Positions 1 through 64,000 of a stretch of DNA of 64,000 nucleotides are shown here, in pieces (the stretch's first letter is position 1; every line of letters starts with the position of its first letter). Under the pieces are notes generated by a model. It saw only the letters and a list, made by a program, of their open reading frames with translations, was not told where the DNA came from and made no database searches. The position numbers and the translations under genes are program-made. The stretch spans positions 248,001-312,000 of the forward strand of contig CACVQR010000001.1 of NCBI GenBank assembly GCA_902756345.1, written 5' to 3'. The stretch comes from Fibrobacter succinogenes (GTDB lineage Bacteria; Fibrobacterota; Fibrobacteria; Fibrobacterales; Fibrobacteraceae).

Positions 1-175
1 TTTCGCACAATTGGGCGAAAGGCCGCTTCACGTTTTCGAGCGCCTTTCGCAGCTGCACCGACCTGACCGTACGATCATGAATGCTCACACCAGCATAGGT
101 ATGGAGATATTCATCTCGGCTATTTTCTAAAAGATTGATGCTATCAAGAAGCTCTTCGCGCTGTTGACGATTCAT
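1..175 (-). CDS. Partial unknown protein, N-terminal end
   Basis: An open frame on the minus strand begins with ATG at 173-175 and runs off the left edge of the window, giving about 58 residues. The peptide starts MNRQQREELLDSINLLENSR and is charged and probably helical. I do not recognise a family. A purine-rich stretch lies directly before the ATG, but its spacing is too short for a classical ribosome site, so the start is uncertain. The downstream part of the gene is not visible, so length and function cannot be judged. Confidence 0.45.
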   Translation of the reverse strand, partial: MNRQQREELLDSINLLENSRDEYLHTYAGVSIHDRTVRSVQLRKALENVKRPFAQLCE

Positions 176-286
176 CCCTAACCCGCTTTTTAAAAAAACG
201 CGCACAAGATAACTTTTTTTAATGCGCTTTAGGGATTATTTTTCGTACAACATTATTCCTTAATGCTTAACTAAACATTACAAACG

Positions 287-832
287 CTATAGCGACAAGC
301 CTTTTTCGAATTCGGCTAAAAATGCACGTCCCTGTTCCCATTCGCCCAAATTTGAATCGGAATTGATGTGCCCCAGCGTGCCTGCGTTAAACAACTTCGC
401 GCCCCACGCCTCGGCAAAGAACTTCGTGCGCGCGGGCGTCATGTACGGGTCGTTATCGCTACCCACAATGCAAACGGGTACCGGGAGTTTTTCGGTAGGC
501 ATCGGAGCAAAGTTCTTGATGATATCGACTGTGTCGGCATCGGCAGGGGCCACAAGGAAGGCCCCCTTGATATTCGCCGGAAGACTCCCCTGCTGTTGTG
601 TGCGTAAAAGCCAGAGAGCCGTCGTTACGACGCCCAGACTATGTGAAACCAGAATCGTGTCGTCCTTCAGCTGGCGGACAGCTTCGTCGAGTGTCGCAAT
701 CCAATCCTCTTTTTGCGGCTTATCCCAGCAATGCTGATAGACTCGGCTTGCGCTAGGCAGGCTTTTGGTCCAAAAAGTTTGCCAATGACTCGGGCCAGAA
801 TTATTCAAACCAGGAACAATTAAGTAGTGCAT
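287..832 (-). CDS. RBBP9/YdeN-type serine hydrolase
   Basis: This 181-residue protein belongs to the small alpha/beta hydrolases of the RBBP9/YdeN type. It opens with the family's MHYLIVPGLNNSGPSHWQ-like segment. The nucleophile elbow SHSLG is at residues 63-67 (Ser65), an acidic residue is in GSDNDP (Asp128) and the catalytic His is in LGHIN (His155), so the triad looks complete. Length is normal for the family. An AAGGA site lies 8 bases before the ATG. Physiological substrates of these cytosolic enzymes are poorly known. It stands alone between AT-rich gaps and has no evident functional link to the nitrogenase-like operon next to it. Confidence 0.85.
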   Translation of the reverse strand: MHYLIVPGLNNSGPSHWQTFWTKSLPSASRVYQHCWDKPQKEDWIATLDEAVRQLKDDTILVSHSLGVVTTALWLLRTQQQGSLPANIKGAFLVAPADADTVDIIKNFAPMPTEKLPVPVCIVGSDNDPYMTPARTKFFAEAWGAKLFNAGTLGHINSDSNLGEWEQGRAFLAEFEKGLSL

Positions 833-906
833 TCATGAAGTCCTTTTTCTTTCCTATAAAAATAGTATAAAAATAAAGGCACCGCTTGACACTTTTTCCA
901 TTTTGC

Positions 907-1749
907 CTACTTAACCGCCGCAATCAGGCGTACAGAATCAAAAGCCTTCAGGTTTCCCATCAGAAAATACCGCTGCTGTAGCGCATTTTCGCCGAGAAAT
1001 TCGTCGACCTTGAATCCATATCGCTCAAGCACCTCGAAAACTTCGCGGTCCAAGTAGCCTTCGGCCATGGTTTCGCCGCAATCAGCAACAATTTTTCGCA
1101 ATTCCTGAACCGAATTCGAATAGGCCTCTTTTTGCAGGTAATCAAATACAATCAAAATGCCGGTTGACGCAATCTCTGAAAACTGCCGCACGGTTTCTGC
1201 AAAAACAGGAAGCGGAAGGTAATATGAGACACCCAGAATGCTAATAACTGTCGGCTTTTTGCAGTCAAAGCCGTTTGCGACAAGTCTTTCGACAATGCTG
1301 TCCTTGCTGAAGTCGATCGCCACAAAATGGACATTCTCCGAAACGCTCCACTTGAGTTCGCGAATGCGATTTTTCTTGTAGCTTTGCGTCGGAAGCAAAT
1401 CCAATTCAAAAACTTCGACATTCGGGTCTTTGTTGCGGAACGAGAACGTGTCTACGCCCGCACCGCAAATTACATATTGAATCTTTCCCGAACGGGCAAG
1501 GAGCTTAACGCGATCTTCGGCGAAGCGACTCCTCGAAAGTACAATCGGGAGGAAGTATTTCCGGTTGAAATATTCGACCGAATTTTCTGATTCCTGCGGA
1601 AACCGCTTTAGAATCAAGCGCGAAACATTTTCGTACTCCTCGCGACCCATCAGGTCGAGCGCTAGAAAATCGTTGAAAACGGTATGGTCCGATTGTAGAG
1701 AATGCCAGGCTCGTGCAAATGCGCATAATTTTGCTGTTAAACTTTCCAT
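907..1749 (-). CDS. SAM-dependent methyltransferase, LCMT/PPM1-like
   Basis: This 280-residue protein resembles the leucine-carboxyl-methyltransferase (LCMT/PPM1) type of class I SAM-dependent methyltransferases. The SAM loop CGAGVDTFSFR is at about residues 95-105, followed by the acidic motif VFELDLLPTQ at about 113-122, which is typical of that family. Many bacterial relatives methylate small acids or polyketide-like substrates, and the actual substrate here is unknown. Its ATG is one base after the stop of the NifX-like gene, so it is almost certainly the last gene of the nifB-nifX-like operon. A methyltransferase is not a usual companion of nitrogenase genes. In a sulfur context it could act on a thiol or carboxylate, but that is speculation. 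Confidence 0.8.
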   Translation of the reverse strand: MESLTAKLCAFARAWHSLQSDHTVFNDFLALDLMGREEYENVSRLILKRFPQESENSVEYFNRKYFLPIVLSRSRFAEDRVKLLARSGKIQYVICGAGVDTFSFRNKDPNVEVFELDLLPTQSYKKNRIRELKWSVSENVHFVAIDFSKDSIVERLVANGFDCKKPTVISILGVSYYLPLPVFAETVRQFSEIASTGILIVFDYLQKEAYSNSVQELRKIVADCGETMAEGYLDREVFEVLERYGFKVDEFLGENALQQRYFLMGNLKAFDSVRLIAAVK

Positions 1750-1750
1750 T

Positions 1751-2146
1751 TTATTTGAGTCTCTGGGTACGTTCCGCTATTTTTTTACGGTACATGTTGA
1801 TTTTGGCAATCGCTTCAGCAATGGGGAGCGCGATATCGAAAGCGCGCACGTTAAAGCGCGTTAACGCCTGCACCGCCTGCGGGCCAAGCTGCGAGCAGAG
1901 AACATAATCCAGATCGGCTAGATTCTTTGCTGCCGAGAACATAGATGAACGTTCTACATCTCGCTGACCGCAAGCACCATCGCCGCATGTGCCGTCGCAA
2001 TGCTCCGGCTTAACGCGGACCTCGACTTTTTCAAATTTTCCGCTTTCTTCATCGACTTCGTAGACATCGAACGCCGCGGCATGTCCAAAGTGAACATTGA
2101 CATTTTCGCCATCGTTTGTGGCGACTGCAACTCTATATTTAGCCAT
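1751..2146 (-). CDS. NifX/NifB-C-terminal-type FeMo-cofactor-binding domain protein
   Basis: This 131-residue protein has the dinitrogenase iron-molybdenum-cofactor-binding fold (NifX/NafY/NifB C-terminal domain). It starts with MAKYRVAVATNDGENVNVHFGHA, where the HFGHA segment is the family signature. In some diazotrophs this domain is fused to the C-terminus of NifB; here it is a separate gene overlapping the NifB-like gene by 8 bp. It carries a Cys-rich insert, CDGTCGDGACG, at about residues 49-59, which could bind an Fe-S cluster or its precursor. The likely role is to bind or carry the NifB product cluster to the NifD/K-like enzyme. This is inferred from the family and operon position. 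Confidence 0.85.
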   Translation of the reverse strand: MAKYRVAVATNDGENVNVHFGHAAAFDVYEVDEESGKFEKVEVRVKPEHCDGTCGDGACGQRDVERSSMFSAAKNLADLDYVLCSQLGPQAVQALTRFNVRAFDIALPIAEAIAKINMYRKKIAERTQRLK

Positions 2147-3011
2147 GAGAGAAAGTCTCCTTTACACGGATACGGTCCATGTAGATTTGTGCGCCGACAT
2201 CGTAAACGCCTGGGACGCCAACGGCGTCGGCACGGCAATGCGCACAATGTTTGAACACGTTGATGAAAACTCCCGCCTGCTCCTGCGCAATCGCAAGAGT
2301 CTTTGGAGTCGGAGCAGGAATATCCTTAAAGCCGTTTTGCGGAATCAACGGAATGATATTGTACATGATGGCCCCCGCTTCGCGCACGGTGGCCGCCACA
2401 TCTTCGATGTGCTTGTCATTAATGCCCGGGCAAAGAACCGTATTCACTTTGATAAGTGTTCCGCTCTTTGCCACCTTACGAATGCCTTCGAGCTGGTTGT
2501 GAATCAGAATTTCTGCGGCTTCTACGCCCGTATAGGTTTTACCGTGGTAGAAAATTCTCGCGTTGATCATCGCCTCGATTTCAGGATCCACGGCATTCAC
2601 CGTAACCGTGAGCGAATCAATGCCCACATCGATGACTTCGTCTGCCTTGTCATTTAGCAAAAGTCCATTGGTGCTCATGCAGCGAATGAGTTGCGGAAAT
2701 TCCTTTTTTACTAGGCGGAATGTGTCTAGCGCAAAAGGGGTTGCTAATGTATCGCCTGGCCCTGCGATTCCCACCGTCGTGAGTTCCGGCACGAATTCCA
2801 ATGCCTTGCGGATGTAACCACATGCCTCTTCGGGCTTAATCACCTTACTCGTATTCCCCGGTACCTGAGCATCTTCGTTAATGCGCCTATCACAAAAACG
2901 GCACTCGATGTTGCAACCTGGGGCGACTGGCAAATGAATGCGCCCTTTCCGGTTTTTGCAAGCACCAAAACACGGGTGTTCTCTAAAAACTGTTTCTTGA
3001 CTGGTTGCCAT
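2139..3011 (-). CDS. nifB: NifB-like radical SAM cofactor-assembly protein (MarB candidate)
   Basis: This 290-residue radical SAM protein carries the NifB pattern HPCFGAC at residues 12-18, followed by the CX3CX2C cluster motif CNIECRFC at 33-40. NifB fuses two 4Fe-4S clusters and inserts a carbide to make NifB-co, the core of nitrogenase cofactors. It is the short, single-domain form without the fused NifX domain. I place the start at ATG 3009-3011, which has GAGG four bases upstream; a GTG at 3041 also keeps the frame open. It leads the nifB-nifX-methyltransferase operon, divergent from nifH. With no nifEN in the window, its product may be used directly, as reported for methylthio-alkane reductases. 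The symbol follows the family; marB is the alternative. Confidence 0.9.
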   Translation of the reverse strand: MATSQETVFREHPCFGACKNRKGRIHLPVAPGCNIECRFCDRRINEDAQVPGNTSKVIKPEEACGYIRKALEFVPELTTVGIAGPGDTLATPFALDTFRLVKKEFPQLIRCMSTNGLLLNDKADEVIDVGIDSLTVTVNAVDPEIEAMINARIFYHGKTYTGVEAAEILIHNQLEGIRKVAKSGTLIKVNTVLCPGINDKHIEDVAATVREAGAIMYNIIPLIPQNGFKDIPAPTPKTLAIAQEQAGVFINVFKHCAHCRADAVGVPGVYDVGAQIYMDRIRVKETFSHG

Positions 3012-3019
3012 AAAACCTC

Positions 3020-3039
3020 GCAAGGTATGTAAACCTTGC
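3020..3039 (-). promoter_or_regulatory. Inverted repeat in the leader of the nifB-like gene
   Basis: The arms GCAAGGT and ACCTTGC (7 bp, 6-base loop) form a perfect inverted repeat ending just before the GAGG ribosome site and the ATG at 3011. It could fold in the nifB mRNA and influence initiation, or be a repressor operator. No protein is known to bind it. Confidence 0.5.
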
Positions 3040-3041
3040 AC

Positions 3042-4307
<1,266 letters not shown>

Positions 4308-4318
4308 TGTGAGGGTTC

Positions 4319-5923
4319 ATGGCCAAGACTAATATTAATTTGAACATGACCTCAGTCGAAAACCGCGAGTATCGACTGGGTACGATTATCGGCTGGGACG
4401 GCAAGGCAAGCGACCTCATTAAGGAATCGGCCTACGACGAACGCAGTGCGAAAAAGCATGGTGGCTGCGCAGGCAAGGGCTCGGGCTGCAAGCTTTGCGA
4501 ATTGAGTTCTCCGCTGAACCAAGAGACTATGTGCTCTAATGCAATTGTGCAGTGCCAGGTGGGTAACCTTACGGACTGCGCCTTGATAGACCATTCTCCT
4601 ATCGGTTGCAGTGGCGAAAACTCCAAGTTTAACCTCTCGATGCATAACGGCCTTCGCCGTCGTGGAAAGCCCCTGCAGAATACGCTGAACATCAGCACGA
4701 ACCTGAAAGAAAAGGACATGGTCTTTGGCGCTTCCGAAAAACTCCGCCAGACCATCCTTGACGCAAAGGAACGCTTTAACCCCAAGGCGATTTTCATTGG
4801 CATGGCTTGCGCTACCGCCATCATTGGCGAAGACATCGATTCCATTGCCGAAGAAATGGAGCCTGAAGTTGGCGTGCCTATTATTCCGCTGCACTGCGAA
4901 GGATTCCGTTCCAAGCACTGGTCTACGGGTTTCGACGTCGCGTTCCATGGCGTTCTCCGCCAGATTGTGGAACGCCACCCGACTAAGAAACAGAATGACT
5001 TGATTAACATCGTTGCCCTCTGGGGTTCGGACTATTTCTCCGAAATGCTTGCTCCGCTTGGACTGCGTGTAAACTACCTTTTGGATACCGCCTCTTTCGA
5101 AGAAATTCGCCAAGCCTCCGAAGCAGTCGCTACCGCAACCTTCTGCGATACGTTGGGCGGCTACATGGCAACAGCACTTGAAGAATCTTTCGGTGTTCCG
5201 CAGATTGACGCTCCGCAGCCTTACGGCATCAAGGGTACCGATGCATGGCTCCGCGCTATCGCAAAGGTTGTCGGCAAAGAAAAAGAAGCCGAAGAATACA
5301 TCGAAAGCGAGCACAAGCGCATTGCTCCGAAACTTGCCGAACTTCGTGAATTTTTCAAGGGCAAGAATGGCATCGTGATGACAGGTTCTGCATACGCACA
5401 CGGCCTTATCAGCGTTCTTTCGGAACTGGGAATCGGCCACGATGCTGCACTCGTGTTCCACCACGACCCCGTTTATGACGGCGGTGGCGAACATCAGGAT
5501 ACCTTGAAGGAACTAGTCGAAACCTACGGCGATATTCCGCACTATACCGTTAGCAAGACCCGCGCCTTCCAGCTTCCGCAGCTATTGAAGCGCGCCAAGA
5601 CGGACTTCTTGCTCATTCGCCATCCAGGTCTCGCCTCTGTCGCGGGCCACCTCGGATTCCCGACCCTCACCATGGGCGACGAACATATCCCGGTGGGCTA
5701 TCAAGGCATTCTCCGTATCGGCGAAATGCTCAAGGGCGTGATTGCACGTACCAAGTTTAACCAGGTGCTCAAACGTAACGTGAAACTTCCGTATTCTGAC
5801 TGGTGGCTTGCTCAGGACGATTCGTTCTACCTGACGCACCATCCGGAAGCACTTGAAGATTTGCCGGAACCGCGAAATCTCAAACTGAAAATTGGTGCAG
5901 AATCCAATTCGACTAGCGCATAA
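4319..5923 (+). CDS. NifD-like catalytic subunit (methylthio-alkane reductase alpha candidate)
   Basis: This 534-residue protein belongs to the nitrogenase component-1 family. P-cluster-type cysteines are visible in HSPIGC (Cys97) and GMACATAIIGEDI (Cys164), and the conserved PIIPLHCEGFRSKH segment is at 187-200. Cys276 in FCDTLGGYM...FGVP aligns without gaps to the NifD cofactor ligand Cys275. The second ligand (His442 in Azotobacter) falls on Gly453 in an ungapped alignment around GY.G, but His456 is three residues away. The N-terminus is unusually Cys-rich (residues 50-87: Cys50, 57, 60, 72, 79, 87), which is unlike NifD. These points suggest a cofactor-bearing but non-canonical enzyme. 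A methylthio-alkane reductase is my preferred reading. Confidence 0.8.
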   Translation: MAKTNINLNMTSVENREYRLGTIIGWDGKASDLIKESAYDERSAKKHGGCAGKGSGCKLCELSSPLNQETMCSNAIVQCQVGNLTDCALIDHSPIGCSGENSKFNLSMHNGLRRRGKPLQNTLNISTNLKEKDMVFGASEKLRQTILDAKERFNPKAIFIGMACATAIIGEDIDSIAEEMEPEVGVPIIPLHCEGFRSKHWSTGFDVAFHGVLRQIVERHPTKKQNDLINIVALWGSDYFSEMLAPLGLRVNYLLDTASFEEIRQASEAVATATFCDTLGGYMATALEESFGVPQIDAPQPYGIKGTDAWLRAIAKVVGKEKEAEEYIESEHKRIAPKLAELREFFKGKNGIVMTGSAYAHGLISVLSELGIGHDAALVFHHDPVYDGGGEHQDTLKELVETYGDIPHYTVSKTRAFQLPQLLKRAKTDFLLIRHPGLASVAGHLGFPTLTMGDEHIPVGYQGILRIGEMLKGVIARTKFNQVLKRNVKLPYSDWWLAQDDSFYLTHHPEALEDLPEPRNLKLKIGAESNSTSA

Positions 5924-5940
5924 CAAGGGGATTTTTAACA

Positions 5941-7287
5941 ATGGCTACAATTCAAAAGAAAAAAAGTAATTCTATTTCGGACCCCCGATACGCTTGCGCA
6001 GTTGGTGCATCTCATACTGTTGTCGCTATTAAGGGCGCTGTTCCTATTGCCAACTGCTCTCCGGGCTGCCAGCTTAAGCAAACCGCATTCCTCACGTTTG
6101 AAAACGGATTCCAGGGTAGCATTTACGCCGGTGCGGGCAACATGCCAAGCGCAAACTCGACCGAAAACGACATCGTTTTTGGCGGCATCAAGACTTTGGA
6201 TCAGTTGATCAAGTCGACGCTCAAGGTGTTCAATGGCGATCTCTACGTTGTGCTTACTGGTTGCGTGGGCGGCCTGATTGGCGACGATGTTTCGAGCCTG
6301 GTTCGTGGCTACCGCGATTTGGGTTACCCGATTGTGTCTGTCGATACCGCTGGTTTCAAGGGCAACAACCTTTTCGGCCACGAAGAAGTCGTGAACGCCA
6401 TCGTCGACCAGTTCGTGGGCGATTACAGCGGCGAACGCAAGAAGGGTTTGGTGAACCTTTGGTTCGAAACACCCTACTACAACCAGAACTGGCGCGGAGA
6501 CTATCAGGAAATCGCCCGCATTCTTCGCGGCGCAGGCTTCGAAGTCAATGTGCTGTTCGGACCCGAAAATAACGGTGTCGCTGACTGGTTGCGCATTCCC
6601 GAGGCCCAGTTTAACCTGGTCATTTCGCCCTGGGTTGGCGTTCGAAACGCAGAACACCTCCAGGAAAAATACGGTCAGCCGTTCCTGCACATTCCTGAAA
6701 TTCCTCTCGGTGCCGAAGCGACAAGCGAATTTATCCGTAAAGTCGTTGAATTTGCCGGAATCGACAAGGAGCAGAGCGAAAAGTTCATCAAGGAAGAAAA
6801 CAGAATTTATTACTACTATCTGGAACACTTCTCCGAATTTTTCGCTGAATACTGGTTCGGTATGCCCAGCGAATTTGCCATCACAGCTGATTCTGCCTAC
6901 ACGCTTGCCTACACCAAGTTCCTCGTGGACCAAATCGGCCTTATTCCGCGCAAGGCAATTATCAGTGACGATCCGCCAGAAAAATTCCGCAAAAGTATCG
7001 AAGATGCGTTCCACAACATTAGCGAAGGTGTCGATGTTGACGTGGAATTTGAAGAAGATGGCTACCTGATTGAAAAGTCCATTAAGGAAGTGAATTTCTC
7101 TTCTGGAAAGCCTTTGATTCTCGCCTCTTCGTGGGAAATCAATATTGTCAATGAAAAGAATGCGCTGCTTTTCGAAATTACTCCGCCGTCCAGCGAAACG
7201 TTGATTATCAATCGCAGCTTCGTTGGTTACAAGGGTGCGCTTAATTTGCTCGAAAAGATTTATAGCACTTCTGTCGGCGGCAAATAA
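5941..7287 (+). CDS. NifK-like subunit (methylthio-alkane reductase beta candidate)
   Basis: This 448-residue protein is the NifK-type partner of the gene upstream, 17 bp away, with an AAGGGGA ribosome site. Candidate P-cluster cysteines are Cys19 (YACAVG), Cys39 and Cys43 (NCSPGC) and Cys108 in the TGCVGGLIGDDV motif. AGFKGNN at about 137-143 corresponds to the conserved segment after the second motif. It lacks the N-terminal extension of many molybdenum NifK proteins. It should form the heterotetramer with the NifD-like subunit and house the P-cluster. NifN and NifE are alternatives by family, but one D-like plus one K-like gene with H and B fits a complete catalytic set better than an assembly scaffold. 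Confidence 0.8.
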   Translation: MATIQKKKSNSISDPRYACAVGASHTVVAIKGAVPIANCSPGCQLKQTAFLTFENGFQGSIYAGAGNMPSANSTENDIVFGGIKTLDQLIKSTLKVFNGDLYVVLTGCVGGLIGDDVSSLVRGYRDLGYPIVSVDTAGFKGNNLFGHEEVVNAIVDQFVGDYSGERKKGLVNLWFETPYYNQNWRGDYQEIARILRGAGFEVNVLFGPENNGVADWLRIPEAQFNLVISPWVGVRNAEHLQEKYGQPFLHIPEIPLGAEATSEFIRKVVEFAGIDKEQSEKFIKEENRIYYYYLEHFSEFFAEYWFGMPSEFAITADSAYTLAYTKFLVDQIGLIPRKAIISDDPPEKFRKSIEDAFHNISEGVDVDVEFEEDGYLIEKSIKEVNFSSGKPLILASSWEINIVNEKNALLFEITPPSSETLIINRSFVGYKGALNLLEKIYSTSVGGK

Positions 7288-7408
7288 TTTCAAGACAAAT
7301 TAAACAATTCTTTTTACTCTCCTAACAAATGTCGCTTGATTATTCAGGCGGCATTTTCTTAAAAAGCACGAAGTCACTTTTTGTCACCGTCTCTGTTCAA
7401 GTCTAACC

Positions 7409-7463
7409 CTATATTAAGCTATAAAGAAAAAGTATTTTACAAGCTCATTTTTATTTCTACTTT
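7409..7463 (+). promoter_or_regulatory. Promoter and upstream element of the porin/ABC operon
   Basis: AAGCTATAAAGAAAAAGTAT at 7416-7435 runs into AGTATTTTAC (-35 region, 7431-7440). TACTTT at 7458-7463 is a -10 with a 17-bp spacer. The layout matches the other sulfur-type promoters in the window, with a T-rich rather than TTGGAC -35. The rest of the 381-bp gap 7288-7668 holds the leader peptide and hairpin listed separately. Confidence 0.5.
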
Positions 7464-7528
7464 TAACGCACAAAATTTCGAGAACGTCATGTTCCGAAGA
7501 GCAAACAAATCAAAACGAGGATACCTAT

Positions 7529-7570
7529 ATGTGTAGACTTTATAATTTTGCTCAAGGCATTCGCCAGTAA
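7529..7570 (+). CDS. Putative 13-residue leader peptide
   Basis: ATG at 7529 opens the peptide MCRLYNFAQGIRQ, ending in TAA. A good ribosome site (GAGGA) lies 7-8 bases upstream, better than that of many full genes here. It lies in the transcribed leader of the porin/sulfonate-type importer operon, between a promoter (7431-7463) and a hairpin (7607-7625). Cys is the second codon. A role as a sensor of translation (sulfur amino acid or charged tRNA) controlling the operon is plausible but unproven. Confidence 0.5.
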   Translation: MCRLYNFAQGIRQ

Positions 7571-7606
7571 GCACTCAACCCCACCAAACAAAATTTAATC
7601 GCATCG

Positions 7607-7625
7607 TGCAAAAAAGTTTTTTGCA
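7607..7625 (+). promoter_or_regulatory. Hairpin between leader peptide and porin gene
   Basis: TGCAAAAAA, a single G, then TTTTTTGCA form a perfect 9-bp inverted repeat 37 bases after the leader stop codon. It has a T-rich 3' arm but no separate T-run, so it could be a pause or anti-terminator element rather than a strong terminator. Confidence 0.4.
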
Positions 7626-7668
7626 TGGTTGCTCAACTCACAAAAATTTTCACTCAGGAGACTTATAA

Positions 7669-8880
7669 ATGAATATCAATTCGAAAAATATTGCTGCCAA
7701 AATTATCCTTTTATCTGCAATCACCTCTTTCGCCGCCGAACCGATTTCGGTCACTACAAAAACCGGCGTAACCGCAACACTCTACGGTTTTGCTTCTCTC
7801 AACGCCGCCTACGAAGATTCCAAGAGCAATAACGGTAACTTCGCAAACTTTGTTGCAGCCTCGGATCTTACCAACGAAAACGACGGTGGCTGGCACTTGA
7901 CTCCTAACCTGACTCGAATCGGCTTCAATCTTTCGAGCGGTAGCGATACGACTTATTTCAAGGCCAACGGTAAAGTCGAAGTAGACTTTTACGGTGGTGG
8001 CTCAGCCAACAATCCTAACCCGCGTCTCCGTCACGGCTACGGTGAAATTTCTTTCGGCAAGACTGGCTTCTCTATTTTGGGCGGTCAAACTTGGGACGTG
8101 ATTTCTCCGTTGGTAACCCCGACGCTTAACGCAGGCGTTCTCAACAACTCCGGCGACGCAGGCCTTCGCAGGGCTCAGCTGAGACTCACCGAGAAAATTC
8201 CTGTTGGTGAAGGCTCCGTGGATATTGCCGCCGCTGTTGTCCGCACCATTGGTGAAAACCAGCCGTACAACTCCTCTTCTGCCTCTGAAACCGGTACTGA
8301 CGCCGACATTCCTACTTTCCAGGGCCGCATCGGCATTGCGCTTCCGCTGTGGGTGGAAAACAAGAAGGCTGGTTTGGGCGTTTCGGGCCATTACGGACAA
8401 GAAGAAATCGACTTGGACGCAACCGGCAAAACCAAGGATATTCCCACCTGGTCTGCTAACGTTGACTTGACTCTCCCCATCACAAGCGCAATCACCTTCC
8501 TTGGCGAAGGATTCGTCGGTGAAAACCTGGATACATACGCTGCCGGCATCGGTCGTGGATTTGTCGCCAACACCGAAGATCCCGAAAGCGTCAAGAGCAT
8601 CAAGGCGTACGGCGGATGGTTCGCTCTGCAGGCTAAACTGATTCAAAAACTGGCAATTAATGGTGGCGCAGGTATTGACAAACTGGACCGCGATGACATC
8701 GAAACTGTGGGCGGCCGCGAACAGAACATTTCCGTTTTCGCAAACGCCACCTACAGCCTGACCGATGCCTTCTCGCTCGGATTTGAATACTTGCACGTTC
8801 AGACCGACTATCTAACCGCCGGCACCGTGAAAGAAGCCGACTTGAACCGCTATCAACTTTCTGCAACTTATGGTTTCTAA
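7669..8880 (+). CDS. DcaP-like outer-membrane porin
   Basis: This 403-residue protein has an N-terminal signal peptide (residues 1-23, cleavage near SFAAEP). It then shows the beta-barrel pattern of DcaP-like or trimeric porins: alternating hydrophobic strands, a short TLYGFASLNAAYED start and a terminal YQLSATYGF strand ending in Phe. The barrel would let small anionic or zwitterionic solutes cross the outer membrane. It is the first full gene of an operon with a periplasmic binding protein, ATPase and permease of the sulfonate/taurine type, 17 bp upstream of the binding protein. It therefore probably feeds the same substrate to the inner-membrane importer. The start follows a CAGGAG site. 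Confidence 0.75.
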   Translation: MNINSKNIAAKIILLSAITSFAAEPISVTTKTGVTATLYGFASLNAAYEDSKSNNGNFANFVAASDLTNENDGGWHLTPNLTRIGFNLSSGSDTTYFKANGKVEVDFYGGGSANNPNPRLRHGYGEISFGKTGFSILGGQTWDVISPLVTPTLNAGVLNNSGDAGLRRAQLRLTEKIPVGEGSVDIAAAVVRTIGENQPYNSSSASETGTDADIPTFQGRIGIALPLWVENKKAGLGVSGHYGQEEIDLDATGKTKDIPTWSANVDLTLPITSAITFLGEGFVGENLDTYAAGIGRGFVANTEDPESVKSIKAYGGWFALQAKLIQKLAINGGAGIDKLDRDDIETVGGREQNISVFANATYSLTDAFSLGFEYLHVQTDYLTAGTVKEADLNRYQLSATYGF

Positions 8881-8897
8881 CGAAGGAGACTTGAATA

Positions 8898-9938
8898 ATG
8901 AATCAGAATCAAATTTTCAATAAAATTCGTAAGCGAATTACATTCACTTTGCTCTTTAGCCTCGCCTGCGCTACTTCTGCAATCGCCGCAGACAAGATTT
9001 CCATCGGTTACCTGTCTTCTACAGGTCAAGGAAAATTCTTTATCGCTAAAGATGCTGGCATTTTCGAGAAAAACGGCCTTGACGTAACGCTCGTAGAATT
9101 TTCGAATTCCGGCGACGGCATTGCTGCCGTTCGCGCAGGTAAACTCGATGCAGGCGCATTCGGTTCGCTCGCTCCACTTATTCACATTTCGCAGGGCGCC
9201 GACATCCGCGTGATTGGTGGCATCATGGGCGGTGACCAGGCCGTGATTACCCGCAAAGAAAACGCAGCCTCCGTCAAAAAGCTGAGTGACCTCAAGGGCA
9301 AGAAAATTGCCACCATTCGCCTGGGTACTGCCGACGCCATCGTTCGCGGCGGCCTCAAGAAAGAAGGCGTCGACTGGCGCAAGGATGTCACCATCGTAGA
9401 ACTCAAGAATCCGCCTGCCGTTATCGAAGCCGTCAAGAATGGCAGCGTATTTGCAGGCGTTACTTGGGGCCCCCATGACCTTCGCGCCGAAGAAGCTGGC
9501 CTTTCCGTGGTGCTCCGCAGTAAGGACATCAATCCCGGCCATATTTGCTGCCGCCTGATTGCTTCGCTCCGCAAAATCGAAGGCCGCGACGATGTTTACA
9601 AGCGCTTGGTCAAATCGCTGATCGAAGCTGAAGAACTGGTGCAAAATGACCACAAGAAGAGTGTGGAAATTATTGCCAAGTGGATCAAGCTCGATACCGC
9701 CCTTGTCAACAAGGCGTTCTACAGCGGGCACGTCACGCAAGACACGGATCCCAACGTGAAGGGTGTCGAATTCTTTTGGGATTTCTTGAAAGACGCCGAA
9801 TTCATCAAGTCCGACAAGAAAGTCTCCGAATACGTGCGCACCGATTTCTACAAGGCCGCCATCGCGGAACTGCGCAAAGAAAAACCCAAGTCCGAATTCT
9901 ACGCCAAGGCAGAAAATATTTTCAAATCCAGGAATTAA
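8898..9938 (+). CDS. Periplasmic binding protein, SsuA/TauA/NMT1 type
   Basis: This 346-residue protein has a Sec signal peptide (hydrophobic segment at about 13-29, cleavage near AIAADKISIGYL). It carries the SsuA/TauA/NMT1 periplasmic-binding fold: KISIGYLSSTGQGKFFIAKDAGIFEKNGLDVTLVEF, then GIAAVRAGKLDAGAFG. Relatives bind sulfonates, taurine, thiamine precursors or nitrate. It lacks a lipobox, unlike the two other binding proteins in this window. The operon position after a porin and before the matching ATPase and permease shows it is the capture component. A sulfur compound is the likely ligand, given the neighbouring nitrogenase-like genes and the shared promoter type; a C-S compound such as DMSP is a guess. 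Confidence 0.85.
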   Translation: MNQNQIFNKIRKRITFTLLFSLACATSAIAADKISIGYLSSTGQGKFFIAKDAGIFEKNGLDVTLVEFSNSGDGIAAVRAGKLDAGAFGSLAPLIHISQGADIRVIGGIMGGDQAVITRKENAASVKKLSDLKGKKIATIRLGTADAIVRGGLKKEGVDWRKDVTIVELKNPPAVIEAVKNGSVFAGVTWGPHDLRAEEAGLSVVLRSKDINPGHICCRLIASLRKIEGRDDVYKRLVKSLIEAEELVQNDHKKSVEIIAKWIKLDTALVNKAFYSGHVTQDTDPNVKGVEFFWDFLKDAEFIKSDKKVSEYVRTDFYKAAIAELRKEKPKSEFYAKAENIFKSRN

Positions 9939-9945
9939 GGAAAGT

Positions 9946-10761
9946 ATGACAACAAAGCAAAATGGTTTTGAAGCAACGAATCTCGGTTTTTCGTACGATG
10001 GCAGAGCCATCCTGAAAGACATCAACTTGAAAATCAACCAAGGAGAATTCGTATGCCTGCTGGGCGAAAGCGGTAGTGGCAAGACCACTTTGCTGAACCT
10101 TCTCGCTGGGCTGACCAAGCCGAGCGAGGGACATGTCTACTGGAAAGGAAAAGAAATCGAAAAGCCTTCTGCAGAAAGGAGTGTAGTCTTTCAGGACTAC
10201 ACCCTTTTCCCTTGGCTTACCCTTCTCCAAAATGTAACGCTCGCCATTAAAAAGACAAAAAAACTGAAGACGAGCTACGCCAAAAATTTAGCTGAAGAAT
10301 ACTTGAACTTAGTAGGACTTTCAGGAAGTCTGCATAAATATCCCTTTGAACTTTCGGGCGGAATGCGCCAGCGCGGAGCCATAGCGCGCGCCTTAAGTGT
10401 CAGCGCTGACGCCCTTCTTTTAGACGAACCCTTTGGCGCTCTCGATCCCGTAAACCGTGCAAGCCTCCAGGATTTGGTGCTGGAACTTTGCCGCGGTGTC
10501 AAAGACCGTCCTATTACCACATTATTTGTCACGCACGACATTCGCGAAGCCGTTTATCTCGGGAGCCGCATTATCGTTTTAGGCTCGACCCCGGGGCGTA
10601 TCATTGCAGACATCCCGCTTGATTTCCCGGTAAAGAAGAATCGTGGCGACTGGTTCCGCAACGAAAAAGTCCAAGAAACCATTGCAACTATTGAAGACGC
10701 CTACCACAAGGACATCCTTGAAAAACTAGGCCACATTGTACAAGGAGGTGCCAGCATATGA
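9946..10761 (+). CDS. ABC transporter ATPase, SsuB/TauB type
   Basis: This 271-residue ATP-binding subunit has Walker A GESGSGKT at about residues 38-45, signature LSGGMRQRGAIARA, Walker B LLLDEPFGALD and the switch His in TLFVTHD. It matches SsuB/TauB-type importers in length and in the region after Walker B. It starts 7 bp after the binding-protein gene and overlaps the permease gene by 4 bp, so the three products form one importer. Nothing in the sequence tells which organosulfur or other anion is carried. Confidence 0.92.
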   Translation: MTTKQNGFEATNLGFSYDGRAILKDINLKINQGEFVCLLGESGSGKTTLLNLLAGLTKPSEGHVYWKGKEIEKPSAERSVVFQDYTLFPWLTLLQNVTLAIKKTKKLKTSYAKNLAEEYLNLVGLSGSLHKYPFELSGGMRQRGAIARALSVSADALLLDEPFGALDPVNRASLQDLVLELCRGVKDRPITTLFVTHDIREAVYLGSRIIVLGSTPGRIIADIPLDFPVKKNRGDWFRNEKVQETIATIEDAYHKDILEKLGHIVQGGASI

Positions 10762-11522
10762 GAACCTTTACAAAATACTTATCCAAGTTTTCAGGAATCC
10801 TTTTTCTTCTCTTTTTACTTGGAATTTGGGTGTTGATCAGCTGTGGCCCGGAATGGGACAGTCAATACCTGTTCCCGTCTCCTAAGGCAATCCTGAAAGC
10901 GCTCTTTGATTCTCGCGAAGAACTTTTGCGCAGTGCGGGAGCCTCTCTTTTAAAACTGGTGCCCGCCTATTTGGTGGCCTCGGTTGTTGGAATCTCTATC
11001 GGAATTGTTTCCGGTTCCGTTCCGTGGGTGTCGAACATGCTGAAACCCATTTCTAGGTTTGCGGCCCCCATTCCGCCAAACGTCTACATTCCTTACGCGA
11101 TAGCGATTCTTCCGACGTTCTATTTGTCTTCGACATTCATCATTTTTATTGCCGCCTTTTGGCCCATCTACTTGAATACGGCCGCCGGTGCCGCCGAAAT
11201 ACCCGAGAAATACAGGCGCAACGCCGCCATTATCGGAATCGGAAAGTTTGAATACTTGTGGAGAATCGCCCTTGTAGCAAGCCTGCCGTCAATATTCTCG
11301 GGACTCTCTGTAGGCATGGGACTTTCGTTCATCATGCTCACCGTGGCTGAACTTTTCGGCGAAAATACGGGACTTGGTCACTTCGTGCAATTTTACGCGG
11401 ACTATTCCGATTATCCTAACATGGTTGCCGGAATCCTTTGGACAGGCATTGTGGTGCTTGCGATTATGGAACTGTTTGAACTTGTTAAACGCAAGCTCCT
11501 GTTCTGGACAAAAGCGAATTAG
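10758..11522 (+). CDS. ABC transporter permease, SsuC/TauC type
   Basis: This 254-residue membrane protein has about six transmembrane segments. The EAA-loop equivalent AAGAAEIPEKYRRNAAIIGIGKFEYLWRIAL, at about 149-179, contacts the ATPase. The SsuC/TauC/NMT1 permease family fits, with the typical VGMGLSFIMLTVAELFGENTGLG segment after the loop. It overlaps the ATPase gene by 4 bp (ATGA type) and closes the porin-binding protein-ATPase-permease operon. No terminator is obvious in the 47 bp before the HD-domain gene, so read-through is possible. Confidence 0.9.
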   Translation: MRTFTKYLSKFSGILFLLFLLGIWVLISCGPEWDSQYLFPSPKAILKALFDSREELLRSAGASLLKLVPAYLVASVVGISIGIVSGSVPWVSNMLKPISRFAAPIPPNVYIPYAIAILPTFYLSSTFIIFIAAFWPIYLNTAAGAAEIPEKYRRNAAIIGIGKFEYLWRIALVASLPSIFSGLSVGMGLSFIMLTVAELFGENTGLGHFVQFYADYSDYPNMVAGILWTGIVVLAIMELFELVKRKLLFWTKAN

Positions 11523-11569
11523 TCATTCTTCAAAATATTTATATTAGCGGTGAAAATTGGAGATTTAAA

Positions 11570-12139
11570 ATGAGTCTGACCCTTGAACGCGCAAAAGAAA
11601 TCAATAAAGACCATGTGACCGAAGAATCCCTGGTCATCCATTCCCTCAACGTATGCTACGCCATGGGCGCCATGGCCAAACATTTCGGCGAAGACGTTGA
11701 ACACTGGCAAGCCGTGGGCTACCTGCATGATTACGACTACCAGGAATTCCCCGAAGAACACCTGCAGCACACCGAAAAGGAACTGCTCGCACAAGGCGTC
11801 TCCGAAGAAGATGTGCGCGCCATTTTGGCACACGGTTTTGAAATCGTGAACCAGGTGGAGCCCAGGACCAACATGGAAAAGAGCCTGTTCACCGTCGACG
11901 AACTCACCGGAATCATCCAGGCCTGCGCGAGAATGCGCCCCAACGGAATTTTGGACCTCGAAGTGAAAAGTTTCATGAAGAAGTTCAAGGACAAGAAATT
12001 CGCCGCCAAGTGCAACCGCGACTACATCCTGAAAGGCTGTGCCCTGCTCGGCATGGACGTGAAAGACGTCGCCGCCATCTGCATCGAGGGCATGCGCGAA
12101 CACGCCGCAGAAATTGGGCTGGCAGGGAACGCCGCGTAA
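11570..12139 (+). CDS. HD-domain phosphohydrolase-like protein
   Basis: This 189-residue cytosolic protein has the HDIG-type HD domain: His24 in LVIHSLNVCYAMGAMA, the pair His53-Asp54 in GYLHDYDYQEFPEEH, and a later His in AILAHG. Such proteins hydrolyse nucleotides or phosphate esters with a bound metal; the substrate of this group is not known. A GGAG site lies 8 bases before the ATG. It is followed by a strong terminator at 12190-12230. It lies 47 bp after the importer operon and could be co-transcribed with it, but no functional link is visible. Confidence 0.85.
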   Translation: MSLTLERAKEINKDHVTEESLVIHSLNVCYAMGAMAKHFGEDVEHWQAVGYLHDYDYQEFPEEHLQHTEKELLAQGVSEEDVRAILAHGFEIVNQVEPRTNMEKSLFTVDELTGIIQACARMRPNGILDLEVKSFMKKFKDKKFAAKCNRDYILKGCALLGMDVKDVAAICIEGMREHAAEIGLAGNAA

Positions 12140-12189
12140 TTACGGCGCTATCCAAAATCCGTAAAGTTTTCCAAAAACTGTAACGAAAA

Positions 12190-12230
12190 ATGCCAAAGTA
12201 TCTTGCAAAAGAGCTTTGGCATATTTTTTG
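12190..12230 (+). terminator. Terminator after the HD-domain gene
   Basis: ATGCCAAAG (12190-12198) pairs with CTTTGGCAT (12214-12222), followed by ATTTTTTG. This shows that the in-frame ATG at 12190 lies in a terminator stem and is not the start of the next gene. Confidence 0.8.
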
Positions 12231-12255
12231 CATTCTATGGGGCGCAGGATTTAAT

Positions 12256-13242
12256 ATGATTACGCTGAACGACTACTTGTATTCCGGAAACACGGTGTTG
12301 AAAATTTTGCACCAGTATTCTAACGACCTCAGGAACGGTGCGAAGGAAACGCGCAACAGTATCGACCTTGCGCATTCGAATTTTCTGATTCAGATTATTG
12401 AATTGCTGGAGCACAATGACTTTTTGACTTCGCAGTCTCAGCGGATCAAGGAATTCTACAAGTTCATGACGCGGGAATACCCGTTCTTGGCTTTTACTTT
12501 CAAGGGTCGCATTAAGTCGCTGATTCGCGCCGAAGAAAAATTCAATGGTTACATCCTTGAATACATTTACGGCTATTACAAAAAAAACGCGAAGTTCCCG
12601 ACAGAAGCCGAAATCAAGAGCAAGCTGAACTTTCGCGACTTGATTGCTTACCGCATTGTGATTTCGATGCCGGTTTGCCACATTAAAAAGGGCGAGAACT
12701 GCCGCGATGTAGAAAAAAAGTATCTGTACGAAATCGCGAACGTGCTGCCGGAATTCTTGGAAGAGCGCGGCTTTACGGCAGAAATCACGAAGTACACGGA
12801 AGACGGTCATTCGGAATTGTTGAATGAGCAAGTGCGGCCGTATTACCACGATTCGGTGGCTTTCCCGAGAAGTTCGGGTTACCAGTCGCTGCATATTATT
12901 TTCTACGACAATCTGGCCCGCTGCTTTACCGAGGTGCAGTTGCGCACCAAGGATATGGACGACTTTGCCGAAATCGGCGAGGCAAACCATTTTGGCTACG
13001 AAAAGACGCAAGAGGCGCGCCGCAGCAAGCACGACGAGATTCCGAGCGGCGAATGCGTGTATTTTGACGAGGCTTACGAACGCCTGACAAAATTGCAAGA
13101 AATCGAGCTTGCGAATGTGGACGTGAACATGTTCAAGGCTATCAACAACCAGCTGATCAACGACGGTTGCGGCCTTTTCCGCGGTCGCCAGATTTTACCG
13201 TTCGAGCATCTGTCCCGCTTCCAGAATGACTTGATTGACTGA
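12256..13242 (+). CDS. RelA/SpoT-like nucleotidyltransferase-domain protein
   Basis: From the ATG at 12256, preceded by AGGA, this is a 328-residue protein with a RelA/SpoT-type domain. The motif SSGYQSLHIIFYDNLARCFTEVQLRTKDMDDFAEIGEANHFGYE, at about residues 206-249, matches the synthetase core (YQSLH, EVQIRT, H.YK-type end). The helical N-terminal part (1-140) replaces the HD hydrolase, TGS and ACT domains of long RelA/SpoT proteins. It is larger than the usual small alarmone synthetases (about 200-260 residues). It could make (p)ppGpp or another pyrophosphorylated nucleotide, or be an inactive or toxin-like relative; the sequence does not decide. It is monocistronic between two terminators. 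Confidence 0.75.
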   Translation: MITLNDYLYSGNTVLKILHQYSNDLRNGAKETRNSIDLAHSNFLIQIIELLEHNDFLTSQSQRIKEFYKFMTREYPFLAFTFKGRIKSLIRAEEKFNGYILEYIYGYYKKNAKFPTEAEIKSKLNFRDLIAYRIVISMPVCHIKKGENCRDVEKKYLYEIANVLPEFLEERGFTAEITKYTEDGHSELLNEQVRPYYHDSVAFPRSSGYQSLHIIFYDNLARCFTEVQLRTKDMDDFAEIGEANHFGYEKTQEARRSKHDEIPSGECVYFDEAYERLTKLQEIELANVDVNMFKAINNQLINDGCGLFRGRQILPFEHLSRFQNDLID

Positions 13243-13250
13243 TAAAGGCA

Positions 13251-13278
13251 AAAAAAGGCGCTTGTGAGCGTCTTTTTT
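13251..13278 (+). terminator. Terminator after the RelA/SpoT-like gene
   Basis: GGCGCT (13257-13262), loop TGTG, AGCGTC (13267-13272, one G-T pair), then six T. It lies 9 bases after the stop codon and is flanked by an A-run, so it may work in both directions. Confidence 0.85.
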
Positions 13279-13299
13279 CTGCTTAATTTATGCTAAAAA

Positions 13300-13418
13300 T
13301 GTCGGTTTAAATGTCGGAAAAGATGTCGGATTAATGTCGGAATAAATGTCATATTATTTGTCATGATAAATGTCATGATAAAAACATGTTTGTCGGGGTA
13401 TTTGTCGGTGTAAATGTC
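13300..13418 (+). repeat. Degenerate 12-bp tandem repeat, about ten units
   Basis: The tetramer TGTC recurs at 13300, 13312, 13324, 13335, 13347, 13359, 13371, 13391, 13403 and 13415. The period is 12 bp with one 11-bp step and one 20-bp gap. The unit is close to TGTCGGNNTAAA. In one frame it encodes MSxx-like units broken by stops, and in another it encodes VGV/NVGV units. Tandem 12-bp units of this sort occur inside coding linkers of some bacterial HTH or Schlafen-type proteins, so this may be a gene remnant. It stands directly before the Wadjet island. Confidence 0.75.
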
Positions 13419-13439
13419 GGGGTAAAAAACGACAAAAAA

Positions 13440-13600
13440 TGGGCGTTCTCCGGTTTGTCCCCATCTGTCACCCCGGAGCCGCAGGCGATAGGGGCCATGC
13501 CGGGTCGGGCTGTTGCGTTATCGGCTAGCAAACTCGCCGTCTGTTCAGCCTCGCTTCGCGAGTCCGAATGGCTTCACCACTTCCATCCCTAACGAAGATT
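13440..13600. other. GC-rich non-coding segment before the Wadjet operon
   Basis: This block is clearly richer in G and C than the sequence on either side and has no convincing gene. It contains GTCGGGCT (13504-13511) and CGGCTAGCAAA (13522-13532), both of which reappear in the same order in the repeat at 22043-22210, plus the small hairpin CTCGCTTCGCGAG. It may be a dispersed genomic repeat or an island boundary. Confidence 0.4.
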
Positions 13601-13624
13601 GATAGAATTAAGCATTTAAAATAC

Positions 13625-13642
13625 ATGTCACAAAAATGACAT
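13625..13642. promoter_or_regulatory. Inverted repeat upstream of jetA
   Basis: ATGTCA, a 6-base gap and TGACAT form an inverted repeat 27 bp before the chosen JetA start. It is nested in a longer imperfect dyad (AGCATTTAAAATACAT against the complement of ATGTATATTTAATGCAT). It is a candidate operator for the defence operon. Confidence 0.45.
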
Positions 13643-13668
13643 TTCTTTTATGTATATTTAATGCATCC

Positions 13669-15189
13669 ATGCTCAGAACAGACAGCAATTACTTCGAGAA
13701 CCTTATACAGAATGATCCCGGCTTCATTCTGCTAAAATCACATACAGCAAGCCTCGTCATTTCTTTTTTCTACCAAGAATTTATCATATACAGCAAAATT
13801 TCTGTTTTAGAAGCCGACTTAGAAGAACACCTAAAAACATTCTTAACCGATCATAAAGAAGAACTTGGAGATTTCGACGAAGAAAATTTAGACGAGCCAT
13901 CAAATTTATTTCCTGAAAGCAGAGATAAAAAGCAAAAATATCGTCTCTATATTGAAAAATGGTGTAAAAAAGGTTTTCTTTTACGGTATCGAAATAATGA
14001 CAGAGAAGCTGTTCTTGAACTAACTCCAAGCATAATAAAGCTATTTGGCTGGCTTGACAATTTAAAGCCCAAAAAGTTTATCGGAACGGAATCACAATTC
14101 AAATCCATTATAGATCAACTACACGATTTGTACCAACATATCACTGAAGATACAAAAAGTCGTTTAAAAACTCTAAAACAAGAAAAAGCAGAAATTGAAA
14201 AAGAAATAAGTCGACTAGAAAAAGGCGGAAAAGTAGAAACATACTCCCCCATTCAAATCTTTGAAATGGTCGATTTATGTATAAAAAAGGGTAAAGATTT
14301 AATTAACGATTTTAGGGAAGTGGAAGATAATTTTAGAATTATCGGGACTGAAATTTACAAAAGACAAAGCGAATTAAACTATTCAAAAGGAAACATTTTA
14401 GGCTTTGCACTTGACACCGATGAAAAACTTAGACAATCTCCACAAGGACAATCCTTTGAGGCTTTTTGGAAATTTATTGCGGAAGACAGTGATAACGAAA
14501 TCAACACTATAGCAAATTCCATCATTGAAAAAGTAAGTTCAACATCCGAAATAAACCAAATTGATTCCGTTGATACAGATTTTTTATTGAATTTCAAGCA
14601 TCACTTATTTGATGCAGGAAGCAAAATCATAGATACAAAGCACGGAATCACCGATAGACTTAGCCGCGTTTTGCAGCAAAACCAAAATGGTAATTTTCAA
14701 AAGCTCAACGCACTCATAAATGACATAAAGAAATTCGCATCAGAAAAATACAAATCAAAGAACTATATAAATGAAAAAGATTTTATGCAGTTAGACATAA
14801 AACCATTGATAGCACGTTCATTTGTTCCCGTTCTCCCCAACACACAAAAAGATTTTAGCCAAATGGAACAAAGTAGTGATTCTGATTTCAATATTGCAGA
14901 TTACAAAGACCTACTCTCTCAATTTTTTGTAGATCGAAGGCTATTAATTAGGAATATAAATGATTATAGAGAGAAGCATTCTATTCAATTTACCTTAGGT
15001 CAATTATTGGAGGAATATCCAATAACAAAAGGAATGGCAGAAATAGCTGTGTATTATGATTTATTAAATTCGGAAAAAGGATTAACAGTTGACGAAAACG
15101 CTAAAGAACAGATTTGTTACGAAAGCGAAGGAACTATAATAAAAGTTACAGTTCCGAAACTGATAATACAAGGAAATACAAATGGCTGA
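13669..15189 (+). CDS. jetA: Wadjet type II JetA (DUF3375, MksF/MukF-like)
   Basis: This is the 506-residue kleisin-like subunit of a Wadjet (JetABCD) anti-plasmid system. It matches the DUF3375 pattern of type II JetA: an N-terminal winged-helix region with LLKSHTASLVISFFYQEF, then YIEKWCKKGFLLRYRN, LTPSIIKLFGWLDNLKPKKFIGTESQFKSIIDQLHDL, and a coiled-coil stretch at about 160-190. I prefer the ATG at 13669 over 13636 because the upstream eleven residues fall in a likely promoter and operator. It overlaps jetB by 8 bp. It bridges the JetC heads in the SMC-like complex. Base composition is AT-rich compared with the flanking genes, which suggests horizontal acquisition. Confidence 0.85.
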   Translation: MLRTDSNYFENLIQNDPGFILLKSHTASLVISFFYQEFIIYSKISVLEADLEEHLKTFLTDHKEELGDFDEENLDEPSNLFPESRDKKQKYRLYIEKWCKKGFLLRYRNNDREAVLELTPSIIKLFGWLDNLKPKKFIGTESQFKSIIDQLHDLYQHITEDTKSRLKTLKQEKAEIEKEISRLEKGGKVETYSPIQIFEMVDLCIKKGKDLINDFREVEDNFRIIGTEIYKRQSELNYSKGNILGFALDTDEKLRQSPQGQSFEAFWKFIAEDSDNEINTIANSIIEKVSSTSEINQIDSVDTDFLLNFKHHLFDAGSKIIDTKHGITDRLSRVLQQNQNGNFQKLNALINDIKKFASEKYKSKNYINEKDFMQLDIKPLIARSFVPVLPNTQKDFSQMEQSSDSDFNIADYKDLLSQFFVDRRLLIRNINDYREKHSIQFTLGQLLEEYPITKGMAEIAVYYDLLNSEKGLTVDENAKEQICYESEGTIIKVTVPKLIIQGNTNG

Positions 15190-15784
15190 TTCTAATTTAA
15201 AGCCCTGGTCACAGGTTTGCATAAAACTGTTGCAAGGTCCTATTTTTAGGCAAAATGCAAATGATAAGCTTTGGGAGAAACTGGAAATGTACGAAAGTGA
15301 CATTCAGTCTTTTTTTGCAATCCTTGGAGTAAGTGTGTCTATTGACAAAGCGGATGGTTTTGCTTATCTACAACAAAATGAATTAAACGAAGAAGATGAT
15401 AAAATTTCTAGACTAATACGACAGATTCCTCTTACCGAAGAACAATCGTTTTTATGCATTTTGCTCCGCGATGAATTAAACAAATTTGACAATCCCAACA
15501 ATTCTCAAGATAGATCATCTGTTTTAATTTTACGAGAATCCGAACTATACGAACAATTCGCATCTTTTTACTCTCCCAAATCGGATCAAATTACGGCCCG
15601 TAAGAATTTCAAAAAGAATCTAGATAGGCTATGTGAGCTCGGACTTTTAAAGGAGCAAAATCCCGACGATTCAGAAAACGAACAAGAGTACGAAGTAAGA
15701 CGTTATATTCGCGCAAAAATCGATTCTCAGTTTTGTGAAGATTTTATGGCAAAATTGAAGGAAAAGGAAGTAAATAATGGATAA
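15182..15784 (+). CDS. jetB: Wadjet JetB (DUF4194, MksE/MukE-like)
   Basis: This 200-residue protein fits DUF4194, the KITE-type (MukE/MksE-like) subunit of Wadjet. It is helical at the N-terminus (LLQGPIFRQNANDKLWEKLEMYESDIQSFFAILG) and has a winged-helix region with RLIRQIPLTEEQSFLCILLRDEL. The C-terminal part, at about 115-190, contains the wHTH segment ARKNFKKNLDRLCELGLLKE. It overlaps both jetA and jetC by 8 bp, indicating translational coupling and fixed stoichiometry. It binds JetA and helps to regulate the JetC ATPase. Confidence 0.85.
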   Translation: MADSNLKPWSQVCIKLLQGPIFRQNANDKLWEKLEMYESDIQSFFAILGVSVSIDKADGFAYLQQNELNEEDDKISRLIRQIPLTEEQSFLCILLRDELNKFDNPNNSQDRSSVLILRESELYEQFASFYSPKSDQITARKNFKKNLDRLCELGLLKEQNPDDSENEQEYEVRRYIRAKIDSQFCEDFMAKLKEKEVNNG

Positions 15785-18700
15785 CCAACTTATTTTCGAC
15801 ACTTCCGAACAAGCGGGTTTCAGATTAAATACACTCCAATTATGCAATTGGGGAGTTCTACAAAACGATAAAATTTTCACTTTTGATTTCAACAACAAGT
15901 CTACGTTGCTCACCGGCCGCAACGGTAGCGGAAAAACAACAATTGTCGACGCCATCATAACCTTATTAGTTCCTAAACGTTATCGATTTTACAACCAATC
16001 TTCATCAGGAAACACAAAAGACAAGGAACGTGATGAAGAAAGTTATGTGCTCGGAGCCTATGGAACATCATCTGACGAATCATCTCATTCTGGAAAAACT
16101 AAATTTTTAAGAGATAGGAACTGCATATCTATAATCAACGGTGTTTTTCGTAATGAAATAACAAAACAATCCGTATCTTTAATGCAAGTTCGATATTTCT
16201 CAGGCAACGAACTTGTCACCTACGAATGCATCACAGAAAAAGCCCTGCTTATAAAAGATATTGAAGATATACTGCAGAAAGAAAAAGCAAAACTGGATCG
16301 CGATAAGAAATGGCGACAAATTCTAAAAAATAAATGCGGAACTGAATTCTGGGACTCTGACGGATTCTCAAAATACGCTGCTAGATTCAAAAATCTATTT
16401 GGATTGAAAGAAGATAATGAGAATAAATCCCTCAAACTTTTCGCCCAGATTGTGGGAATGAAAGAACTCGGCAATCTAAATGAGTTCATTCGTCAAAAAA
16501 TGATTGAAGGGGTAGATGTAGATTCAGAATTCGAAAATTTGCACAGCAATTTTATAACACTTATTCAATGCGAGAATGAAATTGCCAAAACAAAATGTCA
16601 ACTAGAATTGTTAAAACCTGTAGTTGACACAGGCAAAAAAATTGAAGTATCAGAAAAGAAAAAAGAAAAATTAAGCAACGACCAAAACACGGTTCCTGCA
16701 TGGTATGCCAAAACAGCAATTGACATTCTTACAAAAGAAATAGAAGATAAAAATCGCGAAAAAGAAAGCATAGAAAAACAAAATGAAAGCATAAAATCTA
16801 CAATAGCAACTCTTTCTACAGATATCGAAGTATTATCAAACAATAGCGGAATTCAAAAGGTTCATGAGAAAAACCGTCAAATTAATGAAAAGCAAAAAGA
16901 AAAAGAAAGCATTCAAAAAGATCGAAATATATATGAGGAAAATATAAAGGTTCTTGGATTAAAATTGCCTTCTTCTAATGATGATTTTTTTAAGAATTTT
17001 AAAGAAACCGACCTTCAAAAAGAAGAAATCCATCAAAAAACCGAACAGCTTCGACAAGAAGAAGTTGACATCACAATAAAAAACCGTGAATTGCAAAATC
17101 AAAAGATTGTAATTGAACAAGAATTGCAATCTTTGGGAATGCGAAATTCCAACATTCCTCTGAAAAACATTACAATCAGAAATCAAATCATAGATGGCAC
17201 AGGACTTTCAGAAAACGACATTCCATTTGTAGGTGAATTAATTCAAGTCAAAGAAGAAGAAAAAAACTGGAATTATGCCATTGAGCGATTACTTCATAAT
17301 CTAGCATTAACATTACTTGTTACCGAGCAAAACTATCAAAAGGTAACAGAATATGTGAAAGGACATGATTTAAATGGCAGAGTCGTGTACCTACGAGTTG
17401 GTTTGCAAATGATCTCTGATTTGCCCCCAATATCCAATGACACGGTTCTTGGAAAAATATCTATAAAAAAAGGGCACTCTCTTTCTTCCTGGATTGAAAA
17501 GCATATTTTTGATAAATGGAATTATATTTGTTCAGATGATTTTGCGACCATATCAAAAAATGATAAAGTCATTACATCTTCTGGATTAATCAAAAATGGT
17601 CTAAAACACGAAAAGGATGATTCTGAAAAAATAAAGCAAAATTTTCATAATGTATTAGGTTGGAACAATCTTGAAAAAAGAAAAGCTTTATCTTCACAAT
17701 TAGAAGAAACAAATAAAGACCTTGAAAATCTTAAGCAAGAAGCTATAAAGATCTACAATGAATTGGAAAATCTTGAAAAGAAAAAGGACAGCGTAAAAAA
17801 GATTTTGGAATATATTTCTTATTCTGAAATTGACACAGATTCGATTACAATAGAAATTCAAAAACTAATAGACGAGAAAAATAAGCTCGCCAAGGAAAAT
17901 AATGTCAAAGACATTGAACGACAAATTACTGAGAAAAGAGAAGAACGACAAAAATTGCAAGATAGAAGTGAGAATTTACTCACTTCTATTGGAGAAATAA
18001 AAAACGAACTCAAATCTAAAAATGAAAGCTTAAAAAGAAATACTTCCGCATACAATAGCTTTATACAAATAAAGAAAGAAGAAGAATTAAGGAATTTAAT
18101 CAAAGACTTCAAAATACATTATGGGATTAGTGAGTTTTTATCAATTAGTAAGTTAGATGTCGAAAGAGAAGGCCTTTCTCAAGAAATTTCAAATAATTTG
18201 AATGACGAAAATAAAGCATATGGAGGATATATAAAAAATCTTGGTGATTATATGCGTAATGTACGTAGCCCTAAAGAAGATATCAAAAAGAAATATGGTG
18301 ATTGGACAATGGAGTTTTCTGACCTAATAGAAAGTCGAGAATATCTCACGGATTGGAACAATTGCTACAATAGATTGATGAAAGATGAACTTCCAAAGTA
18401 TCAAGAAAAATTCAATAATTATCTACATCAAAATCTAAATGCAGATATAATTCGTTTCAAGAATTTCATTGATGATGGAAACCAAAAAATCAAGAGAGCC
18501 ATAAAGACCCTCAACGAAAACTTAAAACAAATTCCATATGGCGATGCTCCTAAAACATATCTTTATTTAAAGATCTCAGATACAAAGGATCAAAAGATTA
18601 TTGAATTCAACAGAATGTTAAAAAATGCTATTCCCAACGCAGCAGGGTATGATTCAGAGGAGGCAGAAGAAAAGGCTTTCCGCCGTATAAAACAATTTAT

Positions 18701-19178
18701 TGATTTCGTCAAAGAAAACGATCGCAATCGAAAATACATCTTGGATCTACGCAATTGGCATAGCTTTGCAGCATCCGAATTAAAATACGAGGACGATTCC
18801 GAATTCAATTATCATAGCGACAGTAATAGTCTAAGTGGTGGAGAAAAAGCAAAGTTAACATACACAATTCTAGCTTCTGCAATAGCATACCAATTTGGCA
18901 TAAACGATAGTACAACTCGATCGCTTCGATTCGTTATCGTAGATGAAGTATTTAGCAAAAGTGATAGTATCAACGCCCAATACGCCATGCAACTTTTCAA
19001 GCAGCTTGACTTACAAGTGATGATTGTGACGCCTCTTGATAAACTCAATATTGCAGAAGAATACATTTCATCAGTCCATCAAGTTCAAAAAATTGGAGAT
19101 TCATCTCGCATTCTTTCCTTGACAATGGAACGATTTAAGGAACTCAAAGCCCAAACAGAGGGTAATGTGAATGATTAG
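15777..19178 (+). CDS. jetC: Wadjet JetC SMC-like ATPase
   Basis: This 1133-residue SMC/MukB-like protein has Walker A GRNGSGKT at residues 47-54. Long coiled coils run from about 230 to 430 and from 640 to 800, separated by a hinge region with ENDIPFVGELIQVKEEEKNWNYAIERLLHNLALTLLV. The C-terminal head has the ABC signature NSLSGGEKAKL, at about residue 1018, and Walker B LRFVIVDEVFSKSD. It should extrude DNA loops and, with JetD, cleave small circular DNA. It is shorter than MukB but normal for JetC. Codon use is strongly AT-biased, as in the rest of the operon. Confidence 0.92.
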   Translation: MDNQLIFDTSEQAGFRLNTLQLCNWGVLQNDKIFTFDFNNKSTLLTGRNGSGKTTIVDAIITLLVPKRYRFYNQSSSGNTKDKERDEESYVLGAYGTSSDESSHSGKTKFLRDRNCISIINGVFRNEITKQSVSLMQVRYFSGNELVTYECITEKALLIKDIEDILQKEKAKLDRDKKWRQILKNKCGTEFWDSDGFSKYAARFKNLFGLKEDNENKSLKLFAQIVGMKELGNLNEFIRQKMIEGVDVDSEFENLHSNFITLIQCENEIAKTKCQLELLKPVVDTGKKIEVSEKKKEKLSNDQNTVPAWYAKTAIDILTKEIEDKNREKESIEKQNESIKSTIATLSTDIEVLSNNSGIQKVHEKNRQINEKQKEKESIQKDRNIYEENIKVLGLKLPSSNDDFFKNFKETDLQKEEIHQKTEQLRQEEVDITIKNRELQNQKIVIEQELQSLGMRNSNIPLKNITIRNQIIDGTGLSENDIPFVGELIQVKEEEKNWNYAIERLLHNLALTLLVTEQNYQKVTEYVKGHDLNGRVVYLRVGLQMISDLPPISNDTVLGKISIKKGHSLSSWIEKHIFDKWNYICSDDFATISKNDKVITSSGLIKNGLKHEKDDSEKIKQNFHNVLGWNNLEKRKALSSQLEETNKDLENLKQEAIKIYNELENLEKKKDSVKKILEYISYSEIDTDSITIEIQKLIDEKNKLAKENNVKDIERQITEKREERQKLQDRSENLLTSIGEIKNELKSKNESLKRNTSAYNSFIQIKKEEELRNLIKDFKIHYGISEFLSISKLDVEREGLSQEISNNLNDENKAYGGYIKNLGDYMRNVRSPKEDIKKKYGDWTMEFSDLIESREYLTDWNNCYNRLMKDELPKYQEKFNNYLHQNLNADIIRFKNFIDDGNQKIKRAIKTLNENLKQIPYGDAPKTYLYLKISDTKDQKIIEFNRMLKNAIPNAAGYDSEEAEEKAFRRIKQFIDFVKENDRNRKYILDLRNWHSFAASELKYEDDSEFNYHSDSNSLSGGEKAKLTYTILASAIAYQFGINDSTTRSLRFVIVDEVFSKSDSINAQYAMQLFKQLDLQVMIVTPLDKLNIAEEYISSVHQVQKIGDSSRILSLTMERFKELKAQTEGNVND

Positions 19179-20364
19179 CCCAGAAGAAATAAAAAATAAG
19201 GCTGCAAGAAAATACAAAGACTTCTTGCGTTATGAAATTGAATTACGCTACAGTAAATCCGAAGAACCTTTTTTCCCGCTCATTATAAGAGCCGATACAG
19301 GCAGTGTGAATGATGATTTATTCAAACGACAAACAGATTTGCAATATTTAATCAGCAAAAGCAAAAACAAAATCGGTTTTGGCTATACTCTTGAAACAAA
19401 GATTGTAAGTTCAAAGCACAACGGAGTGCAAACTGCCATTTCAAAAATTTATTTTGAAACTCGAGAAGATTTTCTCACAATCATAAAAGAAAAGGAATCC
19501 TACAAAAGATTTTGCATCGCATTAGAACAAATTGAAAAAAGCGACATTTTCTCAAAAGAAAAATTTTCTGAATGGGCAAAATCACACCTAAATGATTTAT
19601 GTTCAGAAACAGAAAGTGCTCATTTTTGGTCGGATATTAGCCTTTGCGCCAACTGGCTAAATCATAATCAGAATTCAAAATTTTATATAAGGGAAATCCC
19701 TCTATCTGTACATACTAAATTCATAGAACAGAATGAAAAAATCATTCAAAGTCTTACAGATAAGGCTGGCTCACCTTTATCCTTTGAAGAAACTTTCGGA
19801 TTGAGAACGGAGTCCGATTTTGTCCGTTTTCGAAGCCTTTCGACGAATGTTCTTTTCCCATTTTCTGCTATTAATTTGAGTGAATGCCAAATTACAATTG
19901 AAAATTTCAAAAAACTTGACGATTCATTTTTAAGCCAAATAAAAAACATATTTATTGTAGAGAATAAAATGGTGTATTTGACTTTCCCTCAAGTTCCAAA
20001 TTCCATTTGCATTTGGGGACAGGGATATAAAGTAAATACGCTCAACAGTATAGATTGGTTTAACTCCAAGAATATATACTATTTCGGCGATTTAGATGAG
20101 CATGGATTTGATATTTTATCTTCATACAGACGATATTATTCTAACATCCAATCATTTTGTATGAATCAATCAGATTGGATTAATCATTTACAATATGCGG
20201 TCGAGGGCAAAAAACTTGACGGAAACCAAATTCCACAAAATCTTACAAAAGCAGAAAAAGAAACATTTCAAATAATACGAACATCTAAAAAAAATCGTCT
20301 AGAACAAGAACGAATAAGTATTTCGTACATTCAAGAAAAGATACAAAATATCATCGAGTTCTAA
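19171..20364 (+). CDS. jetD: Wadjet JetD Toprim nuclease (DUF3322/DUF2220)
   Basis: This 397-residue protein combines an N-terminal DUF3322-type region with a C-terminal DUF2220 Toprim-like domain. The Toprim acidic motif is IYYFGDLDEHGFDIL, at about residues 308-322, preceded by the Glu-containing strand NIFIVENKMVYLTF at about 265-278. In Wadjet, JetD is the nuclease subunit that cuts plasmid DNA trapped by the JetABC motor. It overlaps jetC by 8 bp and ends the operon, with only 13 bp to the stop of the convergent gene. All four subunits are present and intact with their expected motifs, so the system looks functional. Confidence 0.9.
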   Translation: MISPEEIKNKAARKYKDFLRYEIELRYSKSEEPFFPLIIRADTGSVNDDLFKRQTDLQYLISKSKNKIGFGYTLETKIVSSKHNGVQTAISKIYFETREDFLTIIKEKESYKRFCIALEQIEKSDIFSKEKFSEWAKSHLNDLCSETESAHFWSDISLCANWLNHNQNSKFYIREIPLSVHTKFIEQNEKIIQSLTDKAGSPLSFEETFGLRTESDFVRFRSLSTNVLFPFSAINLSECQITIENFKKLDDSFLSQIKNIFIVENKMVYLTFPQVPNSICIWGQGYKVNTLNSIDWFNSKNIYYFGDLDEHGFDILSSYRRYYSNIQSFCMNQSDWINHLQYAVEGKKLDGNQIPQNLTKAEKETFQIIRTSKKNRLEQERISISYIQEKIQNIIEF

Positions 20365-20377
20365 TTTCTTCAGCGGA

Positions 20378-21115
20378 TCACTCCGAGAACGTAAATGGTA
20401 TCGTCACAGTTGTATTACCCGCATTCATTTTGCTAAATTTCCAGCGACTTACTGCGCTTTTTATCTCGTTATCAAATTCGCTGTAGCCTGTCGTGGAAGC
20501 AGCGATGGAAATACTGATTATTACGCCGCTCGGATCAATTGTGAACTTCAAAGCCACCTTACCTTGAAAACCAGGCTTTTTCTTTAAAAACTTGTTGTAG
20601 ACATGGCGTAAACCAGGCGTTCGCTGACGCACAACCTTCATGATGTCTGCTGCGGAACGAGAACCTTCTGCGCTAATCTCAATATCACGTTCAGAAGGTG
20701 TCCTGATGGACCCCTTTGCTTTTGTTGCAATTCCTCCGCCGCCACCGCCAAGCATTCCGGCCAAACCATCGCCGATACCTTCAGAACGATCTTCTGCGTA
20801 TTCTGAATCACATTCTTCAACAGACTCTGTCAAATAAGAGATGTATTCTGGATGGTCTATGTTTCTCCTCAAATCATTTTCTAGTTTCCAATAGTCGGTC
20901 TCGCTATACTGTCGCTTTATTTTGCCGAAAACACAACGGCATACTCTTTGGTTCGCCCCCTGCGTACATTCATTCATAAAGATTCCTTCCGTTTCATAGG
21001 AATAAGAGAACCCCTTGACTTTGCTCTTTTGCGCGACAACTGAAGCCGCGCCGCCTGCTTGCGCATAGACGGCCGCAGCAAGCAGCCCAATCAGTGAATA
21101 TTCCATAACATGCAT
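20378..21115 (-). CDS. AgmX/PglI-type TonB-like protein
   Basis: This 245-residue protein has an N-terminal membrane or signal segment (MEYSLIGLLAAAVYAQAGGAAS). A Cys-rich domain at about 45-105 contains NECTQ...VCRCV...ECD. A Gly-rich linker GIGDGLAGMLGGGGGG at about 113-128 leads to a C-terminal TonB-like domain (VVRQRTPGLRHVYNKFLKKKPGFQGKVALKFTIDPSG). That C-terminal arrangement is typical of AgmX/PglI-type energy-transducer relatives in Fibrobacter and myxobacteria. AGGAGG lies 7 bases before the ATG. Its N-terminal half is clearly paralogous to the upstream gene 21134-21919, with which it forms an operon. The role is unknown, presumably in the envelope. Confidence 0.75.
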   Translation of the reverse strand: MHVMEYSLIGLLAAAVYAQAGGAASVVAQKSKVKGFSYSYETEGIFMNECTQGANQRVCRCVFGKIKRQYSETDYWKLENDLRRNIDHPEYISYLTESVEECDSEYAEDRSEGIGDGLAGMLGGGGGGIATKAKGSIRTPSERDIEISAEGSRSAADIMKVVRQRTPGLRHVYNKFLKKKPGFQGKVALKFTIDPSGVIISISIAASTTGYSEFDNEIKSAVSRWKFSKMNAGNTTVTIPFTFSE

Positions 21116-21133
21116 AGGTCAACCTCCTAAAAA

Positions 21134-21919
21134 TTACTCCACAAGGCATTTTGTCGCCAGCATGGTGAAAATAAGCGTAAATAGATCCATATTCTCTTTG
21201 GCACTCGCGACAAAAGACTTTAGTGAATATTCTTTTTTCAAGGATTTCAAAATGCAATGGCTCATGGACTTGGGGACTCCGTGTTCGTTCATGAGTTTGA
21301 TGAAATTTTTTTCCATTTCAGGTGTAAATTTATCCGGGACACACTCGACAACATAATCTAAGCCCCATTTATCATTGTCATCCGGATATCCTTCCTCCAT
21401 AATAACCTGAGCCATGCGGTTTTTATCCTTTGCCATTCGGTCGTACACGCATCCACAAACCTTTTCAGCCTCTTTTTTTCCGTAAAATTCTTTCATTTCC
21501 GATGGGCAATTCTTAATGGCATCTTTTCTTTTAACTGTTTTAAACCAATTATCTATATAAGCCTTAGCCTCTTCCTCGGTTATCCGCAAAGCCTCCGTTT
21601 CAAACTCCTCATCGCATTTCTCTACTGACTTAGAGAGAAACGACACGAAATCGTAATCTTCATACCCTTTCTGCAGGCTGGCGTCGAGTTTCAGGTATTC
21701 CTTTTCACTGTACGAGCCCTGCAACCTTGCGAGTACACACCCGCAGACCCACTCATTCGCATTTTCAGAGCAGTCTTTCATAAACTCTTGCTGCGTGGTC
21801 TCCGAATAGGGGAATTCTCCAGTATTGCTCTTCTTGGCAACAAATGATGCCGCGCCGCCCGCATATGTGAAGGCGACGAATCCGAGTATTCCGAATGCGA
21901 TTTTTTCCATAAAGCTCAT
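21134..21919 (-). CDS. Exported Cys-rich repeat protein, unknown function
   Basis: This 261-residue protein begins with a membrane or signal segment (MEKIAFGILGFVAFTYAGGAAS). It then shows three related Cys units: KDCSENANEWVCGCV...KCDEEF; NCPSEMKEF...VCGCVYDRM...ECVPDKF; and MSHCILKSL...TKCLVE. The first unit, with the whole N-terminal 105 residues, is clearly related to the neighbouring AgmX/PglI-type gene, so a duplication followed by domain exchange is likely. The paired cysteines probably form disulfides outside the cytoplasm. I do not recognise a named family. It is translated from an ATG behind GGGGGA and lies 18 bp before the TonB-like gene. Confidence 0.65.
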   Translation of the reverse strand: MSFMEKIAFGILGFVAFTYAGGAASFVAKKSNTGEFPYSETTQQEFMKDCSENANEWVCGCVLARLQGSYSEKEYLKLDASLQKGYEDYDFVSFLSKSVEKCDEEFETEALRITEEEAKAYIDNWFKTVKRKDAIKNCPSEMKEFYGKKEAEKVCGCVYDRMAKDKNRMAQVIMEEGYPDDNDKWGLDYVVECVPDKFTPEMEKNFIKLMNEHGVPKSMSHCILKSLKKEYSLKSFVASAKENMDLFTLIFTMLATKCLVE

Positions 21920-22042
21920 ATCGGTCCCCCATAATTAAAGAAAGACTTTCTGTCACGTTAAATATAAGCAAAAAGGAGTGTCAAAAATTGCCAAAAGAGA
22001 AAATTAAAAAAATGCAAAAAAACTCTTGACAATCCGCACATG

Positions 22043-22210
22043 GGCTCTGTCGGGCTAAACTGTACACTTGTGCCCGGCTAGCAAAAAATCCTCAATCCGT
22101 AAGCCCTTCCAAAACTGTTTTTCGACTGCATGACCGATGTTTTTACGCTGAAATGACCGTTCGGCGGTCCGCAGCATATTCGCAGCTATACGGCCTGGCC
22201 TAACAGAGCC
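22043..22210. repeat. MITE-like element with terminal inverted repeats
   Basis: This segment of about 168 bp is bounded by GGCTCTGTCGGGC (22043-22055) and GCCTAACAGAGCC (22198-22210), which pair over 11 of 13 positions. It has no coding capacity I can support. Its right part, from GGCGGTC at 22163, resembles 23014-23068. It fills most of the 334-bp gap 21920-22253; a TTGACA at 22026 could be a promoter remnant. No target-site duplication is evident. Confidence 0.5.
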
Positions 22211-22253
22211 AACGGTCACAGAACCTATTTGCCTTTATTCAAAATCATCCTGC

Positions 22254-22964
22254 TTATTTTTCTTCCAACAGGTAATCCAAGATTTTTACCAGCAATTCGT
22301 TGGCGGGGCCCATGGCGGTCTTACCGGCAATGCGGATGTCCTTCGGGTTTTGAACGTAGTCAAAACCTGCGGCAATGCCTGCCTTGATTTCGTCGTCGCC
22401 GTTCTTTAACATGCTTTCCATGGATTCGGGCGTGGCTTCTAGATGGAACTGCAATGCGATTCCGCTGCCGATTTTGAATGCCTGATTCTGGCAGGCTTCA
22501 CTAAAGGCGAATGGTTCTGCAATGCCCGGTAGTTCTGGAATGTCAAAGGTTTCGCCATGCCAATGGAAAACGTCCAGGCTTTCGGGCAAATTCATTTCTT
22601 CGACTGCATCGCCGGTGAAGGTGACGGGGAACCAGCCGATTTCCTTTTCGGGATTTTTCTTGATGGCCGCGCCAAAGGCGCTTGCGATCATCTGGGCACC
22701 GAGGCAGATTCCCAGAAGGGGCTTGCCCAGCTGCACCATGTCGCAGCAAAGTTCTTTTTCGCGAACAAAATGAGGGTACTTTGTTTCGTCCAGAACGCTC
22801 ATGGGCCCACCCATCAAGATGGCGAAGTCCACGTCGTCTTCATGAGGAATGGGGTCGCCGGCGTAAAGGCGCACGATATGAACGTTGTGCCCCTTGGCCT
22901 GCAGGTAGGGGAGAATCGCTCCCGGACCTTCGTATTCAACATGCTGAAAAATATAGGTTTCCAT
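22254..22964 (-). CDS. Class I glutamine amidotransferase (GMP-synthase-like)
   Basis: This 236-residue stand-alone class I glutamine amidotransferase has the nucleophile elbow GICLGAQMIA (Cys at about residue 93), the preceding LMGGPMSVLD motif, and the His-Glu pair in ALQFHLEATPES. Proteins of this group resemble the GATase domain of GMP synthase and are often annotated as gamma-glutamyl or GMP-synthase-like hydrolases. The substrate is unknown. I choose the ATG at 22964 over an upstream one because the extra 37 residues would be encoded across a terminator-like hairpin (22985-23002). It is flanked on both sides by related repeats, so the gene may lie in a mobile or rearranged segment. Confidence 0.85.
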   Translation of the reverse strand: METYIFQHVEYEGPGAILPYLQAKGHNVHIVRLYAGDPIPHEDDVDFAILMGGPMSVLDETKYPHFVREKELCCDMVQLGKPLLGICLGAQMIASAFGAAIKKNPEKEIGWFPVTFTGDAVEEMNLPESLDVFHWHGETFDIPELPGIAEPFAFSEACQNQAFKIGSGIALQFHLEATPESMESMLKNGDDEIKAGIAAGFDYVQNPKDIRIAGKTAMGPANELLVKILDYLLEEK

Positions 22965-22984
22965 AACCGCAAATATAAAAAAGA

Positions 22985-23002
22985 CCCGCGATTTCTCGCG
23001 GG
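22985..23002. terminator. Bidirectional terminator-like hairpin
   Basis: CCCGCGA, loop TTTC, TCGCGGG has AAAAAA before and CTAATTTTTT after it, so T-runs follow on both strands. It sits 21 bp before the amidotransferase start on that gene's own strand, so it may attenuate its transcription or be left from a rearrangement. Confidence 0.6.
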
Positions 23003-23013
23003 CTAATTTTTTG

Positions 23014-23069
23014 GGCGGTCGGATCGCCGCAGCAGGTTCGCAGTAATACAAAAAGGCCCGACAGAGCCC
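23014..23069. repeat. Partial copy of the repeat at 22043-22210
   Basis: GGCGGTC...CGCAGCA..TTCGCAG...TA.....GGC.....ACAGAGCC matches the right end of the element at 22163-22210. The end sequence GCCCGACAGAGCC is the exact reverse complement of the left end at 22043-22055. It appears to be a truncated or diverged member of the same family. Confidence 0.5.
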
Positions 23070-23175
23070 GCACATGTTTTATACATTTGTGCAGTAGTAT
23101 TTTGCTTTTTCAGCATGTAAGCAGATGAGGTCATATGAAAACAACAATGGTAAACGCACTAAATACGCAAGGTTT

Positions 23176-23193
23176 TGCAAGCAAATGCTTGCA
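23176..23193. promoter_or_regulatory. Operator-like palindrome of the toxin-antitoxin operon
   Basis: TGCAAGC, AAAT and GCTTGCA form a 7-bp-armed inverted repeat 31 bp before the antitoxin start. It lies where RelB/DinJ-type antitoxins bind to repress their own operon. A TATATTTG-like -10 follows at about 23212. Confidence 0.6.
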
Positions 23194-23224
23194 TATACAA
23201 TCAAAAAGACATATATTTGGTACT

Positions 23225-23497
23225 ATGAGTACCGTAGCAAAAAATTTCCGCATCGATTCCGAATTGAACAACCAGGCCAGTAAGCTTCTTGAGGGGCTGG
23301 GGCTTTCCATGTCGCAGGCGATTTCCATGTTCCTGAAGCAGGTTGTTCTGCATCGCGGTCTTCCTTTCGAGGTGAAGTACCCGGAACATTCTGGCGAACT
23401 GCTCGATGCCATCGAAGAGGCGAAACGGCTCGAGGCCGACCCGAAGACCAAGCGTTATACGGATATGGACGAGATGTGGACGGACTTGGACAAATGA
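23225..23497 (+). CDS. RelB/DinJ-family antitoxin
   Basis: This 90-residue protein has the ribbon-helix-helix N-terminus of RelB/DinJ antitoxins (VAKNFRIDSELNNQASKLLEGLGLSMSQAISMFLKQVV) and an acidic C-terminal tail that would wrap the toxin. I choose the ATG at 23225 because the family fold starts there; the frame stays open upstream to 23135, but that stretch contains the operator palindrome. It overlaps the toxin gene by 4 bp. It should neutralise the toxin and repress the operon. Confidence 0.88.
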   Translation: MSTVAKNFRIDSELNNQASKLLEGLGLSMSQAISMFLKQVVLHRGLPFEVKYPEHSGELLDAIEEAKRLEADPKTKRYTDMDEMWTDLDK

Positions 23498-23775
23498 TTT
23501 ACGAAGTTATTTGGACTAGCCGTTTCAAGAAAGGCTATAAGCGCTGTAAAAAGCGCGGTTTGCCTTTAGATGAGTTAAAGTCCGTCGTCGAAAAACTCAG
23601 AACAGATCAAATTCTCGAAGAGAAATATCTGGACCACGAGTTGTCTGGAGTTTTCGCCGGTACGCGCGAACTCCATATTCACCCCGATTGGCTTCTGTGC
23701 TATAGGAAGAATAAAGGCGTTTTGACACTTACTCTTGTGGATACAGGAACGCACGCAGACCTGTTCGGAAAGTAG
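23494..23775 (+). CDS. YafQ-type mRNA-interferase toxin
   Basis: This 93-residue RelE-superfamily protein has the YafQ pattern: a basic N-terminal helix (SRFKKGYKRCKKRG), the catalytic segment ELHIHPDWLLCYR with two His, Asp and Trp, and a terminal HADLFGK. YafQ toxins cleave mRNA on the ribosome. The start ATGA overlaps the antitoxin stop. The catalytic residues look intact, so the pair is probably active. Confidence 0.9.
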   Translation: MIYEVIWTSRFKKGYKRCKKRGLPLDELKSVVEKLRTDQILEEKYLDHELSGVFAGTRELHIHPDWLLCYRKNKGVLTLTLVDTGTHADLFGK

Positions 23776-23846
23776 AAATGTCACAGCAAAATGTCACAGT
23801 AAAAATTGAGCGCTTTCCCGAAAAATTTAGTTTCCTGTTGAATTCA

Positions 23847-23869
23847 TGAAGTCGCAAATTGCGACTTCA
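23847..23869. other. Perfect hairpin downstream of the toxin gene
   Basis: TGAAGTCGC, AAATT and GCGACTTCA form a perfect 9-bp-armed inverted repeat in the gap after the toxin. It has no T-run, so I do not call it a terminator. It could be an mRNA-end stabiliser or a protein site. Confidence 0.4.
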
Positions 23870-23928
23870 CCGCGCAGGGAATAGCCTTGCACAATCAAAA
23901 GCTATAAAAAAATTGTATATCCCGAAAT

Positions 23929-23960
23929 ATTGCACCGTTTAGGTGCAATTTGTATTTTTT
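23929..23960 (+). terminator. Terminator or attenuator before the rhodanese-fusion gene
   Basis: ATTGCACC, a 5-base loop and GGTGCAAT are followed by TTGTATTTTTT. Just upstream, AAGCTATAAAAAAATTGTAT (23900-23919) matches 17 of 20 positions with the element at 7416-7435. The hairpin might therefore attenuate transcription into the gene at 24019 rather than only end the toxin operon. Confidence 0.6.
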
Positions 23961-24018
23961 CTTGTCACACTTTTAACTCTGTGAGCCACCACCACTAAAC
24001 GCTTTTCTATACGACAAA

Positions 24019-25026
24019 ATGTCCGAAGTCAAAAAATTCCTTGCAAAAGATTTCTACAAAATTGATTCCCACAATTCAACACTACTCGATGTTCGCGAAA
24101 CGAGTGAAGCCATCGTACGCCCTGTAAGTGGATCCATTCAGGTTCCGTTCTTTGAACTGTCCAAGAAGATTGATAGCATCCCGAAAGACAAGCCTGTTTA
24201 CGTATTCTGCTCCACGGGAGACCGTTCCGAAGAGGTTGCCGAAATTCTCGCCGACCGCGATTACGACGTGTACAATGTGGAAGGCGGGCTTGAAGCTGTC
24301 CCGAAAATTCACTTCGTTGATGCCAAGGGCCTCAAGTGCCCGGGCCCCATCGTGAAGGTGGACGAAGCGGTCAAAAGCGTGTCCGTCGGCGAAGAAATCC
24401 AGGTGGAAGCGACCGAAAAAGCATTCTTTTCGGATGTGAATGTCTGGTGCCAGCGTACCGGTAACGAGTTGAAATCGCTCCTCGAAAAAGACGGCGTAAT
24501 CTATGCGACCATCGTAAAACGCGACGCACCCCAGTCTCTTGAAAATCGTGAATTTGAGCACGGCAAGACGTTTGTCGTTTTCAGCGGCGATTTGGACAAG
24601 GCAATAGCCTCGTTCATTATGGCGAATGGTGCTGCCGCGATGGGCCGCCCGGTTACGATGTTTTTTACCTTCTGGGGTGTAAGCATTTTGCGCAGGCCCG
24701 AAAAGGTGCGCGTCAAGAAATCGCTCATCGGAAAAATGTTTGGATTCATGATGCCCCGCGGTTCCAAGAAACTCGGGCTTTCGCGCATGAACTTTGGCGG
24801 AATCGGAGCCAAGATGATTCGCGCAGTCATGAAGCAGAATGGAGTCTCTTCGCTGGAAGAACTGATTGAAAGCGCAAGGCAGAAAGGCGTGAGGTTTGTC
24901 GCCTGCCAGATGTCGATGGAACTCATGGGCATCACTGCCGAAGAGCTGATTGACGGCGTGGAACTTGGCGGCGTCGCGACGATGCTCGGCTCCACTGAAA
25001 AATCCGACTTGACCTATTTTATCTAG
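24019..25026 (+). CDS. Rhodanese-TusA-DsrE/F-like sulfur-transfer fusion
   Basis: This 335-residue protein joins three sulfur-handling domains. Residues 1-95 form a rhodanese domain with the active-site loop FCSTGDRSE. Residues 98-170 form a TusA domain with the CPGP motif in DAKGLKCPGPIVKV. Residues 180-335 form a DsrE2-like domain (FVVFSGDLDKAIASFIMANGAAAMGRPVTMFFTFWGVSIL) with a later Cys in VACQMSMELMG. Such fusions carry persulfide sulfur between donors and acceptors in the cytoplasm. It is followed 15 bp later by a PatB/MalY C-S lyase, which could supply it with sulfide or persulfide. There is no strong ribosome site before the ATG. Confidence 0.9.
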   Translation: MSEVKKFLAKDFYKIDSHNSTLLDVRETSEAIVRPVSGSIQVPFFELSKKIDSIPKDKPVYVFCSTGDRSEEVAEILADRDYDVYNVEGGLEAVPKIHFVDAKGLKCPGPIVKVDEAVKSVSVGEEIQVEATEKAFFSDVNVWCQRTGNELKSLLEKDGVIYATIVKRDAPQSLENREFEHGKTFVVFSGDLDKAIASFIMANGAAAMGRPVTMFFTFWGVSILRRPEKVRVKKSLIGKMFGFMMPRGSKKLGLSRMNFGGIGAKMIRAVMKQNGVSSLEELIESARQKGVRFVACQMSMELMGITAEELIDGVELGGVATMLGSTEKSDLTYFI

Positions 25027-25040
25027 ACGACCCCTGCGGT

Positions 25041-26204
25041 ATGTACGATTTCGACACCGTAATCGATCGACGAAATGGCGATTCTATAAAATGGAAAGTC
25101 GCCGAAAACGAGCTGCCCATGTGGGTGGCGGATATGGATTTCCGGACTGCCCCCGAAATTTTGGATGCGCTCAAAAGCCGCCTGGATCATGGCGTTTTCG
25201 GGTATACGGATGTTCCCGACGCCTGGTACAATGCTTACATCAATTGGTGGGGTAGGCGGCATCACTTGAAAATGGAGAAAGAAAATCTGATTTTCTCTGC
25301 AGGCGTGATGCCTTCGATTTTCTCCGTAATCGAGCGGCTTGCCGCTCCGAGCGAAAACATCGTCATCCAATCTCCAGTCTACAATAACTTCTACAACTGC
25401 ATCGAAAATAGCGATTGTAACGTTGTCGAAAATAAACTTTTGTATAAAAACGGGGCTTACGCCATCGATTTTACGGATCTGGAACAAAAGCTATCGAATC
25501 CGCAGACAACAGTGATGATTCTCTGTAATCCCCACAACCCGATTGGAAAAATCTGGAGTGCGGAAGATTTGGCAAAAATCGGCGAACTTGCCAAGAAGTA
25601 CAATGTCACCGTCATTTCCGATGAAATCCACTGCGACATTACGGAGCCTGGGAAAAGTTACGTGCCGTTTGCGGCGGCTTCCGAAACTTGCCGCGAAGTA
25701 AGCGTTACTTGCATTGCGCCCACGAAGACTTTCAACTTGGCGGGTCTCCATACTTCGGCGGTATATGTAGCAAGCCCCACTTTGAGGCGCAAGGTACGGC
25801 ATGCGTTGTACACGGACAAGATCGCCGCGCCCAATTCCTTTGCGACGGTGGCCGCGATTGCTGCGTTTGAACAGGGCGAGCCATGGCTTGAAAGCCTGCG
25901 CGAATGCCTCTGGGAAAACCGGAAACTGGTCGAAGACTTTTTGGCGAAGGAACGTCCGGAAATCAAGGCTGTCAAGGGTGACGCCACTTACCTTGTGTGG
26001 CTTGACATTTCGGCGTTGCCTGAAACTGGGCGAAATGTTGCCGCCTATTTAAGGCGTAAAACGGGACTGTTTCTTATAGGCGGCGATGCTTACGGTGCCG
26101 GCGGTGAACATTTCTTGCGAATGAATGTCGCCTGCCCTAAGAGTGTATGCCTAGAAGGGCTGAATCGGCTTAAACAGGGAATTGCAGCGTTACTACAAGC
26201 GTGA
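25041..26204 (+). CDS. patB: PatB/MalY-type cystathionine beta-lyase (C-S lyase)
   Basis: This 387-residue fold-type I PLP enzyme of the MalY/PatB group has the N-terminal MYDFDTVIDRRNGDSIKW and LPMWVADMDF motifs typical of PatB, and the PLP lysine in CIAPTKTFNLAGLHTS. These enzymes split C-S bonds of cystathionine or other cysteine conjugates to pyruvate, ammonia and a thiol. Here it would give homocysteine from cystathionine or release methanethiol or other thiols. It is 15 bp downstream of the rhodanese-TusA-DsrE fusion and is probably co-transcribed. The aminotransferase alternative is less likely because the PatB N-terminus is well preserved. Confidence 0.85.
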   Translation: MYDFDTVIDRRNGDSIKWKVAENELPMWVADMDFRTAPEILDALKSRLDHGVFGYTDVPDAWYNAYINWWGRRHHLKMEKENLIFSAGVMPSIFSVIERLAAPSENIVIQSPVYNNFYNCIENSDCNVVENKLLYKNGAYAIDFTDLEQKLSNPQTTVMILCNPHNPIGKIWSAEDLAKIGELAKKYNVTVISDEIHCDITEPGKSYVPFAAASETCREVSVTCIAPTKTFNLAGLHTSAVYVASPTLRRKVRHALYTDKIAAPNSFATVAAIAAFEQGEPWLESLRECLWENRKLVEDFLAKERPEIKAVKGDATYLVWLDISALPETGRNVAAYLRRKTGLFLIGGDAYGAGGEHFLRMNVACPKSVCLEGLNRLKQGIAALLQA

Positions 26205-26215
26205 TTTTTTACGCA

Positions 26216-26758
26216 TCAGTGATGATGCGAATGGTCATGCATGGAATGGTCGGGCATGGAATGATTCATCTCGACGGAATGCTTTGCCGGTTGGTAGCCT
26301 GCAATGGACGGATCTACCATGCCAAAAATCATGGCGATGTGCGAAAGAACCAGGAATGCTGCCAGCAAGGAAATGCGAATGACGTTTCTTTTCTTCGGCT
26401 CAGCATGCTTAAAGAGCAACTTCAAGTTGAGTAGCGCAAGCAGGATCATCGGGATGCCCGCCAGCAGGTACGAGAAAATGGCGGTCGCATCGACCCAAGT
26501 CCTGAATTCCCCGTTGGAAGCGAGCGGCAGGACTACAGCAGGAACGAGGTAAAGGATGATGCCGATAAATGCAACACCCGCAAGTACGCCGCACACGCGG
26601 TTCACCCTTTTTGTCAACTCGGCCCTTTCTGAAAGGAGCGGAATCAACAGTTCCGTAATCGCGATGGTTTCTGCTAGGACAACAGGAATTGCCATGAACA
26701 GAATCAAGTTCCACGGCGAATTCTGCATCAGTAAATCCATATAATGGGTAGAAGACAT
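26216..26758 (-). CDS. Membrane protein with His-rich C-terminal tail (DUF6803-like)
   Basis: This 180-residue protein has about four transmembrane segments (at roughly 16-39, 56-80, 91-112 and 128-146). Its C-terminal tail is rich in His and Met (SVEMNHSMPDHSMHDHSHHH). The fold resembles the family I know as DUF6803, but I am not certain. The tail suggests binding of a transition metal such as Ni, Cu or Zn. AAGGAG lies six bases before the ATG at 26758. It is divergent from bioB and shares with it a 29-bp inverted repeat (26775-26803), so the two may be co-regulated. Confidence 0.6.
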   Translation of the reverse strand: MSSTHYMDLLMQNSPWNLILFMAIPVVLAETIAITELLIPLLSERAELTKRVNRVCGVLAGVAFIGIILYLVPAVVLPLASNGEFRTWVDATAIFSYLLAGIPMILLALLNLKLLFKHAEPKKRNVIRISLLAAFLVLSHIAMIFGMVDPSIAGYQPAKHSVEMNHSMPDHSMHDHSHHH

Positions 26759-26774
26759 AATGTGCTCCTTGGTT

Positions 26775-26803
26775 TATTTTCCTATATTTTCAATAGGAAA
26801 ATA
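26775..26803. promoter_or_regulatory. Perfect 11-bp inverted repeat between bioB and the His-tail gene
   Basis: TATTTTCCTAT, seven bases, then ATAGGAAAATA form a perfect dyad in the divergent promoter region. Its core CCTAT-N7-ATAGG matches CCTAC-N7-GTAGG sites at 46442-46458 and 48872-48888. It does not resemble the published BirA or BioR operators. Confidence 0.6.
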
Positions 26804-26869
26804 GCAAACGGCGACCTTTTTAGACCACACTTTAGCATATATTATTTTTCTATAGGACAGATTTTTATT

Positions 26870-27814
26870 ATGAATCGACAAACCGCTCTTGATATTTTGA
26901 ATGCAAATGCGGATTCGTTACCGAACTTGATTGAACAAGCGTATCAGTTGCGCACCAAGTATAAAGGCAACCGCGTAAGCATCCAGTTGCTCACCAATGT
27001 TCGCAGCGGAAACTGCACACAGAACTGCGCCTATTGCGCCCAGTCTCGCGATTCCGAAGCACCGATCGAAAAGTACCGCTATGTAGAAGACAAGAAACTT
27101 TACGGTGACAACGACCTCGTTGACGAAATGCATTTGGCGAGGCACTGTATCGGGCTCAGCGGCATCCGTTTTGCAGACGACGATATCGAAAAACTTGCCG
27201 AACGCATCCGCAAGATGAAAAAGAACGACACGCAAATTTGTTGCTCCATCGGGTTCCTGACCGAAAAGCAGGCGTTGATTCTTAAGGAAGCGGGCCTCAA
27301 TCGCATCAATCACAACCTGAATAGCAGCCGTCGTTTTTATCCGAGCATTTGCACGACGCACACTTATCAGGAACGAATCGACAACCTGAAAATGCTGAAG
27401 GGCCTCGGCTTTGAAATTTGCTCCGGCGGCATCATCGGCATGGGCGAAACGCCCGAAGATGTCGTCGATATGCTTTTCGAACTACTTGAAATCAATCCGG
27501 ATTCGGTGCCCATCAACTTCTTGCTCCCGGTAGAAGGTACGCGCCTTGCGGAGCGTGATATTTCGGCACTGACGCCCGAATACTGCATCAAGGTGCTTTG
27601 CCTTGCGCGCCTGATGCTCCCGAAATCGGACATCCGCTGCGCCGCCGGCCGCGAGGTGTATTTCAAGGGTCACGAGAAGACACTCTTCAAGGTAGCCGAT
27701 TCCATATTCGCGTCGGGCTACCTCACCGAAGGCGGCCAGAGTCTCGAAGAAACATTCCGTACCATCGAGGCGGCTGGCTTCACCTGGCAAGTGGAAAGTG
27801 AATCATCCCACTAA
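26870..27814 (+). CDS. bioB: Biotin synthase
   Basis: This 314-residue radical SAM enzyme converts dethiobiotin to biotin by inserting sulfur from its 2Fe-2S cluster. The CX3CX2C motif CTQNCAYC is at residues 49-56. The further conserved cysteines CC (in TQICCSIGF) and the Arg in LLPVEGTRLA-to-RCAAGREV match BioB. The start at 26870 gives the normal family length; an upstream in-frame extension would run through the shared inverted repeat. No other biotin genes are near. Its sulfur demand would make control together with sulfur genes reasonable, but only the CCTAY dyad hints at this. Confidence 0.93.
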   Translation: MNRQTALDILNANADSLPNLIEQAYQLRTKYKGNRVSIQLLTNVRSGNCTQNCAYCAQSRDSEAPIEKYRYVEDKKLYGDNDLVDEMHLARHCIGLSGIRFADDDIEKLAERIRKMKKNDTQICCSIGFLTEKQALILKEAGLNRINHNLNSSRRFYPSICTTHTYQERIDNLKMLKGLGFEICSGGIIGMGETPEDVVDMLFELLEINPDSVPINFLLPVEGTRLAERDISALTPEYCIKVLCLARLMLPKSDIRCAAGREVYFKGHEKTLFKVADSIFASGYLTEGGQSLEETFRTIEAAGFTWQVESESSH

Positions 27815-28405
27815 CTTCAAAAAATACTGGTGAATGCTTGTGTCGCTATTGAGTTCCGGATGGAACGAAAGCGCAATTTGGTTCTTGTAGCGAACGGCAA
27901 CGATTTGCTCGGGAGCATCTGCAGTATTCGAACTTGCCGTACGCGAAAGGACTTCGACGCCTTTGCCGACTGATTCAAAGAAGGGCGCGCGAATAAAAGT
28001 CTGCGGCACTTTTCCGATGTGAGCGACTTCGTTTTCCGTAAAGAAGCTGCCGAGCTGCCTTCCGTAAGCATTCCTGCGGATAATCGCGGGGAGTGTCGCG
28101 AAATGCGCCTTGTTTTCGCCTGCAATTTTTTCGGCAAGGAGGATTGCACCGGCACATGTTGCGAGTACGGGCAGGCCTTCGACAATCTTTTTACGAAGAG
28201 GCTCGAAAAGCCCTAAGTCGTGGAGCAGTTTTCCTTGCACGGTACTTTCTCCACCGGGAAGTACGAGACCATCTAAATGGCGGTCTAGGTCACGTAACTG
28301 CCTGATTTCAAACACCTCGGCGCCCAGCGATTTGAGAATGCGCTCGTGTTCAATGAACGCCCCCTGCACTGCGAGCACGCCAATCTGCGGTTTGTTAATT
28401 CCCAT
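27803..28405 (-). CDS. pdxT: Pyridoxal 5'-phosphate synthase glutaminase subunit
   Basis: This 200-residue class I glutamine amidotransferase has LPGGESTV at residues 49-56, the nucleophile in ATCAGAILLA (Cys84) and the His-Glu pair in LSFHPEL. PdxT feeds ammonia to PdxS in the deoxyxylulose-independent pathway to pyridoxal phosphate. It overlaps the pdxS stop/start by one base and converges with the end of bioB (12-bp overlap). PLP is the cofactor of the many sulfur-amino-acid enzymes in this window, so the location may be functional. Confidence 0.93.
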   Translation of the reverse strand: MGINKPQIGVLAVQGAFIEHERILKSLGAEVFEIRQLRDLDRHLDGLVLPGGESTVQGKLLHDLGLFEPLRKKIVEGLPVLATCAGAILLAEKIAGENKAHFATLPAIIRRNAYGRQLGSFFTENEVAHIGKVPQTFIRAPFFESVGKGVEVLSRTASSNTADAPEQIVAVRYKNQIALSFHPELNSDTSIHQYFLKLVG

Positions 28406-29283
28406 TACTTCCCCCTTTCGGCCATCAGCAGCGCGATTTCCTGTTCGTTGATACCGACCATGGCTTCGCCCAAGTCTTCAGAAAGTTTGGCGATTAGCTT
28501 TGCATCGGTGTAATTGGTAACTGCCTGTACAATGGCGGCGGCACGCTTGGCGGGGTTGCCCGACTTGAAGATTCCGGAGCCTACGAAAACGCCTTCGGCA
28601 CCGAGTTGCATCATGAGGGCGGCATCGGCGGGGGTGGCAACACCACCGGCAGCGAAGTTCACCACGGGGAGTTTCTTGTTGTCGTGAACGAAGCGCACCA
28701 GGTCGTACGACACCTGGAGTTCTTTGGCACGGTTAAAGAGCTCGTCTTCACGCATGCTCGAAATGCGGGCGATTTCCTGGTTCATCAGGCGCATGTGTCG
28801 TACGGCCTGGACGATGTCGCCCGTACCCGGCTCGCCCTTGGTACGGATCATCGACGCGCCTTCTTCGATACGGCGCAGCGCTTCGCCCAAATCCTTCGCG
28901 CCGCAAACGAACGGCACATCAAATTCTCGCTTATTGATGTGGAAAATGTCGTCGGCAGGAGAGAGCACTTCGCTTTCGTCGATGTAGTCGATCTCGATTG
29001 CCTGCAAAATCTGCGCTTCGGCAAAGTGGCCAATACGGCATTTGGCCATGACCGGGATAGAGACGGCGTCCTGAATACCCTTGATCATCTTGGGGTCGCT
29101 CATGCGCGATACGCCACCCGCGGCACGGATATCGGCAGGGATGCGTTCCAATGCCATCACGGCGGCAGCGCCTGCGGCTTCGGCGATTTTGGCCTGTTCA
29201 GGGGTTGTCACATCCATAATCACGCCACCCTTGAGCATCTGGGCAAGGTTCTTGTTGAGTTCGTAACGGTTTTGGTCAGACAT
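28405..29283 (-). CDS. pdxS: Pyridoxal 5'-phosphate synthase lyase subunit
   Basis: This 292-residue protein has the highly conserved PdxS sequence: [25 protein letters not shown], then [19 protein letters not shown] and [10 protein letters not shown]. It condenses ribose 5-phosphate, glyceraldehyde 3-phosphate and ammonia to PLP in a dodecamer with PdxT. It heads the pdxST operon, divergent from the MocR-type regulator, with GGAGATTTAC before its ATG. Confidence 0.95.
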
Positions 29284-29340
29284 GTAAATCTCCTTGGTTG
29301 TGGAATGGTTTAATTTCAGGCTGTAATTTAAAACATTCGC

Positions 29341-29419
29341 TTGACCTGCACAATATTCAGTTTTTTACTATTTTTATAAGGTCAGTTAAATATCAGATTA
29401 GCAATATTAATAAGGTCAG
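29341..29419. promoter_or_regulatory. Putative PdxR operator repeats
   Basis: AAGGTCAG occurs at 29378-29385 and again at 29412-29419, 34 bp apart (about three helical turns). An inverted TTGACCT is at 29341. Direct plus inverted repeats between pdxS and a divergent MocR-type gene are the usual layout of PdxR binding sites. Confidence 0.6.
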
Positions 29420-29423
29420 CTTC

Positions 29424-30848
29424 ATGTTCACTTACGATATGTCCAAAGCGGGAGCTAACAGCCTCTACCATTACCTTTACCAATGCATCAAAAAAGATAT
29501 CGTAAGCGGAAACGTCCTTGCCGAAGAACAACTCCCTTCCAAACGAAACCTCGCGCAGAATCTCGGCATTAGCGTCGTGACGGTTGAAAATGCTTACGCC
29601 CAGCTCCTCGCCGAAGGCTACATCTACTCGCTCCCTAAAAAAGGCTTCTTTGTCGCAGACATAAATGCCGCGGCTAATGCGCAAGTCCATCGGAACCGCA
29701 AGAAACCCCGCACGCGCAGAATCCACGCAGAACTCACCGACGAGTCAGAACATGTCAACCCGAAATATATCGCCGATTTCGCAAGCAACGGTTCCGATAT
29801 CGAGGCGTTCCCCTTTACCACTTGGGCAAAAATCACTCGCGAGGTCCTTTGCGAAAGGCAGAACGATTTGTTGCAAGTTTCTCCGGGAATGGGCTCACTG
29901 GAACTTCGCCGAGCCATCGCTCGTATGCTTCGCGAATTCAGAAATATCCAAGTGTCGCCAGAACAGATTGTCATTGGTGCCGGGACCGATTACCTTTATG
30001 GCTTGCTAGTACAATTGCTCGGATTTGACAAGTGCTATGGCGTAGAAGACCCTGGCTGGGGCAAAATTTCAAAACTGTATAGCCAATACGGCGTCAAGGT
30101 GAGTCACATTCCCATTGTAGAGGAAAGTTTCGTAGACTCCGTCAAGAAATCTGACGTCGATGTCGTACATATTTCGCCAGCGCACCATTTTCCGACCGGG
30201 ATGGTGATGCCTGTCGGCGAACGCTATCGCCTGCTCAGTTGGGCTGCCGAATCCCCAAATCGCTATATCGTCGAAGATGACTATGACAGCGAATTCCGCA
30301 TGACCGGAAAGCCCATCCCCGCATTACAGAACATTGATGTTACCGAAAAGGTGATTTACCTGAATACCTTTTCCAAGACGATGACTTCTGCGATTCGCCT
30401 CAGTTATATGGTGCTCCCGCCGCATCTTGCCGAGAAATTCCATAACAAACTTTCGTTCTATTCGTGTACGGTTTCGAACCTGGATCAGTATGTAATGGCC
30501 AGGTTCATTGATCTCGGTTACTACGAGACGCACATCAATCGCATGCGCAACCTGTACCGGGCCAAGCGCGATATGCTCCTGTCGGCTATCCGCAAAAGCA
30601 AACTTTCAAATGTCGCCCTAATTTACGAAGAAGATGCCGGACTCCACTTTATCTTGGAAGTGAACACGAAATGTTCCGATATAGAATTCTGCAACCGCGC
30701 CCGATTTCGCGGGGTAAACATCCGCGCCCTTTCGGAGTATTATTTTGAGGCGAAGCCGTCGCAGCACAAGTTTGTCGTGAACTATTCGTCGGTAGATAAA
30801 GCGAGCATGCAAAAAGCAGTGCAGATACTCGCGAGCCTTTGCAACTAA
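29424..30848 (+). CDS. pdxR: PdxR-like MocR regulator (GntR HTH + aminotransferase fold)
   Basis: This 474-residue protein has an N-terminal GntR winged helix (residues 5-75: YHYLYQCIKKDIVSGNVLAEEQLPSKRNLAQNLGISVVTVENAYAQLLAEGYIYSLPKKGFFV). It is joined by a linker to an aminotransferase-like domain with the PLP lysine in YLNTFSKTMTSAIRLSYM. MocR-type regulators that lie divergent to pdxST sense PLP and activate PLP synthesis. I chose the ATG at 29424 because the HTH begins right after it. The upstream frame includes the AAGGTCAG repeats and would be regulatory DNA. Confidence 0.88.
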   Translation: MFTYDMSKAGANSLYHYLYQCIKKDIVSGNVLAEEQLPSKRNLAQNLGISVVTVENAYAQLLAEGYIYSLPKKGFFVADINAAANAQVHRNRKKPRTRRIHAELTDESEHVNPKYIADFASNGSDIEAFPFTTWAKITREVLCERQNDLLQVSPGMGSLELRRAIARMLREFRNIQVSPEQIVIGAGTDYLYGLLVQLLGFDKCYGVEDPGWGKISKLYSQYGVKVSHIPIVEESFVDSVKKSDVDVVHISPAHHFPTGMVMPVGERYRLLSWAAESPNRYIVEDDYDSEFRMTGKPIPALQNIDVTEKVIYLNTFSKTMTSAIRLSYMVLPPHLAEKFHNKLSFYSCTVSNLDQYVMARFIDLGYYETHINRMRNLYRAKRDMLLSAIRKSKLSNVALIYEEDAGLHFILEVNTKCSDIEFCNRARFRGVNIRALSEYYFEAKPSQHKFVVNYSSVDKASMQKAVQILASLCN

Positions 30849-30854
30849 AAAGTT

Positions 30855-31664
30855 TTAATGTTTCAAATCGCAAGCAGCCTGTTCGTAGTCAATGAGCTTG
30901 GTGATAGTTGGGTGAGTTCCGCAAACGGCGCAGTCATCGTTATGACTCGGGAGTTTTACCTTGCGGAATTCCGCCGTGAGTGCGTTGTAGGTGAGTAGGT
31001 AGCCTGTCAATAAATTGCCTACGCCAAGAATATACTTGATTGCTTCCATCGCCTGCAAACTTCCGATGACGCCTGCGATTGCCCCAATCACGCCCGCCTC
31101 TTTGCAAGTCGGCACAGAACCTTTCGGGGGCGGTTCCTCGAAAATGCAGCGGTAGCAAGGACCTTGTTCGGGCACGTATGTCATCAGCTGCCCCTGAAAT
31201 CCGACAATACCCGCATGCGAGAAAGGCTTCTTCGCCATGACGCAGGCATCATTAATCAAGAACTTCGTCGGAAAATTGTCGGTGCCGTCAACGATAAAAT
31301 CGTAATCCTTAATGAGGTCGAGAATGTTTTCGCTCGTTACGAAAGTATGGTAAGCGATTACATTCACGTCAGGATTCATCGCTTCCATGGTTTCTTTCGC
31401 GGATTGCACCTTGGGCTTACCCACATCTTGCGTGGCGTGTATTATCTGACGTTGTAAATTTGAAAGGTCAACCACATCGGCATCGGCAACGCCGATCGTG
31501 CCCACACCGGCGGCGGCAAGGTACATGGCCACAGGTGCGCCAAGACCGCCCGCACCGATGACGAGTACCTTCGCGTTCAAGAGCTTCTTTTGGCCCTTTA
31601 CGCCGACATCTTTAAGAATGATGTGGCGCGAATAGCGTTCCAGTTGTTCGTTGGTAAAAACCAT
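30855..31664 (-). CDS. MoeB/ThiF-type sulfur-carrier adenylyltransferase
   Basis: This 269-residue E1-like enzyme has the nucleotide loop GAGGLGAP at about residues 37-44, the Arg in SNLQRQIIH, the DGTDNF motif, two zinc-binding CxxC pairs (CYRC and CAVC) and a Cys in SVPTCKEAG. It would adenylate the C-terminal Gly of a ThiS/MoaD-like sulfur carrier for sulfur loading. No such small carrier gene is in the window. It is the third gene of an operon with a methyltransferase and a DMSP-lyase-family cupin (24 bp from the latter), so it may serve a sulfur-assimilation route rather than molybdopterin synthesis. Confidence 0.88.
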   Translation of the reverse strand: MVFTNEQLERYSRHIILKDVGVKGQKKLLNAKVLVIGAGGLGAPVAMYLAAAGVGTIGVADADVVDLSNLQRQIIHATQDVGKPKVQSAKETMEAMNPDVNVIAYHTFVTSENILDLIKDYDFIVDGTDNFPTKFLINDACVMAKKPFSHAGIVGFQGQLMTYVPEQGPCYRCIFEEPPPKGSVPTCKEAGVIGAIAGVIGSLQAMEAIKYILGVGNLLTGYLLTYNALTAEFRKVKLPSHNDDCAVCGTHPTITKLIDYEQAACDLKH

Positions 31665-31688
31665 TTTTCTATTGGATTTTCGAACTCA

Positions 31689-32291
31689 TCACACGTACTT
31701 CGAGAGCGTCACGACATCTTCGCCGCTCCATGTGTAAAGCGCGAGCAAAGGCTCGTCTTTTGTTTGCATGGAATGGACGTGGTTCGAGGGGTGCAGAATA
31801 AATTCTCCGGGACTGCGAACTTTTGAAACGCCGTCTAAAGTCCAAACGGCAAGGCCCGAAAGCACCACATAAAGTTCCGTGGCAGGGTGGTAATGCGCCG
31901 GGTACAAGGTATTCTTTCCGAGAAGCGTAAACCCGAAACAAAAATGTTCGTCGCGATACGGCGCTTCGGGCCCGAGGATTTCTCCCCAGCCCATACGGTT
32001 TCCTAAATCAGGCATATCGGCGCGAGGCTCGTAATTATACTTCCACGGCAAAAAAGGGAGTGCTGGCTTTAACGCTTTCAGCAAATTTGCAGTCTCTGAA
32101 CTTCCATGTTTTGCGGAGTCTTCAATCCAGCGAATCAGCGGAGAATCGCTTTTTTCGAAAGTCCCACTCGGGGTAGGGATTTCACGCATTACAAACTTGG
32201 CTGCCTCTTGACCGATATCATCGTCAATTTGGGCGCGTTCATTCAGAAATCGCTTCGATTCTTCAATTAAACGGGCGATAAAATCTTGCAT
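31689..32291 (-). CDS. DMSP-lyase-family cupin (DddL/DddQ-like)
   Basis: This 200-residue protein has a helical N-terminal part and a C-terminal cupin. The metal motif is YPAHYHPATELYVVLSG (His133, His135, Glu139, Tyr141), and the second motif is SPGEFILHPSNHVHSMQT with His171 and His173. The ending DEPLLALYTWSG is typical of the dimethylsulfoniopropionate lyase cupins (DddL, DddQ, DddK group). These split DMSP to dimethyl sulfide and acrylate in the cytoplasm with a bound metal. It sits 15 bp after a methyltransferase gene and 24 bp before the MoeB-like gene under a sulfur-type promoter. Other cupin functions cannot be excluded, but the combined motifs fit this family well. Confidence 0.8.
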   Translation of the reverse strand: MQDFIARLIEESKRFLNERAQIDDDIGQEAAKFVMREIPTPSGTFEKSDSPLIRWIEDSAKHGSSETANLLKALKPALPFLPWKYNYEPRADMPDLGNRMGWGEILGPEAPYRDEHFCFGFTLLGKNTLYPAHYHPATELYVVLSGLAVWTLDGVSKVRSPGEFILHPSNHVHSMQTKDEPLLALYTWSGEDVVTLSKYV

Positions 32292-32306
32292 CGGAATTTG
32301 CTCGTT

Positions 32307-33266
32307 TTACTTCACGCTTGATTTCAGTACGGCAACCGTATGGCCGATCACTTCGCCCTTTAGGAATGCTTCGTAAGCTTCTTTAGCAGTAAGCTTCGAA
32401 GATTCCAGCGACTTTTCGATTTCGAAAGCGTTCTTGCCGGATTCCTTCACCGAAATATCGGCGAATGCTTTTTGCAAGTCGCTTGCACGGTAGAATCGGA
32501 ACGGCCCGAGCCCCGCCTTTTCTTGCGCGGCGTAGCCCGAAATCACGTCTTCAGGTTCCGCCTGCACCTTCCAGGAATAAGTGAAAATTTCTGACTTAAG
32601 CCCAGCCAATTCGCCGAGCTTGATAAACGCACTGAGCGGCACGCGGCCACCGAGTGTCGAATAGACCGCACCCTTGTCGGCTAGGTAATCGCGTGCCTGC
32701 TTGAGTGCCAGATAATGCAAATCCAGCATCTGTTCGTGCACGAATTCTGGAATCACTTCGACGCGCTTTTCCAGGTAATGGCCGCTGTTTCGTTTGTCTT
32801 CAATCTTGGTATTGTCTGTCAGCGGAACATTGGGCAGGTTCTCGTAAATCACGTCGTAACGGTGCTTGCCATTTTCAAGAGGTTGTAGAAGGTCGCCCGC
32901 ACCAAATTCAAGCTTCACCGAATCAGCATCCTTCAAATTCTTCTTGATGTTTTCGGCGGCGGCATCTACCACGCTTTTCTGCAAGTCGGTAAAGCCCACG
33001 CGCTTTGCACCCAAAAGTTCAATGCCCGTCAAGACATCGATACCGGAACCCGTACCAATTGACGCAAAGGCTTCCACATCGTGCCCTAGGTTTTCGCGAA
33101 TCAATTTGAATGCAGGTGCTGCAATGTAGGCCACCCAATCGCTAGTAATATCTTCGGTCTTTGGCAAATAGGCGTGATCCGTTACAGCCACGGAAAGGTA
33201 ATCTTGAACCTGTTTCGGTGCTTCTTCTAAAGCCAGATACTTTTTAACATCAACTAAAATACTCAT
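32307..33266 (-). CDS. SAM-dependent methyltransferase in the DMSP-lyase operon
   Basis: This 319-residue class I methyltransferase has the SAM loop IGTGSGID at about residues 70-77, the acidic VGFTDLQKSVVDAA segment and a YENLPNVPL motif in the place of the NPPY motif of PrmC/HemK-type enzymes. The substrate is unknown. It heads the operon with the DMSP-lyase-like cupin and the MoeB-like gene. It is divergent from metK, which makes its cofactor. A thiol or sulfide methylation role is possible but is only suggested by position. The ATG follows a GAGGTAAACTATA leader close to the regulated promoter at 33296-33325. Confidence 0.75.
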   Translation of the reverse strand: MSILVDVKKYLALEEAPKQVQDYLSVAVTDHAYLPKTEDITSDWVAYIAAPAFKLIRENLGHDVEAFASIGTGSGIDVLTGIELLGAKRVGFTDLQKSVVDAAAENIKKNLKDADSVKLEFGAGDLLQPLENGKHRYDVIYENLPNVPLTDNTKIEDKRNSGHYLEKRVEVIPEFVHEQMLDLHYLALKQARDYLADKGAVYSTLGGRVPLSAFIKLGELAGLKSEIFTYSWKVQAEPEDVISGYAAQEKAGLGPFRFYRASDLQKAFADISVKESGKNAFEIEKSLESSKLTAKEAYEAFLKGEVIGHTVAVLKSSVK

Positions 33267-33295
33267 TATAGTTTACCTCACTTTTTTTGAGTGCA

Positions 33296-33350
33296 AATAT
33301 AGATGCGAGCTATAACTGCGTCCAATACAAAATTTCTAGCGCTTGCTATC
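33296..33350 (-). promoter_or_regulatory. Sulfur-type promoter of the methyltransferase/DMSP-lyase operon
   Basis: In gene orientation TTGGAC (33325-33320), 18 bp and TATATT (33301-33296) are preceded by GATAGCAAGCGCTAGAA. This is the clearest form of the promoter shared with the aminotransferase (42741-42770) and the second sulfhydrylase (39848-39877). Confidence 0.7.
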
Positions 33351-33383
33351 AATTTTTTGTATAAGTAAAAAGCCCGTTTTTCC

Positions 33384-33475
33384 TTGACAAGATTTATGCA
33401 TTTATGTAGATTTATGCATAGAAATTCAAACCACGTTTTTTCAGCGCTTGGGAATGCTCAAAAACGCGACGTTCT
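33384..33475 (+). promoter_or_regulatory. metK promoter and structured leader
   Basis: TTGACA (33384-33389), 17 bp and TAGATT (33407-33412) form a good promoter. About 90 nt of leader follow, containing CGTTTTT and AAAAACG arms around a GC-richer loop. I do not recognise a known SAM riboswitch fold in it. Confidence 0.5.
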
Positions 33476-33508
33476 TTTCGGTGCTGTTAACAAAAGGAGC
33501 CTTATACA

Positions 33509-34699
33509 ATGGCACATTATCTCTTTACTTCTGAATCCGTGTCCAAGGGACACCCCGACAAAGTTTGCGACCAGATCTCGGATGCAATTCTCGACGCCTG
33601 CCTCGCCCAAGACCCGAACAGCCGCGTGGCTTGCGAAACGCTCGCCAACACCGGTCTCGTTGTGATTTCCGGCGAAATTACCACCAAGGCCGTAATTGAC
33701 TACCAGCAGATTGCACGCAAGACTATTAAGAGCATCGGTTATGTGAACCCGGAACTTGCTTTTGATTATAAGGGCTGCTCCGTGCTCGTTGCAGTGGACA
33801 AGCAGTCGCCCGATATCGCTCAGGGTGTTGACGCCAAGGCTGCCGAAGGCAAGGAAGATGACAAGCAGGGCGCAGGAGATCAGGGCATGATGTTCGGTTA
33901 CGCCGTGAACGAAACCAAGGAATTGATGCCGCTTCCGATTAGCCTTGCTCACAAGCTCATGGAAGAAATCCAGAACCTCCGCGAATCCGGCAAAATCAAG
34001 TGGCTCCGCCCCGATGCAAAATCTCAGGTGACTGTTGAATACGACGAAAACGATAAGCCCGTGCGTGTCGATACCGTGGTGGTCAGCACCCAGCACGACG
34101 AATTCGTGAACGGCAAGGAACTCAAGCATTCTACCATCGAAAAGGAAATCATCGAAAAGCTTATCAAGAAGGTGATTCCCGCAAAGCTTTTGGACAAGAA
34201 GACTCGCTTCCTCATCAATCCGACGGGTAAATTCGTGATTGGTGGCCCGCATGGTGACTGCGGCCTGACGGGTCGTAAAATTATCGTAGACACCTACGGT
34301 GGCATGGGCCGTCACGGTGGTGGCGCATTCAGCGGCAAGGACCCGAGTAAGGTCGACCGCAGCGCCGCCTACGCCGCTCGCTATGTGGCTAAGAATATCG
34401 TTGCCGCGGGCCTTGCAGACCGTTGCGAAGTGCAACTCGCTTACGCCATCGGTTATTCCAAGCCGGTGTCCGTGCTGGTGAATACGTTCAAGACCGGCAA
34501 GATTGATGACCGCAAGATTGAAGAAATCGTGAAGAAGGTCTTCGACCTTTCTCCGGCCGGCATCGTGAAGATGCTCGACTTGAAGAAGCCCGGCTACCAG
34601 GCAACTGCAGCGCTTGGCCACTTCGGCCGCACCGGCGCTCGCTTCACTTGGGAAAAGACCGACAAGGCTGCAACTTTGAAGAAACTCGCCAAAGCATAA
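33509..34699 (+). CDS. metK: S-adenosylmethionine synthetase
   Basis: This 396-residue enzyme makes SAM from methionine and ATP. It shows the N-terminal [15 protein letters not shown] motif, the [10 protein letters not shown] motif, the P-loop-like [22 protein letters not shown] and the usual family length. AAAGGAG lies before the ATG, and a strong terminator follows. It is monocistronic and divergent from the methyltransferase/DMSP-lyase operon, and it would supply the methyl donor for the methyltransferases nearby. Confidence 0.96.
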
Positions 34700-34724
34700 G
34701 CGAATTCTCTCTAGCAAAAAGATT

Positions 34725-34752
34725 AAGGCTCGTCAAACGACGAGCCTTTTTT
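34725..34752 (+). terminator. Terminator after metK
   Basis: AAGGCTCGTC, loop AAAC, GACGAGCCTT, then six T. It lies 26 bases after the stop and has an A-run on the other side, so it may also serve the convergent binding-protein gene. Confidence 0.92.
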
Positions 34753-34759
34753 GTAGGTA

Positions 34760-35788
34760 TTATTTATTCCAATCGACTTCGCGATAGATTTTTTCGGTGA
34801 ATTCGTCGGCATTCAGCTGCAGGTATCCGACCTTATGCAGCAGGTCTGCGAAGTAATGCAAGTCGGCTTTCAGGTTGCGACCACTCTTGATTTTCTGTTC
34901 AGGGGACTGGTATTCGTAAGACTTGATGAGTGCGGTTGCGAATTCCTTGTCTTCGATGGCGGAGTGCTTGCCTGCCTGCATGAGTTCCACGGTTTCTTCC
35001 GGGTGTTCGCTGATCCAGGTGTGAGCCTGTTCAAGAGCGCGGAGAAGAGCCTTGATCTTTTCCGGTTCCTTTTCCAGAAGGATGCCCGAAACATAGTAGA
35101 AGCAGCAATAGCGACCTGCAAAAACAGGGTCGGTTGCCAAATCCATCAGCACATCGGCGCGGCCGTCAACAGCGGCAAGGCTTCCCAGCGGGTCCCAAAG
35201 TGAAACCGCTTCAACCTGCCCGCGTTCCAAGGCTTCGAGCGCCAAGTTGCCATCGGCGTAGGGCAAGAACTGTACATCGTTTATGGCAGAAACGCCGTTT
35301 GCTTCAAGCCAAAGTGTTGCGGCCTGGTGCGGGGTTGCCCCAATGGCGTTCACGGCAATCTTTTTGCCCTTCAAATCCTGCGCAGAGCGAATCGGCGAGC
35401 CCTTCTTAACAAGCAGATGAATGCATCCGACGTGGAATCCTTCGACCACCTTGATGTTCACGCCATTTTCGACGGACTGGAAAAAGGCGAAGTCGGAGTT
35501 TGTAATCGGATATGTTCCGTTGTTGAGCCCGATTTTGCGAGTTTCCGCATTCGCCGACACGAATTTCACATCGACACCTTCCTTGGCGAAGAAGCCTTTT
35601 TCTTTAGCGACAAAGAACGGCGCAATGCAAAGGGTTCCATCGGAAACGGGGATTTCGACTGAACCGTATTTAAAAGCGGGTTCATTGGTAGCGGCAGCTT
35701 TTTCAGTTTTTTCTTCTTCGCAGGCGATGAGCGCAAAACCCAAAGTAAAAACGGCTGCGAACGATAGTAATGTTTGAATGAATTTCAT
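34760..35788 (-). CDS. Orphan lipoprotein binding protein, TauA/SsuA type
   Basis: This 342-residue protein has a lipoprotein signal with lipobox LIAC (Cys23), followed by a TauA/SsuA-like binding domain (GTLCIAPFFVAKEKGFFAKEGVDVKFV...GLNNGTYPITNSDF). It is a close paralog of the binding protein at 44675-45721: long identical runs such as GKKIAVN/D.IG.TPHQAA.LWL and QFLPYADGNLALEALE are shared. It has no permease or ATPase of its own nearby and would dock to TauBC or another importer. It follows the first sulfhydrylase gene by 67 bp and is probably co-transcribed. Ligand: most likely a sulfonate or sulfonium compound. Confidence 0.85.
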   Translation of the reverse strand: MKFIQTLLSFAAVFTLGFALIACEEEKTEKAAATNEPAFKYGSVEIPVSDGTLCIAPFFVAKEKGFFAKEGVDVKFVSANAETRKIGLNNGTYPITNSDFAFFQSVENGVNIKVVEGFHVGCIHLLVKKGSPIRSAQDLKGKKIAVNAIGATPHQAATLWLEANGVSAINDVQFLPYADGNLALEALERGQVEAVSLWDPLGSLAAVDGRADVLMDLATDPVFAGRYCCFYYVSGILLEKEPEKIKALLRALEQAHTWISEHPEETVELMQAGKHSAIEDKEFATALIKSYEYQSPEQKIKSGRNLKADLHYFADLLHKVGYLQLNADEFTEKIYREVDWNK

Positions 35789-35820
35789 TTAAAATCTCCT
35801 ATGATTAATTTTTTTTAGAT

Positions 35821-35844
35821 CCTTCACTGCGTTCAGGATGACAC
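35821..35844. repeat. Dispersed-type intergenic repeat
   Basis: CCTTCACTGCGTTCAGGATG and following ACAC resemble the short repeat (read on the other strand as GTGTCATCCTGA..GAAGGATC) found many times in some Fibrobacter genomes. Only one copy is in this window. Confidence 0.35.
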
Positions 35845-35855
35845 GATGAGGATGT

Positions 35856-37199
35856 TTAATGTTTTGATGTACTTGCCTTAATTGCCTGTTCGAAATCGGC
35901 GATAATGTCGCGCGGGTCTTCGATTCCGACGGACACGCGAATCATGTCGTCAGGAATTCCTGCAGCAAGCCTATCCTTCGGCGAAAGCTGGGAATGTGTA
36001 CTCGTTGCCGGGTGTAGCACACTCGTACGGGCGTCGCCCACGTGCACCACCAATGCCGCGACCTTCAGCGCTTTCACGAACGAGCGAATAGCAGCCTTGC
36101 CTCCCTTGAGGCCAAAGGTCAGCACGCCGCTTCCGCCCTGATAATCGAAATACTTGCGAATGCGCTTGCTGTTCGGGCTAGATTTGAGCGCCGGATAGTT
36201 GACCCAGTTTACTGCCGGATGCTTGGAAAGGTATTCGGCCAAAGCCAAGGCATTAGAACTGTGCTGCGGCATACGCAAATGGAGCGTTTCAAGGCCCAGG
36301 TTCAAAAGGAACGCGTTGAACGGGCTCTGGGCGGCCCCGAAATCGCGCAAAAACTGGGCGCGGGCTTTGACAATGTAGGCAGCGCGGCCAAATTTTTCAG
36401 TGTAAGAAGTATTTGCGTACTGCGCATCGGGATTGACGAGATCCGGGAACTTTCCATTATTCCAGTTGTAATTGCCACCATCAATCACGACACCGCCCAA
36501 GGCGATTGCATGGCCATCGATGTACTTGGTGGCCGAATGAATGACGATGTTTGCGCCATGCTTTAAGGGCTTCACCAAGAACGGCGTTGCAAGCGTGTTA
36601 TCCACAAGGAACGGCACGTCAAATTCCTTGGCAAGCTTCGAGAACTTTTCAAAATCCAGAACGCCAAGCGCCGGGTTACCAATGGTTTCGCCGAAGACCA
36701 ATTTTGTATTCGGGCGGAATGCCTTGCGAAGTTCTGCAATAGGGGCTTCCGGGTCAATGAAGGTGGTTTCGACGTCAAGCTTTGAAAGTCGAACATCAAG
36801 CAATGTATAGGTCCCGCCATATACCGCCTTAGAGGCTATGATATGATCGCCTGCCTTGACCAAATTCGAAATAGCGAGCAATACGGCCGACTGTCCCGAA
36901 GCTGTTGCGACAGCGCCCACACCGCCTTCCAACTCGGTAATCTTTGCTTCAAAAGCCGCTACCGTCGGGTTGCCCGTACGCGTGTACTTGTTGCCCGACT
37001 GCTTGAGGGCGAAAAGACGTTCTACTTCGTCAACATCTTCGTATTTGTAAGTGGTTGACTGGAAAATCGGCAAAACGCGGGGCTCGCCCACTTTCGGCTT
37101 CCAGCCCGCCTGCAGGCACTTGGTGCCGAAATTCCAATTGGACGGATTCGTAACATCCGCTGAAATTTTACTTGATTTTTTTGATGCTTTAATTGACAT
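35856..37199 (-). CDS. metY: O-acetylhomoserine aminocarboxypropyltransferase 1
   Basis: This enzyme of about 447 residues belongs to the Cys/Met PLP family, MetY subtype. Its N-terminal region is FGTKCLQAGWKPKVGEPRVLPIFQSTTYKYEDVDEVERLFALKQSGNKYTRTGNPT, its PLP lysine is in VIHSATKYIDGHAIALGG, and its C-terminus has RTSVLHPATSTHSQL. It joins O-acetylhomoserine with sulfide to homocysteine, or with methanethiol to methionine. I prefer ATG 37199 because the earlier one at 37226 overlaps the ribosome site. It heads an operon with the orphan binding protein. A second MetY-type enzyme is at 39907-41211, so the two may prefer different thiols. Confidence 0.9.
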   Translation of the reverse strand: MSIKASKKSSKISADVTNPSNWNFGTKCLQAGWKPKVGEPRVLPIFQSTTYKYEDVDEVERLFALKQSGNKYTRTGNPTVAAFEAKITELEGGVGAVATASGQSAVLLAISNLVKAGDHIIASKAVYGGTYTLLDVRLSKLDVETTFIDPEAPIAELRKAFRPNTKLVFGETIGNPALGVLDFEKFSKLAKEFDVPFLVDNTLATPFLVKPLKHGANIVIHSATKYIDGHAIALGGVVIDGGNYNWNNGKFPDLVNPDAQYANTSYTEKFGRAAYIVKARAQFLRDFGAAQSPFNAFLLNLGLETLHLRMPQHSSNALALAEYLSKHPAVNWVNYPALKSSPNSKRIRKYFDYQGGSGVLTFGLKGGKAAIRSFVKALKVAALVVHVGDARTSVLHPATSTHSQLSPKDRLAAGIPDDMIRVSVGIEDPRDIIADFEQAIKASTSKH

Positions 37200-37231
37200 G
37201 TGAATCACTCTCCTTATAAATTTCAATGCGA

Positions 37232-37284
37232 AAAATAGAAAGGGACTTCCACATTTTCTAATACTTTGTTTTTATGCGGAATTA
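37232..37284 (-). promoter_or_regulatory. Sulfur-type promoter of sulfhydrylase 1
   Basis: In gene orientation AGTATTAGAA contains the -35 TTAGAA (37261-37256), followed by 18 bp and TATTTT (37237-37232). Upstream, GATAATTCCGCATAAAAAC closely matches AATAATTCAGCATAAGAAT before the second sulfhydrylase. Confidence 0.6.
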
Positions 37285-37300
37285 TCAAAATTTTTTATAA

Positions 37301-37334
37301 CGAAACGAAAATGCCCCCGACCGAGTCGAGGGCA
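37301..37334 (-). terminator. Terminator of the DUF4418/FtsX/ABC operon
   Basis: On the minus strand TGCCCTCGAC, CGG-containing loop and GTCGGGGGCA are followed by TTTTCGTTTCG, 23 bases after the ATPase stop. Confidence 0.7.
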
Positions 37335-37356
37335 ACATCACTTAATATTGATTTAT

Positions 37357-38070
37357 TTATAATCCGCCGTAATCAGATTCACCGTTCGGCAAGAGTCTCC
37401 CCTTGTGCATGGTGTAAATGCGGTCGCCATACTTGAAGCCGCGAGGATCATGGGTAGCCACAAGTACCGACGTTCCCGACTGCGCAAGTTCCGCCAAAAG
37501 GTCAAAGACAATCTTGGCATTAGTTTCGTCAAGGTTGCTGGTCGGTTCGTCAGCAATCACGATATCGGGATTGTTGACAAGAGCGCGCACAATCGAGGCT
37601 CGCTTGAGTTCGCCACCCGAAAGTTCTGCCGGCATTTCATTCACCAAATGGGCAATGCCGAGAGTTTCGAGTTTTGAATGAATATCAATATCGACCAATT
37701 CCGAAATATCCCTCACCTCAACCTTATCGCCCTCGCGAATCGCCCGCGGCAAGAAGATATTTTCAAACACGGTAAATTGCGGCAAGAAAACGGATTCTTG
37801 CGGAATGTAGCCGATTTTATCGTTACGAATCGCGGAAAGTTCGGCATCTGTCAAACTTGCAAAATCAACACCATTAAAAATGATAGATCCCTGCGAGGGG
37901 CGATTGATTCCCGAAAGGAGCGATAAAAGCGTACTCTTTCCGCTTCCCGATTCGCCATAGATTACCGAGAAATCACCAGACCAGGCAAAAAATTCCACAT
38001 TATCGACTGCGTTAAATTCTTCACCGCGTCGCGTATAGGTCTTGTATAAATTGGAAACGTTTAAAATCAA
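37357..38070 (-). CDS. ABC transporter ATPase, LolD/MacB type
   Basis: This 237-residue ATP-binding protein has Walker A YGESGSGKST at about residues 36-45, signature LSGGELKRASIVRA and Walker B VIADEPTSNLD. The last two are typical of the LolD/MacB/FtsE branch that works with FtsX-type permeases rather than with substrate importers. It overlaps the FtsX-type gene by 4 bp. Together with the DUF4418 membrane protein it forms an efflux or envelope-export unit whose substrate is unknown. Confidence 0.9.
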   Translation of the reverse strand: MILNVSNLYKTYTRRGEEFNAVDNVEFFAWSGDFSVIYGESGSGKSTLLSLLSGINRPSQGSIIFNGVDFASLTDAELSAIRNDKIGYIPQESVFLPQFTVFENIFLPRAIREGDKVEVRDISELVDIDIHSKLETLGIAHLVNEMPAELSGGELKRASIVRALVNNPDIVIADEPTSNLDETNAKIVFDLLAELAQSGTSVLVATHDPRGFKYGDRIYTMHKGRLLPNGESDYGGL

Positions 38071-39287
38071 TGTTCAACCTCCCTCAAAGCGGCGTAGGCA
38101 TCAATCTTGCTCACCTTATTTGCCACGCCGAAAACCGCCACCGGCCCCACCGAATGCAAAAGCAAAACCACCACAGCGTAAACAGCAGCGATTTCGGCAT
38201 TTCCAGGAACAATAAAGGGCACGTTCACATGTTCGCCAATCCAAATTTTAAAAGTGAAAAACGCCACGCTCGAAAGCAGCAATCCAATGTACGTTCCTAC
38301 CGCCGAAACCAGCAGCGATTCGCCCAGCACAAGAGTCCTTAAACGTTTGCGGGCATAGCCCACAATTCGCAAAAGCGCATATTCACGCCTGCGTTCGCGA
38401 GTCGACAGTGAAAACGAAATCACAATCGCGGCAACCGCAATCACCAAGAAAAGGGCCACGATTGACCACACCACAATCTGCAAGAAGTTCGCCGACTTTT
38501 CAAGACCCGAGAACAAATCTTTGCGAGTGCGAATCTGCACGCCGTCAAAGCGGGTATGAATTTCTCGAGAGAGGCGCTCGATATCGGCCCCTGCGCGAAG
38601 TTTAATTAAAACGCTGGAGTAAATCGGCGAATCCGAACCTTCGGACTTGACATCTTGATGCAAGAAAATCACGCCCTTGGCCTTAGCTGCCTCGCGGATA
38701 TCGGCAAGTGTCGCCACATCTACAAAAACGGCCTGGTCCAACTTGTTGCCGACCGGTTCAAGGGTGGCCGCCACAGGGTATTCATGGTCAAAGAACCTGA
38801 CGGTCCTTTTCTCGCCCACGCTAATTTCACTGCCCACCACAATAGCACCCTTAGGGAGTTTATCCGTAAGGACCTCGTGAATCCAGGGCTGAATCACAAA
38901 ATCAGAAGCCGGCTCGAAACCGATAATCATGACTTTCTGTTCGCAGCAGCTAGAATTCAAGGTGGTCAAAAAATACTGCTGCGTCGCAATTTCTACGCCG
39001 TCAAGGCCACGAATAAATTCCAGCGAGCCCTGCGGCAAATAGGTGTACTTGGAATCGCCCTGCAAAAGTACAGTCTGGTCGTTAATTTCGCTCCCCTGGG
39101 GAATCACGATGACGTCGGCACCCAAGCGAGACGAAAGGCGATTCAGGCCCTTCGAAAGCGAAAACGACAAAAGCCCGCCCACCAAAAGCACCGAGGCGAG
39201 CAAGGCAATCAAAAGCGAAAGCCCAAAACTGCGGAATGGGTTTCGCAAGTAATTTTCAATAATCAAATTCAAATCAGTCTTGTTCAT
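38067..39287 (-). CDS. FtsX/MacB-type ABC permease
   Basis: This 406-residue permease has one N-terminal transmembrane segment (at about 18-42), a periplasmic MacB-like domain (at about 45-265) and three further membrane helices in the FtsX domain (VVWSIVALFLVIAVAAIVISFSLSTRERRREYALLRIVGYARKRL and following). STRERRREYALLRIVG is the characteristic coupling segment. A CC pair occurs in the periplasmic domain (TLNSSCCEQKVMI). It overlaps the DUF4418 gene by 14 bp and the ATPase gene by 4 bp. Export of a peptide, lipid or metal-thiol complex is possible. Confidence 0.88.
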   Translation of the reverse strand: MNKTDLNLIIENYLRNPFRSFGLSLLIALLASVLLVGGLLSFSLSKGLNRLSSRLGADVIVIPQGSEINDQTVLLQGDSKYTYLPQGSLEFIRGLDGVEIATQQYFLTTLNSSCCEQKVMIIGFEPASDFVIQPWIHEVLTDKLPKGAIVVGSEISVGEKRTVRFFDHEYPVAATLEPVGNKLDQAVFVDVATLADIREAAKAKGVIFLHQDVKSEGSDSPIYSSVLIKLRAGADIERLSREIHTRFDGVQIRTRKDLFSGLEKSANFLQIVVWSIVALFLVIAVAAIVISFSLSTRERRREYALLRIVGYARKRLRTLVLGESLLVSAVGTYIGLLLSSVAFFTFKIWIGEHVNVPFIVPGNAEIAAVYAVVVLLLHSVGPVAVFGVANKVSKIDAYAALREVEH

Positions 39288-39684
39288 TTCGCCTCCTCAA
39301 TTTCAAGTAAATCAAATTCAGCGCCGCAAGAAGCGCAATCAGCACACCAAAAACAGCAAGCACCGGCCCCGTAATCACATGACATGCCATTTGATCGTGT
39401 TGGCATGTTCCAACAATTACCGTTGGCACAAGCAAAACAAAAACACCCACCACAAGCGTTACTGCAGAAAGAATAACATGTGCTTTCTTTTTAAGGAGCC
39501 CCGCAGCAACGACGGCATTTGCTAGCAACGCAAGTCCTAAAAAAGCATCTACCGTCGTCGAAATTTCACAGCTCATGGTTCCACCACCCATCGGATGGCA
39601 AACAGGCAAAATCAACTTGGTAAGTACAATCAGCAAAACGCCGAAAATAAGATTAACAACAACAAATACTTTGTACTGTTTCAT
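39274..39684 (-). CDS. DUF4418-type membrane protein
   Basis: This 136-residue protein has four membrane helices and two matching extracytoplasmic Cys motifs: CHPMGGGTMSC after the first helix and CQHDQMACH after the third. This pattern and its place before an ABC ATPase and FtsX permease match the DUF4418 family. The Cys/His/Met residues could bind copper or another soft metal, or form disulfides. Its promoter region carries an AGTATTGGAC element facing it, shared back to back with the second sulfhydrylase. Confidence 0.75.
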   Translation of the reverse strand: MKQYKVFVVVNLIFGVLLIVLTKLILPVCHPMGGGTMSCEISTTVDAFLGLALLANAVVAAGLLKKKAHVILSAVTLVVGVFVLLVPTVIVGTCQHDQMACHVITGPVLAVFGVLIALLAALNLIYLKLRRRNEQD

Positions 39685-39737
39685 GGCACTCTCCTTAAAA
39701 ATTTTCGGTGCATAAATTAAAAAGGTATACCGAAAAT

Positions 39738-39877
39738 GTCCAATACTATATCACTATGATTTGCTATAGGTTTTTATTATAACACAGACAAATTCAACAG
39801 CGTCGCACATATAGAAAAAAACAATAATTCAGCATAAGAATTAAGTATTGGACGCTATCAAAAACCACTTCTATATT
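39738..39877 (+). promoter_or_regulatory. Back-to-back sulfur-type promoters (DUF4418 unit and sulfhydrylase 2)
   Basis: Rightward: TTGGAC (39848-39853), 18 bp, TATATT (39872-39877), with AATAATTCAGCATAAGAAT upstream. Leftward: TTGGAC (39743-39738) with TATAGCAAATCATAG upstream and a weaker -10 (TAATTT). The same AGTATTGGAC word thus serves both directions. Confidence 0.65.
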
Positions 39878-39906
39878 TGCTTTCAAAAAAAATTAAGGAG
39901 AGTATA

Positions 39907-41211
39907 ATGTCAAATCAATTTTCTTTTGATACGCTTAAATTGCACGCAGGCTATAATCCTGCTGAACACAACCACGCCGTTTCGGTGCCCATTTACCAGA
40001 CAACCGCATTTACGCTCGACACCGTAAAGCGTAGCGACGATCTGTTTTATTTCGACAGCGCCGAAGCACTTTATACACGACTTTCTAATCCGACAACGGA
40101 TGTACTTGACGCACGCCTTACGGCACTCCACCTGGGAGCAACCGGAGCTGTCACGCTTTCTTCGGGCATGGCAGCGGTTACGTATTCGCTTTTGAACGTC
40201 ACAGCAGGCAAAGGCAGAATCCTTGCAACAGCTCGTTCTTACGGCGGATCTTTCGATAGTTTCGAACAAATCTTCGGAGAGACGGGCGTCAAGTATGACA
40301 TTGTAGAAGACCCTGACGATCCGGCAAATTTCGAGGCACTCGTTAAAGAAGACACCAAGGTAATCTACATCGAATCGATCACCAACCCGAACGCCACCAT
40401 TCTGGATATCGAAGCGATCGCAAATATCGCCCACAAGCATGGAATTCCGCTGATTGTCGACAACACGGTGGCAACCCCCTACTTGCTGAATCCCTTTGAT
40501 TTCGGCGCCGACGTAGTGGTTTATTCGGCCACCAAGGGCCTTACAGGCCACGGTAACGTAATCGCCGGTGCCATTGTAGAAAACGGCAAGTTCAACTGGA
40601 AAAACGGAAAGTTCCCACAGTTCGACGGCCAGCCGCATTTCTTGGTGTCGCAGCAGGGCGTACCCCGCAGTTTTTACGACGTGTTCCCGGATACGCCTTT
40701 CACCGGCCGTATCCGCGCCATTCACCTGAATTACCTGGGCGGTGCCATCGCCCCGTTCAATTCTTACCTGGTGCTTCTTGGAATTGAAACCCTTTCGGAA
40801 CGTCTTTCGAAATCGGTAAAGTCTGCTGAAAAGATCGTAGAATTTTTGGAAACGCGCCCCGAAGTTTCTTGGGTCAATCACCCGCACGCAAAAAACAGCA
40901 AGTACAAGGCGCTCGCCGCCAAGTATTTCCCCAAGGGTGCCGGCGCAATCCTGAGTTTTGGCCTTAAAAAGAACGACCGCGCAACCATTATCAAGTTCTT
41001 GGAAGCCGTAAAAGTATTCAGTTTCCAGGCAAACATCGGTGACGCCCGTTCGCTCATTATCAACCCGTCTACAACCACCCACATCGAGCTCCCGGAACGC
41101 GCTCAGGAATTGGCCGATATCCATTCCGAAACCATCCGCCTCTCAATCGGCCTCGAAGACGTGAACGATTTGATTGCCGATCTGGAACAAGCCTTCGTCG
41201 CAATCCAATAG
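39907..41211 (+). CDS. metY: O-acetylhomoserine aminocarboxypropyltransferase 2
   Basis: This 434-residue MetY-type PLP enzyme has FDTLKLHAGYNPAEHNHAVSVPIYQTTAFTLDTVKRSDDLF at the N-terminus, the PLP lysine in VVYSATKGLTGHGNVIAG and RSLIINPSTTTHIELPE near the end, the standard sulfhydrylase pattern. It is clearly related to, but distinct from, the enzyme at 35856-37199. AAGGAG is six bases before the ATG at 39907; an upstream ATG at 39877 lies inside the -10 and is rejected. It may use methanethiol to form methionine directly, which would complete the route from a methylthio-alkane reductase. Monocistronic, closed by a terminator. Confidence 0.92.
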   Translation: MSNQFSFDTLKLHAGYNPAEHNHAVSVPIYQTTAFTLDTVKRSDDLFYFDSAEALYTRLSNPTTDVLDARLTALHLGATGAVTLSSGMAAVTYSLLNVTAGKGRILATARSYGGSFDSFEQIFGETGVKYDIVEDPDDPANFEALVKEDTKVIYIESITNPNATILDIEAIANIAHKHGIPLIVDNTVATPYLLNPFDFGADVVVYSATKGLTGHGNVIAGAIVENGKFNWKNGKFPQFDGQPHFLVSQQGVPRSFYDVFPDTPFTGRIRAIHLNYLGGAIAPFNSYLVLLGIETLSERLSKSVKSAEKIVEFLETRPEVSWVNHPHAKNSKYKALAAKYFPKGAGAILSFGLKKNDRATIIKFLEAVKVFSFQANIGDARSLIINPSTTTHIELPERAQELADIHSETIRLSIGLEDVNDLIADLEQAFVAIQ

Positions 41212-41254
41212 CGCGGAGGCATTCTGCCGAATTTTCGATCCATAGTAAAACCTA

Positions 41255-41283
41255 AAAGGTGGCTGCATTTAGCAGTCACCTTT
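41255..41283 (+). terminator. Terminator after sulfhydrylase 2
   Basis: AAAGGTGGCTGC, loop ATTTA, GCAGTCACCTTT (one G-T pair), followed by AGTTT. It lies 44 bases after the stop codon. Confidence 0.75.
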
Positions 41284-41309
41284 AGTTTATGGCACAAAGA
41301 AATTTAAAC

Positions 41310-41331
41310 GGCGGACTCAATTGAGTCCGCC
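41310..41331. terminator. Perfect 22-bp palindrome after the aminotransferase gene
   Basis: GGCGGACTCAA joined to TTGAGTCCGCC is a perfect palindrome 19 bp beyond the aminotransferase stop. On the minus strand it is followed by GTTTAAATTT, so it probably ends that transcript. Confidence 0.6.
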
Positions 41332-41350
41332 ATGATAGAATTGGAGATGA

Positions 41351-42715
41351 TTATTTTATCAAACCGTCGGCGTATTCGCTAATCGCCTTGTCGAGACGTG
41401 CAAAGATTTCATCCAGCTGAGCCTCGTTGATAATCAGCGGAGGAGCCACCAGAATCGTAGAGCCGCCGCCCATCGTGAGAATGCCGTAATCGTTGCGGAG
41501 TTTCGTGATAAAGTTTCCAAGGAAGGGTTCACCAGCCGCATTCTTACGGATAACATCCTTGTGATCCTTACTGTAACTGAATTCAATCGCGCCAAACAAG
41601 CCTACAGAACGCACGTCACCAACAGAAGGGTGCTTTGCCTTGAGTTCCGCAAGCTTTTTCTTCAAAAGGGGTTCCTGCTTTTTCACGTTGCTCTTGACAT
41701 CCAGGCGGAAATATTCTTCGATACAGGCGATCGCAGCAGCAACGCCCAGCGGATGCGCATTATAGGTAAGCCCTGCAGTAAAGGCATTTTCCTCATAATA
41801 ATTCGCAATACGCTCGCTAATGAGCACGCCGCCGAGCGGAGCGTAAGCGCTGTTCACACCCTTGGCAAAAGTAATCAAGTCCGGTTCCACGCCATCGGCC
41901 TGGCAGGCGAACCATTCACCCGTGCGCAAGAAGCCACTCATGACTTCGTCGCACACCATCAAAATTCCGTACTTGTCGCAGATTTCGCGGACACCCTTCA
42001 GGTATCCCTTGGGGTAAAGATAAACGCCATTGGAACCGGTGACCGATTCAATGAACACAGCCGCCACCGATTCCGGGCATTCCTGCTGAATCTGATATTC
42101 CAGGCGAGAAAGGAAATGCTTGGTCGCTTCTTCTTCGGTCTTGAACTTGATATCGTAACCGTAAAGGTGCGGAGCCGGATACTTGATGAATCCGGGAATC
42201 GTCGGGAACAGCGAAGCGCGTTCGCTTTCGCCCGTCAAGCTCGACGCACCGTAAGTGCTTCCGTGATAAGATTCATACTTCGAGAAAATCTTGTCGCGGC
42301 CCGTAAACGCCTTCACAAAGCGGATAGCAAATTCATTCGCTTCGGAGCCACCCAGCGTAAACAGCACCTTTTTCATGTTCTTCGGCGCAATCTTTTCAAT
42401 CAAGAGTTCGCTGAGTTCGCCCGCTTCGGCAAAGGCATGACGCGGAGCGATGTAAGCCAAACGTTCCACCTGCTTTTGCACCGCTTCAATAATGTGGCGG
42501 TTATTAAAGCCGATATTCACGTTCACCAGTTCCGACGCGATATCGATGTATTCCTTGCCTGCACCATCGTAAACGTAGATACCGTCGGCATGGTCTACAA
42601 AGAACGGCTTGTAATCTTTATGGGGGGCATTCGCGAAAGAAAACAGGTTATACTTTCGGGCCTTTTCATAAGAGGCGGCATTTTCTCCCGCCACATAACT
42701 AACGTTATTTGACAT
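41351..42715 (-). CDS. Class III aminotransferase, taurine:pyruvate type candidate
   Basis: This 454-residue fold-type I PLP enzyme of the class III (omega) aminotransferases has DGIYVYDGAGKEYIDIASELVNVNIGFNN, GGSEANEFAIRFVKAFTGRDKIFSKYESYHGSTYGA, the Asp in MVCDEVMSGFLRTGEWFACQ and the PLP lysine in LITFAKGVNSAYAPLGGV. It resembles taurine:pyruvate and related omega-amino acid aminotransferases. Lying beside TauABC-like genes, it could convert taurine to sulfoacetaldehyde. No sulfoacetaldehyde-processing enzyme is in the window. It has its own sulfur-type promoter at 42741-42770, and AAGGAG lies six bases from the ATG. Confidence 0.82.
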   Translation of the reverse strand: MSNNVSYVAGENAASYEKARKYNLFSFANAPHKDYKPFFVDHADGIYVYDGAGKEYIDIASELVNVNIGFNNRHIIEAVQKQVERLAYIAPRHAFAEAGELSELLIEKIAPKNMKKVLFTLGGSEANEFAIRFVKAFTGRDKIFSKYESYHGSTYGASSLTGESERASLFPTIPGFIKYPAPHLYGYDIKFKTEEEATKHFLSRLEYQIQQECPESVAAVFIESVTGSNGVYLYPKGYLKGVREICDKYGILMVCDEVMSGFLRTGEWFACQADGVEPDLITFAKGVNSAYAPLGGVLISERIANYYEENAFTAGLTYNAHPLGVAAAIACIEEYFRLDVKSNVKKQEPLLKKKLAELKAKHPSVGDVRSVGLFGAIEFSYSKDHKDVIRKNAAGEPFLGNFITKLRNDYGILTMGGGSTILVAPPLIINEAQLDEIFARLDKAISEYADGLIK

Positions 42716-42740
42716 AGTACTCTCCTTATTTTTTGAAACA

Positions 42741-42800
42741 AATATAGGTGCAATTTTAGTCGCTGTCCAATACTTTGTTTTTAGCGCTCGTTATCAATTT
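42741..42800 (-). promoter_or_regulatory. Sulfur-type promoter of the aminotransferase
   Basis: In gene orientation AGTATTGGACA carries TTGGAC (42770-42765), then 18 bp and TATATT (42746-42741). GATAACGAGCGCTAAAAAC lies directly upstream and matches the element before the DMSP-lyase operon. Confidence 0.7.
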
Positions 42801-42823
42801 TTCCGATAACAAATCCATCTAGA

Positions 42824-43624
42824 CTAAATGACGTATTCCGGCGCCGTATTGGAACGTGCAAGATTAAAGCGTTCCAAAATATTGCGGCGTTTTTCCAGGA
42901 ACTGCGCCGAGCCTCTTTCACGCGGGAAGCTGTCGCGAATTTCAAGCACCTCGCTAATGCGCCCCGGACGCGGCGTCATAATCACGATACGATCAGACAA
43001 ATAAAGCGCTTCGTCAATATCGTGGGTCACCAGAATCATGGTGGTGTTGCGTTCCTTGCGAAGTTCCAAAAGCAAGTTCTGGATGTCAGCACGGGTAAAC
43101 GAATCCAGCGCTCCCATGGGTTCATCAAGCAGCAAGATTTCAGGATCATTAATCAACGCACGCGCAATTGCCACGCGCTGCGCCATACCACCACTAATCT
43201 GGTGCGGGAAATTCTTTTCGAATCCGCCAAGACCGATTTTTTCGATAAAATCGTGAACCTTATCCTTATTCTGTTTATAAACGCCACGAATCTTGAGACC
43301 CATCGCGATGTTGTCTTCTACCGTGAGCCACGGGAAAAGGCAACCCTGCTGGAATACGTAACCGCGCTTGGAATCGGGCCCGTGCACCGGTTCGCCATCA
43401 AGAATAATCTTGCCGTCTTGAACAGGATCGAGCCCCGCAATCAAGCGCAAAAGCGTCGTCTTGCCGCAACCCGATGCGCCCAGAATCGAAATGAATTCGC
43501 CCTCAAAAACAGAAAGATTGATATCTTTCAAAATCTGCCGCGGTTCGCCCGTGCGTTCATCGATAAAGGAGCGGTTTACTTCGCGAATCTTCAAGATTTT
43601 TTCTTTATCTAAAATATCCGTCAT
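42824..43624 (-). CDS. tauB: ABC transporter ATPase, TauB/SsuB type
   Basis: This 266-residue ATP-binding subunit has Walker A LGASGCGKTTLLRL at about residues 48-61, a Q-loop YVFQQGCLFPWLTV, signature ISGGMAQRVAIARAL and Walker B ILLLDEPMGALDSF. It is of the taurine/sulfonate/nitrate importer type. It starts 9 bp after the permease gene and is the last gene of the binding protein-permease-ATPase set transcribed leftward. Which of the two binding proteins (44675-45721 and the orphan at 34760-35788) it serves cannot be told; both may dock. Confidence 0.9.
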   Translation of the reverse strand: MTDILDKEKILKIREVNRSFIDERTGEPRQILKDINLSVFEGEFISILGASGCGKTTLLRLIAGLDPVQDGKIILDGEPVHGPDSKRGYVFQQGCLFPWLTVEDNIAMGLKIRGVYKQNKDKVHDFIEKIGLGGFEKNFPHQISGGMAQRVAIARALINDPEILLLDEPMGALDSFTRADIQNLLLELRKERNTTMILVTHDIDEALYLSDRIVIMTPRPGRISEVLEIRDSFPRERGSAQFLEKRRNILERFNLARSNTAPEYVI

Positions 43625-43633
43625 CGTCGCCTC

Positions 43634-44611
43634 CTATCGCACAACACCTTTTTGCCAGCGAAGCACATAACGCTGTACTGCGCCAACCACCTTCAAAATC
43701 GCCGAGAACAGCACTGCCATCACGACAATCGCAGCGAATACCTTGTAATAAGCGCTCCAGACCTTCGAAGTGTTAATGTAGTAGCCAAGGCCACCCGGCT
43801 GCCCCATCATTTCGGCCATCACGAGCGTCGTAAAACCAAACGCAGCCGCCGTCATAATACCCGTAAAAATCTGCGGCATCGCATGGGGAATCGCAATATG
43901 GAAAATCTGGTACAGCTGCCCCGCGCCAAAAGTGCGCGAAAGTTCAAACAACGACTTCGGCGTACCCTGCACCCCGTCGGCCGTCATAGTCGCCACCGGG
44001 AACCAGGAGCATATCGCAATCAAGAAAGTCGCCGCCGCAAACGAAGTCGGAAAAAGCGTCAGCGCAAAAGGCATCCATGCCACTGCCGGAATCACGCCGC
44101 AAATGTTGAGCACCGGCAAAATCCAGTAACGAGCCTTCGGATACCAACCAATCAGCACACCCGTCAACACACCCGTCACCACGCCCACCGAAAATCCGGC
44201 TACAAAAAGGCGCAACGAGTAAAGCGTATTCTGCCAAATGAATTTGGTATCGCCAATAAAGGCGTCCATAATAATCGCAGGCCCCGGAAAGAACGGCTGC
44301 GGCAAAAACAGCAACTTGGTTCCAAGAATATCCCATGCCGCAAGAGCCAAGCCAACCGCGAAACGGAACTTCGCGCCCGCGAAAAATTTTGCCACCTTAT
44401 CTGCACTCGCCTTGCGGACAAACAGCACCACCGTATAGACCGCGTAATAGGCAATAATGGCAAGCAAAACTAAGCGGTATGCCAAATTGTCGTCAACTCT
44501 AAACCCGCCAAAAACATATTCCTTGATTCGCACATTTTCAGCCACCTGCGGAAAAAGCAAGTTTACCAAGAAGGCGATCAGGAAACCTGAAATCGTCAAA
44601 ACAATGTTCAT
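43634..44611 (-). CDS. tauC: ABC transporter permease, TauC/SsuC type
   Basis: This 325-residue membrane protein has an N-terminal pair of extra helices (residues 1-60) before the six-helix SsuC/TauC core, making it longer than the usual 250-280. The EAA-like loop GVQGTPKSLFELSRTFGAGQLYQIFHIAIP is at about 212-241. The family signature AAAFGFTTLVMAEMMGQPGGLGYYI follows. It lies between the binding protein (64 bp upstream, separated by a hairpin) and the ATPase (9 bp downstream). Confidence 0.88.
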   Translation of the reverse strand: MNIVLTISGFLIAFLVNLLFPQVAENVRIKEYVFGGFRVDDNLAYRLVLLAIIAYYAVYTVVLFVRKASADKVAKFFAGAKFRFAVGLALAAWDILGTKLLFLPQPFFPGPAIIMDAFIGDTKFIWQNTLYSLRLFVAGFSVGVVTGVLTGVLIGWYPKARYWILPVLNICGVIPAVAWMPFALTLFPTSFAAATFLIAICSWFPVATMTADGVQGTPKSLFELSRTFGAGQLYQIFHIAIPHAMPQIFTGIMTAAAFGFTTLVMAEMMGQPGGLGYYINTSKVWSAYYKVFAAIVVMAVLFSAILKVVGAVQRYVLRWQKGVVR

Positions 44612-44633
44612 TCAACTCTCCGTAAAATTTTTA

Positions 44634-44654
44634 AAAATGCGCCCTTGCGGGCGC
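44634..44654 (-). terminator. Intercistronic terminator between tauA- and tauC-like genes
   Basis: On the minus strand GCGCCC, loop GCAA, GGGCGC is followed by ATTTTTAAAAATTTT. Placed just after the binding-protein gene, it would let more binding protein than permease be made. Confidence 0.7.
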
Positions 44655-44674
44655 TAAGCAACAAGGAATTTCGA

Positions 44675-45721
44675 TTACTTGTTCAAATCGACTTCTTCGT
44701 ACAGGTTCGCGACAAACTGGTCGGGATCCTGCGTGAGGTAGCCAATCTTCTTGAGCTGTTCGCTAAAGTAATGCAAGTCTCCCTTCACATCGCGGCCAAG
44801 AGTCTTGCGCTGTTCCAGCGAAGTGTACACATAACTCTTAATCAGTTCAACAGCCAGCGGCTTGTCTTCGATTTCGGAATACTTGCCTTCGGCAATAATG
44901 TCAACCGTTTCTTCGGGGTGTTCAGCAATCCAGGCTTCGGCCTTGTGAATCGCACGCAAGAGCGCTGCAATCTTTGCCGGTTCTTCCTTCAGAATCTTGG
45001 CAGACACATAAATGAAGCAGCAGTAGCGACCGTCAAATACCGGGTCCTTCGCCACATCCATAATCACGTCGGCCTTGCCCGACTTTTCGTAAGCAGAAGC
45101 GAGCGGATCCCAAATGGCAGCGGCATCAATCTGTCCCTGTTCCAAAGCTTCGAGCGCAAGGTTACCATCGGCATAAGGCAAGAACTGCACTTGATTATCT
45201 TCAGGTTTGGTCGAAACACCTCCCAGCGAAAGCCACAAGCTCGCAGCCTGATGCGGCGTGCCACCGATTTCATCGACAGCAATCTTCTTGCCCTTCAAAT
45301 CAGCGGCAGTCTTGTAGGGCGAACCCTTCTTTACAAGCACCTTGATGCAACCGATGTGAATACCATCGACAATCTTGATATCGACGCCATTTTCAATCGC
45401 CTGGAAAAACTGGAAATCAGAATTCGTGAGCGCATAAGTGCCCTTGCTAAGGCCCAGCTTACGCGTTTCGCCATCAGCGGCGATCAACTTGGCATCAATT
45501 CCTTCTTCGGCAAAGAATCCCTTTTCCTTAGCCACGTAAAAAGGCGCTCCACACAAGGAACCGTCCAGAATCGGGAGTTCCAAAGTACCGAACTTGAACT
45601 GGGATTTTTCTGCCTGCGGGGCTTCCTGTTTTTCCGCTTTTTCGTTACCGCATGCTCCGGCCAACAGGGCAAAGCCAAAAGCGAGCAAAGCGGTCAGATA
45701 AATTTTGAGATTGTTTACCAT
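44675..45721 (-). CDS. tauA: Lipoprotein binding protein, TauA/SsuA type
   Basis: This 348-residue lipoprotein has lipobox LAGAC (Cys24), an acidic linker (GNEKAEKQEAPQAEK) and a TauA/SsuA binding domain (GTLELPILDGSLCGAPFYVAKEKGFFAEEGIDAKLIA). A CC pair occurs in DPVFDGRYCCFIYVS. I use the ATG at 45721 because AGAGGAA lies just before it; an upstream in-frame ATG at 45739 overlaps that site. It is highly similar to the orphan protein at 34760-35788, which suggests recent duplication. It captures a sulfonate-like or related sulfur compound for TauBC. Confidence 0.88.
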   Translation of the reverse strand: MVNNLKIYLTALLAFGFALLAGACGNEKAEKQEAPQAEKSQFKFGTLELPILDGSLCGAPFYVAKEKGFFAEEGIDAKLIAADGETRKLGLSKGTYALTNSDFQFFQAIENGVDIKIVDGIHIGCIKVLVKKGSPYKTAADLKGKKIAVDEIGGTPHQAASLWLSLGGVSTKPEDNQVQFLPYADGNLALEALEQGQIDAAAIWDPLASAYEKSGKADVIMDVAKDPVFDGRYCCFIYVSAKILKEEPAKIAALLRAIHKAEAWIAEHPEETVDIIAEGKYSEIEDKPLAVELIKSYVYTSLEQRKTLGRDVKGDLHYFSEQLKKIGYLTQDPDQFVANLYEEVDLNK

Positions 45722-45737
45722 CGTGAATTCCTCTTTC

Positions 45738-45784
45738 AAAAAAGGCGCCCCTGAAAATGGACTTCGAATATTTCCAGGAGCGCC
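45738..45784 (-). terminator. Terminator-like hairpin between the AhpD-like and tauA-like genes
   Basis: On the minus strand GGCGCTCCTG pairs with CAGGGGCGCC (one mismatch) and is followed by TTTTTT, 17 bases before the binding-protein ATG. It may attenuate transcription entering the importer genes. Confidence 0.65.
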
Positions 45785-45805
45785 AGGTTGTACGGAGAGT
45801 ACAAA

Positions 45806-46360
45806 TTACTTGATATTTTCTCTCCAAGTAGCGGGCTTGAACAGCTCCTTCAAGGGCAACAGACGCTTGTCAACGTCGACACCCAAGACAGAATTGAAGT
45901 TGTTCGTCGCCTGCATCTGAGCGCCAAAGCCCACGATAATGATAATCTGTTCGTCGGTATAGAACTTGCGGAGACCTTCGAAAAGTTCGTCCGGAACCTT
46001 TGTCGGATCCTTCACAATCTGCTGACCCAGCTGCTGCAAAAGCTTCTCGTTTTCCGAAGTTTCGAAGTTGTTCGGATCGAGACCCAGAGCCTTCAGGTCG
46101 CTAATGAAGAACAGCGAGCAAAGAAGGCAGCCGTTCGTCGTAGAAACCGAATGTGCAAAAATCGTTGCAGCACGCAGACCCACCGTCTTTTCGAGACTTT
46201 CCCAAGCATCGTACCAGCCCATGAAAGCCTTGTAGATGCCGTAATCCTGGAGCATCACCAACTTCATGTTAGTCACCTTGCCTGCAGCTTCCAGCTTTTC
46301 GTAAGCAGCCTTTGCTTCGCCAGTCAATTCATTCGGTTGTTTTAAATGTACTCTAGCCAT
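45806..46360 (-). CDS. AhpD/carboxymuconolactone-decarboxylase-like protein
   Basis: This 184-residue all-helical protein of the CMD/AhpD family has the redox motif CLLC at residues 78-81 in FAHSVSTTNGCLLCSLFFI. AhpD-like proteins act as peroxidases or disulfide reductases. Members turn up often in sulfur-starvation operons, where they may handle sulfur-compound oxidation or oxidative stress. AAGGAG is nine bases before the ATG. It lies upstream of the tauACB-like genes with a terminator-like hairpin in between, and its promoter resembles that of the cystathionine/cysteine operon. Confidence 0.85.
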   Translation of the reverse strand: MARVHLKQPNELTGEAKAAYEKLEAAGKVTNMKLVMLQDYGIYKAFMGWYDAWESLEKTVGLRAATIFAHSVSTTNGCLLCSLFFISDLKALGLDPNNFETSENEKLLQQLGQQIVKDPTKVPDELFEGLRKFYTDEQIIIIVGFGAQMQATNNFNSVLGVDVDKRLLPLKELFKPATWRENIK

Positions 46361-46382
46361 TGTTTATACTCTCCTTGTGGTG

Positions 46383-46530
46383 CGTAAGCACCGTTTTTTG
46401 TTATTGATTTTGATGAAGTCTTTTTTGGTTAAGTTTAATTCCCTACCATTTTTGTAGGCTTTAAGATAGAATAAGAATTCGCCCTTTTCAAGGCATAAAC
46501 ACATACTATTTAACTATGGTTTGTTATAAA
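46383..46530 (-). promoter_or_regulatory. Control region of the AhpD-like/Tau operon
   Basis: In gene orientation TTGAAA (46491-46486), 17 bp and TATCTT (46468-46463) form the promoter. CCTAC-N7-GTAGG (46442-46458) lies at the likely start point. Upstream, TATAACAAACCATAG (46527-46513) matches TATAACAAACCAAAG before the cystathionine operon. A GGTGC/GCACC hairpin (46383-46396) precedes the ribosome site. Confidence 0.6.
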
Positions 46531-46555
46531 AGAAAGCTATTACATCCGCATCCAC

Positions 46556-46583
46556 TAAAAAACTCCACCAACCTGGTGGAGTT
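46556..46583 (-). terminator. Terminator of the cystathionine/cysteine operon
   Basis: On the minus strand AACTCCACC, loop AGGTT, GGTGGAGTT is followed by TTTT, 33 bases after the cysteine-synthase-like stop codon. Confidence 0.88.
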
Positions 46584-46615
46584 TTGAAGACAGAGGTAAT
46601 ATCAACTAGTGACTT

Positions 46616-47527
46616 TTACTCATACAATCCCTTGCTAAAGTAACGGTCGCCGCGGTCGGGGGCTACGAATACGATGTTTCCGCGGGCGCCCGAGGCGATG
46701 AGTTTCTTGGCCGCGGTGAACGCGGCGCCCGAAGAGGAGCCTGCAAAGATTCCTTCTTTCTTGGCGAGTTCGCGAGCGCCGCCAAAGGCGTCGTCATCGT
46801 TGATTTTGATGACCTGATCTACGAGCGACATGTCCATGGTGTCGGCGATAAAGTCGTTGCCGATTCCTTCGATGTTGTAGTCGCCATGTTCGCCGCCGCC
46901 CATAGTAGAGCCGATGGGGTCTGCGAGCACGCCCTTGATGTTCGGGTTCTTTTCCTTGAGCGCCTTAAGGATTCCGCTGAAGGTGCCGCCACTGCCTGCG
47001 CCGGCGACCACGTAGTCGATTTGTCCGTCCAAATCTTCGTAGATTTCGGGGCCGGTGGTTTCGTAATGGGCCAGCGGGTTTGCCATGTTGCGGAACTGTC
47101 TGAGCGAAACAGAGCCCGGAATTTGCGTCAGGAGTTCTTCGGCCTTCTTTTCGGCGCCGAGCATGCCGTCTTCGCGGGGGGTGTTGATGAGTTCTGCGCC
47201 GAGAGCACGCATAAGCGTCTGCTTTTCTTGCGAGAACTTGGTGGGCACCACGAATATCACGCGGATGCCGCGGTTGAGCGCTGCGAAAGCGATGCCGAGG
47301 CCTGTATTGCCTGCGGTGGCTTCGACAATGGTTCCACCCGGTTTCAAGAGCCCCTTTTCAATCGCGTCGTTCACCATGTAAAGGCCGGTGCGGTCCTTCA
47401 CGCTGCCCGAGGGGTTCCAGAGTTCGAGTTTAGCAAACAGGTTTACGCCTTCGGGGAGTCCGACATGGTTAAGCTTTACAAGCGGAGTCTTCCCGATTAA
47501 AGATTGCATCGATTCATAGTAATGCAT
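46616..47527 (-). CDS. cysK: Cysteine synthase / cystathionine beta-synthase-like enzyme
   Basis: This 303-residue fold-type II PLP enzyme has the PLP lysine in NPSGSVKDRTGLYM (Lys44), the substrate loop EATAGNTGLGIAF and the phosphate-binding GAGSGGTFSG. It could form cysteine from O-acetylserine and sulfide (CysK/CysM). Alternatively, it could form cystathionine from serine derivatives and homocysteine, as in MccA. The latter is attractive because it is two bases from a cystathionine gamma-lyase-type gene, as in mccAB. The C-terminal regulatory CBS domains of eukaryotic beta-synthases are absent. Confidence 0.88.
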   Translation of the reverse strand: MHYYESMQSLIGKTPLVKLNHVGLPEGVNLFAKLELWNPSGSVKDRTGLYMVNDAIEKGLLKPGGTIVEATAGNTGLGIAFAALNRGIRVIFVVPTKFSQEKQTLMRALGAELINTPREDGMLGAEKKAEELLTQIPGSVSLRQFRNMANPLAHYETTGPEIYEDLDGQIDYVVAGAGSGGTFSGILKALKEKNPNIKGVLADPIGSTMGGGEHGDYNIEGIGNDFIADTMDMSLVDQVIKINDDDAFGGARELAKKEGIFAGSSSGAAFTAAKKLIASGARGNIVFVAPDRGDRYFSKGLYE

Positions 47528-47528
47528 A

Positions 47529-48689
47529 TTATGCTTCCTTTGCGGCGTTAATGCCGGCGTTCAAATCCAAGATAATGTCATCCACTTTTTCGATACCTAC
47601 AGACAAACGAATGAGTCCGTCGGTAATGCCCACCTTCTCACGAATTTCCTTCGGAATAGAGGCATGGGTCATGGTAGCCGGATGGCATACGAGGCTTTCA
47701 ACACCGCCCAAACTTTCGGCCAGCGAAATCAGCTGCAGGGCCTTGAAGAATTTCTTGATGTCATAATTCTCGTAAAGTTCAAACGAAATCATGGCGCCAC
47801 CGTTCTTGGCCTGCTTCTTGTTGATTTCGTAACCCTGAGCAGTCGGAAGTCCCGGATAGTACACGTGCTTTACAGCTTCATGCTGTTCCAGGTAGCGGGC
47901 AATGCGTTCCGCATTTTCGGTATGGCGATCAAGGCGCACGCCAAGCGTCTTGATACCGCGAATCAAAAGGAATGAATCGAAGGGGCCAAGCACCGCACCC
48001 ACGGCATTCTGATTGAATGCCAGCTTTTCCGCGATTTCCTTATTGTTCGTTACAGCGAGGCCTGCCACCACATCGCTGTGGCCGCCCAAGTACTTGGTCG
48101 CAGAATGTACCACGATGTCGGCGCCAAGTTCCAGCGGGCGTTGCAAATAAGGAGTCATGAAGGTGTTGTCGACAATGGTCAGAATTCCATGCTTCTTCGC
48201 AATCGCGGAAACGCCAGCCAAATCCGTTACGGTCAGGAGCGGGTTCGCCGGGCTTTCGATAAAGAAAGCCTTTACATCGGGCGTCACCTTGGTATCGAGC
48301 GCTGCCAAGTCGGTCGTATCTTCGATAGAATAGGTAATGCCGAGGTTCTTGAATACTTTGTCCAAAACGCGGAAGGTTCCACCGTAGACATTGCTGGAGA
48401 TGATGATGCGGTCGCCCTGCTTGAAAAGCGAAAGTACCGTAGAGGTAGCCGCCATGCCGCTACCAAAAGCAAAGCCCGCGACACCGCCTTCAAGGTCGGC
48501 AATTAATGCTTCGAGCGCTGCGCGCGTGGGGTTACCCGTGCGGGAATATTCCCAGCCGGTATTTTCGCCGAGACCCGCCTGCTTGTAGGTAGAAGTCTGG
48601 TAGATGGGCACGTTGACGGCTCCGGTGACCTTGTCACCATCGATGCCGCCGTGGATGAGTTTCGTTTCGATATACTTGGAAGTTGACAT
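47529..48689 (-). CDS. Cystathionine gamma-lyase/gamma-synthase (MccB/MetB type)
   Basis: This 386-residue Cys/Met-metabolism PLP enzyme has the N-terminal TKLIHGGIDGDKVTGAVNVPIYQTSTYKQ, WEYSRTGNPTRAALE and the PLP lysine in VVHSATKYLGGHSDVVAG, with VESLVCHPATMTHAS near the C-terminus. Lyase (cystathionine to cysteine) and synthase (O-acyl-homoserine plus cysteine to cystathionine) activities cannot be separated by eye. The cysteine-rich leader peptide upstream implies that the operon product controls cysteine supply, which favours reverse transsulfuration. It is the first gene of the operon, with the cysteine-synthase-like gene two bases later. Confidence 0.9.
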   Translation of the reverse strand: MSTSKYIETKLIHGGIDGDKVTGAVNVPIYQTSTYKQAGLGENTGWEYSRTGNPTRAALEALIADLEGGVAGFAFGSGMAATSTVLSLFKQGDRIIISSNVYGGTFRVLDKVFKNLGITYSIEDTTDLAALDTKVTPDVKAFFIESPANPLLTVTDLAGVSAIAKKHGILTIVDNTFMTPYLQRPLELGADIVVHSATKYLGGHSDVVAGLAVTNNKEIAEKLAFNQNAVGAVLGPFDSFLLIRGIKTLGVRLDRHTENAERIARYLEQHEAVKHVYYPGLPTAQGYEINKKQAKNGGAMISFELYENYDIKKFFKALQLISLAESLGGVESLVCHPATMTHASIPKEIREKVGITDGLIRLSVGIEKVDDIILDLNAGINAAKEA

Positions 48690-48738
48690 TTTTTGAAGTC
48701 CTTTAGCGCCTTGCGCCTTTTAATGTTTAAATTCGAAT

Positions 48739-48773
48739 AAAAAATCCCGCTCCGGAGACAAAACCGAGCGGGA
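48739..48773 (-). terminator. Attenuator terminator before the cystathionine operon
   Basis: On the minus strand TCCCGCTC (48773-48766) pairs with GAGCGGGA (48752-48745) and is followed by six T. It stands 27 bases after the leader-peptide stop codon and about 50 bases before the first gene, so it can stop transcription ahead of the operon. Confidence 0.8.
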
Positions 48774-48799
48774 ATCTGTTTTAGATAAAAGCCTAAAAA

Positions 48800-48862
48800 C
48801 TAGTCGCCCGTTCGACATCGACCCCAACAGAAACAACACATATTCATCAAGTTATGAGTCAT
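48800..48862 (-). CDS. Cysteine-rich leader peptide (20 residues)
   Basis: ATG at 48862 opens MTHNLMNMCCFCWGRCRTGD, ending in TAG. Four cysteines occur in eight residues (positions 9-16). It lies between a good promoter (48892-48920) and a Rho-independent terminator (48739-48773), upstream of the cystathionine lyase/synthase-type gene. This is the classic layout of a leader that senses charged cysteinyl-tRNA: stalling at the Cys codons would prevent the terminator. AGGA lies about nine bases before the ATG; internal ATGs at codons 6 and 8 are alternative starts. Confidence 0.75.
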   Translation of the reverse strand: MTHNLMNMCCFCWGRCRTGD

Positions 48863-48871
48863 TTACATTTT

Positions 48872-48968
48872 CCTACTATTTTCGTAGGGATAATATAGAC
48901 AAAAACAATAACGCTGTCAACTGAAAACGGGCTATCCAGTTATACTATTTTTCTTTGGTTTGTTATAG
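48872..48968 (-). promoter_or_regulatory. Promoter and operators of the cystathionine operon
   Basis: In gene orientation TTGACA (48920-48915), 17 bp and TATATT (48897-48892) form a near-consensus promoter. CCTAC-N7-GTAGG (48872-48888) overlaps the expected start point. TATAACAAACCAAAG with AGTAT after it (48967-48943) lies upstream, as before the AhpD-like gene. Confidence 0.75.
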
Positions 48969-48969
48969 T

Positions 48970-49638
48970 TTAAAACGATAACCAGCCGGTATCAAGGCCA
49001 GTCACGGGCACAATACGCTTCACATTCTTCTGCGCATCGGTAACCACGGCCATTCCCGTCAGATAATTCATCCAGCGTTGCGGCGTAAAGGTCATCTTGC
49101 AAAAGTGCGTGAGACACGGAACAACCCAAGCATCGTGCGTCGCAAAAATGTTGAAACGGGCGCCACCCTTTTCAAGCATCATCGAAAGCATTTCTTCGGA
49201 ACGTGCAGGCAGCGGCGCAAACGCTTCTTTATCGCCGCGTAGCTTACCTGCAGCCTCATTCTTCAGCCATTCGCAAATGCCTTCGTAAAATCCTGCGCGT
49301 AAGACCTTGGTGTATTCGTCGTAATCTTGAACAAAGTATTCTGCGAGGCAATCCATCTTTTGTATCGACGGATTTTGGATGCCGCGTCCAAGGCCAATAT
49401 TCAAAGCCGTTTCAACGCAACGGCCTACCGGACTCGAAAAGAAACTCATATCGCCTTCGGCAGGAATGCACTTGCCAAGCGACAGGGCCTGCTCGCGCCC
49501 ACGCTCCGTAAGGCCCACATGCGCACCAAAATCAGGATCCTCAGGAGTTATATGCCTGCGTTCCCCGTGACGAATCAAAAGGAATACGCGTTCGTCAGAC
49601 GCAAGCGAATTGAAGAAGGTTGACGCGGGAATGAACAT
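48970..49638 (-). CDS. Histidine phosphatase family protein
   Basis: This 222-residue protein has the phosphoglycerate-mutase-like RHG motif in FLLIRHGERRHIT (catalytic His at about residue 24), the second Arg in FFSSPVGRCVETA and the second His in FATHDAWVVP. Such enzymes remove phosphate from sugars, nucleotides or proteins; the substrate is unknown. A dispersed hairpin repeat lies between it and the next gene. Confidence 0.85.
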   Translation of the reverse strand: MFIPASTFFNSLASDERVFLLIRHGERRHITPEDPDFGAHVGLTERGREQALSLGKCIPAEGDMSFFSSPVGRCVETALNIGLGRGIQNPSIQKMDCLAEYFVQDYDEYTKVLRAGFYEGICEWLKNEAAGKLRGDKEAFAPLPARSEEMLSMMLEKGGARFNIFATHDAWVVPCLTHFCKMTFTPQRWMNYLTGMAVVTDAQKNVKRIVPVTGLDTGWLSF

Positions 49639-49655
49639 ATAAGCCTTATTTGTCT

Positions 49656-49674
49656 TCCCGGCCTTGAGCCGGGA
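49656..49674. repeat. Short hairpin of dispersed-repeat type
   Basis: TCCCGGC, loop CTTGA, GCCGGGA followed by TCTCC. This resembles the short intergenic palindromes common in Fibrobacter and Treponema chromosomes. It lies just outside the PAP2 phosphatase stop codon. Confidence 0.45.
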
Positions 49675-49683
49675 TCTCCTATT

Positions 49684-50229
49684 CTAAGCAATCATCCCCG
49701 AAACCGGAATCCAAATGGCATGCGCAATTGCAAAGCTCAAAACACCCAGCAAGAAACCGCAAATAATATCCGTGAGCCAGTGCACGCCAAAGTACACGCG
49801 CAAAAGTCCCCATGTGAGTGGCAAGAGCATCATGATCCAGCCGTACTGCGGCACCGCATAGAACACCGCCGAGGCCACCGCCAAGTTATTCATGGTATGG
49901 CCAGACGGAAAGCTGTACTTGTCGAGAGGCGGAACTTCCGCCTTGATTTGCGGATTCACCGCAAATGGCCTCGGCCGCTTGGTAGAAAGTTTAACGCCCT
50001 CGTACAAGGCGAGCGCCACTCCCACCGCTACCAAAGCCTGCGCCAAAATCGGCCAGAACGCAGACCAGCCAATATGCAAAAAAAGAACCAGTGCAAAAAC
50101 ACCCCAAATGTAGCCGTCTCCCAGACGCACATAAAACTTGAGAAACTTCGTCGTCTTCTCGGAAAAATGCCGGTTCGTCCAATAGACCGAAACCCGGTTG
50201 TCAAACTCTGCTATTTTCTTGAACATCAA
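49684..50229 (-). CDS. PAP2-family membrane phosphatase
   Basis: This 181-residue membrane protein has the three PAP2 motifs: KLSTKRPRP at about residues 80-88, PSGHTMNN at about 108-115, and the terminal VYFGVHWLTDIICG motif with catalytic His. It has about five transmembrane segments. It may dephosphorylate undecaprenyl pyrophosphate, phosphatidylglycerol phosphate or another lipid phosphate. It is transcribed leftward as is the phosphatase after it; the 45-bp gap holds only the hairpin. Confidence 0.9.
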   Translation of the reverse strand: MMFKKIAEFDNRVSVYWTNRHFSEKTTKFLKFYVRLGDGYIWGVFALVLFLHIGWSAFWPILAQALVAVGVALALYEGVKLSTKRPRPFAVNPQIKAEVPPLDKYSFPSGHTMNNLAVASAVFYAVPQYGWIMMLLPLTWGLLRVYFGVHWLTDIICGFLLGVLSFAIAHAIWIPVSGMIA

Positions 50230-50298
50230 CGGGGAATTTAGTAAATAAGCCGCCGCTAGGCCAAGCCCCTGATAAATTCCAGAGCGAAATTCTCACGC

Positions 50299-50637
50299 CT
50301 AATCTTTAACGCACCGCACAGAATAAGCCCATGTTTTATGGTTACCACTTATCAATGCATCATCGCTTGCAGCGGGTTCAAGTACACGATAATCTAGTTC
50401 CAATGCGAATGCGTGATAAATATTCTGTTCACTGGAATTCAAATTTTCACCCATCCATGTTTGCGAGCCAATGGTTACCGTCTTGTAGGTTTTTCCATCT
50501 CGGGAATCTATCATAGTCCCGTGAACAACAGTACTTGGGTCTACCCAAACATACTCCGGGCCGGTACTACTTTCACTATCATTACCACAGGCCACCAAAC
50601 AGATGGAAATACTTAACAAAAACGTCAATTTTTTCAT
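50299..50637 (-). CDS. Short lipoprotein with remnant FISUMP domain
   Basis: This 112-residue protein has a lipoprotein signal (LSISICLVACGND, Cys18). The start of the Fibrobacter paralogous domain is present (GTMIDSRDGKTYKTVTIGSQTWMGENLN), as is its usual end (WAYSVRCVKD). Full FISUMP proteins are about twice as long, so the middle of the domain appears to be deleted in frame. The ATG follows the upstream ATPase stop without a gap (TAGATG), with GGGAG six bases before it. This family is the strongest taxonomic clue in the window. Function is unknown, on the cell surface. Confidence 0.75.
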   Translation of the reverse strand: MKKLTFLLSISICLVACGNDSESSTGPEYVWVDPSTVVHGTMIDSRDGKTYKTVTIGSQTWMGENLNSSEQNIYHAFALELDYRVLEPAASDDALISGNHKTWAYSVRCVKD

Positions 50638-51768
50638 CTAAAACTCCCGTTCCAGCCAGCGAGACAGGAATACATCATAAACTTGGTATTCCTGTTTTTC
50701 TTTGGATTCAAGCGTCAACAGCAATTCCTTTTCTTGCAAGGATTCTGCCGCACGGCGAGCGTTCGTGGAGCTACCAATGTTGTATTTCTTCAAAAACACG
50801 GTTGATGTCAGCTTACTCACGCTACCTTCTTTTGCTACGGCCACCAAAAGCAACCATTGCTGACGAGTAAGGAGTTCTCGGTACTGCAAAAAGTAATCGG
50901 ATTCTCTTTCTAGAATCCTGTTTGCGGCATTTTTCACCACATCAATAGTCACGTTGCCACCGACAGCAAACACTTCGTTGCAAAGGGTCTGGGTATAAAA
51001 TGTGTGGCGACGCGTCCACTCCAAAATCCAATCAACAGCACCGGCATCAATCGTTCTTCCCACCTCGGAAAAATGGCCCCGAATAAATTCAGCATACTTA
51101 TCGGAATCGATTTTTCCAAGTGTCAGCAGTTTGGTGCTAGAAAAGAACGGACGACCCGCACTTGTAAACATTTCGGCCATCAACTTCTTCTTACTGCCAC
51201 AGAATATAAAACGAATGTTTTGCATAGACTGCGTATAAGTTCTAAGCAAGGCTTCGGCTGTCTTTTCGGGATACTCCGTAATTTGTTGGAATTCGTCAAA
51301 CACCAACACAACCGGCTTTTCGCGGGTATTCAAAAATTCAAGCAGACTTTTGAGAGTCCATTCCTTTTCCGAAACTGTTCCGTAGTTAAACTGCAACTGC
51401 GGCGAACCCGAAATGGAATCATAAGTAAGCGTGGGGCGAAGCGTCTTCAAAAAAGTTACGAACCCTTTGCCAATAGATGTCTTTTCAGGAAACTTGATCA
51501 GGATGGCTTCTGCCAGGGTCTTGGTAAAATCTTCCAAGGTCAACGTCGCGAATATGTCAACATAGAGAGTTTCGTAATTCAGGCGCCGACGCTTCATTTC
51601 GGCAAAGGTATGCAAAATCAATCCCGTCTTTCCGTACTTACGCGGAGAGACCAGTGTCGTATCGGCACCGTTCTGAATATTCAATATAATAGCGGCAGTT
51701 TCGTCATCTCTGTCGCAGAAATAGGCCGGCGATTTATACCCTTTGACAATGAACGGATTTTCTTGCAT
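50638..51768 (-). CDS. AAA ATPase with C-terminal winged helix (archaeal-ATPase type)
   Basis: This 376-residue protein has a P-loop variant TLVSPRKYGKTGL at about residues 39-51, a Walker B VVLVFDEFQQI at about 153-163 and a sensor-like RFIFCGSKKKLM. A C-terminal winged-helix region (QWLLLVAVAKEGSVSKLTSTVFLKKYNIGSSTNARRAAESLQEKELL) follows. It belongs to the widespread archaeal-type or DUF234-related ATPases, whose role is not known. A very long perfect inverted repeat (51793-51833) lies 25 bp before its start. Its stop codon abuts the small lipoprotein start. Confidence 0.75.
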   Translation of the reverse strand: MQENPFIVKGYKSPAYFCDRDDETAAIILNIQNGADTTLVSPRKYGKTGLILHTFAEMKRRRLNYETLYVDIFATLTLEDFTKTLAEAILIKFPEKTSIGKGFVTFLKTLRPTLTYDSISGSPQLQFNYGTVSEKEWTLKSLLEFLNTREKPVVLVFDEFQQITEYPEKTAEALLRTYTQSMQNIRFIFCGSKKKLMAEMFTSAGRPFFSSTKLLTLGKIDSDKYAEFIRGHFSEVGRTIDAGAVDWILEWTRRHTFYTQTLCNEVFAVGGNVTIDVVKNAANRILERESDYFLQYRELLTRQQWLLLVAVAKEGSVSKLTSTVFLKKYNIGSSTNARRAAESLQEKELLLTLESKEKQEYQVYDVFLSRWLEREF

Positions 51769-51792
51769 AAAGACCTCTCTATACTAATATAC

Positions 51793-51833
51793 AAAAATTG
51801 CCTAAAATAGGCAACCTATTTTAGGCAATTTTT
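51793..51833. promoter_or_regulatory. 41-bp perfect inverted repeat upstream of the ATPase gene
   Basis: Two 19-bp arms (AAAAATTGCCTAAAATAGG and its exact complement) are separated by CAA. T-runs end the structure on both strands. It could be a terminator pair, an autoregulatory operator or the end of a mobile unit. Confidence 0.8.
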
Positions 51834-51932
51834 CAAAGTCGGCCCAAAACAGCCATTTTTCCCGCCCCCAAAGCCAGCGGCCCCCTAAAATGCTATTTTT
51901 TCTCCCATAATCAATTACCAAGGTTTTTTAAT

Positions 51933-53105
51933 ATGCGCGTACTCGTTCTTAATTGCGGCAGCTCCTCGGTCAAGTTCGCCGTTATCGACACCCAGACCAA
52001 AGAATCCATCTCCAGCGGCCTCGTCGAAAATATCGGCGTGAACGGCCACGTGAAGGCCAAGGGCCCGGTCGGCAACATCGACTTCAATTTCGACTGCCCC
52101 ACCCACGCCGAAGCCGTTGCCGAAGTGCAGAAGTTCCTCGCCGAACAGAAGCTCACCGACACCATCGAAGCCATCGGCCACCGCGTGGTGCACGGCGGCA
52201 AGTACGTCAAGAGCGAGCGCGTCACGCAGGAAGTCATTGACTACATCCGCAGCATCACGCTGTTCGCCCCGCTCCACGAACCCGCACACGCCACCGGCAT
52301 GGAATGCGCCACCAAGTTCTTCCCGGGCCTCCCGCAGGTCGCCGTGTTCGACACCGCCTTCCACCAGACCATGCCGCGCAAGGCCTACCTCTATGGCATC
52401 CCCTACAAGTTCTACGAAGAAGACAAGATCCGCCGCTACGGCGCCCATGGCACGAGCCACCGCTTCGTGACCGGCGAAGCCGCCAAGATTCTCGGCAAAA
52501 AGCCGGAAGACTGCTGCTTCATTACCGCCCACCTCGGTAACGGTTCCAGCTGCTCCGCCATTTTGAACGGCCAGTGCGTTGACACCACCATGGGCTTCAC
52601 CCCGCTCGAGGGCCTCATCATGGGCACCCGCTCCGGCTCCCTTGACCCGGCCATCCTCTTCTTCATCAGCAAAAAATACGGTTACGATATCGACCGCCTC
52701 GACAAGCTCGTGAACAAGGAATCGGGCCTGCTTGGCCTCTCCGGACTCTCTAACGACATGCGCACCCTGACGCAGGCCGCAAGCGAAGGCCACGTGGGTG
52801 CACAGATCGCCCTCGAAACCTTCGCCTACAGGCTCACCCGCGAAATCGGCGGCATCGCCATGGCTCTCCCGCGCATCGACGCGCTGGTGTTCACCGGCGG
52901 TATCGGCGAGAACAGCAAGCTTGTCCGCAAGATGGCCATGGACAACCTCAAAATTCTCGGCTACCAGATCGACGAAGCCCGCAACGAGAAGAACGGCAAG
53001 GAATCCGGCCACATCATCAGTAAGGACGGCACCCCGACCGCGATGGTTGTTGCGACGAACGAGGAACTTCTCATCGCCCTCGACACCGAAGCGCTGGTGA
53101 AATAA
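51933..53105 (+). CDS. ackA: Acetate kinase
   Basis: This 390-residue enzyme shows the full acetate-kinase pattern: MRVLVLNCGSSSVKFAVID, GHRVVHGG, FDTAFHQTMP, HLGNGSSCSAI, MGFTPLEGLIMGTRSG and FTGGIGENS. It interconverts acetyl phosphate and acetate with ATP, which fits a fermenting anaerobe. The gene is very rich in C at third positions, as expected for a highly expressed gene here. No phosphotransacetylase gene is next to it. It ends with a strong terminator. Confidence 0.96.
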   Translation: MRVLVLNCGSSSVKFAVIDTQTKESISSGLVENIGVNGHVKAKGPVGNIDFNFDCPTHAEAVAEVQKFLAEQKLTDTIEAIGHRVVHGGKYVKSERVTQEVIDYIRSITLFAPLHEPAHATGMECATKFFPGLPQVAVFDTAFHQTMPRKAYLYGIPYKFYEEDKIRRYGAHGTSHRFVTGEAAKILGKKPEDCCFITAHLGNGSSCSAILNGQCVDTTMGFTPLEGLIMGTRSGSLDPAILFFISKKYGYDIDRLDKLVNKESGLLGLSGLSNDMRTLTQAASEGHVGAQIALETFAYRLTREIGGIAMALPRIDALVFTGGIGENSKLVRKMAMDNLKILGYQIDEARNEKNGKESGHIISKDGTPTAMVVATNEELLIALDTEALVK

Positions 53106-53111
53106 GTTAGG

Positions 53112-53247
53112 AATTCAGAGTTCGGAATTCAGATTTGATTTCCGAACTGAATTTTCAATATTTATACAATTAAATGCTCCGCTTTAGCGGAGCATTCTTT
53201 GTTAATCCTGAATTTTTAATTCTGAATTCTGACTTCTGAAATCTGAA
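53112..53247. terminator. Terminator region between ackA and the surface-protein gene
   Basis: AATGCTCCGC, loop TTTA, GCGGAGCATT (53173-53196) followed by CTTTG is a strong bidirectional terminator for the convergent genes. It is flanked on both sides by repeated GAATTC/TTCAGA-rich words that form weaker inverted repeats. Confidence 0.8.
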
Positions 53248-55929
53248 CTATTTAATCGTCCAGGTCTGGCGATTCACTTGCAGTATCTTTCTGCCCTGCA
53301 CCTGAGCGGCGGCGTTACGCACGTCAGCTTCGCTCACCGGGAGCTTGTGCGACCACATTACGCGGCCCTGCATATCGAACAGCGCCACGGCACCGCGGTT
53401 TGCAAGGATTGCGCTCTGCCAGTTCATCTTCGGGGCAGTGGCAATCGCCGGCTTGATAGAGGCCTTCGGAGCTTCGTCGGCAATCAGCACCAGCGTGTAC
53501 TTCACATAAGTGGTAGAATCAGCAGCCTTCACGTCGAACCTGATTACCGTACCCTTGGCAAGGCTATCCTTGCTTTCGGCGATGAAGAGATTGTCTTTCT
53601 GTTCCCAGGTCAGGTTTTCCGCCAGAGTCTTGGATTCCGTAATCGTGAAGACCAAGGTATCACCATCCGGATCAGTCACGAAGTCATTCAAGTCGATTGT
53701 ATCTTTCCAGACGCCAGCGCCAATGTACAAGGTATCCAGCAGTTTGTCAAGCAAAGGCTTGTCATTCACGCATTCGATCGAAACCGGAATAGCAACGTCA
53801 ACGGATCCGCCGCGAGAGTTCTTGGCCGTCAAGATAAAGTTCGTTTCACCACAGGCGTTCTTCACGGAACCCAGCACAAAGTACTTTGTCGTCGTATTCA
53901 TCACCGGGTTCAGCAGGCTATCTTCGGAACGAACCGCAAAGGTCAGCTTGCCCTTATCCTTTTCATCCGTGAACCAGTCCTGCAGATCGAGAATTCGAAT
54001 CTGTCTGGTCGAGAATTCTTCCTTCAGGTTTGCAAAACGCTTGGTAATCGACGGCAGCGAATCTTCGATAAATACAGGCGGCTGTACAATCGTGAGAATC
54101 ACTGCAGCCAATTCAGAGGTATCGCCTTCTGCATTGACAGTAACATACGTAAACATGTCTTCTTCGGCAGCGTCAACCGATTCGTAAGTAAACGAACCGT
54201 CTGCCGCAAGCGTAACCTTGCCAGCACCCGCATTGTCCTTCAGGACAGCCGTAAGCTTGGACTTCGCGTTATCGGGGTTCTTGTCGTTCTTGAGAACGCC
54301 TTCGGCAGCAGAAATCTTTGCCACGGCACCTGCACTTACATTATAGGCATCATCTACAGCAATCGGCGGGTCTGCCACCGGAGTCACCTTCACATAGAAC
54401 GAGACCGAAGCCGTATCCTTGCCGTCGACAGCAAACATCGTCACCTTGGCAATGCCTTCCGCATTGTCAACCGGGAACAAGTCGATCAAATGGTTCGAAC
54501 CCTTCCTGAGGTAAGTCGCCTTAACAACTCCACTGGTCTTCACATTGACTGTCGCTTCGGCATCACCCACAAAGTCGGGATCAACAAAAGCAATACTTGC
54601 AACCGGGATAACGACCGTTGTCGGATCGAAATCTTCGGTCAATACAAGGGTATCGCCAAGTTTATACGTATCATCACCGAGCGTCATGGTAGAATCACCA
54701 ACGACTACGGTGAGCGGGTCATTCACATTAGTCACATTAATAACCGCCACGCCAACAGCACTTGTCAAGGGGTCCGTTTCCTTTATTTCGACAAGCTGGT
54801 AGGTAAAGGTATCTGCACCAAAGAAGTCCTTATCCGGGACATAGGTGAACCCACCCGTTTTTTCGTTGAATTCCAGCACACCATGCGATGTAGTAGAAAC
54901 AAGCACCGGAACAAAGTCATCGTCGTCCGGGTCATAGTCATTAAGCATGACTCCGGTAGAAAGCGTCGACTTCACGAGTTTGGTTTCTTCCTTAGTCGTG
55001 TATGAGTCGTTCACGGCAACCGGCGGATTTTCGCGGTCGACCGGCGTCACGGTCAGTACATAGCCGGCAGACTTTTTAGTTGCATCAACAGCAACAACAG
55101 TCACAGAGGCTGTACCAGAGGGGTTCGCTCCCGCAACCAGGTTCACGACACCCGTTTTATTGTAAAGCGAATCGGCAAGTTTAACGGCGCCCGCTTTTTC
55201 AGAAACGACCGACACGGAATAAGAAACAATGTCTTCATCTTCGTCAGCAAACACCTTGGAGAGGTCAAGTTTCAAGGTGTCGCCTTCGTTCAAGTCCATT
55301 TCTGTCTCCGTGGCGATTAATTCAGGAGCGTGACCGCCGCAAGAGTTACCGAGGGACACTGCCGAAATAGCAATGGTATTCGTTGTCGAGTTACCGGTTT
55401 CTGCAGCGAGAGACTGCTTGTATGCGAACTGGAGAGCCTGCTGTGCAGTCAAATCAAAATCAACCGCATCGCCCCAACCTTCCTGTGTCAAGTCAGCAAA
55501 GTCAATAAAGACGGACTTCTGGGCGGTAGACTTGTTCAGTACAACACCGTAATAGTCATAGTCAGAAATAGTCGACTGCTTGAATTCGAGCCTGAACTGA
55601 GACGTTGCAGAATAGGTCAGGCAAACACCTTTATAAGCAGCGAGCGAAATTTCGCCCTCGTTCTTGGCCCAAGCAAAGCCCATGCCGGCAGCACTGCTTT
55701 CGTTCGTTGCGCTGACAGAAGCCTTTAACGTCTTGTAACCGTGTACGGAATCCGTCACGAACGTGGCTGTAGCCCCGTTTGTAGTCTTAGTCGGATATTT
55801 GTACCAGGCTCCTACAGGAGGGACCGTACCATTGCCATCTTCAGCGGACCAAACAGTCGCCGACGCTGCGTAGGCAGAACTTATCAAGGCGCCCATCACG
55901 CCCATCCACGAAATCATTTTTTTCATCAT
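53248..55929 (-). CDS. Secreted protein with tandem cadherin-like domains
   Basis: This 893-residue exported protein has a signal peptide (residues 1-20, near SSAYAASATV). A carbohydrate-binding-like N-terminal domain at about 22-205 is Trp- and Tyr-rich (WYKYPTKT, GMGFAWAKNEG). Several cadherin- or VCBS-like repeats follow from 205 to 840 (PPVAVNDSYTTKEETKL...GVMLNDYDPDDD; PPIAVDDAYNVSAGAV...GVLKNDKNPD). The end AILANRGAVALFDMQGRVMWSHKLP...GRKILQVNRQTWTIK looks like the C-terminal sorting region of Fibrobacter surface proteins. It probably acts in adhesion or polysaccharide binding. ATG 55929 is chosen because AGAGG lies before it. Confidence 0.75.
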   Translation of the reverse strand: MMKKMISWMGVMGALISSAYAASATVWSAEDGNGTVPPVGAWYKYPTKTTNGATATFVTDSVHGYKTLKASVSATNESSAAGMGFAWAKNEGEISLAAYKGVCLTYSATSQFRLEFKQSTISDYDYYGVVLNKSTAQKSVFIDFADLTQEGWGDAVDFDLTAQQALQFAYKQSLAAETGNSTTNTIAISAVSLGNSCGGHAPELIATETEMDLNEGDTLKLDLSKVFADEDEDIVSYSVSVVSEKAGAVKLADSLYNKTGVVNLVAGANPSGTASVTVVAVDATKKSAGYVLTVTPVDRENPPVAVNDSYTTKEETKLVKSTLSTGVMLNDYDPDDDDFVPVLVSTTSHGVLEFNEKTGGFTYVPDKDFFGADTFTYQLVEIKETDPLTSAVGVAVINVTNVNDPLTVVVGDSTMTLGDDTYKLGDTLVLTEDFDPTTVVIPVASIAFVDPDFVGDAEATVNVKTSGVVKATYLRKGSNHLIDLFPVDNAEGIAKVTMFAVDGKDTASVSFYVKVTPVADPPIAVDDAYNVSAGAVAKISAAEGVLKNDKNPDNAKSKLTAVLKDNAGAGKVTLAADGSFTYESVDAAEEDMFTYVTVNAEGDTSELAAVILTIVQPPVFIEDSLPSITKRFANLKEEFSTRQIRILDLQDWFTDEKDKGKLTFAVRSEDSLLNPVMNTTTKYFVLGSVKNACGETNFILTAKNSRGGSVDVAIPVSIECVNDKPLLDKLLDTLYIGAGVWKDTIDLNDFVTDPDGDTLVFTITESKTLAENLTWEQKDNLFIAESKDSLAKGTVIRFDVKAADSTTYVKYTLVLIADEAPKASIKPAIATAPKMNWQSAILANRGAVALFDMQGRVMWSHKLPVSEADVRNAAAQVQGRKILQVNRQTWTIK

Positions 55930-56086
55930 ATTTGACCTCTTATGATTTCCCAAATTACCATCATTCCAAATCTATATTCTGTAGGCATATAATGCAACTT
56001 GGAATAGCGCGATTGTAATGCTTTTTTGTCCACATACGTAAACTTTTTGAAACAGACCGGGGTCGCAAGTCCGCCCCTGGCCCCCG

Positions 56087-57916
56087 TCAACCTAGCGAAT
56101 CTAGTTCTTCGTAGCGTTCGTAAGCCTTTTCGAGCTCGGCTTCGCGGTCCGCGATTTCCTTTTGGAGTTCCACAATACGGGCCGCGTTGGTGAACACCTC
56201 GGGCTTGGAAAGTTCCGTCTGGCGTTCGGAAATTTCGGCTTCCAGTTTCTCGATTTTTTCGGGCAAGGCGGCGTATTCGCGCTCTTCGTTGTAACTGCGC
56301 TTTTTCTTTTTCGCGGCCGCAGCCCCGGTACTCTGAGGTAGCGCCGCACCGGAATTCTGCGCGGCCCTCGCCTGCTTTTCAGCTTCTTTTTCGGCAGCGA
56401 TACGGGCGGCGTTTGCGGCTTCCTTGTCGCGGACTTTTTTCTTGGCTTCGTAGTCGCTGTAACCACCCACCGATTCAAAAATGTTTCCGCCGTCTCCGAT
56501 CGCCAAGATGCTTGTCGCAACGGAATCCAGGAAGGCGCGGTCGTGGCTTACGGTAAGCACGGTTCCCTTGTAGTCGGCCAGGAGTTCTGCGAGCAGGTCG
56601 AGCGTTTCCATATCCAAGTCATTGGTGGGTTCGTCAAGCACGAGCACATTACTCGGGTGACTGAATAGGCACGCGAGCAGCAGGCGGTTACGTTCTCCGC
56701 CACTCAGGGCACTGATTGGGCCACGGGCGCGATCTGCCGAAAAAAGGAAGTCTTGCAGATAACTTAATACATGGCGTTTGGCGCCATTCAACATCACGTA
56801 CTGCTGGCCATCGGCAATGTTTTCTACAAGCGACTTGTCTTCGCGGAGGCGGGTACGCATTTGGTCAAAATAGGCTATTTGCAAGTTCGTGCCGAGGCGT
56901 ACTTCGCCGGTATCGGGAGTGAGTTCGCCCAAAATCAGGCGCAGAAGCGTCGTCTTGCCCGAGCCATTCGGGCCCACGATTCCAATGCGGTCTCCGCGGG
57001 AAACCTCCGTCGAAAAACTGCTAATGAGGGGTGCTCCGTCGTAGGAATAACTCACGTCGGTGAGTCTTGCCACCAGGCGCCCCGAACGGTCCGCCTCGGT
57101 AATCTGCATGTTCACGTTGCCCGTTCGGGTGCGGCGCGCTGCACGTTCTTCGCGCATTTTGATGAGCGCGCGCACGCGGCCCTCGTTCCGGGTCCGCCTC
57201 GCCTGGATTCCCTTGCGAATCCAGACTTCTTCTTCGGCCAGACGCTTGTCGAAAAGTGCATTCGCCTTGTCTTCTTCGGCCAAAGCCTGGTCGCGGAACT
57301 GCACAAACTTGTCATACGGGAAGTCCCAGCTGCGAACACGCCCGCGGTCCAAGTCGAAAATACGGGTAGCCACACGGCGCACAAAAGTGCGGTCATGGCT
57401 TACAAAAAGCAAGGCGCAATTCAGGCGGGTCACGATTCCTTCGAGCCACTGGATAGCCGGAATGTCCAAGTGGTTCGTGGGTTCGTCTAGCAGCAACAAG
57501 TCCGGGTCCTGGGCCAGCGCCTGGGCAAAAAGAACCCGGCGTTTTTGGCCTCCGCTCAGGCTATCGTACAAAGCCTCGGCGTCTATCCCCGTCTTGCCCA
57601 AAATCGCCTCGGCATGGGTATCGTGGGTGCCATCGGCAAGCACCCCCTGCATTACCACGTCGCGGACCGTCCCCTCGATATGGGAGGGAATTTCCTGGAT
57701 CATGCGCGAAATCTTGAGGCCGGACTTCTTGACGATATCGCCCGACTGCACCTCGGCCTCGCCCGAGAGCACTTTCAACAAAGTGCTCTTGCCGCAACCA
57801 TTGCGGCCGACCAGACAAATCCGGTCGCCAGCCTCGATGTCAAAGCTCACGTTATCGAGCAAGGGCGCATTCGCCCCGATGCGTAAAAGAAGGTTTTGGG
57901 CAGAAAGAATCGGCAT
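56087..57916 (-). CDS. uup: ABC-F family ATPase (Uup-like)
   Basis: This 609-residue soluble protein has two ABC domains (Walker A GRNGCGKST at about 37 and GPNGSGKTT at about 325; signatures LSGGQKRRV and LSGGERNRL). They are joined by the charged linker with RNEGRVRALIKMREERAARR, and a C-terminal coiled coil (EEREYAALPEKIEKLEAEISERQTELSKPEVF) follows. This layout is that of Uup/ABC-F translation factors or DNA-structure-binding proteins. The frame is open 60 codons upstream, but MPILSAQNLLLRIG at 57916 starts the fold. It is divergent from the outer-membrane protein gene. Confidence 0.9.
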   Translation of the reverse strand: MPILSAQNLLLRIGANAPLLDNVSFDIEAGDRICLVGRNGCGKSTLLKVLSGEAEVQSGDIVKKSGLKISRMIQEIPSHIEGTVRDVVMQGVLADGTHDTHAEAILGKTGIDAEALYDSLSGGQKRRVLFAQALAQDPDLLLLDEPTNHLDIPAIQWLEGIVTRLNCALLFVSHDRTFVRRVATRIFDLDRGRVRSWDFPYDKFVQFRDQALAEEDKANALFDKRLAEEEVWIRKGIQARRTRNEGRVRALIKMREERAARRTRTGNVNMQITEADRSGRLVARLTDVSYSYDGAPLISSFSTEVSRGDRIGIVGPNGSGKTTLLRLILGELTPDTGEVRLGTNLQIAYFDQMRTRLREDKSLVENIADGQQYVMLNGAKRHVLSYLQDFLFSADRARGPISALSGGERNRLLLACLFSHPSNVLVLDEPTNDLDMETLDLLAELLADYKGTVLTVSHDRAFLDSVATSILAIGDGGNIFESVGGYSDYEAKKKVRDKEAANAARIAAEKEAEKQARAAQNSGAALPQSTGAAAAKKKKRSYNEEREYAALPEKIEKLEAEISERQTELSKPEVFTNAARIVELQKEIADREAELEKAYERYEELDSLG

Positions 57917-57977
57917 ACATTCCCAAAAATAAAAAGTTTTACGCTTTCTCAAAAAAAATTTTTGTATAATTAAAAGC

Positions 57978-59021
57978 ATGAAAACATTTTCGCTGTCTAA
58001 CCGCTTCGCTATTGCAATTCTCGCAGGATCCCTGGCAGTCGCTAACGCTTTTGCGCAAGGTGATTTTGAGGGCTCCGGCGAGGTTCCCGACCCCAACTGC
58101 GTAGGCGACGGATGCGGGTACGTATCTGCCGATCAGGCCGCCCCGAACGAAGACGAAGACAACGCGAACTATTCTTACAGCGACAACGGCGCCACTACCG
58201 AAGAAGAGCCCTGGCCCACCTCCACAGAAGAACCCCAAGCCGACACAACCGCAAACACAACAGCCACCGCAACCGACACCGACAGCGAAGAAGAAGACGA
58301 AGCTCCGGAAGTTGCAACCACGAACATCGACGAAGAAGACGACGTCACTCCGCACTACATCGAAGAAAACGCGGCCGACTACCGCGCCCGCAAAGAAGGC
58401 TTCTCCAAAGGCATGCAGTTCGGTGTCCGCGCCCAGGTCGGCATCAACAAGAACCTCGGCAGCAAGGCCAGTGACTGGAACATCGGCCCCGAACTCGGCG
58501 CAGGCATCATGGCCAAGCTTCCGCTCGCCCGTTCCTTTGCCGTATCTACCGAACTCAACTTCAGCTTCCGCCATTACGGCTACGAAGGCAAATCCGAATA
58601 CAAGCAAATTGACACCGACAGCGACGAAAAGACCTACAGCAAGAACGACGCGACTATCAATGAAATGCTTTTTGAAATTCCGGTCATCGCCCAGTTCGTT
58701 TTCGACGAAGACGGATTCTTTATCGGCGTAGGCGCCAACCTCGGCCTAAAGATGAGCGGCGATTCCGAAAACGAGCAGACAATCAACTTTGCCGGCACCA
58801 GGATGAAGGAAACCCGTTCCAACACCATACCGACCGTGGGCGTGGAAGTTGGCGCCCTTCTTGACGTAGGCTGTGCAATCAACCGCTGGCTTGTCTTGGA
58901 CCTCCGAGTTATCCAAAACTTTACAAACCTGTTGGATCTTGACCTGATCGCAGAATCCTCCCTGATGCATTCCAAGCTCTACACCATGCACGTGGGCTTC
59001 GGCGCAACGTTCCTGCTCTAA
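57978..59021 (+). CDS. Outer-membrane beta-barrel protein with acidic linker
   Basis: This 347-residue exported protein has a signal peptide (residues 1-22, VANAFAQ), then about 100 residues of disordered Asp/Glu/Thr-rich sequence (NEDEDNANYSYSDNGATTEEEPWPTSTEEPQ). A beta-barrel from about residue 145 starts GMQFGVRAQVGINKNLGSKASDWNIGPELGAG and ends TMHVGFGATFLL. The barrel is related to that of the next gene (59137-59949), and the pair probably arose by duplication. Function is unknown; PorT-like barrels in this phylum group are structural or secretion-related. Confidence 0.75.
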   Translation: MKTFSLSNRFAIAILAGSLAVANAFAQGDFEGSGEVPDPNCVGDGCGYVSADQAAPNEDEDNANYSYSDNGATTEEEPWPTSTEEPQADTTANTTATATDTDSEEEDEAPEVATTNIDEEDDVTPHYIEENAADYRARKEGFSKGMQFGVRAQVGINKNLGSKASDWNIGPELGAGIMAKLPLARSFAVSTELNFSFRHYGYEGKSEYKQIDTDSDEKTYSKNDATINEMLFEIPVIAQFVFDEDGFFIGVGANLGLKMSGDSENEQTINFAGTRMKETRSNTIPTVGVEVGALLDVGCAINRWLVLDLRVIQNFTNLLDLDLIAESSLMHSKLYTMHVGFGATFLL

Positions 59022-59136
59022 AACCGGGGCATTTCGTTACGTCCCTTTATAAGTAAACAAAAATTTCGGCACTATTTTGGGTCCTAGAATTTATTTTATA
59101 GACGGACCTTACGTGCCCTTTTATTATAATTAGACT

Positions 59137-59949
59137 ATGGATTTTAAGAGATTGAGTGTTGCATTCGCCATGGCTTTGGCATTTTCGATGCCCGCCATGG
59201 CTCAAGATGATGATGATGAAGGTTGGGCTACAGCCCCCTCTGCCCAAAGTTCTGGCGACGACCAGTCGTACGACGGCTCTACCGACAGCGAATTTGCGAA
59301 CGACGAAGAATACGCCAGCGCATATGCTCGTTACAAGGCCGAAACGACCAAGAAATCCGAAATCAACCGCATGCGTAACGAAGGTTTCCAGCGTGCCGTT
59401 TTGCTCGGTATTCGCGCCCAGGGCGGTATCAACACTTTCTTTGGCGAAAACTCTGACGGTTGGAAGATCGGCTACCAGGGCGGTGGCGGTCTCTTGCTCA
59501 AGATGAACTTCATGGTCAAGAACCTGAGCCTCGTGCCGGAACTGACCTTCAACTATAGGCATTACACCTACGAACAGGACATGGATGCCTACACCAACGA
59601 AGCGAGCATCGATCTCTTCATGTTCGAAATCCCGATCATCTTCCGCTACACCTTCGAAGATTACGACTTCTACGTGGGCCTGGGTATCAACATGGGCCTC
59701 AAACTGAACGGTTCGTCTGAATTCAAGACCAGCGGTGGCAAGCGTGACAATACGGTCGCTACCTCCGGTATGGAAGTGGGCGGCGCCTTCGATATCGGTT
59801 ACATGCTCACCCGCTGGGTCAGCGTGGATATCCGCGTGGTACAGTGCTTCACGAGCCTCCTGAACAAGACGCTCGTTGCCGAAGAAGCCTTCTATGATTC
59901 TTCGCTCAACACGTTCTATACCACTCTCGGTATAAACTTCATGTTTTAA
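59137..59949 (+). CDS. Outer-membrane beta-barrel protein
   Basis: This 270-residue exported protein has a signal peptide (residues 1-22, SMPAMAQ), a short acidic stretch (DDDDEGWATAPSAQSSGDD) and a barrel with AVLLGIRAQGGINTFFGENSDGWKIGYQGGGGLLLKMNF at about 85-123 and a terminal FYTTLGINFMF. It parallels the upstream paralog strand by strand but has a much shorter linker. A terminator shared with the convergent MFS fusion follows. Confidence 0.75.
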   Translation: MDFKRLSVAFAMALAFSMPAMAQDDDDEGWATAPSAQSSGDDQSYDGSTDSEFANDEEYASAYARYKAETTKKSEINRMRNEGFQRAVLLGIRAQGGINTFFGENSDGWKIGYQGGGGLLLKMNFMVKNLSLVPELTFNYRHYTYEQDMDAYTNEASIDLFMFEIPIIFRYTFEDYDFYVGLGINMGLKLNGSSEFKTSGGKRDNTVATSGMEVGGAFDIGYMLTRWVSVDIRVVQCFTSLLNKTLVAEEAFYDSSLNTFYTTLGINFMF

Positions 59950-59970
59950 TGAAGTTCAACAAGTTTAAAA

Positions 59971-59995
59971 AAAGGAGCCTTGCGGCTCTTTTTTT
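59971..59995. terminator. Bidirectional terminator
   Basis: GAGCC, loop TTGC, GGCTC lies between A- and T-runs in the gap between convergent stop codons. It should end both the barrel gene and the MFS-fusion gene. Confidence 0.85.
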
Positions 59996-59997
59996 GT

Positions 59998-62994
59998 TTA
60001 TTTCTTGGCGTTGAGTTTTCTTCTGAGTTGTTGGATTTCGCGTTCGATGAGCCGCTTTTCGACGGCGAAGAAGTCTTCGTTCTTCTGGATGACATTCTTG
60101 TAGATTGCATCGGCAAGTTCCGGTTCACCCGCAAGGAGCGAAAGCACGATGCAGTTACGCAGGAATATGTCGCCCATGTCGTTCATCTCGTAGCGGTCAA
60201 AGAAGTTCGCAATCAAAAGGGCAGCCTGCTTGTAAACACCCTGACGGGCAGCCTCGAGAATTCCGAATTCGTCGGCGAAGGCCCGCGGGAAAGCATTCAT
60301 GGAAACAAGATCCATCGCCTTCATGTAGACCTCGTCAGAATCGCGGCATTCAATCGGAACCTTGCGAATCCATTCCACAAAGTTTTCGCGGAACGTCTGG
60401 TAGCCCACAGACGATTCAAGTTCACCCAGGCGCGGATTTTCGGACACGACGCTATCCAAGATAGCGCTGTCACCCTGAGCAATCGTATCAACCTTAACCA
60501 GCACGCGAGAGAATGAATCCTTTGCGGCAGCCGCTTCAAGTTCTTGCATGTAAGAAAGCAAGGCAGTCTTCTTGAATTCATCCTTCGGCTCTTCGAGCAT
60601 CGCCTTTACGCGAGCGGGGCGACGCAACTTGTAGTCCTCGGGATCCAAGTACTGTTGCCAGCAGACTTCGCAGCTGTCAAAAACATCCACGATGTGCGCT
60701 TCAGAGTGAACGAAGCGGGCTTCTTCGGCCTTGTTGTCGACCATCGGAATAAACAGGCTGTTCGGCTTCACACCTTCGAGCAGAGATTTAAGCATCTTGT
60801 TCGTGAAGAGGAAGTTCCTTTCGCCAAAGAATTCCGGATCGCGATGAATGCGGTTGAATTCTGCCACCAGCGCCGTATCCGTGGAGAATCGCCCGATGCC
60901 TTTCTGTATCACCGGTTCATCGCTCGCTATCATGATGATGTCCGGTTCGTCGGTAGACTTATACAAACTAACGTACGGGAACACCGTATCAAGTGCTTTT
61001 AAAATGTTCAGGAACATCAGGTCGTTAAATTCATAAGTCTGAATCCACTGCACCCAAAGCGCACCCGGTTTCATATAGCGTCGCATCTTGGCGTAGAATT
61101 CGTGAGCAAAAAGCCCTGCCACACCGCTCACCCACGGGTTAGAGGGCACGCTGATAATCATGTCGTACTGGCGACGGTTCGTATGGAAGAACGTCGTCGC
61201 ATCGTCAATGAAAATGTGAATGCGCGGGTCATCGTAGCCGCGGTAATTCCACGGATAAAAGCCCTTCGCCAAATCCATCATGGCCTGTTCAATTTCCACG
61301 CAGTCAAAGTCCTTGAGCAAGGGGTCTGCAAGCAAGTAATGCGCGCCCATGCCGCTACCGAACCCGACCATCGCAGCGTCGTAGGGCTCCGTCTTCACGG
61401 CCATCGGCATGAATGCAGTGGCCGCCTGCGTAAGTTCATCGCTTGAAATCGGAGCCTCGCGGTTCTTGCTCATGCTCGCATCGGCCTTGCCGTTCGTCTT
61501 CACATAGTAATGCACCGGCGATTCGTGGAAACTGATGGTAGCCGTCTTTCCGTCAATCACCTGGATCTTTTCGTTAGGGTGCATGTTCTTGTAGCTGCGG
61601 AACACGCCCGAAGTAATGAGCGACGGATCGAACTTTATAAAGATAGCCGGCATGATCATCACGCACACCATGATGTAGAACATCACGCTGTAACGGAAGC
61701 GCTTGCGGTAAATCACCAGCAGCACAAAACCTATCGCAAAGTCAAGCAACGCTGCCGTCACAAGAGCGCCCTTGAGTTGCAAGAGCGGTAACAGTACAAG
61801 GCCACCGCCTGCAGAACCCACGATAGAGCCTAGCGTATTCCAGCCGTAGACCTTGCCAATCGGGGCTTCGCTCTTGAACGCGCGCGTCAAAATCAACGTA
61901 ATCAGCGGGAGCGTCATCCCCGCAAAGAAACTCGTGGGAATCATCCACAGCATCGAAAGCGCATACTTGAACAGGCTCCAGCAAACGTAACCGTCAGACG
62001 TCGGATTGAAAATCTGGTTCGCCTCGTTCATCATGCCCCAGAAGGGCTGGTGGAAATACAGCGTGCATAGCGCAAAGAACGCCATAAAGATCTGCGCCAT
62101 CGAAAGTACAATCAGGCTGTCTTTCTTAAGCAACTTGCCACTTACCGCAGAACCCAGCGCAAGGCCCAAGATAAAGGCCGAAAGCATCTGGTCAAAGCTA
62201 TGGCTCGAAGACCCAAGCAACAGCGACAGCAAGCGAATCCAGACAATTTCATAGACAAACGAGGTAAGGCCCGTAATTGCCGCAATCCAGAACCAAGTGT
62301 TCTTAGGTGGCATGGGCAACTTATGTTCGGCCACGTAATCTTCATCATGAAATTCGGGAGCGTCTTCATCTTTGGCCGGCACAGGAGACGTCGCAATACC
62401 GATAAAGCTGAACACCGCCGCCAGCAAGAAGTTGATGGATGCAGCCACACACAAGGTCGCATGGTTACCAATCTCTGGAATCAAGAGATAGCTGGTCGCC
62501 AAGATACCGATGGCAGAACCCAGGCTATTCGTAAAGTAAAGCATCGGGAGCGAAACTTCAGCACCGCTCTTGCGCATAAGACCCGCGGCAATGAAGGGGA
62601 ACGTCATGCCCACCGCAATCGCAATCGGGAGAGTCGAACCTGTCGCAAGGGCGACCTTCGCCAATTCAGCCCCACGAGGCGTAAGGGAGGCTGTCCACGC
62701 AGAATCGTAGAATATCCCGGTCAGCCAAATGTACAGCGGGTGGTATGCGACACCGCCAATACCGATAGCCAGTTCCACCAAGCCATACCCAAGGAGCGGG
62801 CGCTTGGTTTTCTCGACCATCTTGCCTGCAATAAAGCTGCCTATGGCAAGGCCGCCCATATAAATGCAGAGCGTGAGCACCTGGCCGTAGCTAGAATGCC
62901 CCAAGAAGAGTTTAAGGTATCGTGCCCACGAGCCTTCGTAAATGAGGCCCGCGAACCCGGACAGGGCAAACAGGAAATAGACTAGGATATTCAT
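59998..62994 (-). CDS. MFS-like transporter / spermidine-synthase-like fusion
   Basis: This 998-residue protein has an N-terminal membrane part with about a dozen or more helices (residues 1-460, starting ILVYFLFALSGFAGLIYEGSWARYLKLFLGHSSYG). A cytosolic spermidine-synthase-like domain is at about 480-750, with VGFGSGMGAHYLL, DFDCVEIEQAMMDLA and ISVPSNPWVSGVAGLF. A helical C-terminal tail follows. The first segment is typical of the fused MFS/spermidine synthase family. Substrates are unknown; aminopropyl transfer is not assured, because several catalytic acids differ in such fusions. It is transcribed alone after the P-II-like genes. Confidence 0.85.
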   Translation of the reverse strand: MNILVYFLFALSGFAGLIYEGSWARYLKLFLGHSSYGQVLTLCIYMGGLAIGSFIAGKMVEKTKRPLLGYGLVELAIGIGGVAYHPLYIWLTGIFYDSAWTASLTPRGAELAKVALATGSTLPIAIAVGMTFPFIAAGLMRKSGAEVSLPMLYFTNSLGSAIGILATSYLLIPEIGNHATLCVAASINFLLAAVFSFIGIATSPVPAKDEDAPEFHDEDYVAEHKLPMPPKNTWFWIAAITGLTSFVYEIVWIRLLSLLLGSSSHSFDQMLSAFILGLALGSAVSGKLLKKDSLIVLSMAQIFMAFFALCTLYFHQPFWGMMNEANQIFNPTSDGYVCWSLFKYALSMLWMIPTSFFAGMTLPLITLILTRAFKSEAPIGKVYGWNTLGSIVGSAGGGLVLLPLLQLKGALVTAALLDFAIGFVLLVIYRKRFRYSVMFYIMVCVMIMPAIFIKFDPSLITSGVFRSYKNMHPNEKIQVIDGKTATISFHESPVHYYVKTNGKADASMSKNREAPISSDELTQAATAFMPMAVKTEPYDAAMVGFGSGMGAHYLLADPLLKDFDCVEIEQAMMDLAKGFYPWNYRGYDDPRIHIFIDDATTFFHTNRRQYDMIISVPSNPWVSGVAGLFAHEFYAKMRRYMKPGALWVQWIQTYEFNDLMFLNILKALDTVFPYVSLYKSTDEPDIIMIASDEPVIQKGIGRFSTDTALVAEFNRIHRDPEFFGERNFLFTNKMLKSLLEGVKPNSLFIPMVDNKAEEARFVHSEAHIVDVFDSCEVCWQQYLDPEDYKLRRPARVKAMLEEPKDEFKKTALLSYMQELEAAAAKDSFSRVLVKVDTIAQGDSAILDSVVSENPRLGELESSVGYQTFRENFVEWIRKVPIECRDSDEVYMKAMDLVSMNAFPRAFADEFGILEAARQGVYKQAALLIANFFDRYEMNDMGDIFLRNCIVLSLLAGEPELADAIYKNVIQKNEDFFAVEKRLIEREIQQLRRKLNAKK

Positions 62995-63041
62995 ACCCTA
63001 ATAATAAAAAAAGTTATTAAGTTGTAAAAAACGACTCGGAA

Positions 63042-63446
63042 CTACTGCTGTTTTTCAGCGTTTTCGACGGCGACTTCGGCTTTTTCAGCCGCTTTTTCGG
63101 CAGCAACCTCGGCAGCCTTGATTTCGGCCTTCCACGGGGTAAGGCCTACCACGTTGTCGACCGGGAGCGAAAACGCGATTCCCTGGCCCATGGTGTCAAG
63201 TCCCGCCTTCTGGTAAAGAGCATGCAAAACGGCATCCTTGATCTTGGCGTCGACCAGAATCATGACGATTTCTTTTTCAGGCTGAATCGCGATATGGAAA
63301 AACGACTCGGCTTCCTTGTTCGCCGTACCGCGGGCATTCAGAATCGTACCGCCACGGGCACCGGCATCCTTCGCCGCTTCCATCACGGTTTCAGAGAATC
63401 CGGTATTCACAATACAAAAGATGACTTCGTGATTGAATCCGCTCAT
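63042..63446 (-). CDS. P-II-like signalling protein with Ala/Glu-rich tail
   Basis: This 134-residue protein has a GlnB-like ferredoxin fold (EVIFCIVNTGFSETVMEAAKDAGARGGTILNARGTANKEAESFFHIAIQPEKEIVMILV). This is the pattern of P-II-like proteins that pair with DUF1538 membrane proteins. The T-loop segment lacks the uridylylation Tyr of true GlnB. The last 30 residues are an Ala/Glu repeat, likely a helix. The start ATGA overlaps the upstream P-II-like gene by four bases. It probably senses a nucleotide or metabolite and controls the DUF1538 protein. Confidence 0.8.
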   Translation of the reverse strand: MSGFNHEVIFCIVNTGFSETVMEAAKDAGARGGTILNARGTANKEAESFFHIAIQPEKEIVMILVDAKIKDAVLHALYQKAGLDTMGQGIAFSLPVDNVVGLTPWKAEIKAAEVAAEKAAEKAEVAVENAEKQQ

Positions 63447-63856
63447 TTTTCGTTTCTCCGTACCGCATCGCGGTTGTCGCTTAAAAAGTTAAAGATGGAC
63501 TTGCCGATAATGCTTGCCATCGGAATCGTATAGGCAATGCCCTTGCCACCCACAATCGTATTGAATTTTTCGGCCAGACTTTCAAGAGCAGCCTGCAGCT
63601 GGTTTTCGCCAATCACGCTAATGATCACAGCGCGGTCCGAATCGGCAAGGCCCATGGCTGTCGCAATTTCACGCGGGGCTGTCCCTTGCCCGAACAACAC
63701 CATCTGCATGTTCACGCCAAAAGACTGGATGTGGTCCATGTAAAAGTCCGCCTTGGCACGGCCCACCACCGTAATCAAAATCTTGAGGCGGTTCATTGAG
63801 ACTTTAGCCCGGGTGCCACGCACGATTCTGTTTCGAATTCTTTTTTCGATTTCCAC
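63443..63856 (-). CDS. P-II-like signalling protein
   Basis: This 137-residue protein has a GlnB-like core (NRLKILITVVGRAKADFYMDHIQSFGVNMQMVLFGQGTA...DRAVIISVIGENQLQAALESLAEKF) preceded by a basic 20-residue extension. The start is a GTG at 63856 with GGGGA five bases before it; an ATG at residue 21 (63796) is an alternative but lacks a clear ribosome site. It lies 8 bp after the DUF1538-like gene and overlaps the second P-II-like gene. The two P-II-like proteins probably act as a heteromeric sensor for that membrane protein. Confidence 0.8.
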   Translation of the reverse strand: MEIEKRIRNRIVRGTRAKVSMNRLKILITVVGRAKADFYMDHIQSFGVNMQMVLFGQGTAPREIATAMGLADSDRAVIISVIGENQLQAALESLAEKFNTIVGGKGIAYTIPMASIIGKSIFNFLSDNRDAVRRNEK

Positions 63857-63864
63857 AGCGTCCC

Positions 63865-64000
63865 CTACATAAAGTCAATAATCTGTTCATCGTCGGCATC
63901 TTGAATGCGACGCATCATCATGCGGTTACGGAGCGCCGTCGAAACGGTCGCCCTGAAACCGAGCACCTGTATCGTAATCAAGGGCGTCATCGCGACCATC
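63865..64000 (-). CDS. Partial DUF1538-family membrane protein, C-terminal end
   Basis: This frame enters from the right edge and ends with TAG at 63865-63867. The visible 44 residues (MVAMTPLITIQVLGFRATVS at the left) match the C-terminus of DUF1538 transport-like proteins: AMTPLITIQ is their conserved last membrane segment. Its association with downstream P-II-like genes is typical. Most of the gene lies outside the window. Confidence 0.6.
   Translation of the reverse strand, partial: MVAMTPLITIQVLGFRATVSTALRNRMMMRRIQDADDEQIIDFM

Follow-up and report, generated by a model that had tools for sequence, protein, structure and literature searches.

A clade-specific half-site array upstream of a PF01637 AAA+ ATPase gene in Fibrobacter succinogenes as a candidate autoregulatory operator

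What is the function of a long, mismatch-free palindrome placed directly before the start of an AAA+ ATPase gene? The question arises from a stretch of 64,000 nucleotides from Fibrobacter succinogenes (hereafter the window), in which such a dyad lies between two divergent gene starts, that of the ATPase on the minus strand and that of a gene at 51933 (+) which appears acetate-kinase-like from its sequence. Here we describe the dyad and its neighbouring gene, compare the upstream regions of related ATPase genes and weigh the explanations that could account for the site.

The dyad, the predicted promoter and the ATPase

The geometry given in an earlier note on this DNA, a 41-bp dyad with 19-bp arms free of mismatches and a 3-base loop, was confirmed, the arms (51793–51811 and 51815–51833) being 19 nt long, 100% complementary and separated by 3 nt. 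The dyad ranks first among the 11 inverted repeats listed in the window (arms of at least 12 and spacing of at most 60 bases), where the next fully complementary pair has arms of 12 nt only, and when the 120 bp preceding the ATPase gene were dinucleotide-shuffled, none of 60 rounds reached its score. It is separated from the ATPase start codon at 51768 by 24 bases, so that the distance of 25 bp given earlier was right to within one base. The core of the dyad contains four half-sites whose orientation alternates and which follow one another at exact steps of 7 bp, with a 14-bp direct period on the minus strand (TTGCCTA-AAATAGG / TTGCCTA-TTTTAGG), a best lag of 14 and dyad axes at −45 and −38 relative to the ATPase ATG. 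On sequence grounds, the dyad appears better read as an array of four alternating half-sites than as one palindrome.

As expected of an autoregulatory operator, the dyad overlaps a predicted promoter of the ATPase gene itself, TTGCCT-17-TATATT (51814 to 51786, minus strand). The second unit of the array on the minus strand coincides with the −35-like TTGCCT, 17 bp before TATATT, and the array thus spans the −35 region and ends beside the −10. The pattern TT[GA]NNN-17-TATATT occurs within 110 bp upstream at 31 of 39 related loci, which are mostly from Fibrobacter and include near-copies and two loci of another family of the same class, whereas none of 1065 control segments contains it. At the window locus (L003) and at L004, L008, L012, L013 and L018, the best-scoring promoter runs into the inverted repeat, which is not so at L005 and L022; among other members, L061 and L084 for example have a promoter-like match just upstream of the repeats. 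The promoter scan is uninformative for phyla with other promoter types. Ahead of the acetate kinase gene, a AAAATGCTATT(A/T)TT stretch (51885–51905) recurs in several relatives that lack the dyad, and the acetate kinase gene may thus have a promoter of its own.

The neighbouring gene encodes a protein that matches PF01637 (ATPase_2) at 37.9 bits against a gathering score of 33.2, in agreement with its earlier description as an archaeal-type AAA ATPase, and a 99%-identical ATPase is found in a Fibrobacter succinogenes assembly (L035). Residues G46, K47, D158, E159, G191 and S192 are invariant in 51 aligned sequences and represent the P-loop, Walker B and sensor residues. The AlphaFold2 model of the protein (mean pLDDT 94.6, pTM 0.90) ends in helices 302–314, 323–329 and 334–346 followed by strands 350–355 and 358–363, a secondary structure that we read as a winged helix. 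The closest solved folds, both archaeal ATPases, are 2QEN (Z 24.4, over 330 residues) and 2FNA (Z 23.0, over 333 residues), followed by archaeal Cdc6/Orc1 proteins (Z 16.7–18.7), two of them DNA-bound, and further down by NLR/CED-4 proteins, TnsC and MuB; chain C of 8BOB, an entry on maltose-system regulation, is also among the fold matches. A phmmer search of the ATPase against PDB sequences gave no match at E 1. Assignment as a defence gene by profile was rejected on account of weak matches throughout (PADLOC PDC-S01 at E 7e-4 and mad8 at E 6e-3, and one weak match apiece in NCBIfam and PHROGs), with the proviso that failure to appear in these searches does not prove absence. A short lipoprotein-like gene (50299–50637) begins directly after the ATPase stop.

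Table 1. Coordinates of the dyad, its half-sites, the predicted promoter elements and the ATPase gene in the window
Feature	Position	Strand	Description
41-bp dyad	51793..51833	.	19-bp perfect arms and 3-nt loop; candidate operator array
Putative half-sites	51801..51825	.	CCTA 51801-51804, TAGG 51808-51811, CCTA 51815-51818, TAGG 51822-51825
Predicted −35-like hexamer of the ATPase promoter	51809..51814	-	TTGCCT, within the dyad
Predicted −10-like hexamer of the ATPase promoter	51786..51791	-	TATATT, 17 bp from the −35, adjoining the dyad
AAA+ ATPase gene	50638..51768	-	376 aa, PF01637
Predicted C-terminal winged helix-turn-helix	50680..50865	-	Residues 302-363, AlphaFold2 model; proposed reader of the array
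Predicted recognition helix	50731..50769	-	Residues 334-346, AlphaFold2 model

Half-site arrays upstream of related ATPase genes

Homologues were drawn from 60 genomes including that of the window, 30 of which have a match to the ATPase, from 79 loci of a species-level genome collection and from 15 further stretches. Their 119 proteins were reduced to 54 non-redundant ones at <65% identity, three of which have odd protein ends (L045, L073 and L107). Duplicates or partial genes were dropped before the inverted-repeat test (L001, L002, L025, L034, L109, L112 and L117), and L028 and L110 were left out, the former for insufficient upstream DNA and the latter because no inverted repeat was found. 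At 59 of the 119 loci, near-copies included, none of 60 shuffles reached the best inverted repeat of the 120-bp upstream region, and inverted repeats unreached by any shuffle precede 24 of the 54 homologues compared with 6 of 65 neighbouring genes. The letters of these repeats vary between loci (TTTAACATTTTGTATATTACAAAATGTTAAA in L013–L016, AAAATTACACATTTTGCGTTACGCAAAATGTGTAATTTT in L021 and ATTACGCAAATTGCGTAACGCAACTTGCGTAAT in L069).

Periodicity was scored as an 8-of-10 match at a given lag in the 100 bp upstream of each gene. Lag 14 was recovered in 54% of the 54 homologues and in 3% of 1120 segments taken as controls from these loci, accompanied by an echo at lag 28 (19% versus 2%) and by a second class at lag 15 (22% versus 5%). 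Among lags 9 to 21, the best was 14 in 29 and 15 in 11 homologues, giving 40 of 54 with either lag, compared with a mean of 5.5 and a maximum of 11 in 200 rounds of dinucleotide shuffling and with 5 of 65 upstreams of neighbouring genes. The test was failed by 14 of the 54 homologue upstreams. Loci failing here or among the paralogues described below include L013 and L020, which have one significant strong dyad each, and L071, whose sole inverted repeat is 79 bp away, and nothing convincing was seen upstream of L110, L215 and L238. L045, L059 and L079 have a strong 14-bp period even though their best inverted repeats were reached by 20, 18 and 36 of 60 shuffles, respectively.

Distances between dyad axes in 91 upstreams peak at 7–8 bp (22 cases compared with 1.1 in dinucleotide shuffles) and at 14–15 bp (19 compared with 0.8). 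A first version of this test was too strict, and a loosened version run with single-base shuffles was redone with dinucleotide shuffles on the same counts. The two peaks fit a continuous array of alternating half-sites. What the relatives share is the spacing of half-sites (7–8 bp between axes and 14–15 bp as direct repeats) and not the shape of a palindrome, and a cruciform is unlikely as the functional form given that the period persists in some relatives that have no significant palindrome. The proposal that selection maintains the dyad stands in so far as the dyad is tied to this ATPase group and looks maintained, but not for the cruciform shape as the maintained feature. In the genomes of L046, L063 and L065 (G093, G100 and G101), two clusters of sites lie ~55–95 bp apart upstream of the ATPase gene, which is of the TTACGCA type in all three, an arrangement that could permit DNA looping.

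The period, having been seen first in these loci, was then tested on paralogues from 31 genomes. Of 58 paralogue rows without a locus, 40 mostly better-scoring ones were taken first (37 new, 3 already seen), and 28 of the 37 new paralogues passed the test (best lag 14 in 12 and 15 in 16; shuffles mean 4.8, maximum 11). A second batch comprising 15 of the other 18 rows, mostly lower-scoring (12 new, 3 already seen, 3 fragments omitted), yielded the period in 1 of 12 new paralogues. Taken together, 29 of 49 paralogues passed and 20 failed (dinucleotide shuffles mean 5.2, maximum 11), with 26 of 33 passing at E ≤1e-70 and 3 of 16 at E >1e-67. The array thus marks a subfamily of nearer relatives and not the whole Pfam family, and the notion that it marks all family members in a genome was dropped. 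Within these bounds, the link suggested in the earlier note is borne out, as related genes carry dyads or arrays at the same place far above chance, more weakly so in remote members; a random scatter of dyads unlinked to the ATPase family is not what was found.

Judged by eye, several remote paralogues seem to start inside or closely behind another gene, and long palindromes of other designs stand upstream of L242, L264 and L268, which are remote and show no 14/15-bp period (for example ACAAAAATGTTTTGCAACTTTGCAAAACATTTTTGT in L242 and TTGATACTTATCAATATCGATAAGTATCAA in L268). L166 and L167, two more PF01637 genes in the genome of the window (contigs 7 and 18; products of 468 and 473 aa), probably encode a nuclease-like domain at the C-terminus, and repeated palindromic motifs can be seen by eye before their starts (TTTAGTCTAAAT/ATTTAGACTAAA; several TTTTGGCG).

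Spelling and genomic distribution of the site

A tree of 71 proteins labelled by site spelling revealed a close correspondence between protein and site. The labels (TTACGCA 21, TTAACA 6, CGTAACGA 4, other 39, plus the window) were assigned by pattern, complemented by a hand list for TTAACA, and need 8 changes on the tree compared with a mean of 28.3 for shuffled labels, none of 200 shuffles being equally low; the TTACGCA label needs 4 compared with 18.4. All but two of the 21 TTACGCA rows fall within one 20-row protein clade, the hosts of which belong to Kiritimatiellota, Verrucomicrobiota, Planctomycetota, Myxococcota, Thermodesulfobacteriota and Melainabacteria. As this clade spans phyla, the spelling of the site goes with the protein and not with the phylum of the host. 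Most TTACGCA rows have a recognition helix that reads S-N-(A/V)-Q-R-A or nearly so. An exception is L088, in which TTACGCA sites go with a dissimilar recognition helix and which sits on a long separate branch outside the clade. The motifs overlap in L036, which is labelled TTACGCA though its sister L041 is labelled CGTAACGA.

Site similarity correlates with identity of the ATPase domain (r 0.47) and of the winged helix (r 0.46). The ATPase domain tracks the site at least as well as the winged helix, and much of the link is thus common descent, with a small independent share for the winged helix (partial r 0.12, 0 of 1000 permutations). When site similarity was first measured by shared 8-mers at 51 loci, the recognition helix added nothing beyond the ATPase domain (326 of 2000 permutations). 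A second measure, devised after the first had failed and based on a log-odds local match of repeat segments (69 of 79 loci having one), gave a partial r of 0.13 for the recognition helix (0 of 1000 permutations) and a larger one of 0.35 for the ATPase domain given the recognition helix. Among pairs with an ATPase identity of at least 0.5, sites match in 0% of the 11 pairs with a recognition-helix identity <0.3, and in the bins above this the matching share is 50% (14 pairs), 68% (25), 67% (55) and 49% (39). Spelling also differs within a single genome, as the three own-genome paralogues L003, L004 and L005 have three different arrays, that of L005 with a 15-bp period and an inverted repeat which alone was reached by 10 of 60 shuffles.

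Sites are close to unique in the genomes searched. With up to 3 mismatches, the 31-bp core of the dyad occurs at one place in the 3.36-Mb genome of the window, which excludes a dispersed repeat of the REP or MITE kind. The motif CCTAWWWTAGG alone occurs at 5 places in this genome, 2 of them within the dyad, compared with 14 for a reversed control pattern. In 11 genomes searched for TTACGCANNNTGCGTAA with at most one mismatch, among them 8 with an ATPase of the TTACGCA type, every one of the 8 exact sites is at the ATPase; these sites come from 7 of the 8 genomes and are no more than ~112 bp from where the ATPase match starts. In the remaining genome of the 8, G100, the ATPase has three one-mismatch sites instead. 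One-mismatch sites numbered 15, of which 7 are at the ATPase and 8 elsewhere (reversed control 6 sites in all), and ATPases of this type may have a few other targets. The near-uniqueness of sites at the ATPase makes the array look like a control site of its own gene rather than a regulon site.

We posit that the dyad is probably a private autoregulatory operator of the adjacent ATPase gene, bound by the winged helix of the ATPase itself. The proposal draws on the array with its spacing and its place in nearer relatives, on the overlap with the predicted promoter, on the tie to protein clades and on the near-uniqueness of the site. Winged helices of several protomers would dock on half-sites every 7 bp in alternating orientation, and the docked protomers would cover the −35 region, abut the −10 and block or gate transcription of their own gene, so that binding of the ATPase would repress its synthesis. 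How firmly the protomers hold the array would depend on nucleotide state and oligomerisation, which would place the switch under the control of ATP. Site and protein would evolve as a pair, giving each clade its own spelling. As the only strong site found is the ATPase's own promoter, a self-contained switch is favoured over a regulator of host genes.

A bolder reading, which we offer tentatively and hold to be doubtful, is that these ATPases are phylum-crossing Orc/Cdc6-like AAA+ one-gene modules, each recognising about one genomic place, the 14/15-bp array of alternating half-sites at its own promoter. An ATP-gated helical oligomer would form round the DNA, and since 14 bp correspond to 4/3 of a turn, three repeats would close on four turns. 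Protein and array would diverge jointly until the pairs were mutually blind, so several copies could share one cell, and each module might act as a selfish or alarm-like switch instead of regulating host genes.

Competing explanations and known systems

The autoregulatory operator has to be weighed against an unlikely alternative, namely that ATPase and array form a small mobile module and that the array serves its assembly, replication, maintenance or integration as a cis-acting site, the promoter overlap being secondary. Repeats beside Cdc6/Orc1 or plasmid initiator genes are the model for such a module. It would agree with the fold, for which Cdc6/Orc1 proteins are the next matches and TnsC and MuB lower ones, with iterated sites beside the gene and with the patchy occurrence of the gene among the 60 genomes. 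Plasmid records containing a relative number 21 of 72,556, and phage records 2 of 50,697. Of two plasmid copies examined, the one from Bacteroides neighbours an integrase gene and shows a clear 14-bp period; the other, like the phage copy examined, passes the lag test only weakly. Locus history was traced through the acetate kinase gene, matched in 59 of 61 genomes, for which 30 loci were given and 29 have a readable upstream (L144 begins inside the gene). ATPase and dyad are present at 3 of these 29 loci of the genus, that of the window included, and the three dyad-bearing genomes are those with a 99–100% identical ATPase. In one genome, G015, both flanks are retained (95.8% over 189 bp and 90.5% over 63 bp), with a different sequence of 112 bp standing where the window has the ATPase and dyad. 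The characterisation of the family as often mobile thus finds indirect support, from patchy presence, few plasmid and phage copies and this one ackA locus with flanks but no ATPase. Against a mobile module, however, a search allowing up to 3 mismatches places the array only once in its own genome, which leaves it without a matched far end. Such a module would also not need a promoter of sigma-70-like type to overlap the array repeatedly, and 21 plasmid records are few. Some flanking DNA is moreover common to 5 of the 6 Fibrobacter clusters compared (not L020/L021), which shows little sign of recent jumping in this genus.

Two further observations concern the surroundings of the locus. In G015 (L146), the two matching parts of the lipoprotein-like gene lie ~450 bp further apart, and the gene in the window may thus be internally shortened. 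A smaller inverted repeat (53119–53148; 13-nt arms, 92%) follows the acetate kinase gene.

Less probable still is that a different regulator of the host binds the site and governs expression of the ATPase or of the divergent acetate kinase gene. The position of the dyad between divergent starts would suit such a regulator, but the dyad is missing from 26 of the 29 readable acetate kinase loci of the genus. Furthermore, the site changes with ATPase clade inside one genome, as in the three arrays of L003, L004 and L005, and follows the protein tree across phyla.

We regard it as very improbable that the palindrome acts as a structure, either as a DNA cruciform or as an RNA hairpin serving as terminator or attenuator. 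Its perfect 19-bp arms invite this reading, and a terminator-like pattern was called on each strand; however, the dyad lies upstream of the predicted ATPase −10 and would be absent from the ATPase transcript, and, with a divergent gene start on either side, it has no gene 3' end at which termination could act. There is no Rfam match near a family cut-off, the three matches at E 0.18–0.89 being all far below, and an intrinsic terminator or RNA hairpin was rejected on position and Rfam together. A structural role is also at odds with the 14-bp period kept without a significant palindrome in L045, L059 and L079. An accidental palindrome in AT-rich promoter DNA has a negligible chance of being correct: homologue upstreams are indeed AT-rich (mean G+C 0.34 versus 0.49 in controls), but the shuffles of the window region never reached the dyad, and observed counts far above dinucleotide shuffles in homologues and paralogues alike contradict it at the subfamily level.

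No description of private clade-specific 14/15-bp arrays at PF01637 genes, nor of a role for ATPases of the window kind, was found in the open-licence PMC literature, including PMC5760070 and PMC4599002; with its scope set by open-licence papers, this search is weak evidence of novelty. A private array at its own promoter hands most of the nearer relatives sampled a predicted DNA target, making gel shift, footprint and protein–DNA structure directly feasible. Natural sets of these genes, three of them in the genome of the window, are candidate orthogonal protein–site pairs and offer a case for studying the joint divergence of an AAA+ protein and its site.

Among known systems, the closest in fold are SSO1545 (2FNA) and PABY2304 (2QEN), which we take to be PF01637 'archaeal' AAA+ ATPases. 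They share the overall fold of the window ATPase over about 330 residues, an AAA+ core followed by a winged helix, but are only 15–18% identical to it, and no cognate DNA site for either was found in the open-licence literature. Archaeal Cdc6/Orc1 proteins (2QBY, 2V1U and 1W5T) likewise combine an AAA+ core with a C-terminal winged helix, although fold alone shows no function, and their origin boxes are often beside their own gene. The window family differs from them in having private, clade-specific half-sites over a sigma-70-like promoter, and no Cdc6- or Orc-named model is among the five Pfam families listed for the ATPase at E 0.001.

STAND regulators such as MalT and IniR are nucleotide-driven switch proteins with a DNA-binding end, and they act on other genes and have an extra domain between their ATPase and DNA-binding parts. 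According to PMC5760070, IniR has an SSO1545-like ATPase domain, binds the iniBAC promoter and carries a further domain between its ATPase and DNA-binding parts. No separate intervening domain is apparent in the 376-residue model of the window ATPase, as judged by the order of secondary structure alone, and its only strong site found is its own promoter. Autoregulatory operators as such are ordinary, and the proposed arrangement resembles that of autorepressors with tandem palindromic operators in its repeated half-sites and in an operator over the gene's own promoter. It differs from these in that the proposed binder is an AAA+ ATPase, and in that the array alternates continuously at 7 bp (or 7+8 bp) with a spelling that is clade-specific across phyla.
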